Source of the DNA: a virus
Strand: one strand, 5' to 3'
DNA length: 64,000 bases
Virus record (IMG/VR): IMGVR_UViG_3300009103_000003
Coordinates: 1 to 64,000 of that record
The translations under genes and the position numbers were made by a program. Below the pieces are notes generated by a model. It made no database searches. It had not been told where the DNA came from and saw only the letters and a list, made by a program, of their open reading frames with translations. Positions within the stretch are counted from its first letter, which is position 1. Every line of letters begins with the position of its first letter. This document shows positions 1 through 64,000 of this stretch, piece by piece.

Positions 1-111
1 AAACCTGCGTTGGTCCCACCATTATCTAGTAGAACTGGAGCTAAACCTGCGTTGATACCACCAACAACTAGTAGAACTGGTGTTAAGCCCTCATTGGTCC
101 CACCCAAAGGA
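1..111 (+). repeat. 42-bp tandem repeat inside a coding region
   Basis: Three units of about 42 bp (the last one incomplete) encode the 14-residue motif KPALxPPxxSRTGx. Units begin near bases 1, 43 and 85. The array probably continues to the left of the window. Differences between units are mostly third-base or conservative. Confidence 0.8.
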
Positions 112-1338
112 ACCACTACTAAGGTCCCTGGGGCTACAAGCCCACCCAAGGTTCCCGGAGCAACCGCTGGCGCACCTGGGATAAAACCCCCTAAGCCCGT
201 TGTTCCGCCTAAACCTATGGGCGGGGGGACACCAAAACCGCCTACACCAACACCACCAAAGGCTACCACCGCACCTAAGATTACCCCACCTAAGGCTGGC
301 ACGGGAACAACTCCCCCGAACGCGACACCACCAAAGGTTACCCCGTCAACAGCGGGCTCACCAAGCGCGGCGAAGCCAATGGCAGTACCCAAACCAGTGC
401 CTGTGGTTCCTGCTGCGGCACCAAAAGTAGCACCACCAAAGACTGATGCTGTGGGGGCTCCCACTGTGACACCTAAGACCCCCACGGTAGTTCCCGGTGG
501 AGGTGGTGTTACTTCTGCGACCGGATTCTCGGGTGGACGGCCCGCTGGCCCGCAAATAGCTCGAATGAAAACACTGGCAAAGGGGCTGAGCGACCAAGCG
601 AAAGGGCTTCGCGTAGATAAGGCACATTTAGGTGCGCACCAGAAAGGGCTTGATAGGGAAGGCGTACGGTCAGCAATGCGCAGTGCCAAAGAAGCGCCCG
701 TAAACCAATCGCCCGCATCCCCAGTGCATTTTTCTCGTTCCAACCTTTCCCCCACGACCCAGAAGGACAGGGATGATTTTGAGGCTCTCCAAAAGAGGGT
801 CAGTGTAGATCAGAAATCTGCGGGCAGTGGCCTCAGGGAGGCCATAGGCAAGGAACACGATAAACACGATAAGGCGCGGCAGCACAAACTTGATGCGAGC
901 TTAGGGAAACTTCCTGGCGCTACCCCGGTTGATGTTACTCCTGGCCAGCAGGATTTATTCAAAGCTATTGCTGGCTCTAGAAGGTCGTATGCTCCGGGCT
1001 CATATGCGGCGAAGAATATGGGCAAGCATAGCACAGGCTATAATCCCGAAGACCCGAACGCTTTCAGAGTTCTACAGGGTATGAACAATATATTCGGTGG
1101 CGAAAAAGGTGGTTTACATAACTACTTAGGAGAGCAAGGTGAGCGAGATCCAAGCAGATACGGAAAGCCGCGAGCCTGGGACGGCAAGAAACTAAGCCCA
1201 GAAGACGTTAGCGGGTTGGTTAAGCTGGTGAGTGAGGGCGACGGCGGGAACAAGACGACACAAGCAATTAAGAAGTTATACCAATCCGGTAATATTGATG
1301 CATTAAAAGGGATGCTCACATTACCCAAGGCTGAGTAG
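1..1338 (+). CDS. Proline/threonine-rich phage protein, 5' end cut by window
   Basis: The reading frame is open from base 1, so the gene begins to the left; at least 445 residues are visible. The N-terminal 180 residues are almost entirely Pro, Lys, Thr, Ala and Gly, starting with 14-residue repeats and then P-P-K/A-T repeats. This part is probably extended and disordered. The C-terminal 260 residues are of normal composition and charged, with a globular-looking end (NNIFGGEKGGLHNY, then SRYGKPRAWDGKKLSPEDV). No known domain was recognised. A disordered linker joined to a compact domain, just before the endolysin, would fit a virion-associated or cell-wall-related protein, but that is inference. 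The internal TTG at base 10 is unlikely to be the real start because the repeat continues upstream. Confidence 0.75.
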   Translation, partial: KPALVPPLSSRTGAKPALIPPTTSRTGVKPSLVPPKGTTTKVPGATSPPKVPGATAGAPGIKPPKPVVPPKPMGGGTPKPPTPTPPKATTAPKITPPKAGTGTTPPNATPPKVTPSTAGSPSAAKPMAVPKPVPVVPAAAPKVAPPKTDAVGAPTVTPKTPTVVPGGGGVTSATGFSGGRPAGPQIARMKTLAKGLSDQAKGLRVDKAHLGAHQKGLDREGVRSAMRSAKEAPVNQSPASPVHFSRSNLSPTTQKDRDDFEALQKRVSVDQKSAGSGLREAIGKEHDKHDKARQHKLDASLGKLPGATPVDVTPGQQDLFKAIAGSRRSYAPGSYAAKNMGKHSTGYNPEDPNAFRVLQGMNNIFGGEKGGLHNYLGEQGERDPSRYGKPRAWDGKKLSPEDVSGLVKLVSEGDGGNKTTQAIKKLYQSGNIDALKGMLTLPKAE

Positions 1339-1348
1339 AGAGGGAGAT

Positions 1349-2020
1349 ATGGGAGACGTGGAGCAGTACAATTCGGGGCAGATGGCATCAGGCGGGTTTA
1401 CCGATGAAATGATGACGCATCTTGTCAAGCATTGGCAAGACTCTAAGGGTCTTACTGTCGATGGTTACTGTGGGCCTAAAACCCAACAGTCATTATCATT
1501 AAGTATGTTTGGTAATATTCCCGGCGCTAGTAATCTCGGACTTATGGCACTCGAAGTGGCCATAAAGGAGATTGGCAATGGGGAAATTGGTGGTAATAAC
1601 TCTGGTCCGCACATCGCTCGCTATAAAGGAATCCCTGACGACGGTGATCCTGATGATGATGGTGCTTGGTGTGCTAGCTTTATTAGCTATTGTTGCAGTA
1701 GTGCAGCAGATATTCTCGGCATTAAGCTGCCCTTCAAAACTAGTAACGGGGCGAAAGCGTTGTACAAGTACGTCTGCGAAGCGGGCACGAAGGTAGCTTT
1801 ACCGCAACCGGGTGATCTAATATGTTGGGACAGAGGCAAGCCGGGTTCTTGGCAAGGCCATATTGGGATTGTTGAGAGTTACGAATCTGGTGTGGTACAC
1901 ACCATAGAAGGGAATGTTGGAAGATTCCCCTCGCATGTTAAAAGATTATCGCATGATTTAGATAGGGAACCTCGCTTAATGGGGTTCGCTCGTATGTCAA
2001 ATATCAACTTAGGAGGTTAA
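1349..2020 (+). CDS. Endolysin: peptidoglycan-binding domain plus CHAP amidase/endopeptidase
   Basis: A cell-wall hydrolase of 223 residues. Residues about 17-50 look like a PG_binding_1 module (FTDEMMTHL, then LTVDGYCGPKTQQSL). Residues about 65-215 look like a CHAP domain, with catalytic Cys108 in GAWCASF, His171 in GHIGIVES and Glu187 in HTIEGNV. CHAP enzymes cut the peptide stem or cross-bridge, or the amide bond to muramic acid; which bond is cut here cannot be told. No signal peptide is visible, so release would need a holin or other route. The start ATG follows GAGGGAGAT at good spacing. It could instead be a virion-borne lysin, since it sits beside structural genes. Confidence 0.85.
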   Translation: MGDVEQYNSGQMASGGFTDEMMTHLVKHWQDSKGLTVDGYCGPKTQQSLSLSMFGNIPGASNLGLMALEVAIKEIGNGEIGGNNSGPHIARYKGIPDDGDPDDDGAWCASFISYCCSSAADILGIKLPFKTSNGAKALYKYVCEAGTKVALPQPGDLICWDRGKPGSWQGHIGIVESYESGVVHTIEGNVGRFPSHVKRLSHDLDREPRLMGFARMSNINLGG

Positions 2021-2021
2021 T

Positions 2022-2207
2022 ATGGCAAGCGTAGAACAGAAGATGGAAGAAATGGTTAAGGTCCTCGTGGACGCGCTGGATGACGCAGGCAAGCATGGCA
2101 AAGGGAATAACGCCGCAGGCGGTCGTGTGCGCAAAGCTCTCCAGAGGATTGCTACTTCTTGTAAAGAGTTGCGCAAGCAGGTCCAAGAAGAGCGCAACGC
2201 TAAATAG
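2022..2207 (+). CDS. Small histone H1-like (Hc1-type) DNA-binding protein
   Basis: A peptide of 61 residues. The central pattern GKGNNAAGGRVRKALQRI followed by CKELRKQVQEERNAK matches the pattern of the bacterial histone H1-like Hc1 family (N-K-A-A-G-x-R-x-R-K ... E-I-R-K-E-V-Q). In that family the residues bind DNA non-specifically. The first 25 residues are acidic and helical. The start ATG follows TTAGGAGGTTAAT, a strong ribosome binding site placed at the end of the endolysin gene. The role here may be compaction of phage or host DNA. Family assignment comes from pattern memory, not a search. Confidence 0.65.
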   Translation: MASVEQKMEEMVKVLVDALDDAGKHGKGNNAAGGRVRKALQRIATSCKELRKQVQEERNAK

Positions 2208-2218
2208 AGGAGTTAGGC

Positions 2219-3715
2219 ATGGCTGAGATAGATGGCATCGCGGATGCTGGGGCAATTAGTCCGGGCGGATTTTCACCGAGTAACTTTACCGGTACTCTTA
2301 TTGATTCAAGTCTTTTAGCCGGTGTGTTGGAGACCTTGGCGATCCCCGCGAATAGCGGCCTTGGCGCTGCCCTCACCTCTGTCATGGCCACTGAGGGCAT
2401 AAAGATAAATGACAGAAGCCTCCAAACCTTTGCGGCTGATGAGGCTAGTTGGACGACCTTCTTTGAGAATTACAGCAGCGTAGAGCAGTCGTTTGTAACG
2501 CTAATTAATGATGATGTCGAGAGAACCAGTGAGGACTACTTATCAGCTTCAGCGGCGTTAGGTAGTGACCAAGCAGCGATTGTTGGTAGCCATCTTTACG
2601 CCAAGGGCGAGATAACGGCTAATCAATTAGGTTGGGTTTTTCATGGGGTTGTGCCTCGCCTCGAAAAAGAACCCGCTATAGTAGCGCACTTATCGGCAGA
2701 GAATAAGTCTCCGTTAACGCTTGCTCAGATACAAGGCTCCGGTCCCCTAGTCCCGGAAACTTCTGCGGACTACCAACCACCAATGTCCTTATCTGACCAA
2801 GCGTCCTACTACGGGACAACCGTTGCGACGATCTTAGATTTCGCCGCTTCTGCTGCGGCGATGAGGAAGTTATTACCAGGAAACAAGGACTTCAATGTCG
2901 ATTTCATAAAAGCAGAAGCAGATAAGATTGCTAGTAAACACCCTCCACGGCGACCAGCAGACTGGTCAGCAGCCACCAAATCCCAGCTTCAGGCATGTCA
3001 CACCAATGCACCCAAAACACCGGCAGGGATGCGACTTTCTCTCGAAGGTATTCAGCCGGGGAATATCGCTTTTGGGTGGATATATGGCGATGAAAAGCTT
3101 GCCCAAGAAGTGTCCGAGAGAAAACTTACTATTGAGAATATGGAGGCGGGGATCGATAGGACGCTCAACGGGGGTAAGACTGTGACGTTTATTAACGAAA
3201 ATACAGTCGATTCTGTTAATAAAAGATTATTAGAGCTTGGGCTCGATAGTCTTGTCCTACCAACAGACGCAACCACTGGCGATATGCTAACCAAGGCAGG
3301 AATCGCAATTTGTGAAGCTGTCAGGACCGCAAAAGAGCATGACAGAGAGACTCATGATGAATTCTGTTATGACCCAGCCTTCTTGGCTGCGATTGAACGA
3401 CTCAATGAGACCGCTGACGTGGGTTTTGTAATCCCAGATGAGGATGATCCAAAAAGACATCATCATGAAGAGGTTGTTGAAGCCGCCGTTGAGGAAGACG
3501 ACACAAAAGAAGAGCCGCCCGTTGCGGACGCACTCCCCCTAGAAGTTCTTGATGAAATGACCAAGGTTTTATCCGGGACAGTTTCCGATCTTCAGGCGTA
3601 TCTGGATTCGGGCGAGGCGCTACACTTGGAGGCACTGCTTCAAATGGAGGAAGACGGTAAGAACCGTTCAACTGCATTAACAGCGATCAAGGTTGCTATT
3701 GACGAACTCGGGTAG
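2219..3715 (+). CDS. Uncharacterised 498-residue protein, probably virion-associated
   Basis: Not recognised. The protein is soluble-looking, with alternating helical and loop stretches. Residues about 410-445 form a very acidic, histidine-containing linker (DPKRHHHEE, then EEDDTKEEPP), followed by a short helical C-terminal domain with regular leucines. The first 200 residues are rich in Ala, Ser and Thr. AGAGGAGTT precedes the ATG. It lies between the Hc1-like gene and a small gene in the same direction and is likely cotranscribed with them. Context suggests a structural or assembly protein; nothing in the sequence proves it. Confidence 0.75.
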   Translation: MAEIDGIADAGAISPGGFSPSNFTGTLIDSSLLAGVLETLAIPANSGLGAALTSVMATEGIKINDRSLQTFAADEASWTTFFENYSSVEQSFVTLINDDVERTSEDYLSASAALGSDQAAIVGSHLYAKGEITANQLGWVFHGVVPRLEKEPAIVAHLSAENKSPLTLAQIQGSGPLVPETSADYQPPMSLSDQASYYGTTVATILDFAASAAAMRKLLPGNKDFNVDFIKAEADKIASKHPPRRPADWSAATKSQLQACHTNAPKTPAGMRLSLEGIQPGNIAFGWIYGDEKLAQEVSERKLTIENMEAGIDRTLNGGKTVTFINENTVDSVNKRLLELGLDSLVLPTDATTGDMLTKAGIAICEAVRTAKEHDRETHDEFCYDPAFLAAIERLNETADVGFVIPDEDDPKRHHHEEVVEAAVEEDDTKEEPPVADALPLEVLDEMTKVLSGTVSDLQAYLDSGEALHLEALLQMEEDGKNRSTALTAIKVAIDELG

Positions 3716-3724
3716 GAGGACTTT

Positions 3725-3952
3725 ATGGACGCAAAAACATTAATTGCAATGCGCGACGAAATGGAGCGAATCCAAGGCGGGGTTGGGTTATCACCCGATG
3801 ATCGCAAGCTCCAATATATTTCTGACACCTCCTCGGAACCTGTGGCCGAACAACCTATTATTAGTAGTAGTATGTTCGGGGAAAACGGGCCGTCCCTTGC
3901 CAACGCAGCCCAAATTGCCATGACAAGAGTGGCTGGAGAGCACGATGGCTGA
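3725..3952 (+). CDS. Small hypothetical protein, 75 residues
   Basis: Not recognised. The protein is helical at the start (MDAKTLIAMRDEMERIQ), then Ser/Pro-rich, and ends with a second short helix. A strong GGAGGACTTT site precedes the ATG. Its last codons overlap the start of the next gene by 8 bases, which suggests translational coupling with the 601-residue protein. The size and position would suit a small assembly or baseplate accessory factor, but there is no direct evidence. Confidence 0.7.
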   Translation: MDAKTLIAMRDEMERIQGGVGLSPDDRKLQYISDTSSEPVAEQPIISSSMFGENGPSLANAAQIAMTRVAGEHDG

Positions 3953-5750
3953 TCGTAAAGCAATTGTTTTGGTTGAACCGGATGGGTTCATTGGTACCGC
4001 ACAGCGGGTTTCCTCATATATTCCAAGCTGGAACGATACCCCTGAGGATGTTCTCAAAAAAAGAGAGAAAGCGGCTGCAACCCAAACGGATACTAGAGAC
4101 CTTACTCATGTAAGTAGGCCCCTTAATGGCATCTCGGTAAAGCCAAACACTTATGCGTACGTTCAGGTGATTCGTGAAGATGGTACAGCCGTAAAGGTAT
4201 TTAACAGGCTTGGTCAAGGACTCGGTAAAGCTGGTAAACACGGTAACTCTCACGACGGGTTTCAAAGTGGTGGGTATAATAATGATGTTTTAGATACTAA
4301 TTATCAATGGGGCTTAGCAGGACCACCTCCGGATGGCACAGACGAAAAGTATGATGGGCTTGCTGGAGCGGCTCAGTATGAGACGGATAAGCTTGCATGG
4401 GAAGCTAAGGTAAAGGGCAGCGATACTGAAATAGAAGCAGCGATGAAGGCCGGTAAGATTCCTGCCCTCCCCGAAGGCTGGGAAAACAAGGACCCTGATG
4501 GCAACCCAAACTCCACAGCGTGGACAGATTGGATTTTACAGGCAGTCCGTGAGCAACGGGTAGAGAAAACTCAGGTCGTAGAGACCTTTGGAGATACCTA
4601 TCTCTATGCCTTTGGTGAGCGTCCAAGGGCTCTCGAATTCAAGGGCCTTCTTATGAACTCCTTGGATTACAACTGGCGAGCAGTCTTTTGGGAAAACTGG
4701 GATAAGTTCTTTCGAGCAACAAAGCTTATTGAGCAGAACTGCCGAATGTACATTGGCTGGGAAGACATCATTGTAGAAGGCTACCCTCTAAATGCTTCTG
4801 CGGCTGAGACGGCTGATAGCCCGAACGCTATGACCTTTTCGTTCACTTTTTACGTAACGAACTACATTAACACCAGCGCCCAAGGCGGGTTCACAGACGC
4901 CCGAAAAAACAAGATTGCAACCATTCGTGGTGGCCTTGAGAGCTATTGGGCCCAACGTCTTACCGACATCCCTGATAAAAGAAATTATGGACTAAATTGG
5001 TTAGGAACCCACGGTGTAGATACGCTAGGTGGCTTAGCAGAAGACTTTGCAACTTTACCTGCGCTTGGAGGATGGGGGGGCGCAATTGGTCGCTTTGCGG
5101 GTGACACCGTTAGGAGTGCTGGTGACGCTGTTCTTAAAGGCGCTATGGCCTATATGATTGGGGAAAAGACCGGTAATCTGTTCATGAAGAATTACTTGCG
5201 AAGTCTTACGTACAACTCATTAAAGTTTTGGACTGACATAGGCAAGGGCGAGCTTGAGGCGGAATTCAATTTCAAGCGAGGAGAGGTCGATGCTTGGTTT
5301 GGGTTTATGGGAAATATTCTCTCAAGAGTTAAGTGGGGAGAGCCTGACGAACCCACATATAAAGGCAACGCTGCGGGGATAGAAAATCGCAGCAACGTCC
5401 AGTGGATAGGTGATTCTGCTGCTGATTACGGGAACAATGCGTATAATGCCATTAAAAAGGGCGGCATTGACGCTATTATTCAGTCACTAGCCTACGCTGC
5501 TGTTGGCGCTGACGCATTCGCCGTTGATGGTTATGACACTGCTTTTGGCTCTCGCAAAACCAAGGATGGTTACTTTAAAGACGGCGGCGTAGGAAAACCA
5601 AAACCCGCAACAGCGCTGACTGTTACACTTACTGGTGGCGGTAGCTCAATTCTTTCTGGTGGCGGGGGGTTCTTATCCCAGCTTACCTCCGGAGCTACAG
5701 GGACAAATCCAGCCGAAGCTCTGGATTCTTTCGGAAACCCAATACCTTAA
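3945..5750 (+). CDS. Putative tail/baseplate structural protein (601 residues)
   Basis: Residues about 195-315 hold an aromatic-rich beta domain (TFGDTYLYAFGERPRALEF, then DYNWRAVFWENWDKFFR, then SFTFYVTNYIN). It resembles the kind of tail or baseplate domain found just upstream of hub proteins in long-tailed phages. Residues about 380-425 are Gly/Ala-rich and hydrophobic. The C-terminus is Gly/Ser-rich (LTGGGSSILSGGGGFLSQL). The start ATG follows GGAGAGCACG inside the previous gene. Its place two genes ahead of the hub-like protein supports a tail role. The exact family is not certain. Confidence 0.6.
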   Translation: MADRKAIVLVEPDGFIGTAQRVSSYIPSWNDTPEDVLKKREKAAATQTDTRDLTHVSRPLNGISVKPNTYAYVQVIREDGTAVKVFNRLGQGLGKAGKHGNSHDGFQSGGYNNDVLDTNYQWGLAGPPPDGTDEKYDGLAGAAQYETDKLAWEAKVKGSDTEIEAAMKAGKIPALPEGWENKDPDGNPNSTAWTDWILQAVREQRVEKTQVVETFGDTYLYAFGERPRALEFKGLLMNSLDYNWRAVFWENWDKFFRATKLIEQNCRMYIGWEDIIVEGYPLNASAAETADSPNAMTFSFTFYVTNYINTSAQGGFTDARKNKIATIRGGLESYWAQRLTDIPDKRNYGLNWLGTHGVDTLGGLAEDFATLPALGGWGGAIGRFAGDTVRSAGDAVLKGAMAYMIGEKTGNLFMKNYLRSLTYNSLKFWTDIGKGELEAEFNFKRGEVDAWFGFMGNILSRVKWGEPDEPTYKGNAAGIENRSNVQWIGDSAADYGNNAYNAIKKGGIDAIIQSLAYAAVGADAFAVDGYDTAFGSRKTKDGYFKDGGVGKPKPATALTVTLTGGGSSILSGGGGFLSQLTSGATGTNPAEALDSFGNPIP

Positions 5751-5770
5751 GAGTCGGGGGACACTTTATT

Positions 5771-6166
5771 ATGAAGATAGACCGAGCCACATCAGCAGTA
5801 ATTGTCGCTTTATTAACCGGAGCCACCGGCTTGGGAACGGCTATTGTAAACAGATACACGCCCAATGTGGCGTCAGTCTCCGAGAGTGAGAAAAAGGGCC
5901 GAAGAAGCTACAAGGCTTTGAAGAAATCCCTAGGCAACATTGCTGAAGATGTGGACGCTAACGCCAAAAGAATGGACCTGTTGGAACACACAATCGCGCT
6001 CCAAAATAGAACGATTCAGTTTTTAATGAGTGATGTTGGCGTTCACCCGCCATCAGTCGTTGTCCCGAAATTGCCCGACGACCCGGAAGGGTTAAGAAAG
6101 AAACGAGTTCCAACTCGCTTGCGTGGCGCTGCCCCCACATATGACACAGCGCAGCAGGCAAGATAA
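5771..6166 (+). CDS. Single-pass membrane protein with coiled coil; candidate inner-membrane spanin
   Basis: A protein of 131 residues. Residues about 8-26 (SAVIVALLTGATGLGTAIV) form one membrane segment near the N-terminus. A charged helical stretch about residues 37-85, with heptad-like Leu/Ile spacing, follows, and then a Pro/Arg-rich tail. This is the layout of an i-spanin, which spans the periplasm and joins an outer-membrane lipoprotein to fuse the two membranes at lysis. The stop overlaps the ATG of a possible lipoprotein gene (TAATG). Alternatives are a holin-like or tail-associated membrane protein. CGGGGGACACTTT precedes the ATG. The functional call is inference. Confidence 0.55.
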   Translation: MKIDRATSAVIVALLTGATGLGTAIVNRYTPNVASVSESEKKGRRSYKALKKSLGNIAEDVDANAKRMDLLEHTIALQNRTIQFLMSDVGVHPPSVVVPKLPDDPEGLRKKRVPTRLRGAAPTYDTAQQAR

Positions 6167-6585
6167 TGAAATATATATTAGTAGCCATAACAGCAGTTAC
6201 AATTTTGGCCTGTATGGGTGGTGCTCATACAGGTAATGATTTAGACACACTAATAGACTCTTTTGATACTAGTGAAACTGATGATAGATCGTGGCATGAG
6301 CGTTACATTGAGGACTCTTGCGCTAGATGTCCCGAGTGCTGCGTAACTTCGTTATGGGATTCCACAGAAGCGGAATTGGACTATGAAGAAAGCGGGTGTG
6401 GCGAGGGTGACGCTGAACACTGTGAGGATTGCCCAGGACCAGATTGTATCTGTGTAGAAGTACACCCCGGCACTTGGGTAGTGAACGCGACTATCGGTGA
6501 CACTGAATACGAAGATTTTGGTAGATATGACGATTCTTCCTGGCCCGACCAGTGGACACCCCCGGACGATGAGGCTCAGGAATAG
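6166..6585 (+). CDS. Secreted cysteine-rich acidic protein, possible lipoprotein
   Basis: A protein of 139 residues with a short N-terminal export signal (Lys2, then hydrophobic 4-15) ending in I-L-A-C16. That is close to a lipobox, although Leu at -2 is uncommon. The mature part is strongly acidic and holds nine more cysteines in CxxC-type clusters around residues 52-102. These could form disulfides outside the cytoplasm or bind metal. The gene overlaps the preceding membrane protein by one base. If that protein is an i-spanin, this could be its outer-membrane partner. Known o-spanins are usually not cysteine-rich, so the pairing is unproven. Confidence 0.6.
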   Translation: MKYILVAITAVTILACMGGAHTGNDLDTLIDSFDTSETDDRSWHERYIEDSCARCPECCVTSLWDSTEAELDYEESGCGEGDAEHCEDCPGPDCICVEVHPGTWVVNATIGDTEYEDFGRYDDSSWPDQWTPPDDEAQE

Positions 6586-9500
6586 ATGGAAAAAGTTCAG
6601 GGCAGACAACTTGGGTTACGCCTATTTATGGAGGGTGTCGAATGTGACATCACAGCCGTAAAGGTGTCCTGCGGTGTAAACCAAGCTGCTTCAGCAGTGG
6701 TGACTATTCCAGCCGTGGACGCGGCCCACCAACTTGAACCCAGAACACTGGTCCACATATTCTATTTCGACTCAAGGTGGGAACTTGGCACTGACGTAGC
6801 CAAATCAGGCGGTCAGATATCGCACGGGCATCAGGCACGGCACAGTGACCCCGCTAAAGCGGCTGACGCGAAGAATTCCGGGGTTGCTGCATTACTCACT
6901 GATAAGAATGATTGGCGCAACTGGAAGCTTCTTTTTGCTGGTGAAGTGATGGGGTACAGCTTTCGCAAGATGGGCGGAAGACGCGAAATTATCTTAGCCT
7001 GCCAAGACTTCACTTCATACTGGGACAACTGTCGCCTTTATTGGGGCAGGAAGAAATCCAGTGTGTTTAACTCATACAAGACCGCTATTTTTTCGGGGGC
7101 GACACAACTATATCGCGGGAAGAGCAAGGTAGATAGTTCGAACGATCTGAATAAACTACTACAGAAGAAACCGTCTGCTGCCCCGAGTGTGCCTGGGCTT
7201 CTTGGTGGGATATTTTCTTTACTCGAATCCGCTACCGGAGTCTTTTCCCCGGACGCGAAGAAACAGTTTAGAGGCTGTAACGATTTTCTTAGTCAGGCTG
7301 AGATTCGATTAAAGCTGACTCGACAAATTGGTGCATCAGAGAAGGATGACACTTCTTTGGCGTTCACAAACAGTAAGTCATTCAAGAGGTACCTAAGGAA
7401 GCTTTCCAAGTCGGTTGGTTATACTGCATCGTTCATGCAGTTTACGAATATGTTGATGGGGAAAATCTACCATGTGTGGAACTCCCAAACAGCCCCTGCA
7501 TATATCTCTGATGGAGCCATGATATGGACCGAGGTAGTTGTCCCCGCTAATATTAAGTACAAACATAGCTCTGAGCCAGGGAAGCTCTGGAAGGCTATTA
7601 AAGCGACTTACGATTTAGCAAACAGCCATGCAGCGGACGGACTAGCCAGAAAAACCGGAGAGGGCGCAACAGCCCTTTCTAGGGATGAGCTTCTGTGGGA
7701 CGGGGATAAAGTCGCGGTAGGAAAACACAAAGAGTTTGACGACCTAAACACTAAAACAGGGATCATGTCCCCGAAAGCGGGCGGAACAGACAAGGTAATA
7801 CCTATAGAAAAGGACCCCTTACGACTTAAGGGCGAGGAAATACGTCAGACCTTGATTGAGAAAGCTGCGGGAAATAAATCAGTAATAAGGCAGGCCAACG
7901 CAATCTTTGATGCCTATTCCGCCGCAGCAGAGGCCAGAGGCCGTACCGCTGAAATGAAAGCCAAGCAGACAGGTAAAGGTCGTCCGGGCTACGATGAGAA
8001 GGAATCCAGGACTGCGGAGGGCCTCCAACACACACAGGACGATTACTTCTTTGTTCGCCGGAAGTGCGAGGAGGCATTAAAAGCTCTATCAAGAGCGACT
8101 CGCACACCCACCAAGACAATAAAAACCAAAGTAGAGCTTCGCGATAGGCTGTTTACCACCTATTTTCACCCAGACCTGTTCATGGCCCCGCCACCAAAGT
8201 GTAATGTAATTTTCCCAGACCATGTCCAAACCATCTCGTTTAGTCGTAATTGGATGAGTGAGATCTCTAGACTGTGGTTACACGGAAGAACTGCTAGTGG
8301 CCGCAATAAGAAGGATTGCTATTTCTCACCAAACGCTCAGATGCTAAATGGCCCAGGCTCAAAGGATTGCGAAGATGCCGTCAAGAAGGGCGCATCATTT
8401 GTTATGAACCATGAAAAATACACGGGTATTATTCCGAGTATTGTTGGTTTAGGTGATGGTGATATTTTCAAAAAAATTCACCAGAAAGAGCTAAAACAGG
8501 CCAAGAAAGAATTTAAAGAGGATGAGGCCAATAAGGGCAAGGTCTTTGACTCCGCGTCCGTGTCCGGTGAGGCTAAGTTTTCCCCACAACCACACCTCCA
8601 ACGCGCTGCGAACTACATGTTCTTTGCACAGAGGTACGCGACAAGGACCATGCAACTCACGTTGCGGTACTCCCCACAGATTGTCGCCGGTATGCCCGCG
8701 CTGGTCCTTGACCCAATCCGAACCAAGAGCCGTATTTTGGCTTATTCGGGTGAGGGCTCAACAAGGTACCCGGATAATAAGGATAAACGGATGTATGAGG
8801 GGCAGGTTGATCTTGCGGGAACACCGCCTGGGACCCACTATCTTGGGGTTGTTGCTGAGATTGTACATATTATTGATGTTTCTGGTGGTGCACAAACTGT
8901 AGTTACTCTGGCCAAATGTCGGGAGCATAATGAGGGTGCGGACATTTTCAAGAAGCCTAACGCTGATGGGACAGTGACTGTCCAAAGGACCCAAAGAACC
9001 ACTTCATGGAGAAAGGTCCCACCTCCCAAGGGGCAAGATACGGATATCGCAAACATCTCAAAAGAGGGCGGCTCCGGTGGGGGAACCGTAACAGCTACCA
9101 GCCCGGATGATGCAGAGGCTATTCTAGGTAAGCGATGGAGCAAAGGGACTCGGTACAGGATTAAACCCCGTAAAGATGGCGAGGGTGAGTACAAGAGGGC
9201 TATCCTCCCCCTTGATGGTGAACAGTTGGATTCCTCTGGGTACTGCGACCAGGATGGCTTTTATTATGACGGAGCGGGCAACCAGATTGGGTCAGCAGAA
9301 GGCGTACAAGTTGATGTTGAAAGACTTGTAGTAGGGAGAACCAAACCAAAGGATGTGACGTTTACGTGGGAAGCCACGGTGATGCCCCCTTGGTTTTCTT
9401 CGATATACACCCCCGCAAAGATCGGTCGCGAATTCTATCAGCCCATGTATGGCTGTAGCTCGATCCTTGATGATCCACCTTTTCGGGCAGTTAATAAGGA

Positions 9501-10128
9501 TGATCTGGAGACAAGCACTGTTGATCCAAATTCCGGTGTAAAAACTGACGATGAATCGGGCGTTGCTGTTGTTCATGTACCTTTTGCTGTTAACGGTGGG
9601 GAGGAATATAACGAAATTCGGATACCTGAGGATCTCCTTCAAGAATCAAAATCATCCACGTCTGCTGCCAACGCTCTGGCGGATATTTGGTTAGGCCTAA
9701 AAGAGATCGGCGCGTCCACGGACCTATATATTGATACTTACATAGACCGGCAGTATGCGAGTATGTTAGATATTTTGGGTAATACTAACCCGGCCATTTG
9801 CCTCAAAATGTACCCCGCGCCCCCAGAGTACTCAGACCACCAACAAGGCTTGGAAGAAGTTAGAGGGTTTCACGGAGATGCTTTTGGGCCCTGGGAGAAC
9901 CTGAAGAAGGGCTTTCCAGAAGCAGAGAAGGACCAAGAATTGGTTGCTGAGACACTACCCAAGATAACTGACGACTCTGGGATGGAGCCACGAAAGATTG
10001 ATGGGACAATAGACCCAAGAAAAGTAAGGTATGAAAAGGTATTACAGTATATAAACGCTTTGCGTAATCAAGGATTCAGAAATCAAGGAGGCGAATATGA
10101 GTCGCACACCGGAGCCCCAGAATCGTAG
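6586..10128 (+). CDS. Large baseplate hub-like protein (1180 residues)
   Basis: The N-terminus (GLRLFMEGVECDITAVKVS, then ASAVVTIPAVDAAHQLEPR, then LLFAGEVMGYSFRKMGGRR) has the pattern of phage hub proteins of the gene D/gp27 type. In these, a beta-domain describes a field on an axis and the trimer forms the end of the tail tube. The middle is long, lysine-rich and partly helical (about residues 400-560). Residues about 700-800 return to a hub-like beta domain (LTLRYSPQIVAGMPALVLD). The C-terminal 300 residues are unassigned. AGGAATAG sits just before the ATG. It is much longer than typical hubs (about 350-500 residues), which suggests inserted domains. The assignment rests on pattern and position. 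Confidence 0.6.
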   Translation: MEKVQGRQLGLRLFMEGVECDITAVKVSCGVNQAASAVVTIPAVDAAHQLEPRTLVHIFYFDSRWELGTDVAKSGGQISHGHQARHSDPAKAADAKNSGVAALLTDKNDWRNWKLLFAGEVMGYSFRKMGGRREIILACQDFTSYWDNCRLYWGRKKSSVFNSYKTAIFSGATQLYRGKSKVDSSNDLNKLLQKKPSAAPSVPGLLGGIFSLLESATGVFSPDAKKQFRGCNDFLSQAEIRLKLTRQIGASEKDDTSLAFTNSKSFKRYLRKLSKSVGYTASFMQFTNMLMGKIYHVWNSQTAPAYISDGAMIWTEVVVPANIKYKHSSEPGKLWKAIKATYDLANSHAADGLARKTGEGATALSRDELLWDGDKVAVGKHKEFDDLNTKTGIMSPKAGGTDKVIPIEKDPLRLKGEEIRQTLIEKAAGNKSVIRQANAIFDAYSAAAEARGRTAEMKAKQTGKGRPGYDEKESRTAEGLQHTQDDYFFVRRKCEEALKALSRATRTPTKTIKTKVELRDRLFTTYFHPDLFMAPPPKCNVIFPDHVQTISFSRNWMSEISRLWLHGRTASGRNKKDCYFSPNAQMLNGPGSKDCEDAVKKGASFVMNHEKYTGIIPSIVGLGDGDIFKKIHQKELKQAKKEFKEDEANKGKVFDSASVSGEAKFSPQPHLQRAANYMFFAQRYATRTMQLTLRYSPQIVAGMPALVLDPIRTKSRILAYSGEGSTRYPDNKDKRMYEGQVDLAGTPPGTHYLGVVAEIVHIIDVSGGAQTVVTLAKCREHNEGADIFKKPNADGTVTVQRTQRTTSWRKVPPPKGQDTDIANISKEGGSGGGTVTATSPDDAEAILGKRWSKGTRYRIKPRKDGEGEYKRAILPLDGEQLDSSGYCDQDGFYYDGAGNQIGSAEGVQVDVERLVVGRTKPKDVTFTWEATVMPPWFSSIYTPAKIGREFYQPMYGCSSILDDPPFRAVNKDDLETSTVDPNSGVKTDDESGVAVVHVPFAVNGGEEYNEIRIPEDLLQESKSSTSAANALADIWLGLKEIGASTDLYIDTYIDRQYASMLDILGNTNPAICLKMYPAPPEYSDHQQGLEEVRGFHGDAFGPWENLKKGFPEAEKDQELVAETLPKITDDSGMEPRKIDGTIDPRKVRYEKVLQYINALRNQGFRNQGGEYESHTGAPES

Positions 10129-10315
10129 CTCTGACAAAGAGGTATTAGAGAAACTTTTGGGCGTGGATACCACGCATGAGGCCCCCTCTGATAGTATTGG
10201 GTTTGATGATAGTATGCCCGTGATAGAAGAATCCTTTGGTCAAGGGGCCAACAAAAGGGTTTTATTAGTTACCAAAGGTCTTTCGTTGAAAAAGATCGTA
10301 GAAGCGTCTAAGTAG
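10097..10315 (+). CDS. Small hypothetical protein, 72 residues
   Basis: Not recognised. It starts inside the end of the hub-like gene, with 32 bases of overlap in another frame, behind a strong AAGGAGGCGAAT site. The protein is acidic in the middle and ends with a basic, hydrophobic segment (KRVLLVTKGLSLKKIVEASK). It is the last gene before the only clear non-coding gap in the + strand block, so it may end a transcription unit. Confidence 0.7.
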   Translation: MSRTPEPQNRSSDKEVLEKLLGVDTTHEAPSDSIGFDDSMPVIEESFGQGANKRVLLVTKGLSLKKIVEASK

Positions 10316-10393
10316 AGTCTATGTTGTCATGACATATTGTTGCATAATAAAGGCCGAGTCGTTTAGGGGAGTATTGCTCCGGGAGGTACGTTT
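10316..10393 (+). promoter_or_regulatory. Intergenic gap with palindrome; candidate late promoter region
   Basis: This 78-base gap is the longest in the + strand block. It holds the perfect 10-base palindrome TGTCATGACA (10325-10334) and then an AT-rich GCATAATAAAG (10342-10352). The ribosome binding site GGGAGGTACG of the next gene follows. No host-type -35/-10 pair with normal spacing is present: TTGTCA and CATAAT are only 13 bases apart. A promoter read by the phage sigma factor encoded just downstream is possible but untested. Confidence 0.3.
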
Positions 10394-10729
10394 ATGAACG
10401 TTACGGAAATACGTGATTCAAAGGTGAAACTTGCGATAAGTCTGCAAGCCGCCCTTGAAGCGTCGAAAAAGGGCGCGGCGAGCCTTGGAGCACAAGCCTC
10501 AAAAGCAGGTGCTTTCGCCACTAAACATAAGAAACTTATTGGGGGTACCGCTGCTGGTATAGGTACCGCCGCATTATTAGCAAAATTGCTAAAAGCCAAG
10601 AAAGGCGCTAATGCCCTTTCAAAGTCAAAACTGACAGCTTTGCTCAAAAAGCATAAAAAGCCCCTCATGGTCGGGGGCGGTGCGGTAGCTGGCGCTGCCG
10701 GTTTAGGTGCACTTCTCTCAAACAAGTAA
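10394..10729 (+). CDS. Small cationic Gly/Ala-rich protein with two hydrophobic repeats
   Basis: A protein of 111 residues. Two similar halves each start with K-H-K-K and continue into a Gly/Ala/Leu-rich hydrophobic stretch: KHKKLIGGTAAGIGTAALL near residue 48 and KHKKPLMVGGGAVAGAAGL near residue 90. Lysine is abundant between them. This resembles short membrane-inserting or DNA-associated virion peptides. It lacks the E-K-x-A motif of its neighbours but shares their composition. GGGAGGTACG precedes the ATG. Function unknown; membrane activity is inferred from composition only. Confidence 0.7.
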   Translation: MNVTEIRDSKVKLAISLQAALEASKKGAASLGAQASKAGAFATKHKKLIGGTAAGIGTAALLAKLLKAKKGANALSKSKLTALLKKHKKPLMVGGGAVAGAAGLGALLSNK

Positions 10730-10762
10730 TTTTACTACATTAACCGTAAAGGGGTTAGAAAC

Positions 10763-11368
10763 ATGTTAGATCCGAATCGCAGAAGAAATTTAGAAATCGT
10801 CATCCACGAGGAACTCGAAAAGCAGGCTATGCTTTCAGGCCTCGTTGCTGCTGGTAAAGGCATTGGTATGGGTGCCAGTGCTGCTGGTAAAGGCATTGCT
10901 GCCGGTGCCAGAGGGGCAAAAGCTCTCGGCGCTGGAGCCGCTCGTCTTGGTAGCAAGGCACTCAAAGCCGAAGGAGCAGCCTGGAGTTCTCTTGGAAAGA
11001 ACGTAGCCAACCAAGCAAGCAAGGCAGGCCAATGGGGCAGCAAGAATATTATTGCTCCCGCTAAGTCGGCTTTACAGACTGGGTACAAGACCATGAAGGG
11101 CCATGCTACTGCTGCTGGCAAGGCGCTTAGCGGTGCCGCAACAAGCACAGGAAACGCTCTGACTGCTGCACGTAAGGCAACTTTGGCTAGAGGCGCACAG
11201 GGGCTGGCCGCTACCAAGGCTGGTGGTAAAGCTACTGGCTCAGCACTGCTTCGTGGTGGTAAGGCAACTGGTGCAGCATTGACCTCACCTACCGCTAAGA
11301 AGATTGGTGCCGAGGCCGCTCGTCTTGGCGCTGGTGGTGCTGCTGGTTACGGCGCGTCAAAGTTATAA
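10763..11368 (+). CDS. Cationic Gly/Ala-rich protein with E-K-x-A motif
   Basis: A protein of 201 residues. A short charged N-terminus ends in HEELEKQAML (about residues 15-24). The rest is nearly all Ala, Gly, Lys, Thr and Ser in degenerate repeats such as AAGKGI, GARGAK and GGKATG. Acidic residues are scarce after residue 25. Such a composition suits a protein packed with DNA in the capsid or one passing through or into membranes. The motif recurs in the genes at 12279, 16025 and 18397. No known domain was recognised. Long opposite-strand frames here are composition artefacts. Confidence 0.75.
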   Translation: MLDPNRRRNLEIVIHEELEKQAMLSGLVAAGKGIGMGASAAGKGIAAGARGAKALGAGAARLGSKALKAEGAAWSSLGKNVANQASKAGQWGSKNIIAPAKSALQTGYKTMKGHATAAGKALSGAATSTGNALTAARKATLARGAQGLAATKAGGKATGSALLRGGKATGAALTSPTAKKIGAEAARLGAGGAAGYGASKL

Positions 11369-11384
11369 CCTAGGCGTAGGATTT

Positions 11385-12275
11385 ATGTTGGCTGTGGCAG
11401 ACCCAGTATCGGAATTTCTTAAGTACGCAGGGGATACTCAAGTACGAGCACACTCCAGGCGAACCAATGGGAAAGTTGTATCTGTAAGACAGCACACCCG
11501 AGAAGACGATGACGATGTTGGCAACAGCACAGACAAAGAACTTTCCACGTTCAACGCTTTAGACGACTTAGACGCTAAGAAAAGTCGAGAGCTAGAATTG
11601 TGGAAAAGGTGGAAAGCCAATGGGGAGGGGCCGGAAGATCTTCGGCCTCTCCTCAAAAGCTTCCGACCCATGATCCGGTCAAAGGTAAATGTATATAAGG
11701 GTAAGGTGAAGATGATTCCCGACTCCGCTATAGAGTCCGAATTCCAGCTTCGTTTTGTGGATGCCTTGCGATCCTACGACCCCGAGAAGGGGTCTTTGGG
11801 GACCTATATATTTCGCTATTTAGATAAAGCAAAACGCTTTATCGTTGAGAACCAAAACATTGGTCGAATCCCTGAAAACAGGGTGTATAAAATCAAACAG
11901 TTCTCGGTTGCACGGGACGAGTTGGCTGAAGATCTTGGCCGAACTCCCGTCACCAAGGAAATCTCCGAACGCTTAGGTTGGTCATTGGCCGAGACCGGGC
12001 GGATGGAGGCAGAGCTACGGAACGACCTTCTGTCACAAGGATTTGAGGACGATCCCTATGCGTTAGCCCCCTCTAAGTCAGAGGAGGTCTTGCGCCTATT
12101 TAAGTACGAATTAACCGGTAATGAACGCGAAGTTTACGAGTACCTGACTGGACACGGTAAGCCGCAAACATCTTCCACAGGTGATATTGCTCGTGCCATG
12201 AAGATCCCCGATTACCAAGTCAGCCGACTGAAGAACACTATTAAAAAGAAACTTCAGCGTTACCTTACGGAGTAG
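11385..12275 (+). CDS. Phage RNA polymerase sigma factor, sigma-70 type
   Basis: A protein of 296 residues from the ATG at 11385, which follows GGCGTAGG and avoids overlap with the previous gene. An acidic N-terminus precedes a region 2-like segment: LRPLLKSFRPMIRSKVN, then RFVDALRSYDPEKGSLGTY and IFRYLDKAKRFI. A region 3-like helix set follows (DELAEDLGRTPVTKEISERL), then a region 4 helix-turn-helix (LTGNEREVYEYL, DIARAMKIPDYQVSRLKNTI). Sigma factors guide RNA polymerase to promoters, and a phage copy typically directs late genes. It lies amid virion genes rather than with regulators. Which promoters it reads is unknown. Confidence 0.85.
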   Translation: MLAVADPVSEFLKYAGDTQVRAHSRRTNGKVVSVRQHTREDDDDVGNSTDKELSTFNALDDLDAKKSRELELWKRWKANGEGPEDLRPLLKSFRPMIRSKVNVYKGKVKMIPDSAIESEFQLRFVDALRSYDPEKGSLGTYIFRYLDKAKRFIVENQNIGRIPENRVYKIKQFSVARDELAEDLGRTPVTKEISERLGWSLAETGRMEAELRNDLLSQGFEDDPYALAPSKSEEVLRLFKYELTGNEREVYEYLTGHGKPQTSSTGDIARAMKIPDYQVSRLKNTIKKKLQRYLTE

Positions 12276-12278
12276 ACA

Positions 12279-13451
12279 ATGGACGACGAAAAAAGATTAC
12301 TCACATCAATTAAGAGTATGGACAGGGCCGCTGAATTAACGAAGCACGCAAAGCTTAGTGTTAGCGATGTTGAGGATGACCTCGGCATCTACCTGTCAGA
12401 CAAAGATGAGACCAAGGTTCGTCGTCTAATCAAAGAGCGCACAGGCAAGTCTTTCGCTATGCGCCACCCATTGCTTACGGGTATCCCTACTTTAGGTATT
12501 GCTCCTGCGGTTGCGAAAGCTAACGCAAAGGAGAAGATCATCCGGCGACTGGCCAGGGATGACGTTAAACTTCGTGGTGAAATGGCGGCTGCTAAAGACA
12601 AGCGCAGAGCAGAAGCCCTAGAAGAATATAAGGCAACTACTGAACGCGACAAGGCGAACCAAGCCTCTCGCGCAGCAGGAGCACTCGGTAGATCGGGTGT
12701 TGAGATTGCTGCATTATTAGCTGCTAGTAAGCGAGCAAACATGCAGAAGGAATCCGCTGCTAAGGCGACGTTTTCTCCCGCGATGGATAAGAGCCCCGCT
12801 TTAAAGGGTAAGCAGTCCAAGCTCCCAGATAAGATTCAAGCAGGCATTCTTAAGAAGAAGATGAAGAAAAAAGAGGCGGCTGTTGTACGCAGCGGCCTTA
12901 TTCAAGCATCGGAAGCTCTCTACACAGATCTCTACGCTAAGCGTGGACTCGAAAAACGCGCTAATCCTTTTGCTGCAATGTTTCCCTCGCTTACTCGTGG
13001 CGCAGGAAAATGGGCTGCTGGCGGTGCCGCCCTTGGCGGCTTAGGCGCGGGCGCTCGCCGCCTTTCTCAGTTACGGGAATTAGCCGCCTCCGGTGGCCGA
13101 GGGAAGTGGGCCAAGGACTGGCACAAGGCTATGGCCGAGAAGAGTGTAGCCGCAAAAGCCGGTGAAACATACACAATGCCTGGAAGGCTTGCACAAGAAT
13201 CACAATTCTTGAAAGCCCAAAAAGGACTCAAAGGAAAAGCTTTTGCTGATGCCCCGATGGAGTACTTGAAGGCTTACGGGCCGGAAGTAGCCAAGGCTAT
13301 GCTGGAAGGCGGTGGCGCAGCAGCGCTTGCTGGCGGTGCATCTCGTATGGCTGCAAATTGGGCGAGACGTAAGAAGATGATGGATACTGCTAAAGCAGTC
13401 GCTGTTCCGGCTGCTCTGGGCCTTGGTGGATATGCGCTACTCAAAGATTAA
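12279..13451 (+). CDS. Lys/Ala-rich protein with E-K-x-A motif and Gly/Ala-rich C-terminal half
   Basis: A protein of 390 residues. The first 220 residues are highly charged and helical, with an internal proline/glycine stretch (HPLLTGIPTLGIAP near residue 63). At about residues 223-240, KRGLEKRANPFAAMFPSL introduces a Gly/Ala-rich hydrophobic part (WAAGGAALGGLGAGARRL). A second such stretch closes the protein (VAVPAALGLGGYALL). The layout of helical head, E-K-x-A motif and membrane-like tail is shared with neighbours. It starts 3 bases after the sigma gene stop, so the two are probably cotranslated. Candidate internal or ejected virion protein; not proven. Confidence 0.75.
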   Translation: MDDEKRLLTSIKSMDRAAELTKHAKLSVSDVEDDLGIYLSDKDETKVRRLIKERTGKSFAMRHPLLTGIPTLGIAPAVAKANAKEKIIRRLARDDVKLRGEMAAAKDKRRAEALEEYKATTERDKANQASRAAGALGRSGVEIAALLAASKRANMQKESAAKATFSPAMDKSPALKGKQSKLPDKIQAGILKKKMKKKEAAVVRSGLIQASEALYTDLYAKRGLEKRANPFAAMFPSLTRGAGKWAAGGAALGGLGAGARRLSQLRELAASGGRGKWAKDWHKAMAEKSVAAKAGETYTMPGRLAQESQFLKAQKGLKGKAFADAPMEYLKAYGPEVAKAMLEGGGAAALAGGASRMAANWARRKKMMDTAKAVAVPAALGLGGYALLKD

Positions 13452-13465
13452 TGGGGGAGGCGTAA

Positions 13466-13834
13466 ATGCTACCGAGGAATGTGGACTACATAACGAAGCT
13501 CGCTGAGGGTGGATACCTAGATAAAGTTATCTCTGCGTTTACTCGTGTATTCGGTGGGGCAAAATCACAAGGTACCAAGAGTACCGATGCGCCTTCCGCG
13601 CCAAGACCCGCACCGGTTATTAGGCCCTACCCCGATCCTGCGCCCCAAACAAGCACTGGCCAACTAAAGACAGATACCAAAACACGGGTTCTTAGTCCTA
13701 TGGAAAGAACTCGGATGCGTAATGCCTTTAAGAGTAAGCAACTGAAACGCCTGGAAGGGAAAGTCACTACGGGCACTGGGTTAAGAAGGGCCGAGGCAGC
13801 AAGGAAAGCACTGGGGGTGCCCAGTGGCAGATGA
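13466..13834 (+). CDS. Basic hypothetical protein, 122 residues
   Basis: Not recognised. The N-terminus (ITKLAEGGYLDKVISAFTRV) is helical and amphipathic. It is followed by GGAKS, a proline-rich linker (SAPRPAPVIRPYPDPAP), and a very basic helical end (RTRMRNAFKSKQLKRLEGK). The net charge is strongly positive. GGGGGAGGCGTAA is an excellent ribosome binding site. The composition fits a DNA- or RNA-contacting virion protein, related in style to the E-K-x-A proteins around it. Confidence 0.7.
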   Translation: MLPRNVDYITKLAEGGYLDKVISAFTRVFGGAKSQGTKSTDAPSAPRPAPVIRPYPDPAPQTSTGQLKTDTKTRVLSPMERTRMRNAFKSKQLKRLEGKVTTGTGLRRAEAARKALGVPSGR

Positions 13835-14069
13835 ACCAGTTTCGACAGCACCTGAGAATAAAAACGAACTTCTAGCGAAGCTTCGGGATCAGGTAAAAGA
13901 ATATGTTACCTCAGAGAAGCTTCGGCTAATCACTGAGCGCACATTTTTGAAGTCTGTTTTGGAAAGTAGCTTAGGTAGTCCAGAGGCCAAGGAAAAGAAG
14001 TATAATGAGGTCGTAGTAATAGAGAACGTCAAGAAGTTGATTGGCATAGTCAATCCAACTAATAAGTGA
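13824..14069 (+). CDS. Small helical hypothetical protein, GTG start
   Basis: A protein of 81 residues from a GTG inside the end of the preceding gene (11 bases of overlap). It is rich in Lys, Glu and Leu and mostly helical, with a possible coiled coil (ELLAKLRDQVKEYVTSEKL). No in-frame ATG exists near the beginning, so GTG is the best start. Not recognised. Overlap suggests its amount is tied to the basic protein before it. Confidence 0.65.
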   Translation: MADEPVSTAPENKNELLAKLRDQVKEYVTSEKLRLITERTFLKSVLESSLGSPEAKEKKYNEVVVIENVKKLIGIVNPTNK

Positions 14070-14081
14070 GCGAACCGATAA

Positions 14082-16028
14082 ATGAAGGCGATATTAAAAA
14101 CAGAGAGAACGTTACCGTTCTTTGATTCCGCAGCCGAGATTGGCCTAGACCCGTTTGTGCTCCAAATTTTGGACCCTACTGGTGTCGAGGTGGCCGTTTT
14201 GGCTATGAATCAAGTAGTATCTGCCCCTAACTTGTTCTTAAGCGACGCCTTCTCGCCCCAAGATCTTGGGCAATACCAACTGATCTATAAATATGGGGAC
14301 CCACTAGCCCCTATTTTTTACACCACTCTTGAAGTTGGCGCGGCACCTATTTCCGATTTCCCGTTAGGCACCCCGGTAGACATTGTATTAGACGATAATA
14401 TCCTCGGTGGCCCAGGGCAACCAATCACCGCGCACCTATATGATGGCGCTGGGCAGTCACTTTCTGCCACCAGTTTCGCTTCGTTTATCGGTGACGAGCC
14501 GATAACAACTATACCAGTTAGTAATAATGACTCGTTGACCCTGCAAGTACTCCCCGATCCCAATGCGGTCGGAGCCCAAACTGTCACATTTTTGTGCGCG
14601 TCTACTGTGGCAGTCGGAGGGGCGGCTGGGAACTATGCAGGGACCAGCGCGGGGGATACCGCTACCTACCAAATTGATGGCGGTATTCCTCGAACATTGG
14701 ACCTTAGCGCAGTAGCGGCTGGACAAGTCAACTACATCAACGCCCTAAACGCACAGCTTCGCGGGGCATCTGCCAGGGATGATGGTGGAGGCATAACAAC
14801 TCTCGTCACGGATAGCCAAGGCTCCAGTTCTGAGATCGTACTATCAAATTTTGGTGGGACATTTGGAGCTAATACGGGCCTCTCAGAGGCTACCTACGCG
14901 GCCAATGGCGCTGCCAACAACGTAGGCGACAGTGACGCAGTAACCTTCTTAGAATTGAAGCTGCTCATTGAGACGGGCGTTATGGATGGGGCTCAGGGCG
15001 ACCGTGTTCTAGTGACCCTAGAAGAAGACACAGACAACTTAGTGCTTAGTGCGACAAGTGGTGTCGCAGGAAACCTAAGCCAAATAGATTTGACGGCGGG
15101 GACAGCGTCTGTTCTTTCCTCCCTTGGACTTACGTCATTAGGGACACAAGGTGGCGGACTTGCCGCAATCGGGTCTGATGGAATAAGCGTCCAAGCTCTT
15201 TATTCTGCACTGGTTGATGGGTACGTCATCCAGAATAAGACATTTAACGCAGCACAAGAGGTTTTCGTTGTTTGGTTAAACAATAACGTACAGACCTATA
15301 TGACTGACTATCTTATTACGTCCTCAACGGACACCGAGGTAGTCAACGTATACGCCGCCGAGATAAACCCAACGTACCCGAATGGGAACCCACATATAGC
15401 TGCAACAGTAATTGCGAGCACCCCTGCGGGCGTCCAAATTACTCAAGGAGTTACGGATGTTTCTGGGTACGTTCGGTTAGAGCTTCCTCCTGGGGATCAC
15501 ATTCTCACACTAAGCAAGGCGAACACTGTTTTTTCGCTGAACAATTTCGAGAAGGAAGTCTTCAACTCGTCTGTCGTTCCCGCAGATGATAAGTTGTACT
15601 CTCCTCCCGGAGCATCCGACGTTCAAGCAATCCAACTTATTACAGATAAGTTTAATCCAACAATTACCGCACCACCGGCCCCCGCAGATATGTGTACGCT
15701 ATTTGCGACGCTTTATTTGATGGATGGAACCCCGCTGAGGCACGCAGCAATTAACGTAGGGTTACTGGACAGGCCGCAACTATACTCTGGGACTGCTGTT
15801 ATAGACTCCCAAAAAATCTATAAGACAGACTCAAATGGTTACGTGGAGTTTTCTATTGTGCAGGGCCTCCAGATTGAGGTGAACATAGCTCCGCTATCTG
15901 TACGTCGCAGAATAACGGTTCCTAGTTCAGCAGGACCGGTAAACATAATGACATTGCTGTCGTCAGCAGACGATCCGTTTGACATTATTACGCCCAATAT
16001 TGTTGCTGCACCAAAGAGGACACTATGA
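14082..16028 (+). CDS. Multi-domain beta-sandwich structural protein (648 residues)
   Basis: The composition (Ala, Gly, Ser, Thr, Asp, Val) and alternating beta pattern suit a virion surface or tail protein. Two central copies of a domain resemble flagellin-IN-like modules, with the order strand, Y-I-N-A-L-N-A-Q-L helix, then S-S-E-I-V-L-S (about residues 180-280), and LVLSATSGVAGNLSQI with SSLGL (about 285-350). Residues about 445-485 and 540-610 look like carboxypeptidase-regulatory or transthyretin-like folds (TDVSGYVRLELPPGDHILTL; KTDSNGYVEFSIVQG). The last base pairs overlap the next gene by 4. The ribosome binding site is weak. Role in the virion unknown. Confidence 0.65.
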   Translation: MKAILKTERTLPFFDSAAEIGLDPFVLQILDPTGVEVAVLAMNQVVSAPNLFLSDAFSPQDLGQYQLIYKYGDPLAPIFYTTLEVGAAPISDFPLGTPVDIVLDDNILGGPGQPITAHLYDGAGQSLSATSFASFIGDEPITTIPVSNNDSLTLQVLPDPNAVGAQTVTFLCASTVAVGGAAGNYAGTSAGDTATYQIDGGIPRTLDLSAVAAGQVNYINALNAQLRGASARDDGGGITTLVTDSQGSSSEIVLSNFGGTFGANTGLSEATYAANGAANNVGDSDAVTFLELKLLIETGVMDGAQGDRVLVTLEEDTDNLVLSATSGVAGNLSQIDLTAGTASVLSSLGLTSLGTQGGGLAAIGSDGISVQALYSALVDGYVIQNKTFNAAQEVFVVWLNNNVQTYMTDYLITSSTDTEVVNVYAAEINPTYPNGNPHIAATVIASTPAGVQITQGVTDVSGYVRLELPPGDHILTLSKANTVFSLNNFEKEVFNSSVVPADDKLYSPPGASDVQAIQLITDKFNPTITAPPAPADMCTLFATLYLMDGTPLRHAAINVGLLDRPQLYSGTAVIDSQKIYKTDSNGYVEFSIVQGLQIEVNIAPLSVRRRITVPSSAGPVNIMTLLSSADDPFDIITPNIVAAPKRTL

Positions 16029-17812
16029 GCAGTAATATTGATAAAGGCGCTGCGCTTGAGATTATGCGCCACACAGTTAAGGTTGCTGCTGCTCCCGCAG
16101 TTGGCGGGCTTGCAGGCGCTCCTGCCCCTGAGCCCGGACCACTGAATCCGGGCGGTGGCGGAACGCAAGGCGGCTCGAATAACCCTCAGATGCAGACTGG
16201 CTGGGCCTCTGGGAAAATGCGACAGGCCCTCATTAAGAGGTTCACAGCAAACGCTGCCAACAAGATGAAGCAGAGCGTGAGCACTGCGGCAGGACGCCAG
16301 AACACGGTAGGTGGCATGGGGTCTGGAATGCCTAAGATGGCATCTATCGGTGGTCAGTTAGAGAAGCGTGCCTGGGGGCCACTCAAGCTTGTCGGTGGTG
16401 CTGGCAAAGCCTTATGGGGTGGTGCCCGCGCCTTGTTTGGGGGCAGTAAAGCTGCGCCAGCAGTTGCTAGGCAGGGTGACCTTTTTCGAAAAGCTATCCC
16501 AACAGCACAAGAAGCTCGCGCCGCCGCTCAAGCAGCAGAAAGAGCGCGTAAGGCCAAACAGGTTGCGGATACGGCTGAGAAAGTAAGAAGGTCTAGGTTA
16601 CTAGACCTAAACCGTAACGTCGGTCCTGGCGGGCAGATGGCGTTTAACTTTGGTAATAAATCCAGAGCCGGTAGAATTCTAGACAGTGCGCAACGCGCCT
16701 TCAGAGGCTCTCGCGCTGGACAGGCCACACAAAAGGCTACGAAGACCGTTACTGAGGCTGCTAAGAGAGAAACAGCCGCAGCCAGGGCTCTTGGGAGAGG
16801 CTCCACCTACACTGAGCCTGCTGGCCAGGGCCTAAAGCATTGGGCATTCCACCGAGGCTCTGGGCTTAGAAATATCTGGCGAAACAAGGAGACTGGTGAG
16901 CTTGTTCGCGGGTCTCGTGGGTACTTCCGCCGACCCCCCGAAGGGTTTGAGAAGTTTAAGAGCTTTACTCAAACGGGTGGTTACGGAAACCGTGCGATAA
17001 AGAACACGCTTGCCGCTACAGGCACTTTGGGGGCTACGGGGTATGGGGCCTCCTATCTTGCGAACCCAACTGGTTGGCGGGATAAGGAAACCGGTAAAAC
17101 TCGCATCATAGCCAACCTTACCGATCCACGCAGGCTGGATATGGCTGGTGGGGCCGCAACCCTTGGGGTAGGAGCCACACTGCCGGGGATGGCGTACACA
17201 GGGTACGACATGTTTACCGGTGGTCCCTTACATAAACAATTTATGAAGGGCACAGCCAGCGGCATCGCGTTAGCAAATTCGCCGGGAGGGATCTCTTATT
17301 CTCGCGGCAGGGGCCAAGGCGGCGCAACATACACGGACGTATTGAACAACCTAAGCCCCACCTCGGATAAACTCGAATCCCAAAAACATATCGACATCCT
17401 AAATAAAAACGAGCCCGCAAACAAAAAGAAGGCTGACGAGTACTACAAGGCTCTAGACAAGAAGATTGATTCTTCAGGGGGCGGGCCTACAGGGATGCTT
17501 CTTCCTGGCAAGCGGCAGGATAGACAACTAGCTAGTACTCGTGGGACCAGTAAACCGGTTACCGTTGGCGATGGATCTCAACAAGCCTTGCGCACAGGGG
17601 ACGCACTGCGGAGAGCATCCGCAAAGAAACCCAGTAAGCCAACATTTACAGACGTAGCAGTAGGCAACCTAGACCCAACAGGGACTAAAATTTTCCGAGG
17701 CGCTGCGCAAAAGCTCAAGCCACCCAAGGAGAACCGGGTAGCGAAGTTACAAGCTAAAAAGAGAAAGCTTACGAAAGCAATGGCGAACTCAAAACCCTTA
17801 ACGGTGGCATGA
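16025..17812 (+). CDS. Large cationic Gly/Ala-rich protein with E-K-x-A motif
   Basis: A protein of 595 residues. A short helical head (LEIMRHTVKVAA) precedes a Gly/Pro linker. At about residue 110, QLEKRAWGPLKLVGGAGKAL carries the motif shared with three neighbours, followed by Ala/Arg-rich helices (ARAAAQAAERARKAKQ). The middle, about residues 255-310, has a more compact, aromatic part (HWAFHRGSGLRNIWRNKETG). The end is basic and Lys-rich. The ATG overlaps the preceding stop (ATGA). Candidate internal virion or genome-ejection protein on composition and context. No enzymatic motif was seen. Confidence 0.75.
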   Translation: MSSNIDKGAALEIMRHTVKVAAAPAVGGLAGAPAPEPGPLNPGGGGTQGGSNNPQMQTGWASGKMRQALIKRFTANAANKMKQSVSTAAGRQNTVGGMGSGMPKMASIGGQLEKRAWGPLKLVGGAGKALWGGARALFGGSKAAPAVARQGDLFRKAIPTAQEARAAAQAAERARKAKQVADTAEKVRRSRLLDLNRNVGPGGQMAFNFGNKSRAGRILDSAQRAFRGSRAGQATQKATKTVTEAAKRETAAARALGRGSTYTEPAGQGLKHWAFHRGSGLRNIWRNKETGELVRGSRGYFRRPPEGFEKFKSFTQTGGYGNRAIKNTLAATGTLGATGYGASYLANPTGWRDKETGKTRIIANLTDPRRLDMAGGAATLGVGATLPGMAYTGYDMFTGGPLHKQFMKGTASGIALANSPGGISYSRGRGQGGATYTDVLNNLSPTSDKLESQKHIDILNKNEPANKKKADEYYKALDKKIDSSGGGPTGMLLPGKRQDRQLASTRGTSKPVTVGDGSQQALRTGDALRRASAKKPSKPTFTDVAVGNLDPTGTKIFRGAAQKLKPPKENRVAKLQAKKRKLTKAMANSKPLTVA

Positions 17813-17813
17813 C

Positions 17814-18410
17814 ATGAAATCTTGGTTTGCGAAAAGATTCTACATTGTAGCCATCTACTGGTGGTGCCTGTGGAGCCGTCTATATCGGTTTCTTTATCAT
17901 AGGAAGTACAAGAATTTCGTCGCACCTAAAGGCTACCTAACAATAGATGAGGCCAATCGAGAGATGGCCAAACTTACTTGGACCAAAGATGGCACCAAAG
18001 AACTTTGGGATTCCATGGGCTCGGATGGTTGGGTCCAATACGTACTTAATTGCATTGATGCCGGGGAGGGCCAACCAGTCGGAGCACTAGATTGCGACGA
18101 CTTTAGCTACTGGGCTTCCAGGGTCTTGCAGGATCGATATAACGCAGTAATATTCGTATTTTCCTGGATTAGTGATAAAAAGCTACTAGGGCATGCGATG
18201 TGTTGGTGCGAACTTGATGGGAGCTATGTTCATATTGGGAATTGGGGACAGTCGAGTCCGTACAACTCCCTCAAGCCCGCTTGCGTGGACATCTTAGATA
18301 TGTACAGCGAGTCCAGTCCTATTGGTTGGGCCCTGTTAACAAATAATTTATGGCCGATTACATGGGGCGTAGGCCTTCCCGGCGAAGAGGTTACCAATGG
18401 ACAACACTAA
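17814..18410 (+). CDS. Transglutaminase-like cysteine peptidase family protein with membrane-like N-terminus
   Basis: A protein of 198 residues. The first 34 residues are Trp/Tyr/Arg-rich (WFAKRFYIVAIYWWCLWSRL), forming an amphipathic or membrane helix. Residues 92-145 fit the bacterial transglutaminase-like fold: Cys94 in ALDCDDFSYW and His127 in LLGHAMCW. The third catalytic position is probably Asn143 in HIGNWG rather than the usual Asp. Members cut or cross-link proteins. Inside a virion gene cluster this one might process or modify a structural or host protein. It overlaps the next gene by 14 bases. The fold call rests on motif order and spacing only. Confidence 0.6.
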   Translation: MKSWFAKRFYIVAIYWWCLWSRLYRFLYHRKYKNFVAPKGYLTIDEANREMAKLTWTKDGTKELWDSMGSDGWVQYVLNCIDAGEGQPVGALDCDDFSYWASRVLQDRYNAVIFVFSWISDKKLLGHAMCWCELDGSYVHIGNWGQSSPYNSLKPACVDILDMYSESSPIGWALLTNNLWPITWGVGLPGEEVTNGQH

Positions 18411-19260
18411 CTTACGACATGCACTTATTAAGGTCGCAGCACGCAACAGTTTTAGAGAGGCATTTGTTGACGAGCTAGTGAAGATTGACCCTGAATTCGA
18501 GAAGTTCGCCTGGGCTTGGGCCAAGAGAAAAGCCGGTCAAGCGTGGAGTGGGATGAAGCGGGCAGGACGCTGGGCTAAAAATAACCCTTGGGCCGTTGCT
18601 GACGGTCTCCTGACTGCTTCTATGTTCATCCCCGGCGTCAATGTCGTGGGAGCAGGGTTGCGCGGAGCCTCCCTAGCAGCCAGAGGTGGTATGGCCCTGT
18701 ATAGAGCGAATAAGCTCAGAAAGGGTCTTCAGGCAGGTAAGACTCTAGCGACAGGCGGCGCAAAGCTCACGCAGGGATACCAAAAATTACGTCAAGCAGG
18801 CATGGGTGCCCAACAAGCACTCAAACAAGTTGGCGGCATGAAAAACGCGCTGACAACACAAGGCCAAATAGCCAAGTATACGCAACAAGCGAACAGACTT
18901 AAGAACCAAGCCTCTACCGCATTCAAAGGGATGAACCCGCTCAACAGAGGCGGGATGGGCATGGGTAAGGTTACTCCAGGAAACACTTGGAGTGCGATAG
19001 GCAAGGGTGGCCCGCTCTGGAAGGGCGGCAGAATATTAAAGGCAGGGCCCCAGGTTGGTGGGAAAACGAGACAAGCTTTACGCCTTGGCGGGACTGCTGC
19101 TGGTGGCAAGTTTATGTACGATTCTGCCACAAGAGACTATAAGAAGAACCCTCTAGGAACATTTGGTGACGCCGCTACCTTTGGTGGTGGCCCAATGACG
19201 AATCGTGGCGGCGGTTCGTCGTATACTGGGGTCATTGGGGCCGCAGGCGCGAGGAGATAA
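18397..19260 (+). CDS. Cationic Gly/Ala-rich protein with E-K-x-A motif
   Basis: A protein of 287 residues. The N-terminus repeats the theme of its relatives: LRHALIKVAARNSFREAFV, then EFEKFAWAWAKRKAGQAW at about residues 33-50. A hydrophobic stretch (ADGLLTASMFIPGVNVVGAG, residues 68-87) could span a membrane. The rest is Gly/Gln/Lys-rich and basic, with many Q-A and G-G-M steps. GAGGTTACCA precedes the ATG within the transglutaminase-like gene. The tight overlap suggests the two are made together. Candidate ejection or membrane-penetration factor; inferred only. Confidence 0.75.
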   Translation: MDNTNLRHALIKVAARNSFREAFVDELVKIDPEFEKFAWAWAKRKAGQAWSGMKRAGRWAKNNPWAVADGLLTASMFIPGVNVVGAGLRGASLAARGGMALYRANKLRKGLQAGKTLATGGAKLTQGYQKLRQAGMGAQQALKQVGGMKNALTTQGQIAKYTQQANRLKNQASTAFKGMNPLNRGGMGMGKVTPGNTWSAIGKGGPLWKGGRILKAGPQVGGKTRQALRLGGTAAGGKFMYDSATRDYKKNPLGTFGDAATFGGGPMTNRGGGSSYTGVIGAAGARR

Positions 19261-19263
19261 CCC

Positions 19264-20229
19264 ATGCCTGACGTGCAGGTACATTGCAGAACAGCACCAT
19301 TTGGTACCCCAGGAAGCACTCCACTGGATGGGGTTGTCGTATCTCTGCACCCAAATGGTGGTGGGCCTGCGCTTGCTACTGGCACAACTGGTCTAGCTCC
19401 TAATGACCCTGGGAGCGTTTTTCTTGGGGTGTTTGCAGCAGGCGTATATGAGGTTCATGTAACCCCGCCTCTTGGCGCTGCGACAGTTCAAGAGGGGAAT
19501 CTTCATTCCATAACTGTAGACGCGGTTATGGACCCACAAGTTTTTGATGTATTGGTCGATGTGTCTGCGTTGCCTGTTGCAACGGACGATCATTTCTGTA
19601 GGTGTTCTGGCACTTTCATGGACTCTCACGGGCGTCCAGTTGACCAATTAAGTATCCATTTTTCAGAAAATACAATACCGGAACTTGCTTATTACGCAGG
19701 TCCAAACACAGCAAATGCTATTATCCCTAAAACACAGGTTATCCGCACTAATGCTTCTGGCCATGCCGTAGTAGATTTATTGAGAGGTGCTACTTACCAA
19801 GTATATATGGAGGGGTTTGAGAACCTATCGAGAACGATAGAGGTCCCAAATCTTGCTGCTACATCATTGCCTGATGTTATTTTCCCAACCGTTGATGGTG
19901 TTGAATACACTTTTAACGGCGGACTATTACCGGTTAATAACCCGGTATTAAACCTTGGTGTCGGGCAACAAGCAGTTCTCTCTTTAGAGACCGTTCATAG
20001 AAGCGGCTTGAGGGTAGAAGGACTTGTTGCTGTGTCACTTACATCAAATGATGTAGGAGGAACTATTATAGATTTATCTTATACAGACAATAGCACCATT
20101 ACAGTTACCACCGTTGGTGTTGGTACTGCTCTACTCCAAGTTGCCCGCGTAGCGCCAGATGAAGAAATGGGGATTTCCATTTCTCCTGAGCCTGCGCTTA
20201 GGGGAACTTTGAGTGTCATCGTCACGTAA
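19264..20229 (+). CDS. Beta-sandwich protein with carboxypeptidase-regulatory-like and Ig-like domains
   Basis: A protein of 321 residues. Residues about 1-95 form a first transthyretin-like domain (TPLDGVVVSLHPNGGG, then GVYEVHVTPP). Residues about 110-195 form a second (CSGTFMDSHGRPVDQLSIHF, then TNASGHAVVDLLRGATYQVY). The C-terminal 110 residues look like a Big-type Ig-like domain (LGVGQQAVLSLETVHRSGL, then SLTSNDVGGTI). Such domains commonly decorate phage virions and help attachment to carbohydrates or cell surfaces. GAGGAGATAACCC precedes the ATG. Similar folds appear in the protein at 14082. Confidence 0.7.
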   Translation: MPDVQVHCRTAPFGTPGSTPLDGVVVSLHPNGGGPALATGTTGLAPNDPGSVFLGVFAAGVYEVHVTPPLGAATVQEGNLHSITVDAVMDPQVFDVLVDVSALPVATDDHFCRCSGTFMDSHGRPVDQLSIHFSENTIPELAYYAGPNTANAIIPKTQVIRTNASGHAVVDLLRGATYQVYMEGFENLSRTIEVPNLAATSLPDVIFPTVDGVEYTFNGGLLPVNNPVLNLGVGQQAVLSLETVHRSGLRVEGLVAVSLTSNDVGGTIIDLSYTDNSTITVTTVGVGTALLQVARVAPDEEMGISISPEPALRGTLSVIVT

Positions 20230-20545
20230 TGAGCTATTTGCTGTTGAAAGCTACGGGAAGGGAGCCGGGGTGCCTTGGTATCTCAGGCTCTGGGCGGCTG
20301 TTGTTAGGCGTGCAGCAGTTGACTGGGTTCTTTATCACAACCACAAGAGTTTAAAATTGAAAAAAGTAGGAGCAGACGCTGGACAATGGATATTCCACGA
20401 CAGAAGTGAGGATCACATCTGCTCGTTTCCTATCGTCTGTGACATACTTGGTTTAGACCCGGACCTCGTACGCTCTAAAGTTACTAACCTCTCTGAAGAG
20501 GACGCTAGGCGACTTAGAGGTATGGAGTTCGGGGATGAGTGGTAG
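20213..20545 (+). CDS. Small protein of an uncharacterised phage/bacterial type, GTG start
   Basis: A protein of 110 residues from GTG, which follows GGGGAACTTTGA and lies in the end of the previous gene (17 bases of overlap). The C-terminal half, QWIFHDRSEDHICSFPIVCD then ILGLDPDLVRSKV, matches a pattern (W-I-F-x-D ... C-x-x-L-G-L-D-P-x-x-V-R) seen in small uncharacterised proteins, possibly with a helix-turn-helix-like end. Such a protein would fit a regulatory role better than a structural one, which is odd amid tail genes. No function is claimed. Confidence 0.6.
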   Translation: MSSSRNELFAVESYGKGAGVPWYLRLWAAVVRRAAVDWVLYHNHKSLKLKKVGADAGQWIFHDRSEDHICSFPIVCDILGLDPDLVRSKVTNLSEEDARRLRGMEFGDEW

Positions 20546-23500
20546 CAACAACTACACCGAAGAAGAAGTAGCCGCGAGAACGGAGGAACTCCAATCGGGC
20601 ACGGTTGTTGTGGATCGGAATACCGTTCAGCAAGCCACCGATATCGTCTCAAGCATCCAGGACCTAATCTTTCGTTCGATCAATGCGGATGTTGACTCGG
20701 TTTATTACTTCTTAAAGCTGTTAGTAAACAGGCATGTGCTGATTGCTTCTAAGATACTATCTAACATAGATTTGTTGGATAGATATGCTCCCGTCGCAAG
20801 GCAGGAAGACCCGCAACCAGACACCACCAAGCTTACTCGACTCATAGAGATCAGCGAGGAACTAGAGTTCGCAGGACCTGGGCAGAGAGAGGTTCTCTTA
20901 GCGGAGTTCACTAGAGTCACCGAAGCTCTTGCCAGTAGCAGCGTAACTCCCGGAGGCCACCTCAATGCGGGAATAAGCCCCTCTTACGCAAAAGAGCAGT
21001 CGCTTGCCTTGGCTGCGGAAACCGCTTTTTTGATAGAGGTCTTAGAAAAGGAGATTCCATATTTTCTTAACGGGATATCGAACTACTCCAGCGCAAACTT
21101 TGAGACGGTCTCTTTTGATACCCAAGCAAAGAAAGCGAAGGCGATACTAAGCGGTCACGAGGGGAACCCCGATCTATCAGGAGCAATACTTGATTCTGTT
21201 GTTCTCGCGTCACTACTCACACAAAAGAAAGAGACGAAGCGGGACATAACCATTCCCAAATACGAGGGTGTCGTTACGACTCTTCCGGGGACATCTGCGG
21301 AACTTCTTGGTGGGACAGACCCCTTCATTCTCCAAGAAACAGCGGCAGTAGAGGTAGAGGTTAATGGCGTAACCGGAACAACTGCGGATATTTCAGGTGA
21401 TAAATCAAACTCCCCCTCCATTGAGGTTTTCCTGAATCAGGGCATGTTTGTCAGGACTGAGGCCGGGGTACTTCATGAAGGGGTTTCTGGGTTCCAACCA
21501 GTTGTTGGGTACCAAGACTTTTCCTCTACCGGGCGCATAGACGGCAATGCACTAGACCAAAATAATGCCGCCGTTGAAACCCTGCCTTACCTAAAGGCCC
21601 CCACGCGCCCATCTACCGGATGGGCTCCGGGAGGCGCTGGGTACCAAAACAGAATAAATGTCCACACATCTGTGCATAATAATGGCCTAGACATTCCCAT
21701 TAGTTGTTTTGACGATGGCGTAACCGGGGATCTTATCAACTTCTCCAAGGTCCCTCACTCTCCTCACGTCATAACCCCGCAGCCCTTTCCGGACGGCATC
21801 GAAACCACGTTTGTTTTTCAAGGAACGGGCGGGGTGGATCAACCATTTCCCCACGTTTCCGAAGACACCCAAATAGGCATTGCCTTCATAGCCTATAGCC
21901 CTGACGCGGTAGTGTACACGCACACTTTTACGCCGACGGATACCCCAGGGGCTATCCACGGAGATGACGGGTTTTACCAGTGCACTGTTTCACCGGGCCC
22001 CCAATCAGACTGGTCTTGTGAGCTTAATTTCTTAACTGGTGAGGTCCGACTGCACTTTTTGAGCGGGACCGCCCCACCTAGCACAGCAGTCTTTATGGTT
22101 GACTCGTACTACACCAACCCAATATTTGGGAATGTTGATTATGAATCTGGTCATATCTGGCTGAAGCTCCCTTTTCCCTTAACGGAAGGGGCTCCCATAG
22201 TATGCGATTACGGGTACTACCCTATTGGTAGGTTCTGCAACCTAGACGTAAATGTTGACCCAATAACGGTTTGGTCCGAGGAGCCGTCCGGGTCTGGGAA
22301 CTGGGTAGTAAATATTCCGATACAGAGCCAGTTTAGTAGGTTCGGACTACATAAAGACAACGAGTTTATTTTTGATGTCTTACCTATACCCTCAAGCAGG
22401 GATGAATGGGTGGTGGGCCCTTCTCAGCTAAACGATATGCTTCGAGACTCTGATGTGAACGGCTCGGATATCAGCATAGAAAATACTCTCGATCACGGTG
22501 GGTATTACAAGTACCGCTTCAACTCACTTACTTCGGGGTCAATGTCTAGACTGTGCTTCCCACAGTATGAGACAGCAAAGATCAATCCAAGCCCTTTTGG
22601 GCCAACGTGGCTCCCAGGTAGCGAACCCAGCACTGTGAATCAGGCCATCTCAGCTTTATACGCGGTTCAAGGAGAAAGGTTCGGAAAAGATACCCTGTTT
22701 TCTGAACTCGTCACCGACCTAAGCTCAACAGAGCCCGGTGAGGGAGTGGATGTTGACTGCCCATATAAATCGACGGTATCTGGTGAAGATGTCATAAATA
22801 TAATGTTCGGGGTAGCCCCATCAATAGATGGGACCAAGTTTGAAACCACCGTTCTTCCTGACAATTTCGAGATTGGGGACGATATAAAGGTTCGTTGGTC
22901 CCCAGGGCTGTCCACACTTTCTAGGCCGTCCAGGGTGTTTCATACCAAAATTATATCGCTCGCACCACTACACGGGGACCCCGCAGACTTGGAAAAAGTG
23001 ACGGGCACAGTGCTCGAAGTCAATAGACCACTTTCTCTACCCGTAGACGAATCCTCGTCAGAAACCTTGGTGAGCCCGCTGTCCAGTAGCGGTGGTGACT
23101 GGGAGTTCGATGCTTCACGTAGCAAGATAAGGATTAAGTCCCAGTCGCAAGAGGCAAACAGTGCGCTATCGGTATTAAGTATTACTGGGTCTGGGCTTGG
23201 GTTTTCTGACAGCCAGACAGCGTCTGGGTTTTCTACAAATATCCTTCTTGCAAAGGTTGATCTGCACGGTGATTACCCACGAGCAGGTTATGAGATCCAC
23301 CCAAATGACGTTATTTTGGAGAAATTTTCACCGGGGTCCGGTGTAACACTGCGGCCTATCGGGAGAGTTGTCTCTGTCTCGGGAGACTCCTTATCCTTTG
23401 AGGTCCTTGGTGAGCCTACCGAGTATCCCTACTCCGAAATAAAAATAGTGGCATTAGGCTGGTTCAGGTACACGGTTATGCGCGAAAAGCTTTCCGGGGC

Positions 23501-23960
23501 TTTAGGGACCTTATCAAAGGCTATTACCGATAATTCTATCGTGAAGTCCGCGAATGTGTTCGTTCAATCGGGTTCGGGACAGGGTCAGTATATGACTTCC
23601 CTTTTTGAGTTCCGCACCGCCATAGACCTCGTGCGAAATGCTTATTTAGGGTATGATTCACACGTAGTTAAATCAGCAGAACAATTACTAAACACCTTAA
23701 AACAGGAGCGACTAACGCTCCCACTGAGCATGCTTATGACTGCCCAGTTTAATAAAGTGGCTGAGATTACGGTTGCTGAGGTTTCGGAGCAGATGAGCAT
23801 CGACAATTTATTATCACAAGCATTTGATTTATTAGGTGGTAATTCCGCCTTCTTTGATGTCTCCTACACACAGGATGTTCTGAACGATTACTACGAACGT
23901 GGCGAAGATGGGAATTACCCAAATGAGCCAAACATAGACACCTCGGGGGACCTATTATGA
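20535..23960 (+). CDS. Large tail/baseplate structural protein (1141 residues)
   Basis: Residues about 1-240 are helical and charged, with a long alpha region. The middle (about 250-950) is beta-rich. It contains modules with the pattern strand, L-N-F-L-T-G-E-V-R-L-H-F, then V-D-S-Y-Y, repeated as DYESGHIWLKLPFPL then IVCDYGYYPIG. This type also occurs in the 2364-residue protein downstream. The C-terminal 140 residues are helical again (LLNTLKQERLTLPLSMLMTA). It starts inside the previous gene behind GGAGTTCGGGG. A baseplate or neck-associated role is inferred from position before the gp25-like gene; the family is not known. Confidence 0.65.
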   Translation: MSGSNNYTEEEVAARTEELQSGTVVVDRNTVQQATDIVSSIQDLIFRSINADVDSVYYFLKLLVNRHVLIASKILSNIDLLDRYAPVARQEDPQPDTTKLTRLIEISEELEFAGPGQREVLLAEFTRVTEALASSSVTPGGHLNAGISPSYAKEQSLALAAETAFLIEVLEKEIPYFLNGISNYSSANFETVSFDTQAKKAKAILSGHEGNPDLSGAILDSVVLASLLTQKKETKRDITIPKYEGVVTTLPGTSAELLGGTDPFILQETAAVEVEVNGVTGTTADISGDKSNSPSIEVFLNQGMFVRTEAGVLHEGVSGFQPVVGYQDFSSTGRIDGNALDQNNAAVETLPYLKAPTRPSTGWAPGGAGYQNRINVHTSVHNNGLDIPISCFDDGVTGDLINFSKVPHSPHVITPQPFPDGIETTFVFQGTGGVDQPFPHVSEDTQIGIAFIAYSPDAVVYTHTFTPTDTPGAIHGDDGFYQCTVSPGPQSDWSCELNFLTGEVRLHFLSGTAPPSTAVFMVDSYYTNPIFGNVDYESGHIWLKLPFPLTEGAPIVCDYGYYPIGRFCNLDVNVDPITVWSEEPSGSGNWVVNIPIQSQFSRFGLHKDNEFIFDVLPIPSSRDEWVVGPSQLNDMLRDSDVNGSDISIENTLDHGGYYKYRFNSLTSGSMSRLCFPQYETAKINPSPFGPTWLPGSEPSTVNQAISALYAVQGERFGKDTLFSELVTDLSSTEPGEGVDVDCPYKSTVSGEDVINIMFGVAPSIDGTKFETTVLPDNFEIGDDIKVRWSPGLSTLSRPSRVFHTKIISLAPLHGDPADLEKVTGTVLEVNRPLSLPVDESSSETLVSPLSSSGGDWEFDASRSKIRIKSQSQEANSALSVLSITGSGLGFSDSQTASGFSTNILLAKVDLHGDYPRAGYEIHPNDVILEKFSPGSGVTLRPIGRVVSVSGDSLSFEVLGEPTEYPYSEIKIVALGWFRYTVMREKLSGALGTLSKAITDNSIVKSANVFVQSGSGQGQYMTSLFEFRTAIDLVRNAYLGYDSHVVKSAEQLLNTLKQERLTLPLSMLMTAQFNKVAEITVAEVSEQMSIDNLLSQAFDLLGGNSAFFDVSYTQDVLNDYYERGEDGNYPNEPNIDTSGDLL

Positions 23961-24343
23961 GCAAACCAGAGCTAGGCCCACTAGCACCACAGGACTACTC
24001 CGCTCTGCAAGCAGGTGACTCTAAAGAGAAAAATGCTCAGAGGAAGACTGCCGCGCTCATCGAAGACGCTCTTGAGTTTTTACGGTTCACCGCCAGAACA
24101 AACGACTATTTTACTGGGTACTCCTTAGCCGAAGTTATAACTGAACGGCTTTCCTTGATCGGAGAAGACGGGAAAGACGATGATCCGGGAGCGTTTGTTT
24201 CGGGAACAAAGCGCACTTTGATTTCTAGGCTTAACTTCTTCCAGGAGACCCTTATAGGGGAAGATGGCGAAAGCGGCGCTATTGGCGCTGCAATGGAAGT
24301 AGACGATATCAGGGAATTAGATCCTGAAGGAGAGGCCACCTAA
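23957..24343 (+). CDS. Small acidic hypothetical protein next to the wedge genes
   Basis: A protein of 128 residues. It has a helical core (ALIEDALEFLRFTARTNDYF) and an acidic C-terminus, and no known domain was recognised. The ATG overlaps the stop of the large upstream gene, and its own stop overlaps the next ATG (TAATG). The three are therefore likely produced in fixed proportion. A small baseplate component or assembly helper is plausible from context. Confidence 0.7.
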   Translation: MSKPELGPLAPQDYSALQAGDSKEKNAQRKTAALIEDALEFLRFTARTNDYFTGYSLAEVITERLSLIGEDGKDDDPGAFVSGTKRTLISRLNFFQETLIGEDGESGAIGAAMEVDDIRELDPEGEAT

Positions 24344-25365
24344 TGTTAGATGTGCAAGCAGTTTACGTAAGGGATATTGCCGAACTTCGCGGCATTCGTT
24401 ACGTGTCTATGTTGCGTGTGAACGCATTACCTGACACTGCTGTAGCATCAGGGTATGGGAGCGTTGCAGATACCATGTTCACCACAGTCTCTAGGGTGAC
24501 TGTGAATGGTTTCGCGGCCCATTACATTAAGGAAGGGTTAACCACACTTTTGGTAGCACTCCCTTCGGAATTGATGGAAAGCGGTACTCCTCTGAGAAGC
24601 GTTACAAACATAACCGTTTACCGAGCAGGGGTTGACGCAGATGGTGTTGAGGTAGAGGCACCCGAAGTCATTACCGATCTAGGTGGGGCGGGGGGCTCCG
24701 TAGACCATAAAGCCCCAGCCGGGTCTAGGCGCGTAACCATTGATGGCGGAATTTTACATATTACGGGCAAAAAATTTGACAAGGCGGTAGCTGTTCGCGT
24801 GAACAGATCCAACCAAGGGTACACCGTTATTGATTCACACACGATCCTATGCACAATACCGGATAAGGCTACTGCCATTGAGGACGTGGAAGTTATCACC
24901 ACGGCCAAGAAGATAAACCGACATTCCTTATTTGCCTATTTATTAACCGATAATGTCAATCTTATTACCGCTGAAGCAAAGCTAGTACAACAATTTATAA
25001 AGGTACTTCTCACAACCACTGGAAGTGATAAGTTTGCTCCTACGATTGGTGGCAATCTCCAAAATTGGGTGAATCAAAATGCTACCTCAGCAAATTCGCA
25101 GGCACTGGTCGCCAAGACAGTACTTAATGTAATTAATACTGCGGCCAAGTTCTCTGCCAGACAGGGGCTCTCGAACGTACCCCCTGAGGAGCGGCTAAGT
25201 GATGTTCAGGTGTTAAATGTTGGCTTTGATGGAGACGATCCAACTGTGATAGATCTTTCACTCCGGTTAAATACGTTTGCTAGGAGACAAGCTACAATCA
25301 GTTTGATGCTTGGGACTGCGGCAGAGGGTATATCATCGGCAGCAGAACAAGCACCTGTATTGTAG
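24343..25365 (+). CDS. gp25-like baseplate wedge protein with an added N-terminal Ig-like part
   Basis: A protein of 340 residues. Residues about 125-185 look like an IPT/TIG-type beta-sandwich (VTIDGGILHITGKKFDKAVA). Residues about 205-325 follow the gp25/W wedge pattern: a helix-rich start (KLVQQFIKVLLTTTGSDKFA), a DNA-lysozyme-like core order, and a final RLSDVQVLNVGFDGDDPTVI then LSLRLNTFARRQATISL pair of strands. In contractile-tailed phages this protein joins the wedge to the sheath and sits beside the J-like protein, exactly as here. Typical gp25 is about 130 residues, so the N-terminal half is an extension. Confidence 0.65.
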   Translation: MLDVQAVYVRDIAELRGIRYVSMLRVNALPDTAVASGYGSVADTMFTTVSRVTVNGFAAHYIKEGLTTLLVALPSELMESGTPLRSVTNITVYRAGVDADGVEVEAPEVITDLGGAGGSVDHKAPAGSRRVTIDGGILHITGKKFDKAVAVRVNRSNQGYTVIDSHTILCTIPDKATAIEDVEVITTAKKINRHSLFAYLLTDNVNLITAEAKLVQQFIKVLLTTTGSDKFAPTIGGNLQNWVNQNATSANSQALVAKTVLNVINTAAKFSARQGLSNVPPEERLSDVQVLNVGFDGDDPTVIDLSLRLNTFARRQATISLMLGTAAEGISSAAEQAPVL

Positions 25366-25380
25366 GCGCGTGGGGTTATT

Positions 25381-28300
25381 ATGGCTAATAATGAAGAACT
25401 AAAAAGATATCTCACGGAGCGGCTTACGGACCTAGATCCAAGCTTGAGCGATTCGGCTGGCTCCTTGATGTACGTAAAGGTTATTAACCCTCTGTTGGTC
25501 AGACTGGGGACGGACCCGCTTTCGGTAGATATAGAGACCTTTATCCTAAGCAGATTGCAGGACGAGTTCCCCGCATTAGATGTGAAGTCTCCTGGGTCGG
25601 TCCTCCGGGATGTTTTAGTCAGCCCCTTAGTGTTGATACTTGAGCCCCTCCAAAGAGAGATTGAATTTCTAAGAACCCAGAATTCCCTTGCTGATAGCGA
25701 GTCGCTCACCGAGTCGGAGATGGACGCGTTACTGTCCAACGTCCTATCGGAACGGAAATTCGGGGAGTATGCCCGTGGCTATGTCCGCGTATATTTCAAT
25801 GCTGCCAGAGCAGTAGGGGTAGATGCCTCCATTGTATTCAGCACTGCTGGTGGCAACGGCTTCGTGGCAGAAGAAGCATTTACTTACGCTGTCACAGACA
25901 TGGTTCGATCTGGGAACCAGTTTTACCTAGATATCCCGGTAAGGTCGCAACAACCCACTACTGATGGGAATATTGGGTCGGGAGCCATAAAGTACGTTTC
26001 CGGACTAGAGGGTGTTGTCAGAGTAACCAATCTGACCGCGTTCACGGGCGGCGTCACAAAAGAAACAAATGAAGACTTCTTAATTCGCGCAGAGAGGAGT
26101 TTGTCGGAGCGGTCCCTAAACACGAAGAGGGGTATTGAAACTGCCATCCTAAACAGTTTCACTGATGTGGTCTCCGTCCAGATAGTTGGATATGGCGAGC
26201 CCGACATGAACCGGGACATTATCCAAGCCCGCGTTAAGGAAGAATTTGACGAAGATATTGGGCCACTAATTTACATGACGGCCAACTGGAGAACTCACGG
26301 GTTAAGACCCGGCGCTGGCGTAGTCCTCCCATTTACGAACACACTAGCCATAGTCGCACCGGACGAGAGCGCCATAGACGGTGGCTGGCCAGAGGAGCTT
26401 CTGCTTAGCTTGCTTCAGGCCAAGTACATCAGAGTATCGGATGGTAGCGGGCTTACATGGTCACATACTGGTGACGAACCCCCATATGGTGACTCCGATG
26501 GTGGCCCTGCTGGAGTGGACCCCTATAAAAAGAACACCTATGAGGACGGCCTTCTACATAGGGTTCGAGCGGTTGACGAGACGTTCTATAACGCTGCTGG
26601 GGACCATGAAGTATATATTCGTTTGAAGGACTTTGAGGTCTACCCGGAACCCGTAGACATTATGTCTCCTGTAGGCATCCCGGCGACTATTACATCGAGT
26701 GAGCCAGACGTTGGGCTAAATAAACGTTCCTATCAAGGATCAGCCTTCAAGATGATTGGTGAGATAGACAGTGGTGGGGTTCTCCACGACATTGTCCTAG
26801 GGGCACATCTCCCGTTTGCGGATTACGTTTACACGACCTTTGTTGGTACACAGATTCCACCAGCCATCGTTCCTGGGCGAGACTTCCTATACACATGGAC
26901 AGAGGACAAGAGTTGGTCAATAAACTTCAACGGGGATGACCTCGGACTTACCTACCCAAAGAAGGCGCGGCTGTGGCCATTAAAGACCTATTATTCTAAC
27001 TCTGAACTAGGTGTTGGTCGCATTGATAGCTTCATGGTTAGCAAAGGAAGGGCGGTCTACCCCGGTAAGGACCAGTATGTCTTTGACCCCTCTTTAGTAT
27101 TTTCACTAATGAGGGAGAATATTAAAATTGTCGATTACGGTTCCCCTAAATTCACTACTACAGATGATATAGTTGAGCGATTTGGCGGGCAAGAGACAGA
27201 GGAAGTCGGTAGGGGCCCTGGGGTGATGATTCAGGTGATGGAGGATTTAACCTCTCATACACCAGAAACTGAAACTTGGGCGAATCTCCAAGCGGCCCAT
27301 CCGTTACAAGTAGACTTGATTCTCCATGCTTCGCAACCCAAGTGGGCTGACCGAGGCGTGTCTGAGGGTCACTATGTCTGTTGCTCAATATACCGACATG
27401 ACACAGCGGGTATTTTTGACGGGAAGCTGGCGAACGTAGAGACCGATATCCAGTGGCAAGGCTGGGGAAGGGTTATCAAAGTTGGTGCTGGTACTCCGTG
27501 GCGTTTGCGCGTTGAGGGCTTGGACTTTGGTCCATTACACGAAAATAATTTCTGTAACTTCTCACCCGCGAATAGTGGGATTGTTACGATAAACGCAGTC
27601 CCCCAAGAGTTCTACAACGGCCTCGGCCAGGGTGCGTTGTTTGACACCACAATGATTCGCATGGAGTATGACGCCGCTTTCGCTGTTCTTGATCCCCGCC
27701 AGCCGTGGCAGGCAGATCCCTTCGCCCCTGCCGAACCGGGGTCCGGTAATCACGCAACGAAAGAACTGTTGGTCACCGATCCACTTCTTCTGCCACCCAC
27801 TCCTTGGGGACCCAATAAGCCGGGGATGAAACTGGAGATCATAAATCCTATCGCTGATGCGAACCCATTTTTTGTAGACGACAGTCTCGCGACGTACCCA
27901 TCTCTTCCACAAATGTTTGCCGGTATAATTGCGAAGCTCGCCACACATACATCCCTACAAGACTTCGCCAACAACCCCATTCTTTCCGCCACAGTAAACG
28001 GTGCTGGTAATGGTCTTATCTTCAAATGCGAGGTGCACGGCGAGTACGGTAACTCCATACAGATAGTGGAATGGACTCAGGATGGCAGTCCGTGTGGACA
28101 ATCGGGCAACCTTGCAGATGGTGTAGCACCATCGATTACACAATTAGCTAATTACTTGGCAGGCCGGTACTCGGTTGCTTTTGCTGCGGCTGATGCCGAG
28201 GTTCTTACTAATGCCGGGGAGGAACCGGCCAAGATTCGGATTTTCCAGAACGATAACTCGTTAGCCCCCGTGTATTACAATATCGAGTCTTCCACCATCC

Positions 28301-31300
28301 CTTCGGATTTTGATTTATCAAACTGGAACGGGGATCAGTTTCTGGCTGGTGGGTTCCACTATGGATTTGGGCCCCTAATCCAAGTTGGGTACGACGCCCA
28401 TCTCTTCCCCATCATATTCGGTGTTCCGGGCACCGCCCCCAACCTAATTGCCGGGGACCCAGTCACGTACGAGCACGAGGAGTTAACACCAGCACCCGCA
28501 ATTGATGGTGTCACCCTCACATATTCCCTATCTACCGAGAATACTCCGCTTCATAGAGGGACCCTACGCCTACATTATTGGGACCCAGAAGATCGAGACG
28601 GTGTTCCCGCTGATGGGCAGCACTACGTGTGGAATGACGACGGAGAAGGCCGTCTAACACAAATTCACCCTGCATGGCTAGACGGTGTCGGTAACCCAAC
28701 TGCGGTGATTACTGATGCGGTCAATCTAGCTTTAGAGATTGAAGAAACCTCCCCAGGGAGCGGTGTGTACCATGAAAAGGGGCGCATTGATTACTCTCAG
28801 GGCCGGATTAGCCTTGAGTTCAATCAGGCGCACGTCCCCCTTGTAGAAAACCTCGTCGCCGTTGGCGGACACGAGTTCCCCCTGTTTTCTGTTGGGTATG
28901 ACTACTACTACAACCCGTTTAAGGCCGCATGGACAGTCTACCGGGGCGCTGTGGAAACGATTGCCCCAACAGGCGATCTTGGTGTTTCCTACGACGAGTT
29001 CTCATTTGTTCCTGCATACAAGCGCCCAGGGCCCAGAGGCACCCTCTCATCTTTAGTGGGGCCAGATCAGGATGGGTCAGTTATCGCTCGCGGGTCTTCC
29101 GTCTTCCACTCTGACCGGTGGGACGGCGACCCAGGCAATGACCTTGGGTCAACCTATCGGTACAGCGAGACAACTGAGCGCCAAAATAAGAGACGGGGTC
29201 TGTGGATAAGGCTTGGCAAAGGCTTTGACCAGAAGCACCCCAGCATCGGCGGTGCTCCTTCCGCAAAATGCGTTTCTGGGGAGGTGGTTGACTTCGATTC
29301 ATCCGGCCCAGAAGCACAGGTTGCCTCGACATGGCCTAGTGGCGTTTATACCGTTGCAGACCAGAGGAAGTACCCAAAGACTCGGTATGCCATCCAGACA
29401 GGTCACGATATTGACCATGATGCTGTCGATGAAGACTTCTTTGTTACTAAATTGTCGCTACCCACCGTCCCAGGGTCGCGCAACCTAGACCACCCAGAAG
29501 ACCCAACAGAGATGTCATTTAGTGGCGAGGAGATGACCTACATAAACTCTAAAGGGTTGTCTGGGTTTCTTCTTCCCCATCCAATGGGACCATCCCACTA
29601 TGGGACAACCGACTTCCCATATGGTGGCGCTCCACCAAACTCCGTTGTCGATAACCACCTATTAGACCATCAGGTTCTTCAGGTTTACGATGCGGCCACA
29701 GACTCACTTGAGGATGCTGGTATTGTCGTATCCGGGATACCTGGAGGCGTACCCTTCCCAGGCTGGTTTGGCGGTGAGTTCGAAATTAAGGATGATGAGA
29801 TCCACATTGGTGGGATGACGGATGTCTATTCCAAGTCCACCGCAGTAGAGGAGCGGACAACCGCGCCAATTAAACTGCAACCAGAAGCGCTAGATCCTGA
29901 CGCATTACCCGCCCCTTCGCCAACAGACCCGCCTCCAGAATACGAGGTCTTGGTGTCAGCAGCGGATGGTATTATTAATGCTACGATGGCGGGAGATGCC
30001 ACGCACTTTGATAGTGCAGAACTGCTTGCTGCTATCGCGCTGCACTTCGGAGCTACAGGTATTGCACTAGATAATCTCGTTATCGAGATTCTCGATCCAC
30101 CCACCCCGGATCTACAACCGATCTTTTTCAGGGCGATTCACACGACCTCTGCCGGTGTAAAGGTCGATGGAGAGTTCCCAGATGGGGCGTCGTACGCGAA
30201 TGTACGCTTCCGAGCTTTGTTCGGTTGCACAACAAGCGTCGATAAACCCTTGATTGTTCTTCAGCAGGGTAACGACCTTGTTGTGGAGAAGAATGATTTG
30301 TCCGTGTTCTGCCCAAGCGGATTCTCGTTTGGGACAGACCCTGGTGATGTTGCTATCTATATCTCCATCGACTCCACAACATCCCGTGGGGAATACCGGG
30401 TCTTATCCAAGAACCTTAATACCCTTATTATTGAGACAGCTATTCCTGAAACAGGGACAGCTTTATCTTATCGGGTGTACACCAAGCAGGCTGCGGGAGT
30501 TGCGTTACCGCTTGTACGCGTGAAGTCCGTTTCCCTGTCTGGCTCGGAGACAGAGGGCGTTGTAGTCCCTTACAAGAATCCGGTGGATATTGTCGCAAGC
30601 TCTTTCGCTGGCCTGAATGACGACCCGATTAATGAGGAATCTATCGGTGAAGACCCCACAGCATTTGAGTGGGAACCAACCGTGATGATACAGCCGTTTG
30701 GGCCCGGTGGAGAAAACAGGGCCTGTTTAGTTGTTCACGACAACGAGGATTTTGTTACCGAGCATAATATTATTAAATATGATGTGGTTCGGATTGAGAC
30801 ATTGGAGGAGCCAAACAAGCACTTTTATGTCGAAGATATAAGAGATGTTGATACCGGTAATACTACCGGAAAACGCAACTGTCTGGTATTGGACCGTAAT
30901 CTGGTTGGCTCTACATCTGATGTGGTGAATGTCCGATTCTCCCTCGGTAGACCCGCTGTTGGCACTGCGGAGCTTGTGTTTAGAGACCCCACATTCTTTG
31001 AGGCCGGTCCAGACACAGAGTTTAGCTACACTCTGGACCTTGGCACTGTTGCCGGTCAGACCTTTGGGAACCAACGCACATACAAATTTAGGCCGTCGCC
31101 CCTGGAGTCGGCGGTTCTGTTTTTATCTGACTACGCATTTTCAGACATAACAATTGACGGTAACGACCCAGGGTTCCTTGTTAGTGAGGATATTAATTTC
31201 TTCAAGCACGGACTTAAGGTAGGGGACCGGATAACAATACTTACCAGGGTAATTCGTTCAGGACTGTTTAACGGGCAAGACCCCTTCTTAGAAGACGAGA

Positions 31301-32475
31301 ACTTAGCTCTTGCCGGGAAGACTCTGGTTGTTTCGGTCAATGGTCAAAGACGAACAGTTGTATTTAGTGGGCCTAACCCAACAACGCTTGAGCAGGCTGT
31401 TGCAGATATAAACAGACAGCTTGGTGACGTTCTAAAGGCAGAGATTTGGGAAGACCCGGCCAATGCCGAGCACTATTACCTCCAAATATCCTCCAACACC
31501 CCAATTCAGCTTCTTACAGAAGGCACTATTGGGATCTTGGATGAGTTACGCTGCGTGGGGCTAGACCAACAGGACAACAATCACTACGACCCCGTCCTTC
31601 TTAATACCGAGTTGTTTGACCCCTACTACATCGATGACATTATCTACGTTGATAAAAATACAGCCCTTGATGGTAAAGCTAAGTGGAAGCTCAAGGTTCT
31701 ATCGGTTGACGGAAACAATGACACACCAGTCACGGCTGGGACGATGGAGACTGTGTTTATTGAGGCTCGGAGGTATAAGTACCAGCGTGTAATGCCTGCC
31801 GACATGACACAAACGGCTGTCGGCCTGTACTCGGCCCCGATCACACTTACTTCCTACGATCCTAACGTAACGGACGGGTTAATTTCGGAGCAAACACAGT
31901 TGTCGGTGGCGGGACACAAGTCTCTTGGCTACGAGATGGTTGTTAAAAATGCTAACTACTCTTACTCGCTAGGAGAGGAGTGCAGCATTAGGACGACCAG
32001 TGTAATCCTAAGCGATACCCAAAAAGATTTCTCCAAGCCTTACGCTCTGCCCGGAGCAGATGTGACTGTTACCTACGATAGGTCCCAGTCCGTAGCCGAT
32101 ATCCAATCGTATCTGCTGAATAAGGCCATGAGAGTTGTGTGCAACAACCCACTCTCTAAGCACTTCTTTCCTGCGTATCCGATGACCGGTCTTAGCTATG
32201 GGGACAGCCGCCTGTCTCCAACTGAGGTGCGGACTTATTTAGAGGAATTTTTCAAGACTCTGTACCCCAATAAACCTTTGGAGCTATACGATATATCCGC
32301 CCTCTTAGCTAAAAGAGGCGTCGGGTACGTACAGTTTCCTCAGTACGTAGCCTTCCTAGTTCACGATGAAAACCGGGTGGTTCGGATCGTCAGAAGCGAG
32401 GATGTTATTTATCTGAATAAACGGTTCCATATTATGGAAGACACAACAGGCGTTGTGATTAACAAGGTGAGATAA
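25381..32475 (+). CDS. Giant baseplate J-like wedge protein (2364 residues)
   Basis: The N-terminal 300 residues match the baseplate J/gp47 family. Visible are an initial helical region and F-T-G-G-V-T-K-E-T-N-E-D-F-L-I-R-A. Next come SLSERSLNTKRGIETAI and VVSVQIVGYGEPDMNRDI. Family members form the wedge arms that change shape when the tail contracts. Family members are usually 300-500 residues; the remaining 2000 residues here are a string of beta modules. These include a T-L-R-L-H-Y ... G-R-I-D-Y-S-Q-G-R-I-S-L-E-F module near residues 1040-1180 and IN-like modules near 850-900 and 1975-2065. This suggests a very elaborate baseplate. Confidence 0.75.
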   Translation: MANNEELKRYLTERLTDLDPSLSDSAGSLMYVKVINPLLVRLGTDPLSVDIETFILSRLQDEFPALDVKSPGSVLRDVLVSPLVLILEPLQREIEFLRTQNSLADSESLTESEMDALLSNVLSERKFGEYARGYVRVYFNAARAVGVDASIVFSTAGGNGFVAEEAFTYAVTDMVRSGNQFYLDIPVRSQQPTTDGNIGSGAIKYVSGLEGVVRVTNLTAFTGGVTKETNEDFLIRAERSLSERSLNTKRGIETAILNSFTDVVSVQIVGYGEPDMNRDIIQARVKEEFDEDIGPLIYMTANWRTHGLRPGAGVVLPFTNTLAIVAPDESAIDGGWPEELLLSLLQAKYIRVSDGSGLTWSHTGDEPPYGDSDGGPAGVDPYKKNTYEDGLLHRVRAVDETFYNAAGDHEVYIRLKDFEVYPEPVDIMSPVGIPATITSSEPDVGLNKRSYQGSAFKMIGEIDSGGVLHDIVLGAHLPFADYVYTTFVGTQIPPAIVPGRDFLYTWTEDKSWSINFNGDDLGLTYPKKARLWPLKTYYSNSELGVGRIDSFMVSKGRAVYPGKDQYVFDPSLVFSLMRENIKIVDYGSPKFTTTDDIVERFGGQETEEVGRGPGVMIQVMEDLTSHTPETETWANLQAAHPLQVDLILHASQPKWADRGVSEGHYVCCSIYRHDTAGIFDGKLANVETDIQWQGWGRVIKVGAGTPWRLRVEGLDFGPLHENNFCNFSPANSGIVTINAVPQEFYNGLGQGALFDTTMIRMEYDAAFAVLDPRQPWQADPFAPAEPGSGNHATKELLVTDPLLLPPTPWGPNKPGMKLEIINPIADANPFFVDDSLATYPSLPQMFAGIIAKLATHTSLQDFANNPILSATVNGAGNGLIFKCEVHGEYGNSIQIVEWTQDGSPCGQSGNLADGVAPSITQLANYLAGRYSVAFAAADAEVLTNAGEEPAKIRIFQNDNSLAPVYYNIESSTIPSDFDLSNWNGDQFLAGGFHYGFGPLIQVGYDAHLFPIIFGVPGTAPNLIAGDPVTYEHEELTPAPAIDGVTLTYSLSTENTPLHRGTLRLHYWDPEDRDGVPADGQHYVWNDDGEGRLTQIHPAWLDGVGNPTAVITDAVNLALEIEETSPGSGVYHEKGRIDYSQGRISLEFNQAHVPLVENLVAVGGHEFPLFSVGYDYYYNPFKAAWTVYRGAVETIAPTGDLGVSYDEFSFVPAYKRPGPRGTLSSLVGPDQDGSVIARGSSVFHSDRWDGDPGNDLGSTYRYSETTERQNKRRGLWIRLGKGFDQKHPSIGGAPSAKCVSGEVVDFDSSGPEAQVASTWPSGVYTVADQRKYPKTRYAIQTGHDIDHDAVDEDFFVTKLSLPTVPGSRNLDHPEDPTEMSFSGEEMTYINSKGLSGFLLPHPMGPSHYGTTDFPYGGAPPNSVVDNHLLDHQVLQVYDAATDSLEDAGIVVSGIPGGVPFPGWFGGEFEIKDDEIHIGGMTDVYSKSTAVEERTTAPIKLQPEALDPDALPAPSPTDPPPEYEVLVSAADGIINATMAGDATHFDSAELLAAIALHFGATGIALDNLVIEILDPPTPDLQPIFFRAIHTTSAGVKVDGEFPDGASYANVRFRALFGCTTSVDKPLIVLQQGNDLVVEKNDLSVFCPSGFSFGTDPGDVAIYISIDSTTSRGEYRVLSKNLNTLIIETAIPETGTALSYRVYTKQAAGVALPLVRVKSVSLSGSETEGVVVPYKNPVDIVASSFAGLNDDPINEESIGEDPTAFEWEPTVMIQPFGPGGENRACLVVHDNEDFVTEHNIIKYDVVRIETLEEPNKHFYVEDIRDVDTGNTTGKRNCLVLDRNLVGSTSDVVNVRFSLGRPAVGTAELVFRDPTFFEAGPDTEFSYTLDLGTVAGQTFGNQRTYKFRPSPLESAVLFLSDYAFSDITIDGNDPGFLVSEDINFFKHGLKVGDRITILTRVIRSGLFNGQDPFLEDENLALAGKTLVVSVNGQRRTVVFSGPNPTTLEQAVADINRQLGDVLKAEIWEDPANAEHYYLQISSNTPIQLLTEGTIGILDELRCVGLDQQDNNHYDPVLLNTELFDPYYIDDIIYVDKNTALDGKAKWKLKVLSVDGNNDTPVTAGTMETVFIEARRYKYQRVMPADMTQTAVGLYSAPITLTSYDPNVTDGLISEQTQLSVAGHKSLGYEMVVKNANYSYSLGEECSIRTTSVILSDTQKDFSKPYALPGADVTVTYDRSQSVADIQSYLLNKAMRVVCNNPLSKHFFPAYPMTGLSYGDSRLSPTEVRTYLEEFFKTLYPNKPLELYDISALLAKRGVGYVQFPQYVAFLVHDENRVVRIVRSEDVIYLNKRFHIMEDTTGVVINKVR

Positions 32476-32477
32476 GG

Positions 32478-35400
32478 ATGCCGGTACCTGCGTCACCAAA
32501 ATTTGACATCCTTGATTGGAACATTCGGGCCGATAGCACGACGTACGCTGACGACCGCCTTTTGTCTGACTCGGTAGATCCCATTACGCAATATGCGTTT
32601 ATTTCCGATCTAGCCAATATAGTAAATGAGGATGGGTTCACGACGCTCCGTTCGGACGCCGCAACCAACGTAGCTAATACGACAGTAAAAACAATTCTTC
32701 AGGTGTCTGACGAGCTACCACAGCCTGTTCCACAGAATTTCACATTTGAATTTGACGTTTACCTTTCGGACGACATCCCAAAAACATTCGCGGATGTTAA
32801 TCACCGTGTCTTTATTGGGGCGATAAACCAGCAGGGTTATACAGCAGGGTTTATTTTCTCTTACGACGGGATTGCTCTGGCGGCATACCCAGAAGATCCA
32901 ACCCACACAATTCTTGGTGGGACAAAAGATCTTATATTTGATGATAACGGGGAGTTCGTTAGCGGTATCAATATACGAGCCGTTATTGATGGGGAGAACG
33001 GCAGGATAGGTATTTACACCTCTACCGCAGATGATGCGTACGCCTTAGATCCGGACATCACCGAAGCGGTTCTCACCTATAGCTTGGCCGCTAAAAAGTC
33101 TACGGGGCTATACAACGACTGTGTCTACTTACAAACAAGTGCACCGTCAGCCCTAAAACTACAGGAAACCAACCCCGGTGACGTGTTTACCGAGGGGGAG
33201 GCTTCTCAGGTTACGATTGGGTCTCTTCGGTTGGCTGGTTACAAGGCGATTCCCGAGGACCGCCCTATAGCAAGCGCCTCTACGGAGTACCAAACCATTG
33301 TTGGTCAGTCCATCCAGTTTGCGGGTAACAATAGTTATGACCCCTCTGGTAAGAATATTGACTACAACTGGGAACTAGATATTTACCCAGAAGGAAGTAA
33401 CGCCTCGATTCAGGGCGCAGCGTACTCCGTTGCCTCCATAGAAATCCCTGGCGTTCCTGACCCAGAGGTCGTTGTTACGCTCACTTACAAGCGGCCCACA
33501 AAACGCGCAGACGGCTACAAAGTGATTTTGGTGGAAGGGCCACTAGAGTCTAATTTGACCATGTCCTGGGATAGCTCCAAAGGCGAGCTTCTTGTTTCGC
33601 TGGGAAGGAACGAGAACGGGGATGTGGTTACTTCTGCCGCCGACCTTGTAAATGCGTTCCGAAACAGTCTCGCCCCAGGGTATGACATAGAGATTGCTGG
33701 CGGCACAACCCAGATAAATTTCAGCCAACCAGTGGCTAGTGCCCAAGACGATATTTTTGAGACGAACGAGATAGTCTCCGAGCAGGTAACCTATCCAGGG
33801 ATATTCCGGGCGGACCTAACCGCAGTGTCATCAACAGGGACTGAGAAGCTGGTAGCGGGAGAGTTTACATTTACCGGTGGTAACGGCTCATCCCTAATGA
33901 ACCCCATCTTCATTCCTGATAAGCCTGGGACGTACGTTGTATCCCTAAAAGTGCATAACGGCACAAGAGCAAGCCTCCCCGTTACAGAGACTTTTAATGC
34001 GGCGATAACAAATCAGCTTCTGTCCCATAGGCCTAACTCGGATTACCTGTGGAAATACATAGGCGACTTTTGGAAATTGGTACCCGATAAACACCAAATA
34101 ACATCTATCTGGTCTGCCATGACACAGGCAGTCTCATCTGATTTAGTGACTGCTTGGCAAAACGATTACGCAAAAGCCATTCGAGATGTTTCGAGAAGGT
34201 ACCAAAGACGTTGGATACACTATGACGCGAAGGTGGACATCCCGAAAGGGTATACGGCCTCTATCATCCAACCCAACTCTCTGGGTAAAGCCACTGTCGA
34301 TATTCTGGACGTTATTCAAGGGTCCCGAACAGACACCGCTACCACTCAGGAAGAGCACGCGATTGCCCCAATCTCTGTTGGCAAGGCGCTTCTCCGAACA
34401 ACTCTCCATACCCCATCAGTAGTTGATGTTGTGGGCGTCACAGAGGCCGCTGGAGTTGCGTCACCCAAGTGGTCGATAACCACATCCGGAAAAGACTTTC
34501 CGTCGTTTGAGGTCCTTGCAGAGCGTCGAGGAGGGTACTTTGTAGCAGACCCTGACGAGTTTATTCAGCAGACCCCTGCAAGAAGCACTGTGTTTACGGA
34601 CCCAACCTACCCCATAACGAATAAGCTTGATGTCGCCAGGGATTCTATTCGTCTTTATGATGAACTTGGTGAGAACCCGAGACTTGTGCGTGTTTCGGAT
34701 ACGACCCCTGGGCAGGTGCAAAATACAGTACGCCTTCAGGAGGGGACCGGGTACGGTGAGATTGAGGACCAGATAGTCGATGGCTTTGCTAGAAAGTGGG
34801 ACCATCTGAGAGAGACTAAAAACGTCTACCTACAACAGTCACCATATATATTACTTGGTGATGAGATACTGCTAGATGAGTACAACCTTGGTTTGGGGGA
34901 TTATCTAAACCTTGTTGTAATTGACCCTTATCTTTCTGAGGAAGTAGATGTTTCCTTGCCCATCCTAGCGGTCGGCGGGCAGTGTATTTTTGTTGAGTGG
35001 TATCCGTTACTGGCCGCACTATTCGCGCAGTCTGTTGTTGTGAATAAGGAGCAGGTGTGGACCGAGTCGGATTTGGTCAATCTCTCCATAGTGCCAAAAT
35101 CTTTTGTTATGAGTCGGCGCTTGAATACCGTGCCTGACTTAGTCAGCATTCCAAAGCTCGGGATCACGACGATAAACCCGTCTCTTGAAGAGAATATTGA
35201 CTACTCGATTCTACAAAGTCAGATCTTTATTACTGATTGGTTTGCGGGGACATTGGCAACCGTAGCAGGCTCTGAAAGAGTCTACCCAGAATCAGGAACA
35301 TTGACGCATACGCTGCTTAGTGCGGCGTTCCAAAATGCAGGCTCACTAGCATTTTTAGCAGAAGATAGCCTGGGGATTGATACCCTGTGCCTCGGCGCGG

Positions 35401-38400
35401 GGGACTCATCTGTTTACAAAATCGTGGAGTACCACACAGACGGGTCACTGTCCTTAGACCGACCAATGGAGCATTCCGCCACAGGCTTGTACTATTGGGC
35501 ACCCAGGTTTGGAGCGTACAACCCCGCCCCTAATATGTTTTGGGCGGAAGTGTCTTACTTCGATAACTGGAAGACCATTGAAAACAACTTCGGTCTCTAT
35601 GTTGGATTCCCCAAGGAGCTACTTGAGGAGTACGACGAAAACCTAGATTACCTCTCGGTAACCAAGTCGATTTGGTTTGCCTTTTTAAGCGGCCCACACT
35701 TCGACAACCTTCAGCTTGGGATTCAGTCGTTCTTTGACCTCCCGTACTCAGAGGTACGAGGGCAGATTACCTACATAGAGGAACCCACAGAGTTCGAAGA
35801 TGGTCGAATTTTTATTACTGACGAGAACGGTAGAGGCCACACATATTTTTATCCAAAACGGGCTAATATAGCCACCAACCCAAATACCGGTGAGCCCTAC
35901 GCGGCCCTCGAATATCCTCTTTACTGGGATTTAATCCAGGAGGACGGGGTTTATTACCAACTAATAGATGGGGATAAGTTTGAGGTCGATCCAGGTGTTT
36001 TAGCGACTATGGAGAGCGCTAAGGTAGCGGCTTACGCGAAGCTTGTGGACGTTGTTAAGGTTGAAGATTACATCTCAGACCCGGACCTAGTAGGCCGACA
36101 ATTTAGTGGGACCGTATCAACCTATATCGATGAATATGGCAACACCCACATCGTTGACCAAGAACCTTCTCGGGTGGAGAAATACCACAAGTTTATTGTT
36201 GACGTTCCTATGGATGTCACGCAGTCCACAGCGGTTTTCCCTCTAGTCAAGAAGTTCCTCAACGAAGCAAAGCCTGCTTACACAGACTTTATCTTAGTTG
36301 GGTCTTTACAGCTTTCTGATGAGATAAGTTGTATCGATAATCTTCTTTTGAAGCCCACGCTTACTCTGCACGACACTCCGCACACATCCCCATTTTGGGC
36401 CAAGGCGGATGGAACCAAGACTACTGACGAAGGGGTTCAGTATTTAGATGTGCCGAAGGGGTGGCCTCTCACTAATGAGAGAGAAGAACTGCTGTGGCCC
36501 AAGCAAAAAACAATCGATAAGATTGCCTCAATAGACTATTCGGGCTTACTTGCCCAAGCGGTCTTGGAGCACGCACCACAAAACTTTCACGTAAGAATCA
36601 CTCCTGGCGATTACTATATTGTTTTTGGTCAGGAGAACGAACTTGTGTGGAACACTTTTGAGTATGGCGTATGCGTAGTGCCGCCTCAAGGGAACGTCCC
36701 ACCATACCAAATGAACTGGGCAACCCTCACTGACTTAGGGGCTGCTTTACACGAGTTCCCCCCAACTAATAGGAGCATAGGGTTCTTTCTCCCAGGAGAC
36801 CCAAACTTTCATATTTATGACACCACAAGCCGCTTCCTCACCCCGGAGAATAACTTCTACGGCATAGATGGCGTGCGTATCTCTATCACTCGACGCGTCC
36901 CAATTGCTGGGACAAACATGAATCTACTAACGCTTAATAACCAGAATATTAAGTTTTATATGTTTGATGATACTGCCGCTAATATGCTGGCAGCGTTCCC
37001 ACCCATGATTACGTACTGGGATAATAGCGACGTTTTTGAGAAGTATGAAGCGGGGTACTGTGAAGGGGTTCTGGACGATTACTCTGGTGATGGTTCATGG
37101 AACTTCAATAGAGCCACCTTGGATATGGTCAATACGGTTAATTCGGATATTGATGTAGTCAGATCTAGGCTCATGGTTCCCGTTAAAAAGGATACTTCCG
37201 CAGCACAAGAGGATATTGAGTTCGAAGTGGGTGAGCCCATAGCCATCCACATCAACGGAAATCTTGCTACGCCATCTATATGGGACGAAGCTCCCCCAGT
37301 TCTGCTCCACATAGGCGCAGGGAACCATCCCAAAATCCCCGCGTTCGATCCCGGTGACGCAACCAAAGGGATTTTCTCTCCCCAATTCGACCACCCAAAC
37401 ACCTACCTACTTCTCGGCTTTGATCGGTCTGATACAGATGACAAACACCTGTGGGACGAGCACTCATCGAATAAAGATTACAATGCTTACGGCGATGAGA
37501 GCAGGCTCGATGTAATAACTGAGTTGTATGATGCAACGGTTGGGCCGGTCCCACCACCAGTGATAACTTTAGTAGGTACCAGAAGTGGTGCTATTGCTGA
37601 GATCGTCACTCCGCTAGGGGATGATGTTGTTAGGCGGGCGAACCCAAACCACACGGCTTTCCCTGGAATGGTCGTTCCGCCCCTTTACCCATACTTCCTA
37701 CTAGAAACGATATGGCAGCAGGACAAACTCATCGAGTACGGGCCTGCCTCAGATCCATGCTTGTTTTTGACCAAGTACCTTCCAGTGGATTCAGGCGTTG
37801 GGCCTTACCCAAATGGAACGGGAGGGATAACCCTTGAAGACTGGTGGAGAGCGGCCCCGACCTTTGATGGGGGCTACGCAGAGACCAGTGCCTTATTTGG
37901 CGGTATTATTAGTAATATTACGGCTGGCGGGGGAATGGGCGCTGATCCGGAAGTGTCCACCATCCATTCCCACCATTTAGCAATAGGCGACGTTGTTCCT
38001 ATTTGGAACACCGATCAAACAACGATTGCCCCTGGCACAGTTCAGCTAGATGGGGATTACGTAGTCTCCAACATTATTTCCGCAAGCTCTTTTGCGGTGA
38101 CCTCTGCATCACCAGTAGAGGCCGGTACTTTTGGGTATGTGGGCCACAGCCCTACTTTCCATGAGATGTCTGAAAGACATGAAAAAGAATTACAGCAACA
38201 CCCCTACCGACCTTTTGATCCTGTTGGGGAACAGTTTATTCCTAGTAATAGCCCTGGGGCGTACTCAGATTGGCAGACCGTATTAAACCCGAGCATCGAA
38301 AAGTTGGTTTACGGGTACAAGGATGAGGGCGCTTTAAACGCAGGAAACTCTATAAATATTCAGGACTGGGAGTATTCACCCGCCGTAACTACCTACTTAC

Positions 38401-39011
38401 AGAATATTCATTACGGAATGAAGGTTCGCCCGAGGAAGGAATACCACCTTACTCATGGATTCACTGAGTTCTTCATTCCGGCTCCAACGATTAAGATGAT
38501 TATGCCCTCGTCTGCTGCGTATGACATCAGAATTTGTGGGTTTTATTTCTGTAATGATGATCCCTCGCGGGTTAATATCCCGACAAAGGTCCCAGATGAG
38601 TATGGGGACCCTTTACAGCAAGAGGGTGTAATTGGAGGCTCCTGGGTGTTCTTTAGACATACAGAAACTGGTATTGAGATCCCTGTAAGTGAGTATCACT
38701 TTGAGCAGGGCGAGAACCCTGGGCAGATTATCTCTTTTCTCGGGAAAGACCGGGATGGCGAGAAGTTTTATATCAAAGGCGGTCCCGGCCAACCGAGTGA
38801 CGGGCACGTGCTTGAATTACACGTCCCAGAGGACCTTCCTGGGTTTGGTTATTATGATATTATTGTGCGTAATTACCGGCCATATCAGATGAAGGTTAAT
38901 GGTGACTGGCACTATCACATGGACGAGGACTCTGTCTTAAAGGCTTTCTACCACTCAGAAGAGGGCTGGGGGATTGCGTCTTGGGGTACAAGCCCATTTG
39001 GAGGAGTATAA
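32478..39011 (+). CDS. Giant multi-domain tail/baseplate protein (2177 residues)
   Basis: Residues about 1-260 look like a jelly-roll (lectin/LamG-like) domain. A PKD-like fold begins near 275 (FAGNNSYDPSGKNIDYNWEL) and its last strands appear only near 475 (FIPDKPGTYVVSLKVHNG), apparently split by an inserted domain. A helical, Trp-rich stretch around 515-575 (YLWKYIGDFWKLVPDKHQI) resembles parts of tail protein I-type proteins. The rest is beta-rich and unassigned. The position right after the J-like gene matches the usual place of the gene I/wedge-tip protein. AAGGTGAGATAAGG precedes the ATG. The large size implies attachment or scaffold functions beyond the core. Confidence 0.65.
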   Translation: MPVPASPKFDILDWNIRADSTTYADDRLLSDSVDPITQYAFISDLANIVNEDGFTTLRSDAATNVANTTVKTILQVSDELPQPVPQNFTFEFDVYLSDDIPKTFADVNHRVFIGAINQQGYTAGFIFSYDGIALAAYPEDPTHTILGGTKDLIFDDNGEFVSGINIRAVIDGENGRIGIYTSTADDAYALDPDITEAVLTYSLAAKKSTGLYNDCVYLQTSAPSALKLQETNPGDVFTEGEASQVTIGSLRLAGYKAIPEDRPIASASTEYQTIVGQSIQFAGNNSYDPSGKNIDYNWELDIYPEGSNASIQGAAYSVASIEIPGVPDPEVVVTLTYKRPTKRADGYKVILVEGPLESNLTMSWDSSKGELLVSLGRNENGDVVTSAADLVNAFRNSLAPGYDIEIAGGTTQINFSQPVASAQDDIFETNEIVSEQVTYPGIFRADLTAVSSTGTEKLVAGEFTFTGGNGSSLMNPIFIPDKPGTYVVSLKVHNGTRASLPVTETFNAAITNQLLSHRPNSDYLWKYIGDFWKLVPDKHQITSIWSAMTQAVSSDLVTAWQNDYAKAIRDVSRRYQRRWIHYDAKVDIPKGYTASIIQPNSLGKATVDILDVIQGSRTDTATTQEEHAIAPISVGKALLRTTLHTPSVVDVVGVTEAAGVASPKWSITTSGKDFPSFEVLAERRGGYFVADPDEFIQQTPARSTVFTDPTYPITNKLDVARDSIRLYDELGENPRLVRVSDTTPGQVQNTVRLQEGTGYGEIEDQIVDGFARKWDHLRETKNVYLQQSPYILLGDEILLDEYNLGLGDYLNLVVIDPYLSEEVDVSLPILAVGGQCIFVEWYPLLAALFAQSVVVNKEQVWTESDLVNLSIVPKSFVMSRRLNTVPDLVSIPKLGITTINPSLEENIDYSILQSQIFITDWFAGTLATVAGSERVYPESGTLTHTLLSAAFQNAGSLAFLAEDSLGIDTLCLGAGDSSVYKIVEYHTDGSLSLDRPMEHSATGLYYWAPRFGAYNPAPNMFWAEVSYFDNWKTIENNFGLYVGFPKELLEEYDENLDYLSVTKSIWFAFLSGPHFDNLQLGIQSFFDLPYSEVRGQITYIEEPTEFEDGRIFITDENGRGHTYFYPKRANIATNPNTGEPYAALEYPLYWDLIQEDGVYYQLIDGDKFEVDPGVLATMESAKVAAYAKLVDVVKVEDYISDPDLVGRQFSGTVSTYIDEYGNTHIVDQEPSRVEKYHKFIVDVPMDVTQSTAVFPLVKKFLNEAKPAYTDFILVGSLQLSDEISCIDNLLLKPTLTLHDTPHTSPFWAKADGTKTTDEGVQYLDVPKGWPLTNEREELLWPKQKTIDKIASIDYSGLLAQAVLEHAPQNFHVRITPGDYYIVFGQENELVWNTFEYGVCVVPPQGNVPPYQMNWATLTDLGAALHEFPPTNRSIGFFLPGDPNFHIYDTTSRFLTPENNFYGIDGVRISITRRVPIAGTNMNLLTLNNQNIKFYMFDDTAANMLAAFPPMITYWDNSDVFEKYEAGYCEGVLDDYSGDGSWNFNRATLDMVNTVNSDIDVVRSRLMVPVKKDTSAAQEDIEFEVGEPIAIHINGNLATPSIWDEAPPVLLHIGAGNHPKIPAFDPGDATKGIFSPQFDHPNTYLLLGFDRSDTDDKHLWDEHSSNKDYNAYGDESRLDVITELYDATVGPVPPPVITLVGTRSGAIAEIVTPLGDDVVRRANPNHTAFPGMVVPPLYPYFLLETIWQQDKLIEYGPASDPCLFLTKYLPVDSGVGPYPNGTGGITLEDWWRAAPTFDGGYAETSALFGGIISNITAGGGMGADPEVSTIHSHHLAIGDVVPIWNTDQTTIAPGTVQLDGDYVVSNIISASSFAVTSASPVEAGTFGYVGHSPTFHEMSERHEKELQQHPYRPFDPVGEQFIPSNSPGAYSDWQTVLNPSIEKLVYGYKDEGALNAGNSINIQDWEYSPAVTTYLQNIHYGMKVRPRKEYHLTHGFTEFFIPAPTIKMIMPSSAAYDIRICGFYFCNDDPSRVNIPTKVPDEYGDPLQQEGVIGGSWVFFRHTETGIEIPVSEYHFEQGENPGQIISFLGKDRDGEKFYIKGGPGQPSDGHVLELHVPEDLPGFGYYDIIVRNYRPYQMKVNGDWHYHMDEDSVLKAFYHSEEGWGIASWGTSPFGGV

Positions 39012-39014
39012 GCG

Positions 39015-42000
39015 ATGGCTACTCTAGTTATTTTACATTCAGGAACTGGTGGCCAATCAAACAGCGGCACTCCCAACTCTGTTCTATACAACGAACGCGC
39101 AACCATTGGCTCCCTGGGGGAGCGTTGCAAGGTTTGGCTCGACCGAGATAATGATCCAGCTAATCCTACGGAAGCGTTTGGCATTGCCTTGGGTGAGTTT
39201 GATTTAGACTCATCTTCTTGGGATTTGTTTGGTCCGGACGGAGACCCCGTACAGCTTGTGCCAGGATCGGGGAACCCGACTTCCAGTGGTACATTCGCAT
39301 CACCCCAGGAATTCGAGCCAACCACGCCCGGTCGCTGGCTTGTGCGCGTCAGCGCCCAGCCTTGGATTCAAGATCCAAACCCTCCTGGAAATCTTATTCT
39401 GGGAGATGCACAAGAGTTTACAGTTCTTTTTGAGATCCAAGACCCCAATGTAATTGGTAACCCAAATGCAGAGCATCCCGGACCAAATGCCGGTGACTGG
39501 TCCGCAGGCACATCTGTAATCGCCGCAAATGAGACTATTGAGTACGACGTAGACGAGGGCTGGTCCCGAAGCGTTGAGCGCTACCTAAACACCGTCTCCA
39601 AGGGTCTTGGCGGTAGACGTATAGCGACTGGGGTCAACCAATCCACAGTCGGGGGGAACCCCATCGCTGTACCAACAGACATTGGTAGAGCAGTAACCTT
39701 CACTGCTGAGGCGCAGGAAAGGTGGCTTAAGACTGACGCGAGCTTGGAGGATTTCCAGAACTACGTTATTCAGTTTGAATACATTGATGCCACTATGTCA
39801 GAAGCGGTGATTCAAGAGTCGCCCATCTTTCTGACCCTGCATGACCAAGTAGGCTTTGGTGAGCGCAGCTATCTTTTGGTTGATGGGCTGATCCCCTTTG
39901 ACACTGACACCATAAATGGTGGTGCTGCTGCCGCTGTAGGCGACCGTGTTTATCTTAGTGACACAGGGGAGCTAACAACAGATCTCGCCCAAATCGCTGC
40001 CTACCCAGCAAACCCGGCAAAAGTCCGCGTGGTTGGCGAGGTTGTGACCGTTGGCTCTGATACCCCAGTCATCTCGGACCACCCTGGGTCGATCTGGTTT
40101 CATGGGTCAACCCCTATGCTCCCCGGATTAGTTACTGGCCCATTAGCCAGCCAACACGACCATATTGTCCGATGGGATGGGACTACGGGCCAAAAACTCA
40201 AAGACAGCGATGTTCAACTGGACCAGACCGGAACACTCGCGACCTTCCAGCCAACAACGAACGCAATAACCCAGTTTCATTTATTTCCGGGCACTATCCT
40301 AGGAACCCCCGCTGGTGTTTTCATTGATGGTGCTGCCGATGATGGTGCTGGCGTACCGATGACCAAGGTCGGTATAAATACAGACTTACCGGAATCTTAT
40401 CTACACATTGCTGGCACGGGTAATAACGACCAACCATTTTTCATGCTATCTGAAGGGGTTACCGACAGATGGCTTCTTGAGGGTGATTTTGGTGCCGGGT
40501 CCTCTCATTCTGTGGTCTGCAAGTCCGCCTCTTTGACCAATATTATGACTTGGCAAACCACCGCCAAGGGGCGTGTGGGAGTAGGTACAACCGTTCCCCT
40601 GACAAAGTTTCACGTGCAACATCAGGGCACGGGTCCAGACGGTGAGCCCGCTGCAATCATGATTGAGGCGACCACCCCAACACCCGGCTCTGGCGCTATT
40701 GGCACCAAGCTAATCATGAAGGCGAACACAGACGCTGGGACTACGCCGAATAGCTGCTCGATTATTTTTGCAGATGATACGCTCGCTGCGGGCGCGGGCC
40801 AGATTAAATACGATAATAAGTATTCTGGAGGCACCCCACATCTTGATGACCTCATGACCTTTACGGTCTACAGGGGCGGGGTTGGGCCTTTTGACGCCTT
40901 CCATGTGAATAGTTACGGGGCTTCCGTGTGGGCAAGCATTGTCTCCCCACCCGTGTTGGCTGACGCAGCGCACAGCTTCAAGGTTAACGGAAATAGCCTT
41001 TTTGATGGCGAGATCGTGGGCTCAGGGAGTGCACAGGTCGCTGTTGATGTTATTGCTGGTAATGATGTGGCCGCAGCAGGGGATGTTTTTGCTGGTGGTA
41101 CTGGCGTGTTTGGTGGTCAAGGTGCCTTTGGCGCTGGCGGTATCTCTGGTACCAAGGCTCTTACCGTAAATGGTGACCTTAAAGTTACCGGGGTCATCGA
41201 CCCAACAGCTTTGATCTTTACGGAAGAAGACCCGAACAACGTAGCTATTGCGGCTGGTGAGGCGGGTCTTATTGTATCAGATGGTAGCGCCTACGCGGGC
41301 GCTCCTACAGGAGCTAACAAGCTTTACTACAAAGACTCTGCTGGTGCCCTCACGCAACTAGGTGGCGGTGGAGGCGGTGGAGGTATCGCAGGTCCCGCAG
41401 CATCCACTAACCATGCGATAACCCGATGGGACGGTGTCAATGGTAATGCGCTACACGATAGTGGTGTAACTCTTGAAAGCGCCCCGAACCCAGGCGGTGA
41501 ACTTGATTGGATCATTAAATCCGGTGACGATGGCTACAATGGGCCGTGGCCCCAAAACCTCACAATCCGGGCCCACCACAATGTTTTTAATGGTGTCTTA
41601 GCGAGCGCGTCTGACCTCCAACTCTTTGGGGGAGATAATCTCGGGAACACTTCCGAACAGGCAGGCAACGTAGAGATCAAATCAGGGTCAGGCATAACTG
41701 GCGGAAAAACGTATGTGTATGGCGGCACCGGTACTCCCTGGGGAGCGGGTCTCGGAACCCTAGGAGGCAGTGTTAAAATAGAAGCTGGCCTGGGGGACAA
41801 CGGTGGAGAAGTAGAGATATATGGTGGCCATGGGGTCGATCCAGCCGGGTCGGGCGGTAATATCAATATACACGCCGGGAAAGCGGATTTTGCTCCAGGG
41901 GAGTTGTACCTACATGCTGGCGATGTAAACACTGCTGGGAGCAACGCCAATGGCGGTAATGTTGAGATCTCTGGTGGTGTAGCAGATGACGCTGCCGGGA

Positions 42001-43403
42001 GCAACGCCAGTGGCGGTGATGTAAGAATCTATGGTGGTAATGGCGCTGGTTTTGGCGGCACCCTGCTAAACGGCGGTAAGGCAACAGTTGCTGGTGGTGA
42101 CGCATTCAGGGGCGGCTCTGTCAGTATTCATGGTGGCGCAGGCATAGGTGGCGCAGGAAGCACTGATGGTGAGGTGAACATAGGCACTACGTCTGTCCAC
42201 TCCCAGATGAGATGGACGCAAGCGGCCACTGGGCCAGTGGGACTAGAGCAGAAAACTGGGATGATCGGGATCAACTGTATCGCTGATGATCCAGCTATCC
42301 TTCCGAACTTCAAGCAGCTTCTACTTCCCGGCGATGCCCTCGCCAACAGGCTAACGGTCAAAGGCTCTATTACGGTTACTGGCCTTGTAGACCCTGCTGG
42401 GGTTGTATTCAAAGGTCAAGCCGGAAACCCGGCAGAGGGAATAGCCCCACAGGATGTCCAGAACTCCACGCTGTGGTTGGATAATAATTACAATCTCATG
42501 ATAGGCACCAACCAAGTAGGGGTTGGGCTCGCTCAAGGTGAGAATGTTTGGCAAACAGCGCTGAACTGCACTGTCTATAACTGGACAGAGGGGACCGTTG
42601 GTTCGAATGACGGACCTGAATGGTTTGATGGTGGCGGCAACAAGTACACTGTTCACTATGGTAGTTTCGGTGCGCATTCAGACAGCAACAAGAACGGCCA
42701 CGGTCAGGCGGCGGTTCTCCCATATGGGTGTGATATTATTGGTGTAACCTACAGGTATAACCATCCAAACGCGCTTCAAATAGCAGGAGAGGGTCGGGTC
42801 CTTTTGAGGGTTGGAGTTCTCCCAAACTCCCAAACCATATCGTCGTCCGCCCAAGACTTAGGTGACAACACGGTTTGGGCACCTGGGAGTGAGGTTCAAT
42901 GGAATGCGAGTAATAACGGGACTCACCCACAATCGGTAGTATCTGGTTTACGGATTCCGGTTCTTTCCGGGCAGTCTATTGTGATGCAGGTTATGGAAGA
43001 AGATATTACTATGGAGCAATTAGGTGAGATCTCTTGCGTAATATGGCTTCGAGGTCAGAGTCAGGCACCTGTTGGTGCGGGCCACCTTGTTCCAAGAGCG
43101 ATTACTACTGAGTCGGGCAACCCGGACTCCCCTTATGTTATTCAACCAGAGGATGAGCTTCTTCTGGCTGATTTAAGCAGCAGAGCGTCCGATGTGGTGA
43201 TTCAGCTTCCTAGTGCGACTGCGACAGGGAGAACGCTCACCATTAAAGATAGTAAAGGCCTTGTTTCGGAGAAACACAGCGTTGTGGTAATACCCGATGT
43301 GCGGACAAAGCAAACTATTGATGGCGCAACTCATATGAGATTTACACAACAGTACAGTTCTGCCACCTTCACTGCTGATGGTAATAACTGGGTAATACTG
43401 TAA
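39015..43403 (+). CDS. Tail fibre protein with repeated glycine-rich and R-W-D-G modules (1462 residues)
   Basis: The N-terminal 200 residues are beta-rich and probably bind the baseplate. Two copies of the fibre module H-x-I-x-R-W-D-G-x-x-G-x-x-L-x-D-S-x-V-x-L occur near residues 380-402 and 797-820. Short repeats typical of triple-beta fibres surround them. Residues about 885-1060 form a Gly-rich repeat (GGNVEISGG, GGDVRIYGG, GGSVSIHGG) expected to make a beta-helix or spiral. The C-terminal 250 residues are a compact domain that could be the receptor-binding tip. GGAGGAGTATAAGCG precedes the ATG. A fibre role is strongly suggested; the receptor is unknown. Confidence 0.75.
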   Translation: MATLVILHSGTGGQSNSGTPNSVLYNERATIGSLGERCKVWLDRDNDPANPTEAFGIALGEFDLDSSSWDLFGPDGDPVQLVPGSGNPTSSGTFASPQEFEPTTPGRWLVRVSAQPWIQDPNPPGNLILGDAQEFTVLFEIQDPNVIGNPNAEHPGPNAGDWSAGTSVIAANETIEYDVDEGWSRSVERYLNTVSKGLGGRRIATGVNQSTVGGNPIAVPTDIGRAVTFTAEAQERWLKTDASLEDFQNYVIQFEYIDATMSEAVIQESPIFLTLHDQVGFGERSYLLVDGLIPFDTDTINGGAAAAVGDRVYLSDTGELTTDLAQIAAYPANPAKVRVVGEVVTVGSDTPVISDHPGSIWFHGSTPMLPGLVTGPLASQHDHIVRWDGTTGQKLKDSDVQLDQTGTLATFQPTTNAITQFHLFPGTILGTPAGVFIDGAADDGAGVPMTKVGINTDLPESYLHIAGTGNNDQPFFMLSEGVTDRWLLEGDFGAGSSHSVVCKSASLTNIMTWQTTAKGRVGVGTTVPLTKFHVQHQGTGPDGEPAAIMIEATTPTPGSGAIGTKLIMKANTDAGTTPNSCSIIFADDTLAAGAGQIKYDNKYSGGTPHLDDLMTFTVYRGGVGPFDAFHVNSYGASVWASIVSPPVLADAAHSFKVNGNSLFDGEIVGSGSAQVAVDVIAGNDVAAAGDVFAGGTGVFGGQGAFGAGGISGTKALTVNGDLKVTGVIDPTALIFTEEDPNNVAIAAGEAGLIVSDGSAYAGAPTGANKLYYKDSAGALTQLGGGGGGGGIAGPAASTNHAITRWDGVNGNALHDSGVTLESAPNPGGELDWIIKSGDDGYNGPWPQNLTIRAHHNVFNGVLASASDLQLFGGDNLGNTSEQAGNVEIKSGSGITGGKTYVYGGTGTPWGAGLGTLGGSVKIEAGLGDNGGEVEIYGGHGVDPAGSGGNINIHAGKADFAPGELYLHAGDVNTAGSNANGGNVEISGGVADDAAGSNASGGDVRIYGGNGAGFGGTLLNGGKATVAGGDAFRGGSVSIHGGAGIGGAGSTDGEVNIGTTSVHSQMRWTQAATGPVGLEQKTGMIGINCIADDPAILPNFKQLLLPGDALANRLTVKGSITVTGLVDPAGVVFKGQAGNPAEGIAPQDVQNSTLWLDNNYNLMIGTNQVGVGLAQGENVWQTALNCTVYNWTEGTVGSNDGPEWFDGGGNKYTVHYGSFGAHSDSNKNGHGQAAVLPYGCDIIGVTYRYNHPNALQIAGEGRVLLRVGVLPNSQTISSSAQDLGDNTVWAPGSEVQWNASNNGTHPQSVVSGLRIPVLSGQSIVMQVMEEDITMEQLGEISCVIWLRGQSQAPVGAGHLVPRAITTESGNPDSPYVIQPEDELLLADLSSRASDVVIQLPSATATGRTLTIKDSKGLVSEKHSVVVIPDVRTKQTIDGATHMRFTQQYSSATFTADGNNWVIL
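41665..42185 (+). repeat. Gly-rich coding repeats in tail fibre gene
   Basis: About eight degenerate units of 15-22 codons encode G-G-x-[VI]-x-[IV]-x-G-G. Two neighbouring units near 41936-42035 share the sequence GGGAGCAACGCCA almost exactly, which indicates recent duplication. Such arrays can expand or shrink and change fibre length. Confidence 0.75.
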
Positions 43404-43428
43404 AGAAGATGGTTAGTAGGAGGCGATG

Positions 43429-44085
43429 ATGCTTTTATCAGATAAATTAGAACCAACGATCAATGTCGCGATTGGTGTATACGAGAACGGCAAGCTGATC
43501 GACCAAAGATTGAGCCACAATGTCGTCACCAACACGGGAAGAAACTGGCTCACCTTATTGGTTGGTTCTGATGACTACAGTACAGACCCGCCAAGCCCCC
43601 ACACTACGTCAAAAATTGGCTATATGGGGTTTGGGTGCGGTGGAGCATTACAGAGTAATACGCTATTCGCCACAGGCCAAACTGAGTTGGTTACGGTCAC
43701 CTCCCTGCAAGATCCTGTGCCTCTCCAAATAGTTGGTGGGCAACGCTTTTACCTGAAGCAGGTGGATAATCAGGCCAATAATAGTATTTATTTTCCAGGT
43801 GATTTTAGAACAAGATTTATTGTCGATGTGGCGGAAGCTGAGTTATCCTTTGCAGGAAATATTACAAGAGTATCCAACGTGCCCGTTGGAACCTCTGTTC
43901 CAATTTCTGAAGCGGGCTTGTATCTTACGGATGCTAATGCGACATTTACACATGAAGCGGTCCCCCCTATTTCTGGGGAGGCTGATCCAGCCCAGCCCAA
44001 TTATTTGGTGGCGTATAATATTTTTGATCCGATCAGCGTTACCCCAAATGTTGTTCTTAGGGTTGAGTGGGAACTGCGTTTCTAG
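43429..44085 (+). CDS. Small tail fibre-associated protein, 218 residues
   Basis: A beta-rich protein with a clear pattern of alternating strands (PTINVAIGVYENGKLIDQRL; NVVTNTGRNWLTLLVG; ISEAGLYLTDANA). It resembles small virion or fibre-tip proteins that sit between fibre and spike genes. Two ATGs stand in tandem. The second, at 43429, lies 5 bases after AGGAGG and is preferred over 43426, which is only 2 bases away. The function is inferred from position; it could be a fibre cap, a chaperone or a receptor-binding subunit. Confidence 0.65.
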   Translation: MLLSDKLEPTINVAIGVYENGKLIDQRLSHNVVTNTGRNWLTLLVGSDDYSTDPPSPHTTSKIGYMGFGCGGALQSNTLFATGQTELVTVTSLQDPVPLQIVGGQRFYLKQVDNQANNSIYFPGDFRTRFIVDVAEAELSFAGNITRVSNVPVGTSVPISEAGLYLTDANATFTHEAVPPISGEADPAQPNYLVAYNIFDPISVTPNVVLRVEWELRF

Positions 44086-44097
44086 AGAGGTTTAAAC

Positions 44098-47000
44098 ATG
44101 TCTTATAAGTATTTTGGGAAACTAGTAGGGACGACGCAGGCGGCGGATTCCCAAAAAGATACCTCCCCGGCTAACACAACTACCCCCTTCAACCCCCAGG
44201 CTCCCGCCACAAAGTTCATGGCTTATGGTGAGGACGCCACAAGCGCCGCGTTCAATAGAGCCTTTAGCGCCCTCTCGACAAATATCGATCACATTAAGGG
44301 CGCTCTCGATGCGCCCGCGCTGCGGCAGGAGGTGCTCTCCCCGCTCCGCACATCCTCGGATAATCCGACTACCGGTATTGGCTTCCAGAGCTTGTCTGCG
44401 CATGACTCAGTAAGTAATCCAGACGGTATTAGCTCTAATCAAGAGTTTGTAGATCTCGCGGCTACGAATGGCGACCCGAATGGTGCCCCACCTGTGTGGG
44501 TTTACGTTGGCCTTCACAAAGAAGACCTCAGAAAATATTTCCGTTTATATGGGGCTAAAGAAGACGAGACCATTTATGGGTCTCGAACAGACATCTCTAG
44601 CAAGATAATCCTACGACCGAACTCAGCCAAAGTGTCTGCTGGCGCAGTAGTTGATTACTTCCCGGCAACAACTTACTGGGGTGATGATAAGCAAGGGCTC
44701 CCCTACAAGATTCCGCCGATTTCGGACATCCAGACAGGCCTCGCCCCCTACAACGGCTCCTCGTCATCTCAGCCTATTTTTAAATGGAGCACGGATGGCT
44801 TGCTCATTAGATCTTCCGGAGCCTCCTTCAGCGACTTATTCCTTCGCCCAGGATGCTATGTCGAGGTCGTGAATGATGGTGATCCGACTTCACCGAATTC
44901 AAGCAACAATGGTTTGTACCAAATTGCGCATGTCTCACATAGTGACGATGTAGGTGTTGGGGCTGTTGGTGGGGATAAAGCGGTACTTACTCGTGGTAAT
45001 CTTACCAAAGTCACCGTTGGCGACTACACGACCTACGAGCCTGGGGATTTGGTTTGTTGGAAGTCATACCCTGACCATAACAATGCGGCCTCTGCACCAG
45101 AGGACCGGACTAACTACGCTCACGTAGTAAGAATTATCCCTCGCGAAGATGTCACCCCCTACGCTGATGTGGGAGACATCCCCGGCGATCTGTACCTAGC
45201 AAAGATCGGTGCATCCGAAGACTTTCTTGGTGGCAAGGCTGATGTTCAAGGTTTCCAGTCGGGAGGTCGTAGATCTTATGGTGATGTAGGCCTACCTGAC
45301 GCAGAAGAAGGCGCACACGAAAATTGGGTGATGCCTAAAAAACAGCCGACCGTAGATGGTACGTACCTTTTCCGGTACAACGGGATGGCATGGGAATACG
45401 AAGAGGTCTCGGAAGTAGTCGCTCCCAGCGCACCGGTTTCCTTTTTGTTGGATAAGAAGCCTGGGCAGTTGATTCCCTGTAATCCCCTAGGATTTCTGCT
45501 CAACCCAACGCTTGTGTTTGAACCGGGTCAGCGCCCTGTTCGCGGGGATTATTACGCACACTGCCACACGCTTACCACCGTTGGGGAGCAACTCCGTTCC
45601 AAGGGCGCTTCTGCTGTGCGCGGGAGCTTTGAGGACCCCGGCGTGGCCGAACGCTTTAACCAAGGTGATATGCGAGCCATTACTGACTTGGCTCGTCATA
45701 TGCGGATGGGTTACTCGCAATGGAAACCGCCTGCTCAAGGCAACTCCCAGTTTGCAGACTACTTCACTCCCACCCGAATGACCTTGGGGTCAGACCTTTG
45801 GTATTTGGAGATGGAAGCTGTAGGTGGCGGTGCCCCAGATTACGAGACTACATCAAGAACTCAGGGGTTCAACGAAGGGGATACATGTGTTCCACTGATT
45901 CACCCTGACGGGGTGAAGACAGCCACAGGGACAATCGTATCCCTTGGTGGCAACTTTGTTCTTCTTCGAATGGTTGGCGACTCCACGCAAGGTTACACCC
46001 ATAACTTTTCCACCGTAGATACTGGACAAATTATTCTCGGGGAAGCTGAAACGACTAGTGAAGGCTGGTTTGGTGGAGCCTCGTCAAGCCACACTATTGG
46101 CGCTACCACGTATAAGGTAAAGCAGGTTTGGAGCGGAAGTAAGGCGGTTTCTCAGTCTGGGAACACCTACACACCAACCATAGGTTTAAACGCCGCTTTC
46201 CATAATGATTATGACGCCAACCCGTACGCCCGAGGCCAACACGCCCAAGGTCACTGGATTCACTACCTCAATGGCTCCGATACGTTTACGCTCCCCCAAG
46301 GGGGGATTGGTAATCATTTACGTCTAGGAAAACCGCTGACGGTGCTGGCTAACGACGATCTTGTTGGTGGCGCTACACAGAGCGGGTTTCGTGTACGAGG
46401 CCAAAGCGATGCTGTCAGCGGAAGGTCTGTAAGCCTTATTGAGTTTGTTGGTCGCGACATGAACGCAGCCTTGGGTGCTTCTGTTGAGCTTCACTCGCAC
46501 CAAACAGCGTATACAGGAAATAATACCAACACACATGCCTCTCCGGGGTATAGCCGGTCCCTAACGTTCTTTGACGAGTGCACACTTACTGATCCATACA
46601 ACTTCCAGCTTGGTCGAGGAGCTTACTCAGGAATCCCACTTACTTCTCCGGATGCAGCCGCAGATTACCGAGAGATCTCCAAGCCAGGGGCCGATGGTGA
46701 AGGTTACTTGGTTCACGGAGGCACGTCCCGAGCGTTTAGCGGGAGATCTATGCCTGAGGAGACGGTTCAGGTTACTGAGCACCGGGTCAGTGCGCTTGGC
46801 TCCACGATGGGCCCTTCAATAGCAGAGGCTGTTGAAGCAGCAATTCCGGGCAGTCACAACCCCGACTTAACTGGCACGTATCAAATGGACCAGTTTGGTG
46901 TGTGGTCTAACGGACTCCTGCATGGCGGGGCACTCTCGTGGTGGGAGAACGATCAAGATGTTCGCGGCGGGGTGTACGGCTATGGAGCAAACGACAAGGA

Positions 47001-50000
47001 CATAATTGACGTCCAGGAGGCGTGGTATCTCAGGGGCGGGGCAAAGGTTTTTATCCCGGAGACCCGCATTAGCGTTCCCGCTGGTTCTGCGAGCGGCACC
47101 TATTTTCTATATCTCCGATTTGGCAACAGCGCTTCCGTAGCAGCGGAGGCCACTCGTTATGTCATCCTAGATGAAGGAACAGCAACAGCTTCAGACCAAA
47201 GCAACTATCACTGGGACTCGGCGGACACTATTCTGTTAGGCGCAATGGCTTATGACGGGGCCAATGACACCATTGTGCAACTGGTTGAATGCCAGCAAAG
47301 AGTGGCTCGACAAGATAAAAAGGGGCACATATACGTTGGTAATGCGGGCCACGAGCTTTGGTCTGGGGGTGCTCCCGCCCAACACGCCATGGGCATGTAC
47401 CCAGGAACGCAGACGCACTTCAAGTCTCTTGGTGAAGCATTGGCCGCACTGAAGGTGTGGGAGTGGCTTCGCAGCCAGCACACAGATAATGGAAATGAGC
47501 AGGGTCGAGCATTTTGGACTATTGAGGTGGTTTCTTGGACCATCGAGGTAGAGGATGATGCTCGCGGACTCTCGTATCCCTATGAGATACCTTGTGATGG
47601 ACTAACAATCCAAGGAGCCCCCTTAAGAGGCGCACCAGACTTCACCCCCAGACCAGTTATTTATTGGGGGTTTGATCCAGGAGCGCCAATAAAAGAACAG
47701 AACCTCATCACACTAAATCATAGAAGTGGGCTCACCTTTAGGAACCTTAGTTTCACGTGGCGAAAAGCTGTTGGCATGGATAATGTCGCAGTAAATGCTG
47801 TTGCACCAGCAGACCCGCTGTACGCGGATCATCCTGGGGTGAACCTATTTATTAACAGAGTGGTATCCACTAATGTTAATGAGTCTTATGGAAGGATATT
47901 CCCCATTCCGGTTCCTTACGGGCTAGATCCGGTCTCTGGAGGGCTTTACGGCAATGGGGGTGGCACAGACATCCTTATTGAGAACGTTCATCTTAGGGGC
48001 GGTACCGGGTTCTTCTTCCACACAGATATTCCCAATATGGATAACCTCACCATCAGGGACTGTACCGCAACAGAAATCACAAATACTTTTGTGACGCTTA
48101 GTCCCTCCACCCAAGACCCGATGCAGGGCGCTGGTGGCACAATCGATATTGGTTATCACAGAAATGTTATTATCGAGAACTGTAAAGCAAGCTGCTATGA
48201 GACATCCAACCCAACTACGGGCGTTGAGATTCTCTATTGTGATGCCATTCGTTTGGATTGCGTTGTCGATTTCCGAGTATCCAACTGCACAATAACTGGT
48301 TTTGGAAGGGGTGTTCACTGCGATACCAACTATGGTACTGCGGCTCCTTACGGAAACCAGATGGTTGACTCTTGCGGCATCATCGAGAACTGCAACTTAA
48401 ACCAGCAGTGGTATAGCGGTATTGCTTGGTTCACGTCTGGTGTAATAAGCGCTGTGCACAATGAAGGCGGCGTCGTAATTACCGGTAATGTGATTAAAGA
48501 TTGGGCCAGAGAAAGGTCTGGTGGAAACCCATCTGGGTGGGATCTATACGCTACAAGACCTGCCATAGTTACAATTGCCCACGATACACGCATCGAAGGA
48601 AACCATCTTTTCCGGATGCAGGCACCTGGAACAGACTGGGACGCGATTCCTACGTCAAATGTAGACCTTCACTACGGGATCGTGGCTGGCGGGTTCGGCC
48701 TGTACGGGCCGGGAACTCCGAGAGCACACAACGTTCAGGTTTTGAGCAATAAAGCCTCTTGGCTCCCAGGCCATAACTTCATATCTCTATCAAGCACCTT
48801 TGGCGGGGTTGTTTCCGGCAATATCGAGGACTGTGGCGAAAGAACCAACACGGGTAGTGTGTACGACTGGAATAACATCCACTTTCACGAGACTCTCTAC
48901 ACCCCCAATGTTGTTCCCGGAAATCACTCGTTTCACGGCATAGACCTCAGCAATATCACAATCAGTGATAATGTTTTTGCTAGTAGACCCGAGTACGGTG
49001 GTTGGCTCACGGGCTATTGGCCATGCGGGGAGATTCGGAATACGGGTAATATTTGGGGCGGGTATAACCTACATGGTACTAAAAACGATTATGGGTGGAG
49101 TGCTTACTGCGAAGCATTTAACCACCAAATTATAGGGAACCACTTCTCAGGCATTTCGTTGTATCTAATGGAAGCCGAAGGCATTTCGTACAGGACACAG
49201 GTTCATGACAACCAGTTCGGTGCCCTACGAAGCGCTATTTATATTTCAACAGGTACCCACGAACATCAAGGGGGGTCGATTTATTGTTCGGCTAACTACA
49301 CCGCTCCCATGGGAAGCTCTCGGGGTTGGCAGAACAACATCAGCATTTGCAACAACATGACCGGTGGTGGCGGAATCTTTGTCGCGGAAGACGCAATACT
49401 CCCAGGCTATCCATACAACATTGACCAGCCAGCGAGCAGCGCCGCTACTGAGTTATCTGAGAACCGAAAGGTTGCTCCACGACACCAGTATTTAACTATT
49501 CGTGGCAACGACCTCATGGATCTTCGCGACCAAACAATTGATGGTTACGAGCAGTGCTGGGAACAAACCATGAGCAAGTTCACCCATAACGGGGGATACA
49601 TCAGTGTTGGTGGTTTTTTTAGGGAAGTCAGTATCACTGACAACCTCTGTGGTGGGATTAATTTAGGGTCTACGGAATATGTCGTAGACGGTGAGTTTTA
49701 TGGGCCATTCCCAAACTGCGACTACCCTGATCTACAACACCCGATTGGGATGGTAGACATGACTGTTAACCAGCTTCCGGGCTGGGGGCAGATTAGCGGT
49801 AACCACCTGCATGGGAACAGCATCCAATCAAGAGGGCACTCAGTCCATATTACAAATAATATGGCTGTGCATGAGATCATGCACAACACACGCCCTGCGT
49901 ACCCGCTTGAAGGGACACTCAACTATACAGATACCACCATGAGCAACTCCCAAGCTGACCAGTGTCGCATTTCTGGGAATGACTTCATCCTTCCTCTAGC

Positions 50001-51666
50001 GTTTCATGAGGAGGAGCTATTTGGTTTCCCCACAGATTACTGGGGTACAGGTATTTGGGTGTCCTCCGGTGATAATGTAGAAATCTCCAATAATACTAAT
50101 GTGAAAATTATTAGTGGTTGGAACCTAAAAAAGGCAAAGATTCTCCATAACAATATGTCGTGCTCCCGGTCTGGTTCGTGGGGCGCTCAATGGTATGGGG
50201 ACTACGTTGATATGTCTGGCGACGGGGTTGTCGATACATTCACTCCGGGCCGATACGGTATCGTTCTTGGGTATCATGGCATGATCAGGCTTCGAGGCTA
50301 TTGCAGTGACCCTGAGTTAGGTGGGAACAATCTACTCTCTGGCTTAGGTGGCGGCGGGCTACAGCATGGCTTTGCCCATAATCTCGCAGGGGCTGCTTCA
50401 TTAAATAGGTTGCCTGGGGATAGTTTTAACAACCCAGACCCCTCCACTGATGGGGGGATACACGCCATCTCCCCACTCATCACCGGATTTACTCATGATG
50501 AGCGACCAATTGTGCCGCCACCAGACTTCCCACCACAGAACAACGCCAACCCGACCGTAGAGGAGCAGTGGTACCACATACATCAAGGGTGGGTGAACTA
50601 TTGGACTGGTACAATCAAAGTCGGCCTTGACCGTTGGGGTGTGGGGAGAATGGACCGGGCACGCATCCACGACAACGTATTTATGTCGTTAGAATTCGAT
50701 GGTTTCAACGACTGGCCTGATCGACACGAAGCGGCAATGGACTGGTCTGTCACGAGTAATGTTGCTTATCAGAACCAGTGGTGGAGTTCTATATGGAGCC
50801 AGCGGGCTATTAACGATCCTAATGAGTGGTACGTCGGGCGCGGGTGGTTCAATGTATATACCCAAGGCCTAGTACTGAGCGGGAACACCGCTTGGGCAGG
50901 TATGCTGGTTGGTCCGCCTCACCAATACTACGATGATGGCGGGTACTTTACACTGACCCCTGATCTCGATTCTGGCGCGTATGCCTCGATTACGGGTAAT
51001 CGATTTCCTGGTGGCGGTGACATGCACGGATACTACGGGTCCCAGTACTGGAATCCAGATTACTTGCGCACCAAACAACGGGTTAATATCACTAGTGGCG
51101 CTGTTACTATGGCGGCGAATAACTACGCTGACTGGAACGTTATTTACGGGAAAGACACGGAAGATAATACCGGTTGGGGTGATGGGCGTTCCTGCGATGG
51201 CTACTTACCAATTGCAATGATAGGTCAGGGCGGATCTCTAGTTGAAAACGAGCACCCTGGGCATGCTCGTCGTAAAATCCAAGTTGGTCGCGATCCATAT
51301 ATGTACCCTGGCTCCGGTGGGATAGGCACTACGCACCAGTTCCACTTCCGACACCACGCGGGCGTTACGTCCATTGGCGAGCTTGGTGATAAAATCATGC
51401 ATATGGATTACTCGATGCCCAAAAATGGCTTCTGGATTAACGACGCCCTCGGCGGAAACCCTTCTGCCGAACAAGGAGCGCGAGAGAACTGTCTCGCCAT
51501 TGGTATTGCAGGCGTTTACAACCCCCCAGGTGACCCAACAATCAATGGGAACGGCTCTGCTGGGTGGCGAGAAGGTTGGTACAACATCAATAGTCCACAG
51601 GCACTGCCGCTCATAGGGGCGACAAACTTCTGGATTGGTCATGAGAACCCCCAATTGAACGGGTAG
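44098..51666 (+). CDS. Giant tailspike-like protein with parallel beta-helix (2522 residues)
   Basis: The N-terminus (MSYKYFGKLVGTTQAADSQ) and first 300 residues probably form the virion-binding head. From about residue 1150 to 2350 there are many PbH1-type turns, such as LTFRNLSFTW, VIIENCKASC, VSNCTITGFG, VVITGNVIKDW and LSNITISDNVF. This is the signature of a right-handed parallel beta-helix, the fold of polysaccharide-degrading or -binding tailspikes. The C-terminal 150 residues are a different, His/aromatic-rich domain that may trimerise or bind. It is far longer than usual spikes. No catalytic residues could be assigned. It is the last gene before the terminator. Confidence 0.7.
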   Translation: MSYKYFGKLVGTTQAADSQKDTSPANTTTPFNPQAPATKFMAYGEDATSAAFNRAFSALSTNIDHIKGALDAPALRQEVLSPLRTSSDNPTTGIGFQSLSAHDSVSNPDGISSNQEFVDLAATNGDPNGAPPVWVYVGLHKEDLRKYFRLYGAKEDETIYGSRTDISSKIILRPNSAKVSAGAVVDYFPATTYWGDDKQGLPYKIPPISDIQTGLAPYNGSSSSQPIFKWSTDGLLIRSSGASFSDLFLRPGCYVEVVNDGDPTSPNSSNNGLYQIAHVSHSDDVGVGAVGGDKAVLTRGNLTKVTVGDYTTYEPGDLVCWKSYPDHNNAASAPEDRTNYAHVVRIIPREDVTPYADVGDIPGDLYLAKIGASEDFLGGKADVQGFQSGGRRSYGDVGLPDAEEGAHENWVMPKKQPTVDGTYLFRYNGMAWEYEEVSEVVAPSAPVSFLLDKKPGQLIPCNPLGFLLNPTLVFEPGQRPVRGDYYAHCHTLTTVGEQLRSKGASAVRGSFEDPGVAERFNQGDMRAITDLARHMRMGYSQWKPPAQGNSQFADYFTPTRMTLGSDLWYLEMEAVGGGAPDYETTSRTQGFNEGDTCVPLIHPDGVKTATGTIVSLGGNFVLLRMVGDSTQGYTHNFSTVDTGQIILGEAETTSEGWFGGASSSHTIGATTYKVKQVWSGSKAVSQSGNTYTPTIGLNAAFHNDYDANPYARGQHAQGHWIHYLNGSDTFTLPQGGIGNHLRLGKPLTVLANDDLVGGATQSGFRVRGQSDAVSGRSVSLIEFVGRDMNAALGASVELHSHQTAYTGNNTNTHASPGYSRSLTFFDECTLTDPYNFQLGRGAYSGIPLTSPDAAADYREISKPGADGEGYLVHGGTSRAFSGRSMPEETVQVTEHRVSALGSTMGPSIAEAVEAAIPGSHNPDLTGTYQMDQFGVWSNGLLHGGALSWWENDQDVRGGVYGYGANDKDIIDVQEAWYLRGGAKVFIPETRISVPAGSASGTYFLYLRFGNSASVAAEATRYVILDEGTATASDQSNYHWDSADTILLGAMAYDGANDTIVQLVECQQRVARQDKKGHIYVGNAGHELWSGGAPAQHAMGMYPGTQTHFKSLGEALAALKVWEWLRSQHTDNGNEQGRAFWTIEVVSWTIEVEDDARGLSYPYEIPCDGLTIQGAPLRGAPDFTPRPVIYWGFDPGAPIKEQNLITLNHRSGLTFRNLSFTWRKAVGMDNVAVNAVAPADPLYADHPGVNLFINRVVSTNVNESYGRIFPIPVPYGLDPVSGGLYGNGGGTDILIENVHLRGGTGFFFHTDIPNMDNLTIRDCTATEITNTFVTLSPSTQDPMQGAGGTIDIGYHRNVIIENCKASCYETSNPTTGVEILYCDAIRLDCVVDFRVSNCTITGFGRGVHCDTNYGTAAPYGNQMVDSCGIIENCNLNQQWYSGIAWFTSGVISAVHNEGGVVITGNVIKDWARERSGGNPSGWDLYATRPAIVTIAHDTRIEGNHLFRMQAPGTDWDAIPTSNVDLHYGIVAGGFGLYGPGTPRAHNVQVLSNKASWLPGHNFISLSSTFGGVVSGNIEDCGERTNTGSVYDWNNIHFHETLYTPNVVPGNHSFHGIDLSNITISDNVFASRPEYGGWLTGYWPCGEIRNTGNIWGGYNLHGTKNDYGWSAYCEAFNHQIIGNHFSGISLYLMEAEGISYRTQVHDNQFGALRSAIYISTGTHEHQGGSIYCSANYTAPMGSSRGWQNNISICNNMTGGGGIFVAEDAILPGYPYNIDQPASSAATELSENRKVAPRHQYLTIRGNDLMDLRDQTIDGYEQCWEQTMSKFTHNGGYISVGGFFREVSITDNLCGGINLGSTEYVVDGEFYGPFPNCDYPDLQHPIGMVDMTVNQLPGWGQISGNHLHGNSIQSRGHSVHITNNMAVHEIMHNTRPAYPLEGTLNYTDTTMSNSQADQCRISGNDFILPLAFHEEELFGFPTDYWGTGIWVSSGDNVEISNNTNVKIISGWNLKKAKILHNNMSCSRSGSWGAQWYGDYVDMSGDGVVDTFTPGRYGIVLGYHGMIRLRGYCSDPELGGNNLLSGLGGGGLQHGFAHNLAGAASLNRLPGDSFNNPDPSTDGGIHAISPLITGFTHDERPIVPPPDFPPQNNANPTVEEQWYHIHQGWVNYWTGTIKVGLDRWGVGRMDRARIHDNVFMSLEFDGFNDWPDRHEAAMDWSVTSNVAYQNQWWSSIWSQRAINDPNEWYVGRGWFNVYTQGLVLSGNTAWAGMLVGPPHQYYDDGGYFTLTPDLDSGAYASITGNRFPGGGDMHGYYGSQYWNPDYLRTKQRVNITSGAVTMAANNYADWNVIYGKDTEDNTGWGDGRSCDGYLPIAMIGQGGSLVENEHPGHARRKIQVGRDPYMYPGSGGIGTTHQFHFRHHAGVTSIGELGDKIMHMDYSMPKNGFWINDALGGNPSAEQGARENCLAIGIAGVYNPPGDPTINGNGSAGWREGWYNINSPQALPLIGATNFWIGHENPQLNG

Positions 51667-51683
51667 TAACGATTCGTAGGTAA

Positions 51684-51715
51684 GAAAAAGCAAACCCGTT
51701 AAGGTCTGCTTTTTC
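51684..51715. terminator. Bidirectional intrinsic terminator between converging gene blocks
   Basis: A perfect 9-base stem, GAAAAAGCA (51684-51692) with TGCTTTTTC (51707-51715), continues inward through ACC/GGT around a CGTTAA loop. The T-run at its 3' side and the A-run at its 5' side serve as U-tracts in both directions. It lies 17 bases after the tailspike stop and 30 bases from the last - strand stop. Confidence 0.85.
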
Positions 51716-51745
51716 AGTTGGGCCGTCGTTGGAGCCCAGGTTATT

Positions 51746-52036
51746 TTACGACTGTGCAGGAGCCACGGAGGCTTCAGCACTGAGGCTAACCGCAGGTGCG
51801 GTTTCCTCGGCTACCTCGGCCTGCGTTTCCGCAGCAACCATGGCAGCAGCCTTGCGAGCAGCAAGAGCCTGTTTGGCGTTTCCGCCGATTTTGGCAATGC
51901 CGTTGCCAGCGCCCTTGAGGGCAGCGTCCAGGATGGAAACACCAACCTGGATTGCATAAGCGGCGACGACGAGAGTACCCATTGCCTTCAGCTTGTCAGT
52001 AGCGGTGGGCTTAGGGGTTCGTTTGAAAATACTCAT
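51746..52036 (-). CDS. Small Ala-rich membrane protein, 96 residues
   Basis: Start ATG at 52036, eight bases after AAGGAGGA; an upstream in-frame ATG at 52153 lacks such a site. The N-terminus is basic (MSIFKRTPKPTATDKLKAMG). One hydrophobic helix about residues 20-39 (TLVVAAYAIQVGVSILDAAL) could span the membrane. The C-terminal half is Ala/Glu-rich and helical. Not recognised. It is the last gene of the - strand block, downstream of the regulator gene and separated from it by 124 bases, so it may have its own promoter. Confidence 0.7.
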   Translation of the reverse strand: MSIFKRTPKPTATDKLKAMGTLVVAAYAIQVGVSILDAALKGAGNGIAKIGGNAKQALAARKAAAMVAAETQAEVAEETAPAVSLSAEASVAPAQS

Positions 52037-52160
52037 AACAGTTTCCTCCTTAAGGAAAAGTCTCAGTAGTGGCGGGGAATCCGTCACATCAGTTAGTTCG
52101 GAGAGGGAGATAATCCCTTCCTTCACTATTCTTATCCCCAAAAGAAGGGTCATTTTTGCA
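52037..52160 (-). promoter_or_regulatory. Intergenic gap upstream of the small membrane protein
   Basis: This 124-base gap carries a ribosome binding site and a weak 5-base hairpin (AGGGA 52104-52108 with TCCCT 52114-52118). No convincing -35/-10 pair was found. It may hold the end of the regulator transcript and a promoter for the Ala-rich gene. No other feature was seen. Confidence 0.3.
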
Positions 52161-52502
52161 CTATTTTGGTGCTTTTAAATAGAACCCAAATCCGTGGATA
52201 TTACCGATTGGGATTCCCTTACTTCTTAGCCTCGCTATTGCAGATCTCACAGCCGGAACTTTTACACCTAGCCTTTTTGCTAGCTCGGTCGCCCCTATCG
52301 GATGTGGGTGACCAGAGCTATTTACGTGGTGGTGTTCGAGAAGTTCGTGAAGTATTTTAAGTAATAAGCCCTTAATGTACATTCCGGAACCATAAAGATC
52401 TCCGTGTGTATCTGATAAGGGGACACCGACATCGATGCGCACCACCCCAAGATTCTCGGAGAGGTGCTTTATAGTAATTTGTGGATTAGCTTTCTCATAC
52501 AA
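52161..52502 (-). CDS. Winged-helix DNA-binding regulator
   Basis: A protein of 113 residues. The C-terminal half holds a winged helix-turn-helix: IGATELAKRLGVKVPAVRSA, then IARLRSKGIPIGNIHGFGFY, where the GFGFYL turn makes the wing. The N-terminal 60 residues are a small unknown domain, with a His-rich stretch (ELLEHHHVNSSGHPHP) before the helix. The start is TTG at 52502 after GAGGTAGCTAC; no nearby ATG is in frame. It probably controls phage transcription; its target is unknown, though the gaps at 52037-52160 and upstream are candidates. Confidence 0.65.
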   Translation of the reverse strand: MYEKANPQITIKHLSENLGVVRIDVGVPLSDTHGDLYGSGMYIKGLLLKILHELLEHHHVNSSGHPHPIGATELAKRLGVKVPAVRSAIARLRSKGIPIGNIHGFGFYLKAPK

Positions 52503-52511
52503 GTAGCTACC

Positions 52512-52670
52512 TCATTTTGAAAGATTGTTAGCGTCTTCTGCTTCGCCTAAACAGAACCCACAGCAGGCCGCATGACAGTCTGCAAGTGGGTTATCATCTG
52601 GTGTATGGCGGTCTTCCCACTCATCTTCTGTGAATGGTTTGTCGCATACCCAACACAGGGTATCAGTCAT
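52512..52670 (-). CDS. Small zinc-finger-like protein, 52 residues
   Basis: Start ATG at 52670 behind CGGAGATATT; a longer frame to 52706 would run through the terminator hairpin. Residues include a CxxC pair (LCWVCDKPFTEDEW) and a second cluster (DCHAACCGFC), which together could hold one zinc ion. The protein is acidic and cysteine-rich. Its start sits only 14 bases after the U-tract of an intrinsic terminator. It would therefore be read mostly by transcripts that pass the terminator, or by a promoter hidden within. Function unknown. Confidence 0.6.
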   Translation of the reverse strand: MTDTLCWVCDKPFTEDEWEDRHTPDDNPLADCHAACCGFCLGEAEDANNLSK

Positions 52671-52683
52671 AATATCTCCGACA

Positions 52684-52727
52684 TAAAAAAAGAGCCCCCC
52701 ACACATCCGAAGATATGCAGGGGGCTC
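52684..52727 (-). terminator. Intrinsic terminator with UUCG loop
   Basis: On the - strand an 8-base stem, GAGCCCCC with GGGGGCTC, continues through TGCATATC/GATGTGTG (with G-U pairs) to a C(UUCG)G tetraloop. A run of seven T (52690-52684) follows. It is a textbook Rho-independent terminator 26 bases after the AT-hook gene stop. Confidence 0.85.
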
Positions 52728-52753
52728 ATGAAGCCCGAAGGAGGGACGGGCGC

Positions 52754-53656
52754 TTACTCTAGGTCTAGATAAGCGTTTGGTTCTGGCACACCGGCCAGAT
52801 CCGCCTTTTCCTCGCCTTCCTCAAAAACAACAGAGTTCATGAGGAATAGCAGAGCATTTCCTAGCAGATTATTAGCTGCCGTTTGTTCTTCGCGAACAGC
52901 GACAATTTGATCGCTGAGTTGCTCAAAACCGTCTTTGATTCCATTGGCCAAACCGTCAGTGAAGGCCGTCATGTTGGTCACCTTGGTATTGAGTTCTTCA
53001 ACATTGGTGACAAGCAATTGGACCGTCTTTGTTAGTTCAGCAATCATTGCGTCGTTACTAGTTGAGGTAGTTACAGCCGCCTTGTTGGAAGATGTAGACT
53101 TCGAACCCATTTGGGCTTTCTTGATCTTTTTCTTCTCTGGCTTTGCTGGCTCTGCCTTTGCAACAGGTGCAGTATCCTCAGTAACCGATACGGGGTTCTT
53201 GCGAGGACGCCCGCGCTTACGCTTCGGGGCCTCAACAGCCTCAGTCTTCTCTGCCGCCTTCTTAGGTGCGGCCTTTTTGACTGGTTCAGCAACAACCTCT
53301 TCGGGTGTGTCGATAACAACATTTGCGGGTGGCCAGTTAGGCGCACTCTTCACGTTGCCCTGCACAAACGCCTGTAGTTTTTCGATGTAGGACATGACTC
53401 CGTCTCTGAAGGCTTCATTTCCCACAGCGGCCAAGTCCACCTCAATAAACGGACGGGGGTCTCGATCCCGATCTCCGTTCTTCTCATCGTCAGGCACTAC
53501 GGTGGCCCTGTCGTAGACCCAAGACACGAGAGTCTTAAAGTCCATTGTGTAGGCTTTGGCTGGTGCCAATTTCATTCCCACAATGGCCAACTTCCGTACT
53601 TCGGCTCTGTCCAAATTTTCGAACAACTTTTTAGAATATTTCGCTTTAGCGGCCAT
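52754..53656 (-). CDS. AT-hook DNA-binding protein with coiled coil
   Basis: A protein of 300 residues. Residues about 1-100 form a helical domain. A lysine/proline/alanine-rich linker follows, with an AT-hook at about 145-154 (KRKRGRPRKN), the G-R-P motif that binds the minor groove of AT-rich DNA. Residues about 205-275 have regular Leu/Val/Ile spacing (LTKTVQLLVTNVEELNTKV) and look like a trimeric or dimeric coiled coil. GGAGGACCGAA precedes the ATG. A role in DNA organisation or transcription control of the phage genome is likely; the N-terminal fold was not recognised. Confidence 0.75.
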   Translation of the reverse strand: MAAKAKYSKKLFENLDRAEVRKLAIVGMKLAPAKAYTMDFKTLVSWVYDRATVVPDDEKNGDRDRDPRPFIEVDLAAVGNEAFRDGVMSYIEKLQAFVQGNVKSAPNWPPANVVIDTPEEVVAEPVKKAAPKKAAEKTEAVEAPKRKRGRPRKNPVSVTEDTAPVAKAEPAKPEKKKIKKAQMGSKSTSSNKAAVTTSTSNDAMIAELTKTVQLLVTNVEELNTKVTNMTAFTDGLANGIKDGFEQLSDQIVAVREEQTAANNLLGNALLFLMNSVVFEEGEEKADLAGVPEPNAYLDLE

Positions 53657-53945
53657 TTCGGTCCTCCATAAGTTTCTGGTAGCAGAAAACTACTACTCCA
53701 TCTGTGTGGCCATAACAATTGCCATCACACGGCAAAGATAGCATATCTTTATGTTCCTTTATATATAGCATGATTTCATCACGCATGGGGTTAAAAGGGC
53801 TCTCAGGGACTTCATCGGTCTTATACGATAAAAGTGATTGAATTTGCTCGTTATTTGGCCCAATTGCAATACGTTTACCGTGGTCTTCCCAAGCCACCTG
53901 AAGAAGCTCTAATGGGGTTAGTTTATCTATTTGATTCATAAACAT
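53646..53945 (-). CDS. Small hypothetical protein, 99 residues
   Basis: Not recognised. It starts MFMNQIDKLTPLELLQVAW behind AGGAG. The start could be the first or the third codon, both ATG. The last third has a cysteine/histidine patch (SLPCDGNCYGHTDG). It overlaps the RusA-like gene upstream by 23 bases and the AT-hook gene downstream by 11 bases, so it belongs to the recombination operon. Confidence 0.65.
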   Translation of the reverse strand: MFMNQIDKLTPLELLQVAWEDHGKRIAIGPNNEQIQSLLSYKTDEVPESPFNPMRDEIMLYIKEHKDMLSLPCDGNCYGHTDGVVVFCYQKLMEDRNGR

Positions 53946-54351
53946 GAACCTTTACTCCTGTAAATCCTAAAGCGGAACCGTCGTGTTTTTCTAACGTGAG
54001 CTTTAGAAAGCAGGAGTCGTCTACGCCGAGGCAATTTGAGAGGAGGTCTTCTATTACTTTTACTAAGTTTGAGACGTCCTTTCTCTTGTACTTTGTTTTC
54101 GCTTTTTTAGGCCAGCCCTTATTCACTAAAGCAGGTAAATAAAAGTCTAGATGTAACTCATATGGTGAATTTTGGTCTAGTGGCTTTGCATTGAAGTCTA
54201 TTTGTTTAGCTAGTTGCGCTGACGCTTTCGCCTTAAATTTCTTCATTTGGCTAGAAGGTCGTGGCCCACGTGTTGTGTATACATACATCTTATTTACCGA
54301 GGGAGGCAACAAGGAAATAGAAGCAGTGAAGACGGGACTACTTTTTGTCAC
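53923..54351 (-). CDS. RusA-like Holliday junction resolvase
   Basis: A protein of 142 residues. The N-terminal PPSVNKMYVYTTRGPRPS and later KYKRKDVSNLVKVIEDLL followed by LGVDDSCF give the RusA order. These hold Asp92, Asn95, Lys98, Asp102 and Asp111/112. Compared with E. coli RusA, the second Asp of the D-x-D pair is Ser94, a change also common in phage members. RusA dimers cut four-way junctions symmetrically, which helps resolve recombining phage genomes before packaging. The start is GTG at 54351, and the gene overlaps the one before it by 14 bases. Confidence 0.8.
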   Translation of the reverse strand: MTKSSPVFTASISLLPPSVNKMYVYTTRGPRPSSQMKKFKAKASAQLAKQIDFNAKPLDQNSPYELHLDFYLPALVNKGWPKKAKTKYKRKDVSNLVKVIEDLLSNCLGVDDSCFLKLTLEKHDGSALGFTGVKVHVYESNR

Positions 54352-54898
54352 GGTTCACCCGTTTATAGGAGCTACCCAATTGGGTTGCCACTATCTCCTT
54401 CTTAGGAGGATAAAACTCATTCGATGCCTCATCCTGGGTCCTATACCACAACTCTCTACCGATACGATCCATCGCTCGCTTGAACTTATCTCTCCGCTCC
54501 TGCTGCATAGCCAGCTTTGCCTTGAAGTAGGTGTAGTCCCGGAGAGCACCAACAACAGTCGGGTCTATGGACACTGCCGCCTTTCTAAGCTCAGCGTTCT
54601 TGAGAGATGTATCTGCGTGGGTTCGTAACGTCGCCTGCGCTTGGACTTGTTCGTACCTAGCCTTACTCACCATTACGAACCCAATATCGATTGCTATCTG
54701 GTCTGTAATGTAATCGTAAAAAGCTAGGAACTGATCGTACTGACTTTTTAACGCTGGAGCACCAAGCTCACTAATTGATCCTCGTATTTTTGGCTCTTTC
54801 CCTGGCGGATTAGTGTCAGGGTTGAACCCGGTTTTTCTGAGGTCTTCCTCTAGTGTAGTCCTTAGCTCCAGAAAAAGGTCTTTCTTCTTCTGGGTCAT
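54338..54898 (-). CDS. Helical hypothetical protein in recombination operon, 186 residues
   Basis: Not recognised. It is mostly helical and charged (LFLELRTTLEEDLRKTGF; YFKAKLAMQQERRDKFKRAM), with a proline-rich segment near residues 25-40 (FNPDTNPPGKEPKIRGS). AAGGGGAACTT precedes the ATG. It sits between a Cas4-like nuclease and the RusA-like gene, so a partner or loader for those enzymes is possible. No catalytic motif was seen. Confidence 0.7.
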   Translation of the reverse strand: MTQKKKDLFLELRTTLEEDLRKTGFNPDTNPPGKEPKIRGSISELGAPALKSQYDQFLAFYDYITDQIAIDIGFVMVSKARYEQVQAQATLRTHADTSLKNAELRKAAVSIDPTVVGALRDYTYFKAKLAMQQERRDKFKRAMDRIGRELWYRTQDEASNEFYPPKKEIVATQLGSSYKRVNRDKK

Positions 54899-54907
54899 AA
54901 GTTCCCC

Positions 54908-55606
54908 TTAATCAAGGTTAGGTTCGCATACGTGATAAAATTTACAGGACCGACAGGTCCACTTACTTATTTCTTGTGGTGGCGGGTCTTCTTTTTCTAC
55001 GCACGATTCGACGTAGCCCAGCACTGCTGCCACTTCCTCCCAGATCTCATTCGAGAATGCGATCTTGAATAGCCTCTGGGCTCCTGTAGCACGGTTCACA
55101 TACAGCAATTGCGTGCGCGGGATATCCAAACAAAACATATAGCAATGGATTTGCCAGATATGCTCAATCTTCGGCTGAACTAGGGTACGGTAGACTGACT
55201 CACCCACGGTCTTTATCTCTAAGACCCAATCTTCTTTTCTGAACACCCCGTCACAGTGACCATAAAGGTGTAGATCCGGAAACTCACAAGTGACTTCTTC
55301 TTCGAAGCCATCATAGTTGTTTAGGTACCCCTGAATCATTCCGTGAAGCGCGTGCCCCATATCGAAAATCATTCTGAGGTCCGCGCCCACCCTAGGCACT
55401 GGCTCCGCGCTAATGCGGTCATAGTACATCGCACGCTTGCAGCCCTTTACCGATGATGGGTGGTAATGCCCAACCCGCCTGCTCCAGGGCTTCTCATTTT
55501 CTTGCTCCAAAAGGTATTCAAACTCTTTTGCAACATTGAAGTTAATGTTGGTTTTTATATCTTCCCCACGGAGACATCGTATCGGCATATCTTCTTTGTC
55601 TTTCAT
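54908..55606 (-). CDS. Cas4-like PD-(D/E)XK exonuclease with four-cysteine cluster
   Basis: A protein of 232 residues. The order matches the RecB/Cas4 nuclease family: His84/His88 region GHALHG, Asp119 in GHCDGVF, Glu130-Ile-Lys132 in VLEIKTVG, and Gln152 in WQIHCYM. Cys56 in VKGCKRAMYY together with Cys218, Cys221 and Cys227 (WTCRSCKFYHVC) is arranged as in the Fe-S cluster of Cas4 and AddB. The enzyme would resect DNA ends and make single strands for the RecA-like protein encoded two genes upstream. No CRISPR genes are near. GAGGGGTCT precedes the ATG. Confidence 0.8.
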   Translation of the reverse strand: MKDKEDMPIRCLRGEDIKTNINFNVAKEFEYLLEQENEKPWSRRVGHYHPSSVKGCKRAMYYDRISAEPVPRVGADLRMIFDMGHALHGMIQGYLNNYDGFEEEVTCEFPDLHLYGHCDGVFRKEDWVLEIKTVGESVYRTLVQPKIEHIWQIHCYMFCLDIPRTQLLYVNRATGAQRLFKIAFSNEIWEEVAAVLGYVESCVEKEDPPPQEISKWTCRSCKFYHVCEPNLD

Positions 55607-56364
55607 AGACCCCTCTTACTCACTTCCAAGAAGAAGTAGTAACTGATTAATGCGTAGGTTGAATTCGTTGTCTCAACCAAGGCGCAGTTATTAGCAATAA
55701 TCCAATCGACCAATCCGGTTCCTATGGAAAAAGACTTCTTGTTCTTGCAGTTTAATTCTTTTGTTTCATTTAGTTCTTCGAGAATCGCTTCTGTCAGTTC
55801 TTGTGCGGGGACGATTGCGACTTCTTGTTTATTACCGAGTTCGATAATATACACGGGCACCTTTCCCTGTTGGTATGCCTGCTTTGTAAGGAAATGCAGG
55901 TCTTTAATTACTACTGACTTTTTGGAGTGCTTTGTTGTCTTCGCCTCAATCAGAAGATCAGGCGTGACAATGTCCCGCTTGCTCCCCCAACGAGAACCAG
56001 AAGCAGGCTGTCTTTTACCGCCCACATCTTTCGCAATCCGCTCCTCTTGTTTCTTGCTTTTTTCGTGGTTGGTTAACACTGCTTTAGCCTCCAAGGTAAG
56101 GTTGTAGTACTTATCGTTATCAAAAATTTTGCTTGGAGATTTATCCCAGAGCATTTTGCCCAGAATCATTCTTACGAGTTCTAGATCCGCCTCATTTACG
56201 TAAGACAGGACCGCAAGCCCACTGTTGCTATGCGTGATGTTGTAGAGTCCTACCGTTTTTCCAACGTTCGGGGTTTTGTGCATACAAAGCCCTGGCAGAA
56301 ACGGTAAGCCCTCTACGGCATAGTTGGTGAACTTGGGTCCGATCTTTACGTAAATTTTAGCCAT
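55603..56364 (-). CDS. PD-(D/E)XK endonuclease, Holliday-resolvase-like
   Basis: A protein of 253 residues. Residues 105-170 hold the pattern of Hjc-like nucleases: Glu108 in QEERIAKDVGGKRQPASGSR, Asp131 in KRDIVTP, Glu140-Ala-Lys142 in LLIEAKTTKHSKKS. A helix and final strand follow (LTKQAYQQGKVPVYII). The N-terminal 95 residues and C-terminal 80 residues are unknown additions. It could cut branched DNA or recombination intermediates; a second resolvase in one operon alongside RusA is notable. It overlaps both neighbours (4 and 8 bases). Confidence 0.65.
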   Translation of the reverse strand: MAKIYVKIGPKFTNYAVEGLPFLPGLCMHKTPNVGKTVGLYNITHSNSGLAVLSYVNEADLELVRMILGKMLWDKSPSKIFDNDKYYNLTLEAKAVLTNHEKSKKQEERIAKDVGGKRQPASGSRWGSKRDIVTPDLLIEAKTTKHSKKSVVIKDLHFLTKQAYQQGKVPVYIIELGNKQEVAIVPAQELTEAILEELNETKELNCKNKKSFSIGTGLVDWIIANNCALVETTNSTYALISYYFFLEVSKRGL

Positions 56365-57415
56365 TATCCCCTGCTTCCAATAACACAGCAGCCCTTACTT
56401 CTTCACAGAGCGTGGGGGATTTTCTAAGCATTTCGACTACCCCGGCGATGCCGCCTTTGATTTTATCGTCGTAATCAAGAACATAGTAAACAGGCCCAGA
56501 GCTTTTTATTACACCTAATGACTTGGCGGTGTTCGCTAAGTCCTCAATGAGGTCAACGCCCTGATTAAACATAAAGGTGTAACCACCTTCAGCGCCCTCG
56601 GAAATGCCATGTTTGCCCTTGCTGATTTTCCATTTTATTTCCTTACCCACTTTTTGGCCACCGGTTTTAATGGTGCTTCCTGTGCGTAAGTGTAGGTCAA
56701 CGGCTTTGGCGTGCTTTAATGCAAACCCACCACCCTGTGAATACGGGAAGTATTTTGCGCTTCTTGCGTCGATGTTCGCCCTGACTGGGTTAATCATTAA
56801 GACACATGTTTTATTTGGCTCCCCGCTCTCATCAGGAGTCCTCATGGCGCTATAGAACTTCTGACAAAATGTAGACATCAAGGATGCCCAGGTCGCAATT
56901 TTAGCGTCCTCATGAAGCCCCTTCTTTACGTTGTCTTTTGTTTCACCAGAACCAAGCTCGTTGATAACCATTAGCTGGAACTTATTAGACCTAATAAGAT
57001 CTAACATAGCTGTTAAAAGCGACTCTGCTGGTTGCTCTAAGGCTTCCTCGCTACCGATATCGATAAACATGAGGTTGCCGACTTCCGGGTCAATCCCACA
57101 CATCTCCATGAAGGGGATGTCTGGCTTGTACCCAAAACTCATCCAAGCAACGTTAGCGCTATCACCATAATCTCGCTGTACTTGCGCAATGACTAGGTTG
57201 GATAGAAAATCCTTACCAGCCCCGTCTGGCCCAAACAGTTGGTGCATAGACCCCGCAGGGAAACCACCCTTCAGAGCCATGTCAAGGCTGAGAATTCCTG
57301 TCGGAAGTCTAGTCAAGAATGGCGCTGAGACCTCGGACATTTTGGAAATCTTAGCGGCCCCGCCAAGGCTTTTCTGAATGCCTTTTATTAATTTTGATAA
57401 ATCGTCTTTAGCCAT
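56357..57415 (-). CDS. RecA/UvsX-like recombination protein with altered ATP-binding motifs
   Basis: A protein of 352 residues. The fold order is RecA-like: PTGILSLDMALKGGFPAGSM, P-loop GPDGAGKDF (62-70), a strand-turn where RecA has its catalytic Glu96 (WMSFGYKPDI), LMVINEL (148-154), MINPVRANID, and GGGFALKHAKAVDLHLR in the L2 region. The P-loop ends in Asp69 instead of Thr/Ser, the Walker B acid is Asn152 (with Glu153 next), and no Glu sits at the E96 position. It would coat single strands and pair homologous DNA, or it may have become an accessory form. GGAGGAGTAA precedes the ATG. Confidence 0.75.
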   Translation of the reverse strand: MAKDDLSKLIKGIQKSLGGAAKISKMSEVSAPFLTRLPTGILSLDMALKGGFPAGSMHQLFGPDGAGKDFLSNLVIAQVQRDYGDSANVAWMSFGYKPDIPFMEMCGIDPEVGNLMFIDIGSEEALEQPAESLLTAMLDLIRSNKFQLMVINELGSGETKDNVKKGLHEDAKIATWASLMSTFCQKFYSAMRTPDESGEPNKTCVLMINPVRANIDARSAKYFPYSQGGGFALKHAKAVDLHLRTGSTIKTGGQKVGKEIKWKISKGKHGISEGAEGGYTFMFNQGVDLIEDLANTAKSLGVIKSSGPVYYVLDYDDKIKGGIAGVVEMLRKSPTLCEEVRAAVLLEAGDNG

Positions 57416-57739
57416 TTACTCCTCCGATGGTGGGGCGTCTCGCAGTTCGATCAGTCTATCTATTTCCTCAATATCCTCTTCGAGCACACTCATATCGTCA
57501 CTGACGGTTTTGGCTCGATCAAACTCTGAATAGGCCATGTCGCTTAACCCATCGCTTGCATCGGATAAGTGCCGATATTCAATCTGAAGCTCTTGGAGCT
57601 TCCGGTTTTTTGAGGACCTCAGAACATCCAGAGCCTCACCAGAGGCCACCTTTTCCATGGCTTCAGTTTCATCTGACACCATTCCTGACATAATTAGGTC
57701 GTCTACCAAGGCTTTCGGTATTGCGTATTTTGTTTTCAT
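57416..57739 (-). CDS. Small helical hypothetical protein, 107 residues
   Basis: Not recognised. Start ATG at 57739, six bases after AGGAGGG and inside the end of the GIY-YIG gene (4 bases of overlap). The N-terminus KTKYAIPKALVDDLIMSGM is followed by a long charged coiled-coil-like C-terminus (EEDIEEIDRLIELRD). It ends one base before the RecA-like gene begins. A partner or regulator of the recombination protein is possible. Confidence 0.65.
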   Translation of the reverse strand: MKTKYAIPKALVDDLIMSGMVSDETEAMEKVASGEALDVLRSSKNRKLQELQIEYRHLSDASDGLSDMAYSEFDRAKTVSDDMSVLEEDIEEIDRLIELRDAPPSEE

Positions 57740-57990
57740 TTGTTGCCCTCCTTCGAGCAAATCTTCTCTTTGTCTTTTTTAGACAATTTTTTGAAGCCTA
57801 TCTCGTATTTGAGGGCCTCTGATTTATTATCAAACTTTATGGTCATAGCCAAGGAAACCGGCCTTCGGCTTCGTGTATATTTAGCCCCACAAGCCCTAGT
57901 GTTGTGGTCTTCTATGCGTCTCTCTACGTTAGTTGTAATACCCGCATAGAGAGAGTTGTCAGAACATCTGACCGCATAGAAGAACCACAT
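57736..57990 (-). CDS. GIY-YIG nuclease family protein (UPF0213/YhbQ type)
   Basis: A protein of 84 residues. FYAVRCSDNSLYAGITTNVE has the G-I-Y ... Y-I-G core in its A-V-R/Y-A-G form, followed by RRIEDHN and GAKYTRSRRPV, which are typical of the small single-domain YhbQ-like subgroup. Such proteins nick DNA or act in repair; activity of this subgroup is not well defined. It may help process recombining DNA. It sits 2 bases from the tiny membrane ORF upstream of it in the operon. Confidence 0.8.
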   Translation of the reverse strand: MWFFYAVRCSDNSLYAGITTNVERRIEDHNTRACGAKYTRSRRPVSLAMTIKFDNKSEALKYEIGFKKLSKKDKEKICSKEGNK

Positions 57991-57992
57991 AT

Positions 57993-58061
57993 CTAGTGGT
58001 GGTCCCTTAGATAAATAATTACTGCTGCTCCAACAAAGGCACCAATAGTAAATTCAAGCAT
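57993..58061 (-). CDS. 22-residue single-pass membrane peptide
   Basis: ATG at 58061 follows GGGGGAGCA, and the frame encodes MLEFTIGAFVGAAVIIYLRD plus two His, ending at TAG. Nearly all of it is one hydrophobic helix with a basic end. It fills exactly the gap between the methyltransferase stop (58070) and the GIY-YIG start (57990). It therefore looks like a real, usually missed gene. Function unknown. Confidence 0.5.
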   Translation of the reverse strand: MLEFTIGAFVGAAVIIYLRDHH

Positions 58062-58069
58062 TGCTCCCC

Positions 58070-58588
58070 CTACTTCCTGGGTAGTGTGTTAGTGGTTGTG
58101 AACCTCGGCAGTCTTCTACTTTCATCAAATATTAGCAAGCATGAAGGCGCTGGCGCAGAGGCCGGTGCTCCCTCAAACCTGATCCTACCCTCGATTAGTC
58201 GGACCTCAGCGGCCTTCATAGCCCACCGATGCCACCACTTAGTATCAGACCTACAGAAGGTCAGAACCACCACTACAAGCCCATTGAGGGATTCCTCGTA
58301 AGCCTTTTGAATCCACTTACCAATGTCCCTTCCATACGGAGGGTTCAACCAAACCGCAGCACCAGTTGGGTCACAACCAGTTTCTACTATCACACTTCCC
58401 CAGGACTCTTTTAGGGAGTCTTGCTCGCTGGTGATATACAGAGCGCTTTTCGCATTGTTGGGGGAGGCAGCAGCATCCATGACAAAGAAGAACTCCTCAT
58501 TCAAGGCATCAAACAGCGCCTGTGGCGTTGCCCAATCCTGCCTATCAGAGGAGAAAAGTTGTTCTTCGTTCCAACTAGTTTTGCTCAT
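58070..58588 (-). CDS. Phage Dam-like DNA N6-adenine methyltransferase
   Basis: A protein of 172 residues. The pattern DWATPQALFDALNEEFFF, then VMDAAASPNNAK and AVWLNPPYGRDIGKWIQKAY, and SDTKWWHRWAMKAAEVRLIE follows the phage Dam family, with N-P-P-Y at 82-85 as the catalytic motif of N6-adenine methylases. The commonly seen P-A-R-T-D-T-K-W-W is F-C-R-S-D-T-K-W-W here. No restriction enzyme is nearby, so its job is probably to protect phage DNA from host restriction or to mark newly made DNA. The target site is unknown. Confidence 0.85.
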   Translation of the reverse strand: MSKTSWNEEQLFSSDRQDWATPQALFDALNEEFFFVMDAAASPNNAKSALYITSEQDSLKESWGSVIVETGCDPTGAAVWLNPPYGRDIGKWIQKAYEESLNGLVVVVLTFCRSDTKWWHRWAMKAAEVRLIEGRIRFEGAPASAPAPSCLLIFDESRRLPRFTTTNTLPRK

Positions 58589-58835
58589 TTTCTGGTTCCC
58601 AATTAAAGTAATACCTTGGGTGGTGCTGGAACTGCAACGTGCCTAGTTCTTGAGTGTCCTTTTTTGTAACCACAATAAAAGGAGCCAAGAAGCTTTGGAC
58701 AAGGAAGTCCTCCTGAAGTTCTTGAGTGTCCCACGTTTTACCGTAGCTACTTTCTAGACCTTCTCGATTTTGAGGATTTCCGTTTATTTTTTCTACGAGC
58801 GCTCTTCGAGCTTTTTCTGTTTTGTCTACTACCAT
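58575..58835 (-). CDS. Small conserved-type phage protein, 86 residues
   Basis: ATG at 58835 behind AGGAGCAAACAGTA. It begins helical and basic. The second half, FLVQSFLAPFIVVTKKDTQE then GTLQFQHHPRYYFNWEPE, matches a pattern recalled from uncharacterised small phage proteins (A-P-F-V-V-V ... G-T-L-x-F-x-H-x-P-R-x-Y-F). Its first 89 bases overlap the end of the previous gene in another frame. Function unknown. Confidence 0.7.
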   Translation of the reverse strand: MVVDKTEKARRALVEKINGNPQNREGLESSYGKTWDTQELQEDFLVQSFLAPFIVVTKKDTQELGTLQFQHHPRYYFNWEPENEQN

Positions 58836-59544
58836 TACTGTTTGCTCCTATCGCGGGGGCGGTTCTTGCTCTTTCTAATGCCACCCGAAGGATATCCTGG
58901 GGGCCAACAGAAATCGGCTTTGGTGGAGGGGGCGGTGGGCCCAACTCAATCTCATCTTTATCATTAATAAAGTACCCCCGAGAACGCCACACAGGCCCGA
59001 TGAGAGGCAGGTCGTCACACTTATGGTGCTCGTGCCAGTCCCTCTGTCGGGTCCGTTTGTGCATATCCTCGAACTGTTCTTCACCAAACTCTTGCTTGGC
59101 TTGGGCCATGTAGTCAGCCCAGTCCTTAGAGTAGTCCGTAACCGCTGGCTGTCTAAGCCCGATAGGGAAGTGCATCCCAGGAGCAAAAACATACATATGG
59201 TACTGGTTAGCGGTATCCACTAACGCGTACTGGGCGGGGTAGAGTTCCATGGCCCAACAAGCGGTTCCACACAACTCTGATTTAATTCTATAGAAGTCTC
59301 GCCAGTCACTCCACGGTTCTCGCGTGTTTAGCTTTAGCGATAACTCCACTAACGGAGGCCATCCCTCAGGAGATGGGTAGTCATAGACGTAGACTTGGCA
59401 CTTATCGTTGACCCAGGTTTCCGCAGTCTCAGCGCCTGTTGGTTTATATCCATTTACAATCGGCTTACCGGGCCAAAGTGGCTCCCAGTAATCATCTGAA
59501 ACAGTCTCATGGCCTAGGCAGGAATCCGCCTCATTCGCCTTCAA
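58747..59544 (-). CDS. Uncharacterised phage protein of DUF7694-like type with basic tail
   Basis: About 265 residues from TTG at 59544, six bases after GGAGG; a TTG at 59565 would add seven residues. The middle (SLKLNTREPWSDWRDFYRIK, then CWAMELYPAQYALVDTANQY and HMYVF) matches a domain common in phage replication regions, perhaps DUF7694. A proline run of six follows at about residues 210-216. The last 35 residues are Lys/Ser/Arg-rich (KSARRKNKRKSSKSRRSRK) and could bind nucleic acid. That tail is encoded in the overlap with the next gene. Confidence 0.65.
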   Translation of the reverse strand: MKANEADSCLGHETVSDDYWEPLWPGKPIVNGYKPTGAETAETWVNDKCQVYVYDYPSPEGWPPLVELSLKLNTREPWSDWRDFYRIKSELCGTACWAMELYPAQYALVDTANQYHMYVFAPGMHFPIGLRQPAVTDYSKDWADYMAQAKQEFGEEQFEDMHKRTRQRDWHEHHKCDDLPLIGPVWRSRGYFINDKDEIELGPPPPPPKPISVGPQDILRVALERARTAPAIGANSNGSRQNRKSSKSARRKNKRKSSKSRRSRK

Positions 59545-59758
59545 CTTTCGCCTCCGCAAGGTCAAGTCCGTTGGTTACGAAATTAAATGCTGCCACGACT
59601 TCTTCTTTATAGGGCGGTCTGCCCCATGTGTTTTGATACTCCTTAACGACCTTGTCCATAGCATCACCAAGGATGTCTGCGGGACCATCGCCGTTGTAGA
59701 GTTCTGTCTTTTGGAGGCTGATACCCCCACCATTATTTGAAATTGACCACCATCCCAT
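59531..59758 (-). CDS. Small conserved-type phage protein, 75 residues
   Basis: ATG at 59758 after AGGAGGACCCC. The sequence MGWWSISNNGGGISLQ then NGDGPADILGDAMDKVVKEY, with GRPPYKEEVVAAFNFVT, has the look of a widely shared small phage protein: G-D-G-P-A-D, then a helix ending in a P-x-K-E-E motif. Its family name cannot be given with certainty. It overlaps the next gene by 14 bases. Confidence 0.65.
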   Translation of the reverse strand: MGWWSISNNGGGISLQKTELYNGDGPADILGDAMDKVVKEYQNTWGRPPYKEEVVAAFNFVTNGLDLAEAKVEGE

Positions 59759-59767
59759 GGGGTCCTC

Positions 59768-59953
59768 CTATTCTTCAGAGTCTAGTTGTTCTAAGGTTTG
59801 AATCTCGAAGTGGGAAACCTCTCCGGTAGATTCACACGTTACAGACGCCACAGTTTCCTCATGGCGTATTCTTTCTAATGCGTACACGAGGGCTTGCTTC
59901 GGGTTATTCGCCTTTAGCTCCTCCTCAATAATTATTCGGTAATGATGCTTCAT
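59768..59953 (-). CDS. Small hypothetical protein, 61 residues
   Basis: Not recognised. ATG at 59953 after GAGGGCGAACA, overlapping the previous stop as ATGA. A basic, beta-type beginning (MKHHYRIIIEEELKANN) leads to a helix (PKQALVYALERIRHEE) and a final strand with one Cys. The compact alpha-beta look suits a small soluble domain. Confidence 0.65.
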   Translation of the reverse strand: MKHHYRIIIEEELKANNPKQALVYALERIRHEETVASVTCESTGEVSHFEIQTLEQLDSEE

Positions 59954-60522
59954 TGTTCGCCCTCTACGATGTTCACGATATGTTCAAATAGCAGTTTGCA
60001 ATGGGCTGCTTTATCAAACCGTCTACGAGGCCCCTGTGTGAAGAACTCTAGAGGCATTGTTTTTGTCACTAGAGCAGCCTGAGACGCGACGGCGTTTATG
60101 CTGTCTACGGTAGTTCCCAAACTTGGTTCTCTTGGGCTTATATATCTAGCGCATAATAGCCCTAGAACCTTCCAGAAACCCGCACGAAGATGCAATGCCT
60201 CCCGACGCAACTGCCCCCTCTCACGAGAAGGCTTGGTCATAAAACCAAAGTCGTCGCCCATGGCTTCAGCAAACCCATCGAGAAAACGACTGCACGCCAC
60301 TGTAAGGCGAGCAATATCTTCCTGGTTAGACGGGGGCGCAACCTCAAATATGTCACAGTCACCCACCCAGGATAGCTCTACGTAATGTCTAAGTGAGTTA
60401 CGTGTTACTATTCGCTTGGAGCGTCCGGTAATGGACGGGTGTTTTTCTACACCACCATTCTCGACAAGAATCGGTGAGGTCTCCAGAACATCCACAATTT
60501 CCTCAATCATCCCTTCGACCAT
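59950..60522 (-). CDS. Uncharacterised protein, 190 residues
   Basis: Not recognised. The start is taken at 60522 (ATG after GGGGAAGT); an ATG at 60534 has its GAGGGGA directly adjacent, which is less suitable. It is helical with several tryptophan/arginine-rich turns (FWKVLGLLCARYISPREPSL). It overlaps the zinc-ribbon gene by 16 bases and the 61-residue gene by 4. Probably a soluble replication-region protein; no motif was seen. Confidence 0.65.
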   Translation of the reverse strand: MVEGMIEEIVDVLETSPILVENGGVEKHPSITGRSKRIVTRNSLRHYVELSWVGDCDIFEVAPPSNQEDIARLTVACSRFLDGFAEAMGDDFGFMTKPSRERGQLRREALHLRAGFWKVLGLLCARYISPREPSLGTTVDSINAVASQAALVTKTMPLEFFTQGPRRRFDKAAHCKLLFEHIVNIVEGEQ

Positions 60523-60635
60523 ACTTCCCCGCATTCCCCTCGACAGACAAATTCTTCGTCAGTTTCTTCGAGAGTCCCGCAGTGACAGTTTGGGCATTCG
60601 TCTCCTGCTTCCATCAATTCGTCTCCTGCTTCCAT
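60507..60635 (-). CDS. Tiny zinc-ribbon protein, 42 residues
   Basis: ATG at 60635 overlaps the polymerase stop (TGATG). The frame encodes a duplicated M-E-A-G-D-E start, then CPNCHCGTLEETDEEFVCRG and ECGEVWSKG. Cys14, Cys17, Cys31 and Cys35 form a C-x-x-C ... C-x-x-x-C ribbon. It fills the gap between the polymerase and the next gene. The second ATG (60614) is an alternative start giving 35 residues. Confidence 0.6.
   Translation of the reverse strand: MEAGDELMEAGDECPNCHCGTLEETDEEFVCRGECGEVWSKG
60597..60635 (-). repeat. 18-bp tandem duplication with start codon
   Basis: ATGGAAGCAGGAGACGAA occurs twice (60635-60618 and 60614-60597), 3 bases apart, so the start codon and the first six codons are doubled in frame. 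AGGAG inside the first copy could serve as ribosome binding site for the second ATG. Confidence 0.9.
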
Positions 60636-62515
60636 CACTTACACTCCGACCAGTTAGCGCCATACTTACCTGAGGTCTCTAGCGGAACCGCTAGATCAAA
60701 CGAGAAAGGCTGCGCCATAAGGTTCGAAATCCTGTCGTTGAATTCTTTATCTTCTACGAACTCATCCGGTACCTCGAACACGATTTCATCGTGAACTTGG
60801 ATAACCATCTTCGCCCCAGAGGCTTCGATGAGCGGGTCTTCCCACAATCGAATCATCGCCATTCTAGTAATATCCGCTGCGGTTCCCTGGATGGGTGAGT
60901 TCTTTACTTGACGCTCTGCGTTACCTCTATCAGAACTAATATTTGAGTTCAGCCCAGGCACCTGCCTACGCCGACCCAAAATAGTCGTGCAGTACTCCAA
61001 TTCTGTTGCTTCTTTAATGGCGTACTTGAAATACTTGGTGATTTTTGGGAACGCTGCGAAGTACTGTCTAATGAGCAGCTTCGCTTCATCGTTTGAACAT
61101 CCAAGAGTCCCGGCCAATCGACCAGACCCTTGTCCATACATAAGACCAAAGTTGATGGCCTTTGCACCTTTTCTATGGCCTAGAAGCTTCTTGTCATAAT
61201 CCGACAGTGCTTCACCATTATCATCCTTCTCTCGCGCAACCATGATGTCTTCATAAGGCACTTTGAACATTTTGGCGGCTGTGCTGGTGTGTACATCCTG
61301 ACCGCTCTTGATCGCCTTTATTAATGACGGGTCGCCAGAGAAGTGTGCTAATATCCGCATTTCAAGCTGCGCATAATCCGCAGCGTATAGCTTTGCCATA
61401 CCCGAGCTTACATATGCGCTTCTAATATACTGCGGTTGGTTTTGCAGGTTTGGTTCCGACGAGCTTAGTCTTCCGGTTCTTGCGCCTGTTTGGTTGAAGG
61501 TTGCGTGTATTCTATTGTCCGTATGAATACGGTCCAACAGGTTCGTAATATATGTCGATAATTTCTTGTCCTGATCTCGGTACCTAAGGAGCTTGGTTGC
61601 GTACTCGCAGCCTCCCCGTTTCCACACTTCAAGGGCCGCAGCGTTAAGTTGTGGGCTTCCCTTTTCCGTGTATGAGACGGGTTTATAGTTCAAGGTCTTA
61701 AAGAAAAACTCACCCATCTCCTTAGTGGAGTTTAGGTTTACAAGCTTCCCCATCGCCCTCCCAAACCATTTCTGTATACCCAGGAGTTCTTCCTCTATTT
61801 TGGGAGCCTGCTCCAACAACGCTTCTTTATCAATTCTGACACCCACCCTCTCCATCTCCCAGAGGATCTTGGTGAAGGGGACCTCGGTCTTGAAATAGTA
61901 ATCCCACAGAGTGGGGTGCTCTGCGTGGCCGGTTTCCATATCCAGCAATAACTCCCTTAGCTGGAAGAATAATAGATATGTAGCGTAGGCATCCAGCGAG
62001 GCGTAGTTTGTTACAATTTCCTCGTTTTCTGGGTCTAGCAAGAGATCCTGTAGGGACCGCTTTCTCATTTGTGTCCCGAAAACATTTTTGAATGGGACCA
62101 TATTGATATCTAGGTAATCCCTTGAGAGGGATTTGAGGTCATGCCCTTTTGTGTCGTCCACGAGGGCGTGCATAACCATTGTGTCGTAGACACGGTAGTG
62201 CTCTCGTATGCAGTGCCTGTTTAGGTCAATGCCCACGTTTAGCAGCATCCACTGGTCAAAGTTTGCGTTGTGCGCAATGAGCTTCAACTCTGGATTTTCT
62301 AGCATATCCTTAAAGTAGGGGAACACTTCTGGGTAGATTGCATAGCGACTTTCCCCATTACTTAGAGCTAAAATAACGGCGCAGTCTCTTGAGCGAGACA
62401 ACCCAGTTGTCTCTGTATCAAACGCGAGTATTACCGCGTCCTCATATTCTTCAATAACTTGTTGTGCTTGCTCCGGTGTCCGGACAGACACTGGGGTCGG
62501 TAATACGCGAAACAT
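60635..62515 (-). CDS. Family A DNA polymerase with 3'-5' exonuclease
   Basis: About 626 residues from ATG at 62515, five bases after GGAGGGT (the ATG before it is only 2 bases away). The proofreading domain has Exo I Asp33/Glu35 (FDTETTG), Exo II Asp87 (NANFDQW) and Exo III Tyr171-Asp175 (YASLD). The polymerase domain has TGARTGRLSSSEPNLQN, motif A Asp380 (DYAQLEMRIL), O-helix Lys/Tyr460 (KAINFGLMYGQ), and motif C His575-Asp576-Glu (QVHDEIVFEVP). No 5'-3' exonuclease domain is present, as in T7-type replicative enzymes. It copies the phage genome with the primase and SSB proteins encoded just before it. Confidence 0.95.
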   Translation of the reverse strand: MFRVLPTPVSVRTPEQAQQVIEEYEDAVILAFDTETTGLSRSRDCAVILALSNGESRYAIYPEVFPYFKDMLENPELKLIAHNANFDQWMLLNVGIDLNRHCIREHYRVYDTMVMHALVDDTKGHDLKSLSRDYLDINMVPFKNVFGTQMRKRSLQDLLLDPENEEIVTNYASLDAYATYLLFFQLRELLLDMETGHAEHPTLWDYYFKTEVPFTKILWEMERVGVRIDKEALLEQAPKIEEELLGIQKWFGRAMGKLVNLNSTKEMGEFFFKTLNYKPVSYTEKGSPQLNAAALEVWKRGGCEYATKLLRYRDQDKKLSTYITNLLDRIHTDNRIHATFNQTGARTGRLSSSEPNLQNQPQYIRSAYVSSGMAKLYAADYAQLEMRILAHFSGDPSLIKAIKSGQDVHTSTAAKMFKVPYEDIMVAREKDDNGEALSDYDKKLLGHRKGAKAINFGLMYGQGSGRLAGTLGCSNDEAKLLIRQYFAAFPKITKYFKYAIKEATELEYCTTILGRRRQVPGLNSNISSDRGNAERQVKNSPIQGTAADITRMAMIRLWEDPLIEASGAKMVIQVHDEIVFEVPDEFVEDKEFNDRISNLMAQPFSFDLAVPLETSGKYGANWSECK

Positions 62516-62539
62516 CATACCCTCCTTGTATGAAGTAGA

Positions 62540-62591
62540 CTGGGAAAGGCGCACCGGCCCCCCGAAAGAGACCGGTGAGCGCCTCGCCCAG
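62540..62591 (-). promoter_or_regulatory. Three-part hairpin between the SSB and polymerase genes
   Basis: The arms CTGGG/CCCAG (62540-62544 with 62587-62591), AGGCG/CGCCT and CACCGG/CCGGTG form one stem with small internal loops. It lacks a downstream U-run, so it is not a typical terminator. It could weaken transcription, protect an RNA end, or be an RNA processing site that sets unequal amounts of SSB and polymerase. Confidence 0.55.
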
Positions 62592-62606
62592 TAACTGTTA
62601 ATTCAT

Positions 62607-63758
62607 TTAGAAGGGGATACTGTCGTCATCCTCTTCATCGTGCTTTGTAAGAAAGAACTCTTCCAAAGTTGCCTGAGCGGCATCATCGAATGGATTTTCT
62701 ACGCCCATGATTTTCGCTTGTTCTTCGAGGTCCATTTTCCCCAGGAACTTGTCGAAATCAAATCGTTTGAGCATCCAGTCTTTGACTTCAACGGAGTTGT
62801 CGGCAGGACCGAACTTCAGCACTTCGATAGCCTGACCCTTTCCTGCGGGAACCGCACGAATAACTAGGTCAAGTGGCGCAGAGGCATCAATACGCTGCGC
62901 TTTACCGCAACCATCAACCCAATCACCTTTATAACCGTCCTGCTTTACGCACTCATACATTTGTACTGCTCGAACATTGCTGTCGCAATGAGGGCAGGCC
63001 ACGTTCTGGTTTCTTAGGGTATGCTCACTATCACGATCAATAGTATCTTCACGGTGGTCCGCGATGACCTCATTGCATTCAGGGCATGCATATGCATACA
63101 CGCTGATCTCACCTTCGTTACAGTTTGCACACTTGTCGGAAAGCCCCATGAGTGTGTTCATGAAGTTCTTATGTGCCCACGGGCTGAGCGACCAGTGCAG
63201 CTTCCTACCAAAAACCTTGTCGTACTTTTGGTACTCAACAGGATCTAGGCTTCGGCCATGCTTGTCTGCTCCAAGAGAGCGCTCATATACGTGGTACTCC
63301 CGGTTGGCTCGTGACATCTTGGGAACCTTATAGTGGTCCTCAAGTACACACACGGTTGTGGCCAATTTCTCATCAAGAGACAACCAATCCCCGTTACCGT
63401 TTTCGAGAGCAAAATGGTTCAAGCAACAAGGCAGATCACGTTCAGTGAAATCCCCATGCCCGTCACCCCAATAGTTGGCAATAATCTGCCGCTTACCCTT
63501 CGGGGTAGTAATCCACTTGTATCGGTAAGAATACCAACCACCGTTTGTGGGCTCTGGAATTAGGCGGATTCTGGTAGGCGTGGACGTAGGATTGAAATAC
63601 TCCATCCGTTGTTTCCATGCTGGGGGCTCGTAAGAATCCCCACCACCGCCACCACCAAAATTACTTCCCTGGCTAGGCTTAGTTTGCTTTAGAAGACGTT
63701 GCCGCTGCTCGGCCTGCATCTTCTTGTACTCATCATTGTAGTTGATTTTATCACTCAT
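62607..63758 (-). CDS. Single-stranded DNA-binding protein, gp32-like, with SSB-type acidic tail
   Basis: A protein of 383 residues. A basic, Gly-rich start (TKPSQGSNFGGGGGG) precedes a core with aromatic strands (YSYRYKWITTPKGKRQIIAN). Two CxxC pairs, CANCNEGEISVYAYACPEC, and a third, ACPHC, lie at about 215-270 and probably bind zinc. The end, DEEDDDSIPF, closely matches the D-D-D-I-P-F tip of bacterial SSB, which recruits partner enzymes. The protein would coat single strands at the fork for the polymerase and primase next to it. It overlaps the primase gene by 8 bases. Confidence 0.75.
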   Translation of the reverse strand: MSDKINYNDEYKKMQAEQRQRLLKQTKPSQGSNFGGGGGGDSYEPPAWKQRMEYFNPTSTPTRIRLIPEPTNGGWYSYRYKWITTPKGKRQIIANYWGDGHGDFTERDLPCCLNHFALENGNGDWLSLDEKLATTVCVLEDHYKVPKMSRANREYHVYERSLGADKHGRSLDPVEYQKYDKVFGRKLHWSLSPWAHKNFMNTLMGLSDKCANCNEGEISVYAYACPECNEVIADHREDTIDRDSEHTLRNQNVACPHCDSNVRAVQMYECVKQDGYKGDWVDGCGKAQRIDASAPLDLVIRAVPAGKGQAIEVLKFGPADNSVEVKDWMLKRFDFDKFLGKMDLEEQAKIMGVENPFDDAAQATLEEFFLTKHDEEDDDSIPF

Positions 63759-64000
63759 AATAAAAGGATCTCCTCCAGTTAATCGGTGTTAATGCTGTCT
63801 CTATCGCAGCGTGCACCTGTTGCATTGTTAAGTCGTCGGGTGACTTGTCATTGTGGTCCCTATAATTAGCTACACATGTCTCTACTCCCGCCAACTGCTC
63901 ACTAGTTATCCGGTGCGTTGCCTTTCGTCCAGCCGCATCGTTGTCAAGAAACAACACAACACTATTTGCTATTCGAGATAGTAGTGCTTCCTGTTCCCTG
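63751..64000 (-). CDS. TOPRIM-domain DNA primase, C-terminal end (cut by window)
   Basis: The frame is open to base 64000, so at least 82 residues at the C-terminal end are present and the N-terminus lies beyond. The start of the visible part, REQEALLSRIAN followed by VVLFLDNDAAGRKATHRI, has the TOPRIM D-x-D-x-A-G pattern of primases (the second metal-binding site). It ends NWRRSFYYE. The active TOPRIM fold suggests a DnaG-type primase or the primase half of a primase-helicase. It precedes SSB and polymerase in the same operon. Confidence 0.8.
   Translation of the reverse strand, partial: REQEALLSRIANSVVLFLDNDAAGRKATHRITSEQLAGVETCVANYRDHNDKSPDDLTMQQVHAAIETALTPINWRRSFYYE

What the first reader, a model, noticed from the sequence alone, without database searches (positions are those of the whole stretch)
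10394..19260. Family of cationic Gly/Ala-rich proteins sharing an E-K-x-A motif
Four proteins (10763, 12279, 16025, 18397) each have a charged or helical head and a short motif (LEKQAM, LEKRANPF, LEKRAWG, FEKFAWA). A lysine-rich, hydrophobic Gly/Ala stretch follows the motif. A fifth (10394) shares the composition only. The repeated arrangement suggests a common signal or cleavage point and common fate, for example packaging inside the capsid and ejection with the DNA. I know of no named family that fits.
Basis: partly seen in the sequence, partly recalled or inferred. Interest (0 to 1): 0.65.

Follow-up and report, generated by a model that had tools for sequence, protein, structure and literature searches.

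The report
Phage capsid cargo with cleavage tag
This large virus of bacteria appears to mark many of its own proteins with a short lysine-x-alanine tag that its capsid-maturing protease probably cuts, so that the tag can be read from sequence to guess which proteins travel inside the virus particle.

Summary
The four motifs lie where stated (4 found, 0.21 expected). They are cases of a genome-wide short motif, hydrophobic-x-Lys-x-Ala, about tenfold enriched in head genes outside the window and at background in tail and replication genes. It flanks the phage's own head-maturation protease domain; those two sites persist in Vibrio phage D69, Salmonella phage Arash and Bacillus phage G. D69's scaffold-position protein carries nine copies. 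In Arash, whose virion proteome is published, the motif is concentrated in detected virion proteins (19 found, 2.9 expected; others 5 and 2.6). Relatives keep Lys and Ala at orthologous sites while the bodies diverge; mature-side bodies avoid the motif but keep its Arg version. Best reading: Φ-x-K-x-A|(S/A/G) is the prohead-protease site, and the window proteins are capsid-packaged cargo with a removable N-terminal propeptide, like T4 internal proteins and SPN3US head proteins. A sigma factor and an SNF2 helicase carry the tag too. T4, phiKZ and SPN3US proteases cut after Glu; a Lys-x-Ala rule would be a new variant. Cleavage, its exact bond and ejection are inferred, not shown.

The parts
10394..10729 (+). 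cationic Gly/Ala-rich protein (111 aa) with two hydrophobic Gly-rich segments; predicted cargo, degenerate tag SKVKLA, K-x-A at residues 12-14 (10421-10435 covers residues 10-14)
   Evidence: positional counterparts carry MNALEKLAAK (G006) or LRVKLAAK (G013)
10763..11368 (+). cationic Gly/Ala-rich cargo protein (201 aa), body after residue 22
   Evidence: K20 and A22 are among the few invariant columns of four positional orthologs
10814..10828 (+). tag LEKQA of ORF 10763, predicted cleavage after Ala22
11385..12275 (+). sigma-70-like factor (296 aa), predicted packaged
   Evidence: phrog_351 E 3.9e-12, Sigma70_r3; homolog Arash gp10 found in the virion
11415..11429 (+). tag FLKYA at the N-terminus of the sigma-like factor
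   Evidence: present in every related locus as FLKYA, FLKFA or YLKYA
12279..13451 (+). cationic cargo protein (390 aa): long charged N-terminal propeptide, Gly/Ala body
12336..12350 (+). first tag LTKHA of ORF 12279
12948..12962 (+). second tag LEKRA of ORF 12279, propeptide-body junction
   Evidence: aligned to MEKQA in G013
13466..13834 (+). small basic protein (122 aa) with N-terminal tag ITKLA (13490-13504)
   Evidence: counterpart in L073 begins MPVGKTDYLAKLAE
16025..17812 (+). cationic cargo protein (595 aa)
16073..16087 (+). N-terminal K-x-A site TVKVA of ORF 16025 (LTKEA and FTKEA in relatives)
   Evidence: K19 and A21 invariant in four orthologs
16328..16342 (+). tag MPKMA of ORF 16025
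16358..16372 (+). tag LEKRA of ORF 16025, propeptide-body junction
   Evidence: MEKEA in G013, LEKTA in L073, IRKEA in G006
18397..19260 (+). cationic Gly/Ala-rich cargo protein (287 aa)
18424..18438 (+). first tag LIKVA of ORF 18397
   Evidence: K12 and A14 invariant
18496..18510 (+). second tag FEKFA of ORF 18397, after the conserved IDP
   Evidence: IDP-EFEKFAW / YMEKVAW / DFEKVAF / DFEKTAG in relatives

Best explanation
Φ-x-K-x-A, usually followed by Ser, Ala or Gly, is the recognition and cleavage site of this phage's head-maturation protease (contig ORF 95753-97438). The proteins at 10763, 12279, 16025 and 18397 (also 13466, the sigma-like factor 11385 and probably 10394) are internal head cargo. 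Their N-terminal segment takes them into the prohead with the scaffold. After assembly the protease frees itself, cuts the scaffold into pieces and removes the cargo propeptides, probably after the Ala, leaving cationic Gly/Ala-rich bodies in the DNA-filled head, probably for delivery into the host. Shown here: position, enrichment, conservation, protease-boundary sites, avoidance in bodies, link to virion proteins in Arash. Inferred: that cutting happens, the exact bond, targeting by the propeptide, ejection.
For: (1) The head block outside the window has 14 strict motifs, 1.33 expected; tail genes 1 and 0.79; replication and other genes 4 and 2.94. (2) ORF 95753-97438 matches a head maturation protease profile (phrog_18299, 5e-9, residues 70-217). 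It has sites just before (27-31) and just after (227-231) that domain; the pair recurs in D69 (LEKSA, LQKVA), Arash (LTKQA, LEKVA) and Bacillus phage G gp19 (LVKTA, LEKVA) at 34-42% identity. (3) The protein after the protease has 4 copies here and 9 in D69, where nearly all are KxA|S or KxA|A. (4) Arash: 19 motifs, 2.85 expected, in 71 robustly detected virion proteins; 5 and 2.56 in the rest. (5) At strict sites Lys and Ala are identical in 0.87 of 15 aligned cases in G009, against 0.57 and 0.51 for other Lys and Ala. (6) In seven phages, 27 of 32 cationic Gly/Ala-rich ORFs of this block have a site in their first 40%; shuffles give 11.6, maximum 20. (7) In 16 cargo proteins the last 60% has 6 ΦxKxA (12.6 expected) but 15 ΦxRxA (8.3 expected); Fisher p 2e-4 for K against R by part. 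(8) A shared N-terminus MN(A/S)LEKxAAK sits on several different proteins per genome.
Against: No protease assay or N-terminal mapping exists for this phage. The bond (after Ala) is inferred. Only one relative (Arash) has a virion proteome, and its list of 116 proteins probably includes contaminants. The MCP site has Lys, not a hydrophobic residue, at the first position (GKEKIA). The RNA polymerase, whose Arash homolog is abundant in virions, has no conserved site, and Arash's own sigma lacks an N-terminal one, so the tag is not needed for packaging. The AlphaFold model of the protease was poor (pLDDT 47), and in phage G some ΦxKxA sites lie inside the protease domain. Some other Lys patterns are also thin in the bodies, which weakens the avoidance test.
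Confidence: 0.75

Rival explanations
1. ΦxKxA is a docking motif, not a cleavage site: it binds the scaffold, protease or inner capsid surface and so brings proteins into the prohead, and nothing is cut there.
For: It explains the head-gene enrichment, the Arash association and the shared N-terminal MNxLEKxAAK. Multiple copies in a scaffold would give avidity.
Against: It does not readily explain sites just flanking the protease domain in four divergent phages, Ser, Ala and Gly among the commonest next residues, or avoidance of the motif in the body parts while the Arg version is kept.
Confidence: 0.13
2. The proteins are cargo cut by a Glu-specific prohead protease as in T4 or SPN3US (after Φ-E), and the K-x-A part is incidental.
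For: Many copies read ΦEKxA, and known relatives cut after Glu (PMC5694885).
Against: The Glu is not constant (LVKVA, MAKVA, FLKYA, LTKEA), whereas Lys and Ala are. The sites flanking the protease mostly lack the Glu.
Confidence: 0.05
3. Compositional coincidence: Lys- and Ala-rich helical proteins throw up ΦxKxA by chance.
For: The loose motif in the window block alone is near expectation (10 found, 7.1 expected).
Against: The strict motif is 10-20 fold over shuffles in head genes, at background elsewhere in the genome, conserved by position, and concentrated in N-terminal parts.
Confidence: 0.02
4. The proteins are tail or baseplate components and the motif marks a tail assembly step.
For: The block lies between tail and baseplate genes in the window.
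Against: The tail genes themselves hold the motif at background, and the motif is concentrated around terminase, protease and capsid genes.
Confidence: 0.05

Closest known systems
Phage T4 internal proteins (IPI-III, Alt) with capsid targeting sequence and gp21 protease
   Same: basic internal proteins; short N-terminal segment for packaging, removed by the prohead protease; scaffold chopped by the same enzyme (as summarised in PMC5694885)
   Different: T4 cuts after Glu; here the conserved residues are Lys and Ala. No profile match to T4 internal proteins found
Salmonella phage SPN3US and phiKZ head proteins (gp245 protease, A-X-E)
   Same: large phage; many head proteins with propeptides carrying several protease sites; identical N-termini on diverged proteins; Ser preferred at P1'
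   Different: cleavage after Glu at A-X-E; unrelated cargo; here a sigma factor and an SNF2 helicase appear tagged
Herpesvirus assemblin and its scaffold (release and maturation sites ending in Ala-Ser; own knowledge)
   Same: protease followed by a longer C-terminal region with further sites; predicted Ala|Ser bond; phage prohead proteases are held to be homologous to it (Cheng 2004, cited in PMC10052503)
   Different: Lys two residues before the Ala is not a herpesvirus requirement; no sequence match to solved structures found
Salmonella phage Arash virion proteome (PMC10585845)
   Same: related protease, capsid protein, RNA polymerase, sigma factor and helicase; motif enriched in detected virion proteins
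   Different: lacks the cargo block between hydrolase and baseplate genes; no protease or cleavage is mentioned in the paper

Membership tests
T4-type internal head protein with capsid targeting sequence | N-terminal peptide ending in the site of the prohead protease | tested here: inconclusive
   a candidate site is there: ΦxKxA in the first 40% of 27 of 32 cationic Gly/Ala-rich ORFs in seven phages; that the protease cuts it is not shown
T4-type internal head protein with capsid targeting sequence | cleavage after Glu in (L/I)-x-E | tested here: not met
   Glu varies at the conserved sites, Lys and Ala do not
T4-type internal head protein with capsid targeting sequence | present inside the virion and ejected | not testable with these tools
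   only indirect: motif enriched in Arash virion proteins
SPN3US/phiKZ ejection (E) proteins | A-X-E or S-X-E cleavage motif | tested here: not met
   conserved motif is Φ-x-K-x-A
Phage head maturation protease (enzyme at 95753-97438) | profile match and head-gene position near the capsid gene | tested here: met
   phrog_18299 5.2e-9; capsid protein profile 1.1e-4 a few genes downstream; no Pfam match
Phage head maturation protease (enzyme at 95753-97438) | catalytic His and Ser | tested here: inconclusive
   His104 and Ser160 invariant in nine relatives; role not tested, model poor
Herpesvirus assemblin-type maturation | sites at the protease-scaffold junction and near the C-terminus, Ala|Ser | tested here: inconclusive
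   sites at 227 and 481 of the protease ORF, mostly conserved among close relatives; cleavage not shown; no sequence match to solved structures
P22/T7-type ejection proteins | sequence homology to internal virion proteins | tested here: not met
   no significant PHROG match for any of the cationic proteins

The most novel reading that the evidence does not exclude
A lineage of head-maturation proteases in phages of Gram-negative and Gram-positive hosts uses a Lys-x-Ala|Ser rule instead of the Glu rule. The site doubles as part of a portable N-terminal packaging tag, so the virion cargo of uncultured phages, including a transcription sigma factor and an SNF2 helicase, can be listed from sequence alone.
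Probability: 0.5. Interest if true: 0.75.

Novelty: new variant of a known kind. Interest (0 to 1): 0.62.

Why it matters
Which proteins large phages carry in their heads and inject is usually learned only by proteomics of cultured phages. A sequence-readable cleavage and packaging tag would let cargo be predicted for uncultured phages, give a role to several unknown gene families, and add a second specificity class beside the prohead proteases of T4, phiKZ and SPN3US, which cut after Glu. It makes testable predictions for three cultured phages (Arash, D69, G).

Tried and rejected
PHROGs and Pfam searches of the window proteins gave no useful hit except the sigma factor. Megablast against cultured phages found nothing. 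Searches for the cargo proteins in viral contigs found few relatives, so relatives were reached through the protease and the sigma factor. An alignment of the ORF 10763 family was too diverse to search with. The AlphaFold model of the protease was too poor to place the sites, and no solved structure matched its profile. A single common protein family was rejected: the proteins share composition and tag, and no common profile was found. A Glu-directed site was rejected because the Glu varies. The loose motif alone was rejected as proof, because it is near expectation in the window block. Paper searches found no published K-x-A rule.

Full report
What was checked. The window is the first 64 kb of a 181,199-base virus record. 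The remaining 117 kb was read as L002-L007.

The motif in the whole genome. A scan of all ORFs showed that the motif generalises to hydrophobic-x-Lys-x-Ala, often ΦEKTAS or ΦEKLA, and that it is dense around the head genes at about 70-105 kb. The last genes of the contig have 3 (0.12 expected), tail genes 1 (0.79) and replication and other genes 4 (2.94). In the head, window-block and contig-end proteins together, changing one residue abolishes the excess: ΦxRxA 21 (24.2 expected), ΦxExA 27 (24.2), ΦxKxS 19 (24.9), against ΦxKxA 62 (34.5). In the window block alone the loose motif is not significant (10 found, 7.1 expected), so it was not used as evidence there.

What the head genes are. The large terminase is at 91108-92763 (phrog_675, 4.6e-72), a head maturation protease at 95753-97438 (phrog_18299, 5.2e-9, residues 70-217), the capsid protein at 100215-101420 (phrog_2522, 1.1e-4) and the sheath at 106703-111166. 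Just after the protease lies a 202-residue acidic protein in the scaffold position with four motif copies.

The protease carries the motif on both sides of its domain. Site 1 (residues 27-31, LVKVA|S) precedes the domain and site 2 (227-231, MAKVA|S) follows it. Both are kept in relatives down to Vibrio phage D69 (LEKSA, LQKVA), Salmonella phage Arash (LTKQA, LEKVA) and Bacillus phage G gp19 (LVKTA, LEKVA), although the domain is only 34-42% identical. The exception is L018/L019, where site 2 reads MVYIA and an FEKVA follows some 25 residues later. In D69 the gene after the protease, in scaffold position, has nine copies in 269 residues, nearly all KxA|S or KxA|A, and a gene two before the protease has nine more. 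The capsid proteins of D69 (LTKEA|G) and Arash (LVKEA|G) have the motif about 25 residues in. In this phage and its relatives the same place reads GKEKIA, GKEKLA or GRTKLA: Lys and Ala are kept, the first position is not hydrophobic.

A measured virion proteome. Arash has a published virion proteome (PMC10585845). Taking proteins with at least five unique peptides as robust, the strict motif occurs 19 times in 71 such proteins (2.85 expected, none of 300 shuffles) and 5 times in the other 175 ORFs (2.56 expected). Two of those five lie in gp225, which the paper also lists with two peptides. The paper reports virion sigma factor, helicase and RNA polymerase subunits, whose homologs exist here.

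Conservation of the sites. Three relatives were read at length: G013, G006 and G009. At strict sites the Lys and Ala are identical in 0.90 and 0.95 (G013), 0.78 and 0.78 (G006) and 0.87 and 0.87 (G009) of aligned cases; other Lys and Ala in the same proteins give 0.69/0.65, 0.56/0.49 and 0.57/0.51. The first position stays hydrophobic in 48 of 53. In the ORF 10763 family only 16 columns are invariant, and two are the K and A of the motif. In the 16025 family 12 columns are invariant, again including a K-x-A pair, at residues 19 and 21. ORF 18397 keeps IDP followed by the motif. The sigma-like factor has FLKYA, FLKFA or YLKYA near its N-terminus in every related locus. The SNF2-type helicase (PF00176, 3.7e-20) keeps a tag at residues 7-11 in the five close relatives aligned.

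A test that did not select on the motif. In seven phages, all ORFs of this block that are cationic and Gly/Ala-rich were picked by composition alone: 27 of 32 have a site in their first 40%; shuffles give 11.6 on average and 20 at most in 1000. Other ORFs of the block show 14 of 47 (5.4 expected), about half of which are the sigma factors.

Cutting or docking. If the motif is a cleavage site it should be avoided in the mature part. In 16 cargo proteins from four phages, the first 40% has 32 ΦxKxA (8.5 expected) and 8 ΦxRxA (7.4), the last 60% has 6 ΦxKxA (12.6) and 15 ΦxRxA (8.3) (Fisher p 2e-4). The parts were fixed by length, not by the motif. Some other Lys patterns are also thin in the bodies, so the Arg comparison is the one to trust. 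With the protease-flanking sites and the commonness of Ser, Ala and Gly after the Ala, this favours cleavage over docking, but it is not proof.

A shared N-terminal tag. MN(A/S/V/E)LEKxAAK or a close variant begins three otherwise different proteins here (93851, 104642, 179136), seven in G006, five in G013 and two in G009. SPN3US has a comparable case of identical N-termini on diverged packaged proteins, and T4's capsid targeting sequence is the classic one (PMC5694885).

Mechanism proposed. N-terminal segments take the cargo into the prohead; after assembly the protease frees itself at its two flanking sites, chops the scaffold, probably trims the capsid protein and removes the propeptides. 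The bodies stay with the DNA. What they do is open. They are basic, as T4 internal proteins are, and several have Gly-rich hydrophobic segments that would suit membrane insertion during DNA entry, as in T7 and P22 ejection proteins (own knowledge); this is inference.

Limits. No cleavage was observed. The bond is inferred from the last conserved residue and from herpesvirus and SPN3US preferences. The motif is not needed for packaging in general, since the RNA polymerase lacks a conserved site. The protease structure prediction failed. Literature searches in the open-access library found no earlier description of this rule, but subscription papers were not searchable.

Verdict. A new variant of a known kind: T4/SPN3US-like head maturation and cargo packaging with a Lys-x-Ala recognition rule, with signs of it from this phage group to Arash, D69 and phage G.

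Noticed in passing
contig 74330-80605 (L002:10330-16605): A single 2091-residue ORF holds both beta-type (Rpb2) and beta-prime-type (Rpb1) RNA polymerase domains, i.e. a fused multisubunit polymerase; its homolog in Arash (gp206) is the most abundant virion protein in that paper.
   Followed up: partly
contig 87394-89163: SNF2-type helicase with an N-terminal LGDYLTKSA tag conserved in close relatives; Arash's homolog gp217 is in the virion.
   Followed up: partly
window 11385-12275: Sigma-70-like factor inside the cargo block with a conserved N-terminal FLKYA; the listed ORF from TTG at 11304 is probably too long, the ATG at 11385 fits the relatives.
   Followed up: yes
G006 contig about 98.8-101.3 kb: A run of several different small proteins all starting MNxLEKYAAK or similar, a possible cassette of packaged proteins.
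   Followed up: no
window 17814-18410: ORF among the cargo genes without the motif; conserved in the same place in G013; no family match.
   Followed up: no
window 57736-57990 and 58070-58588, minus strand: Small ORFs that by eye resemble a GIY-YIG nuclease and a Dam-type adenine methyltransferase; not searched.
   Followed up: no
L067 (Bacillus phage G) gp4, gp7, gp11, gp14 portal, gp20, gp38: Several phage G head-region proteins carry ΦxKxA, some near their start (portal MAKQA, gp20 LKKTA, gp38 LIKKA), suggesting the same rule in phage G; no statistics done.
   Followed up: partly
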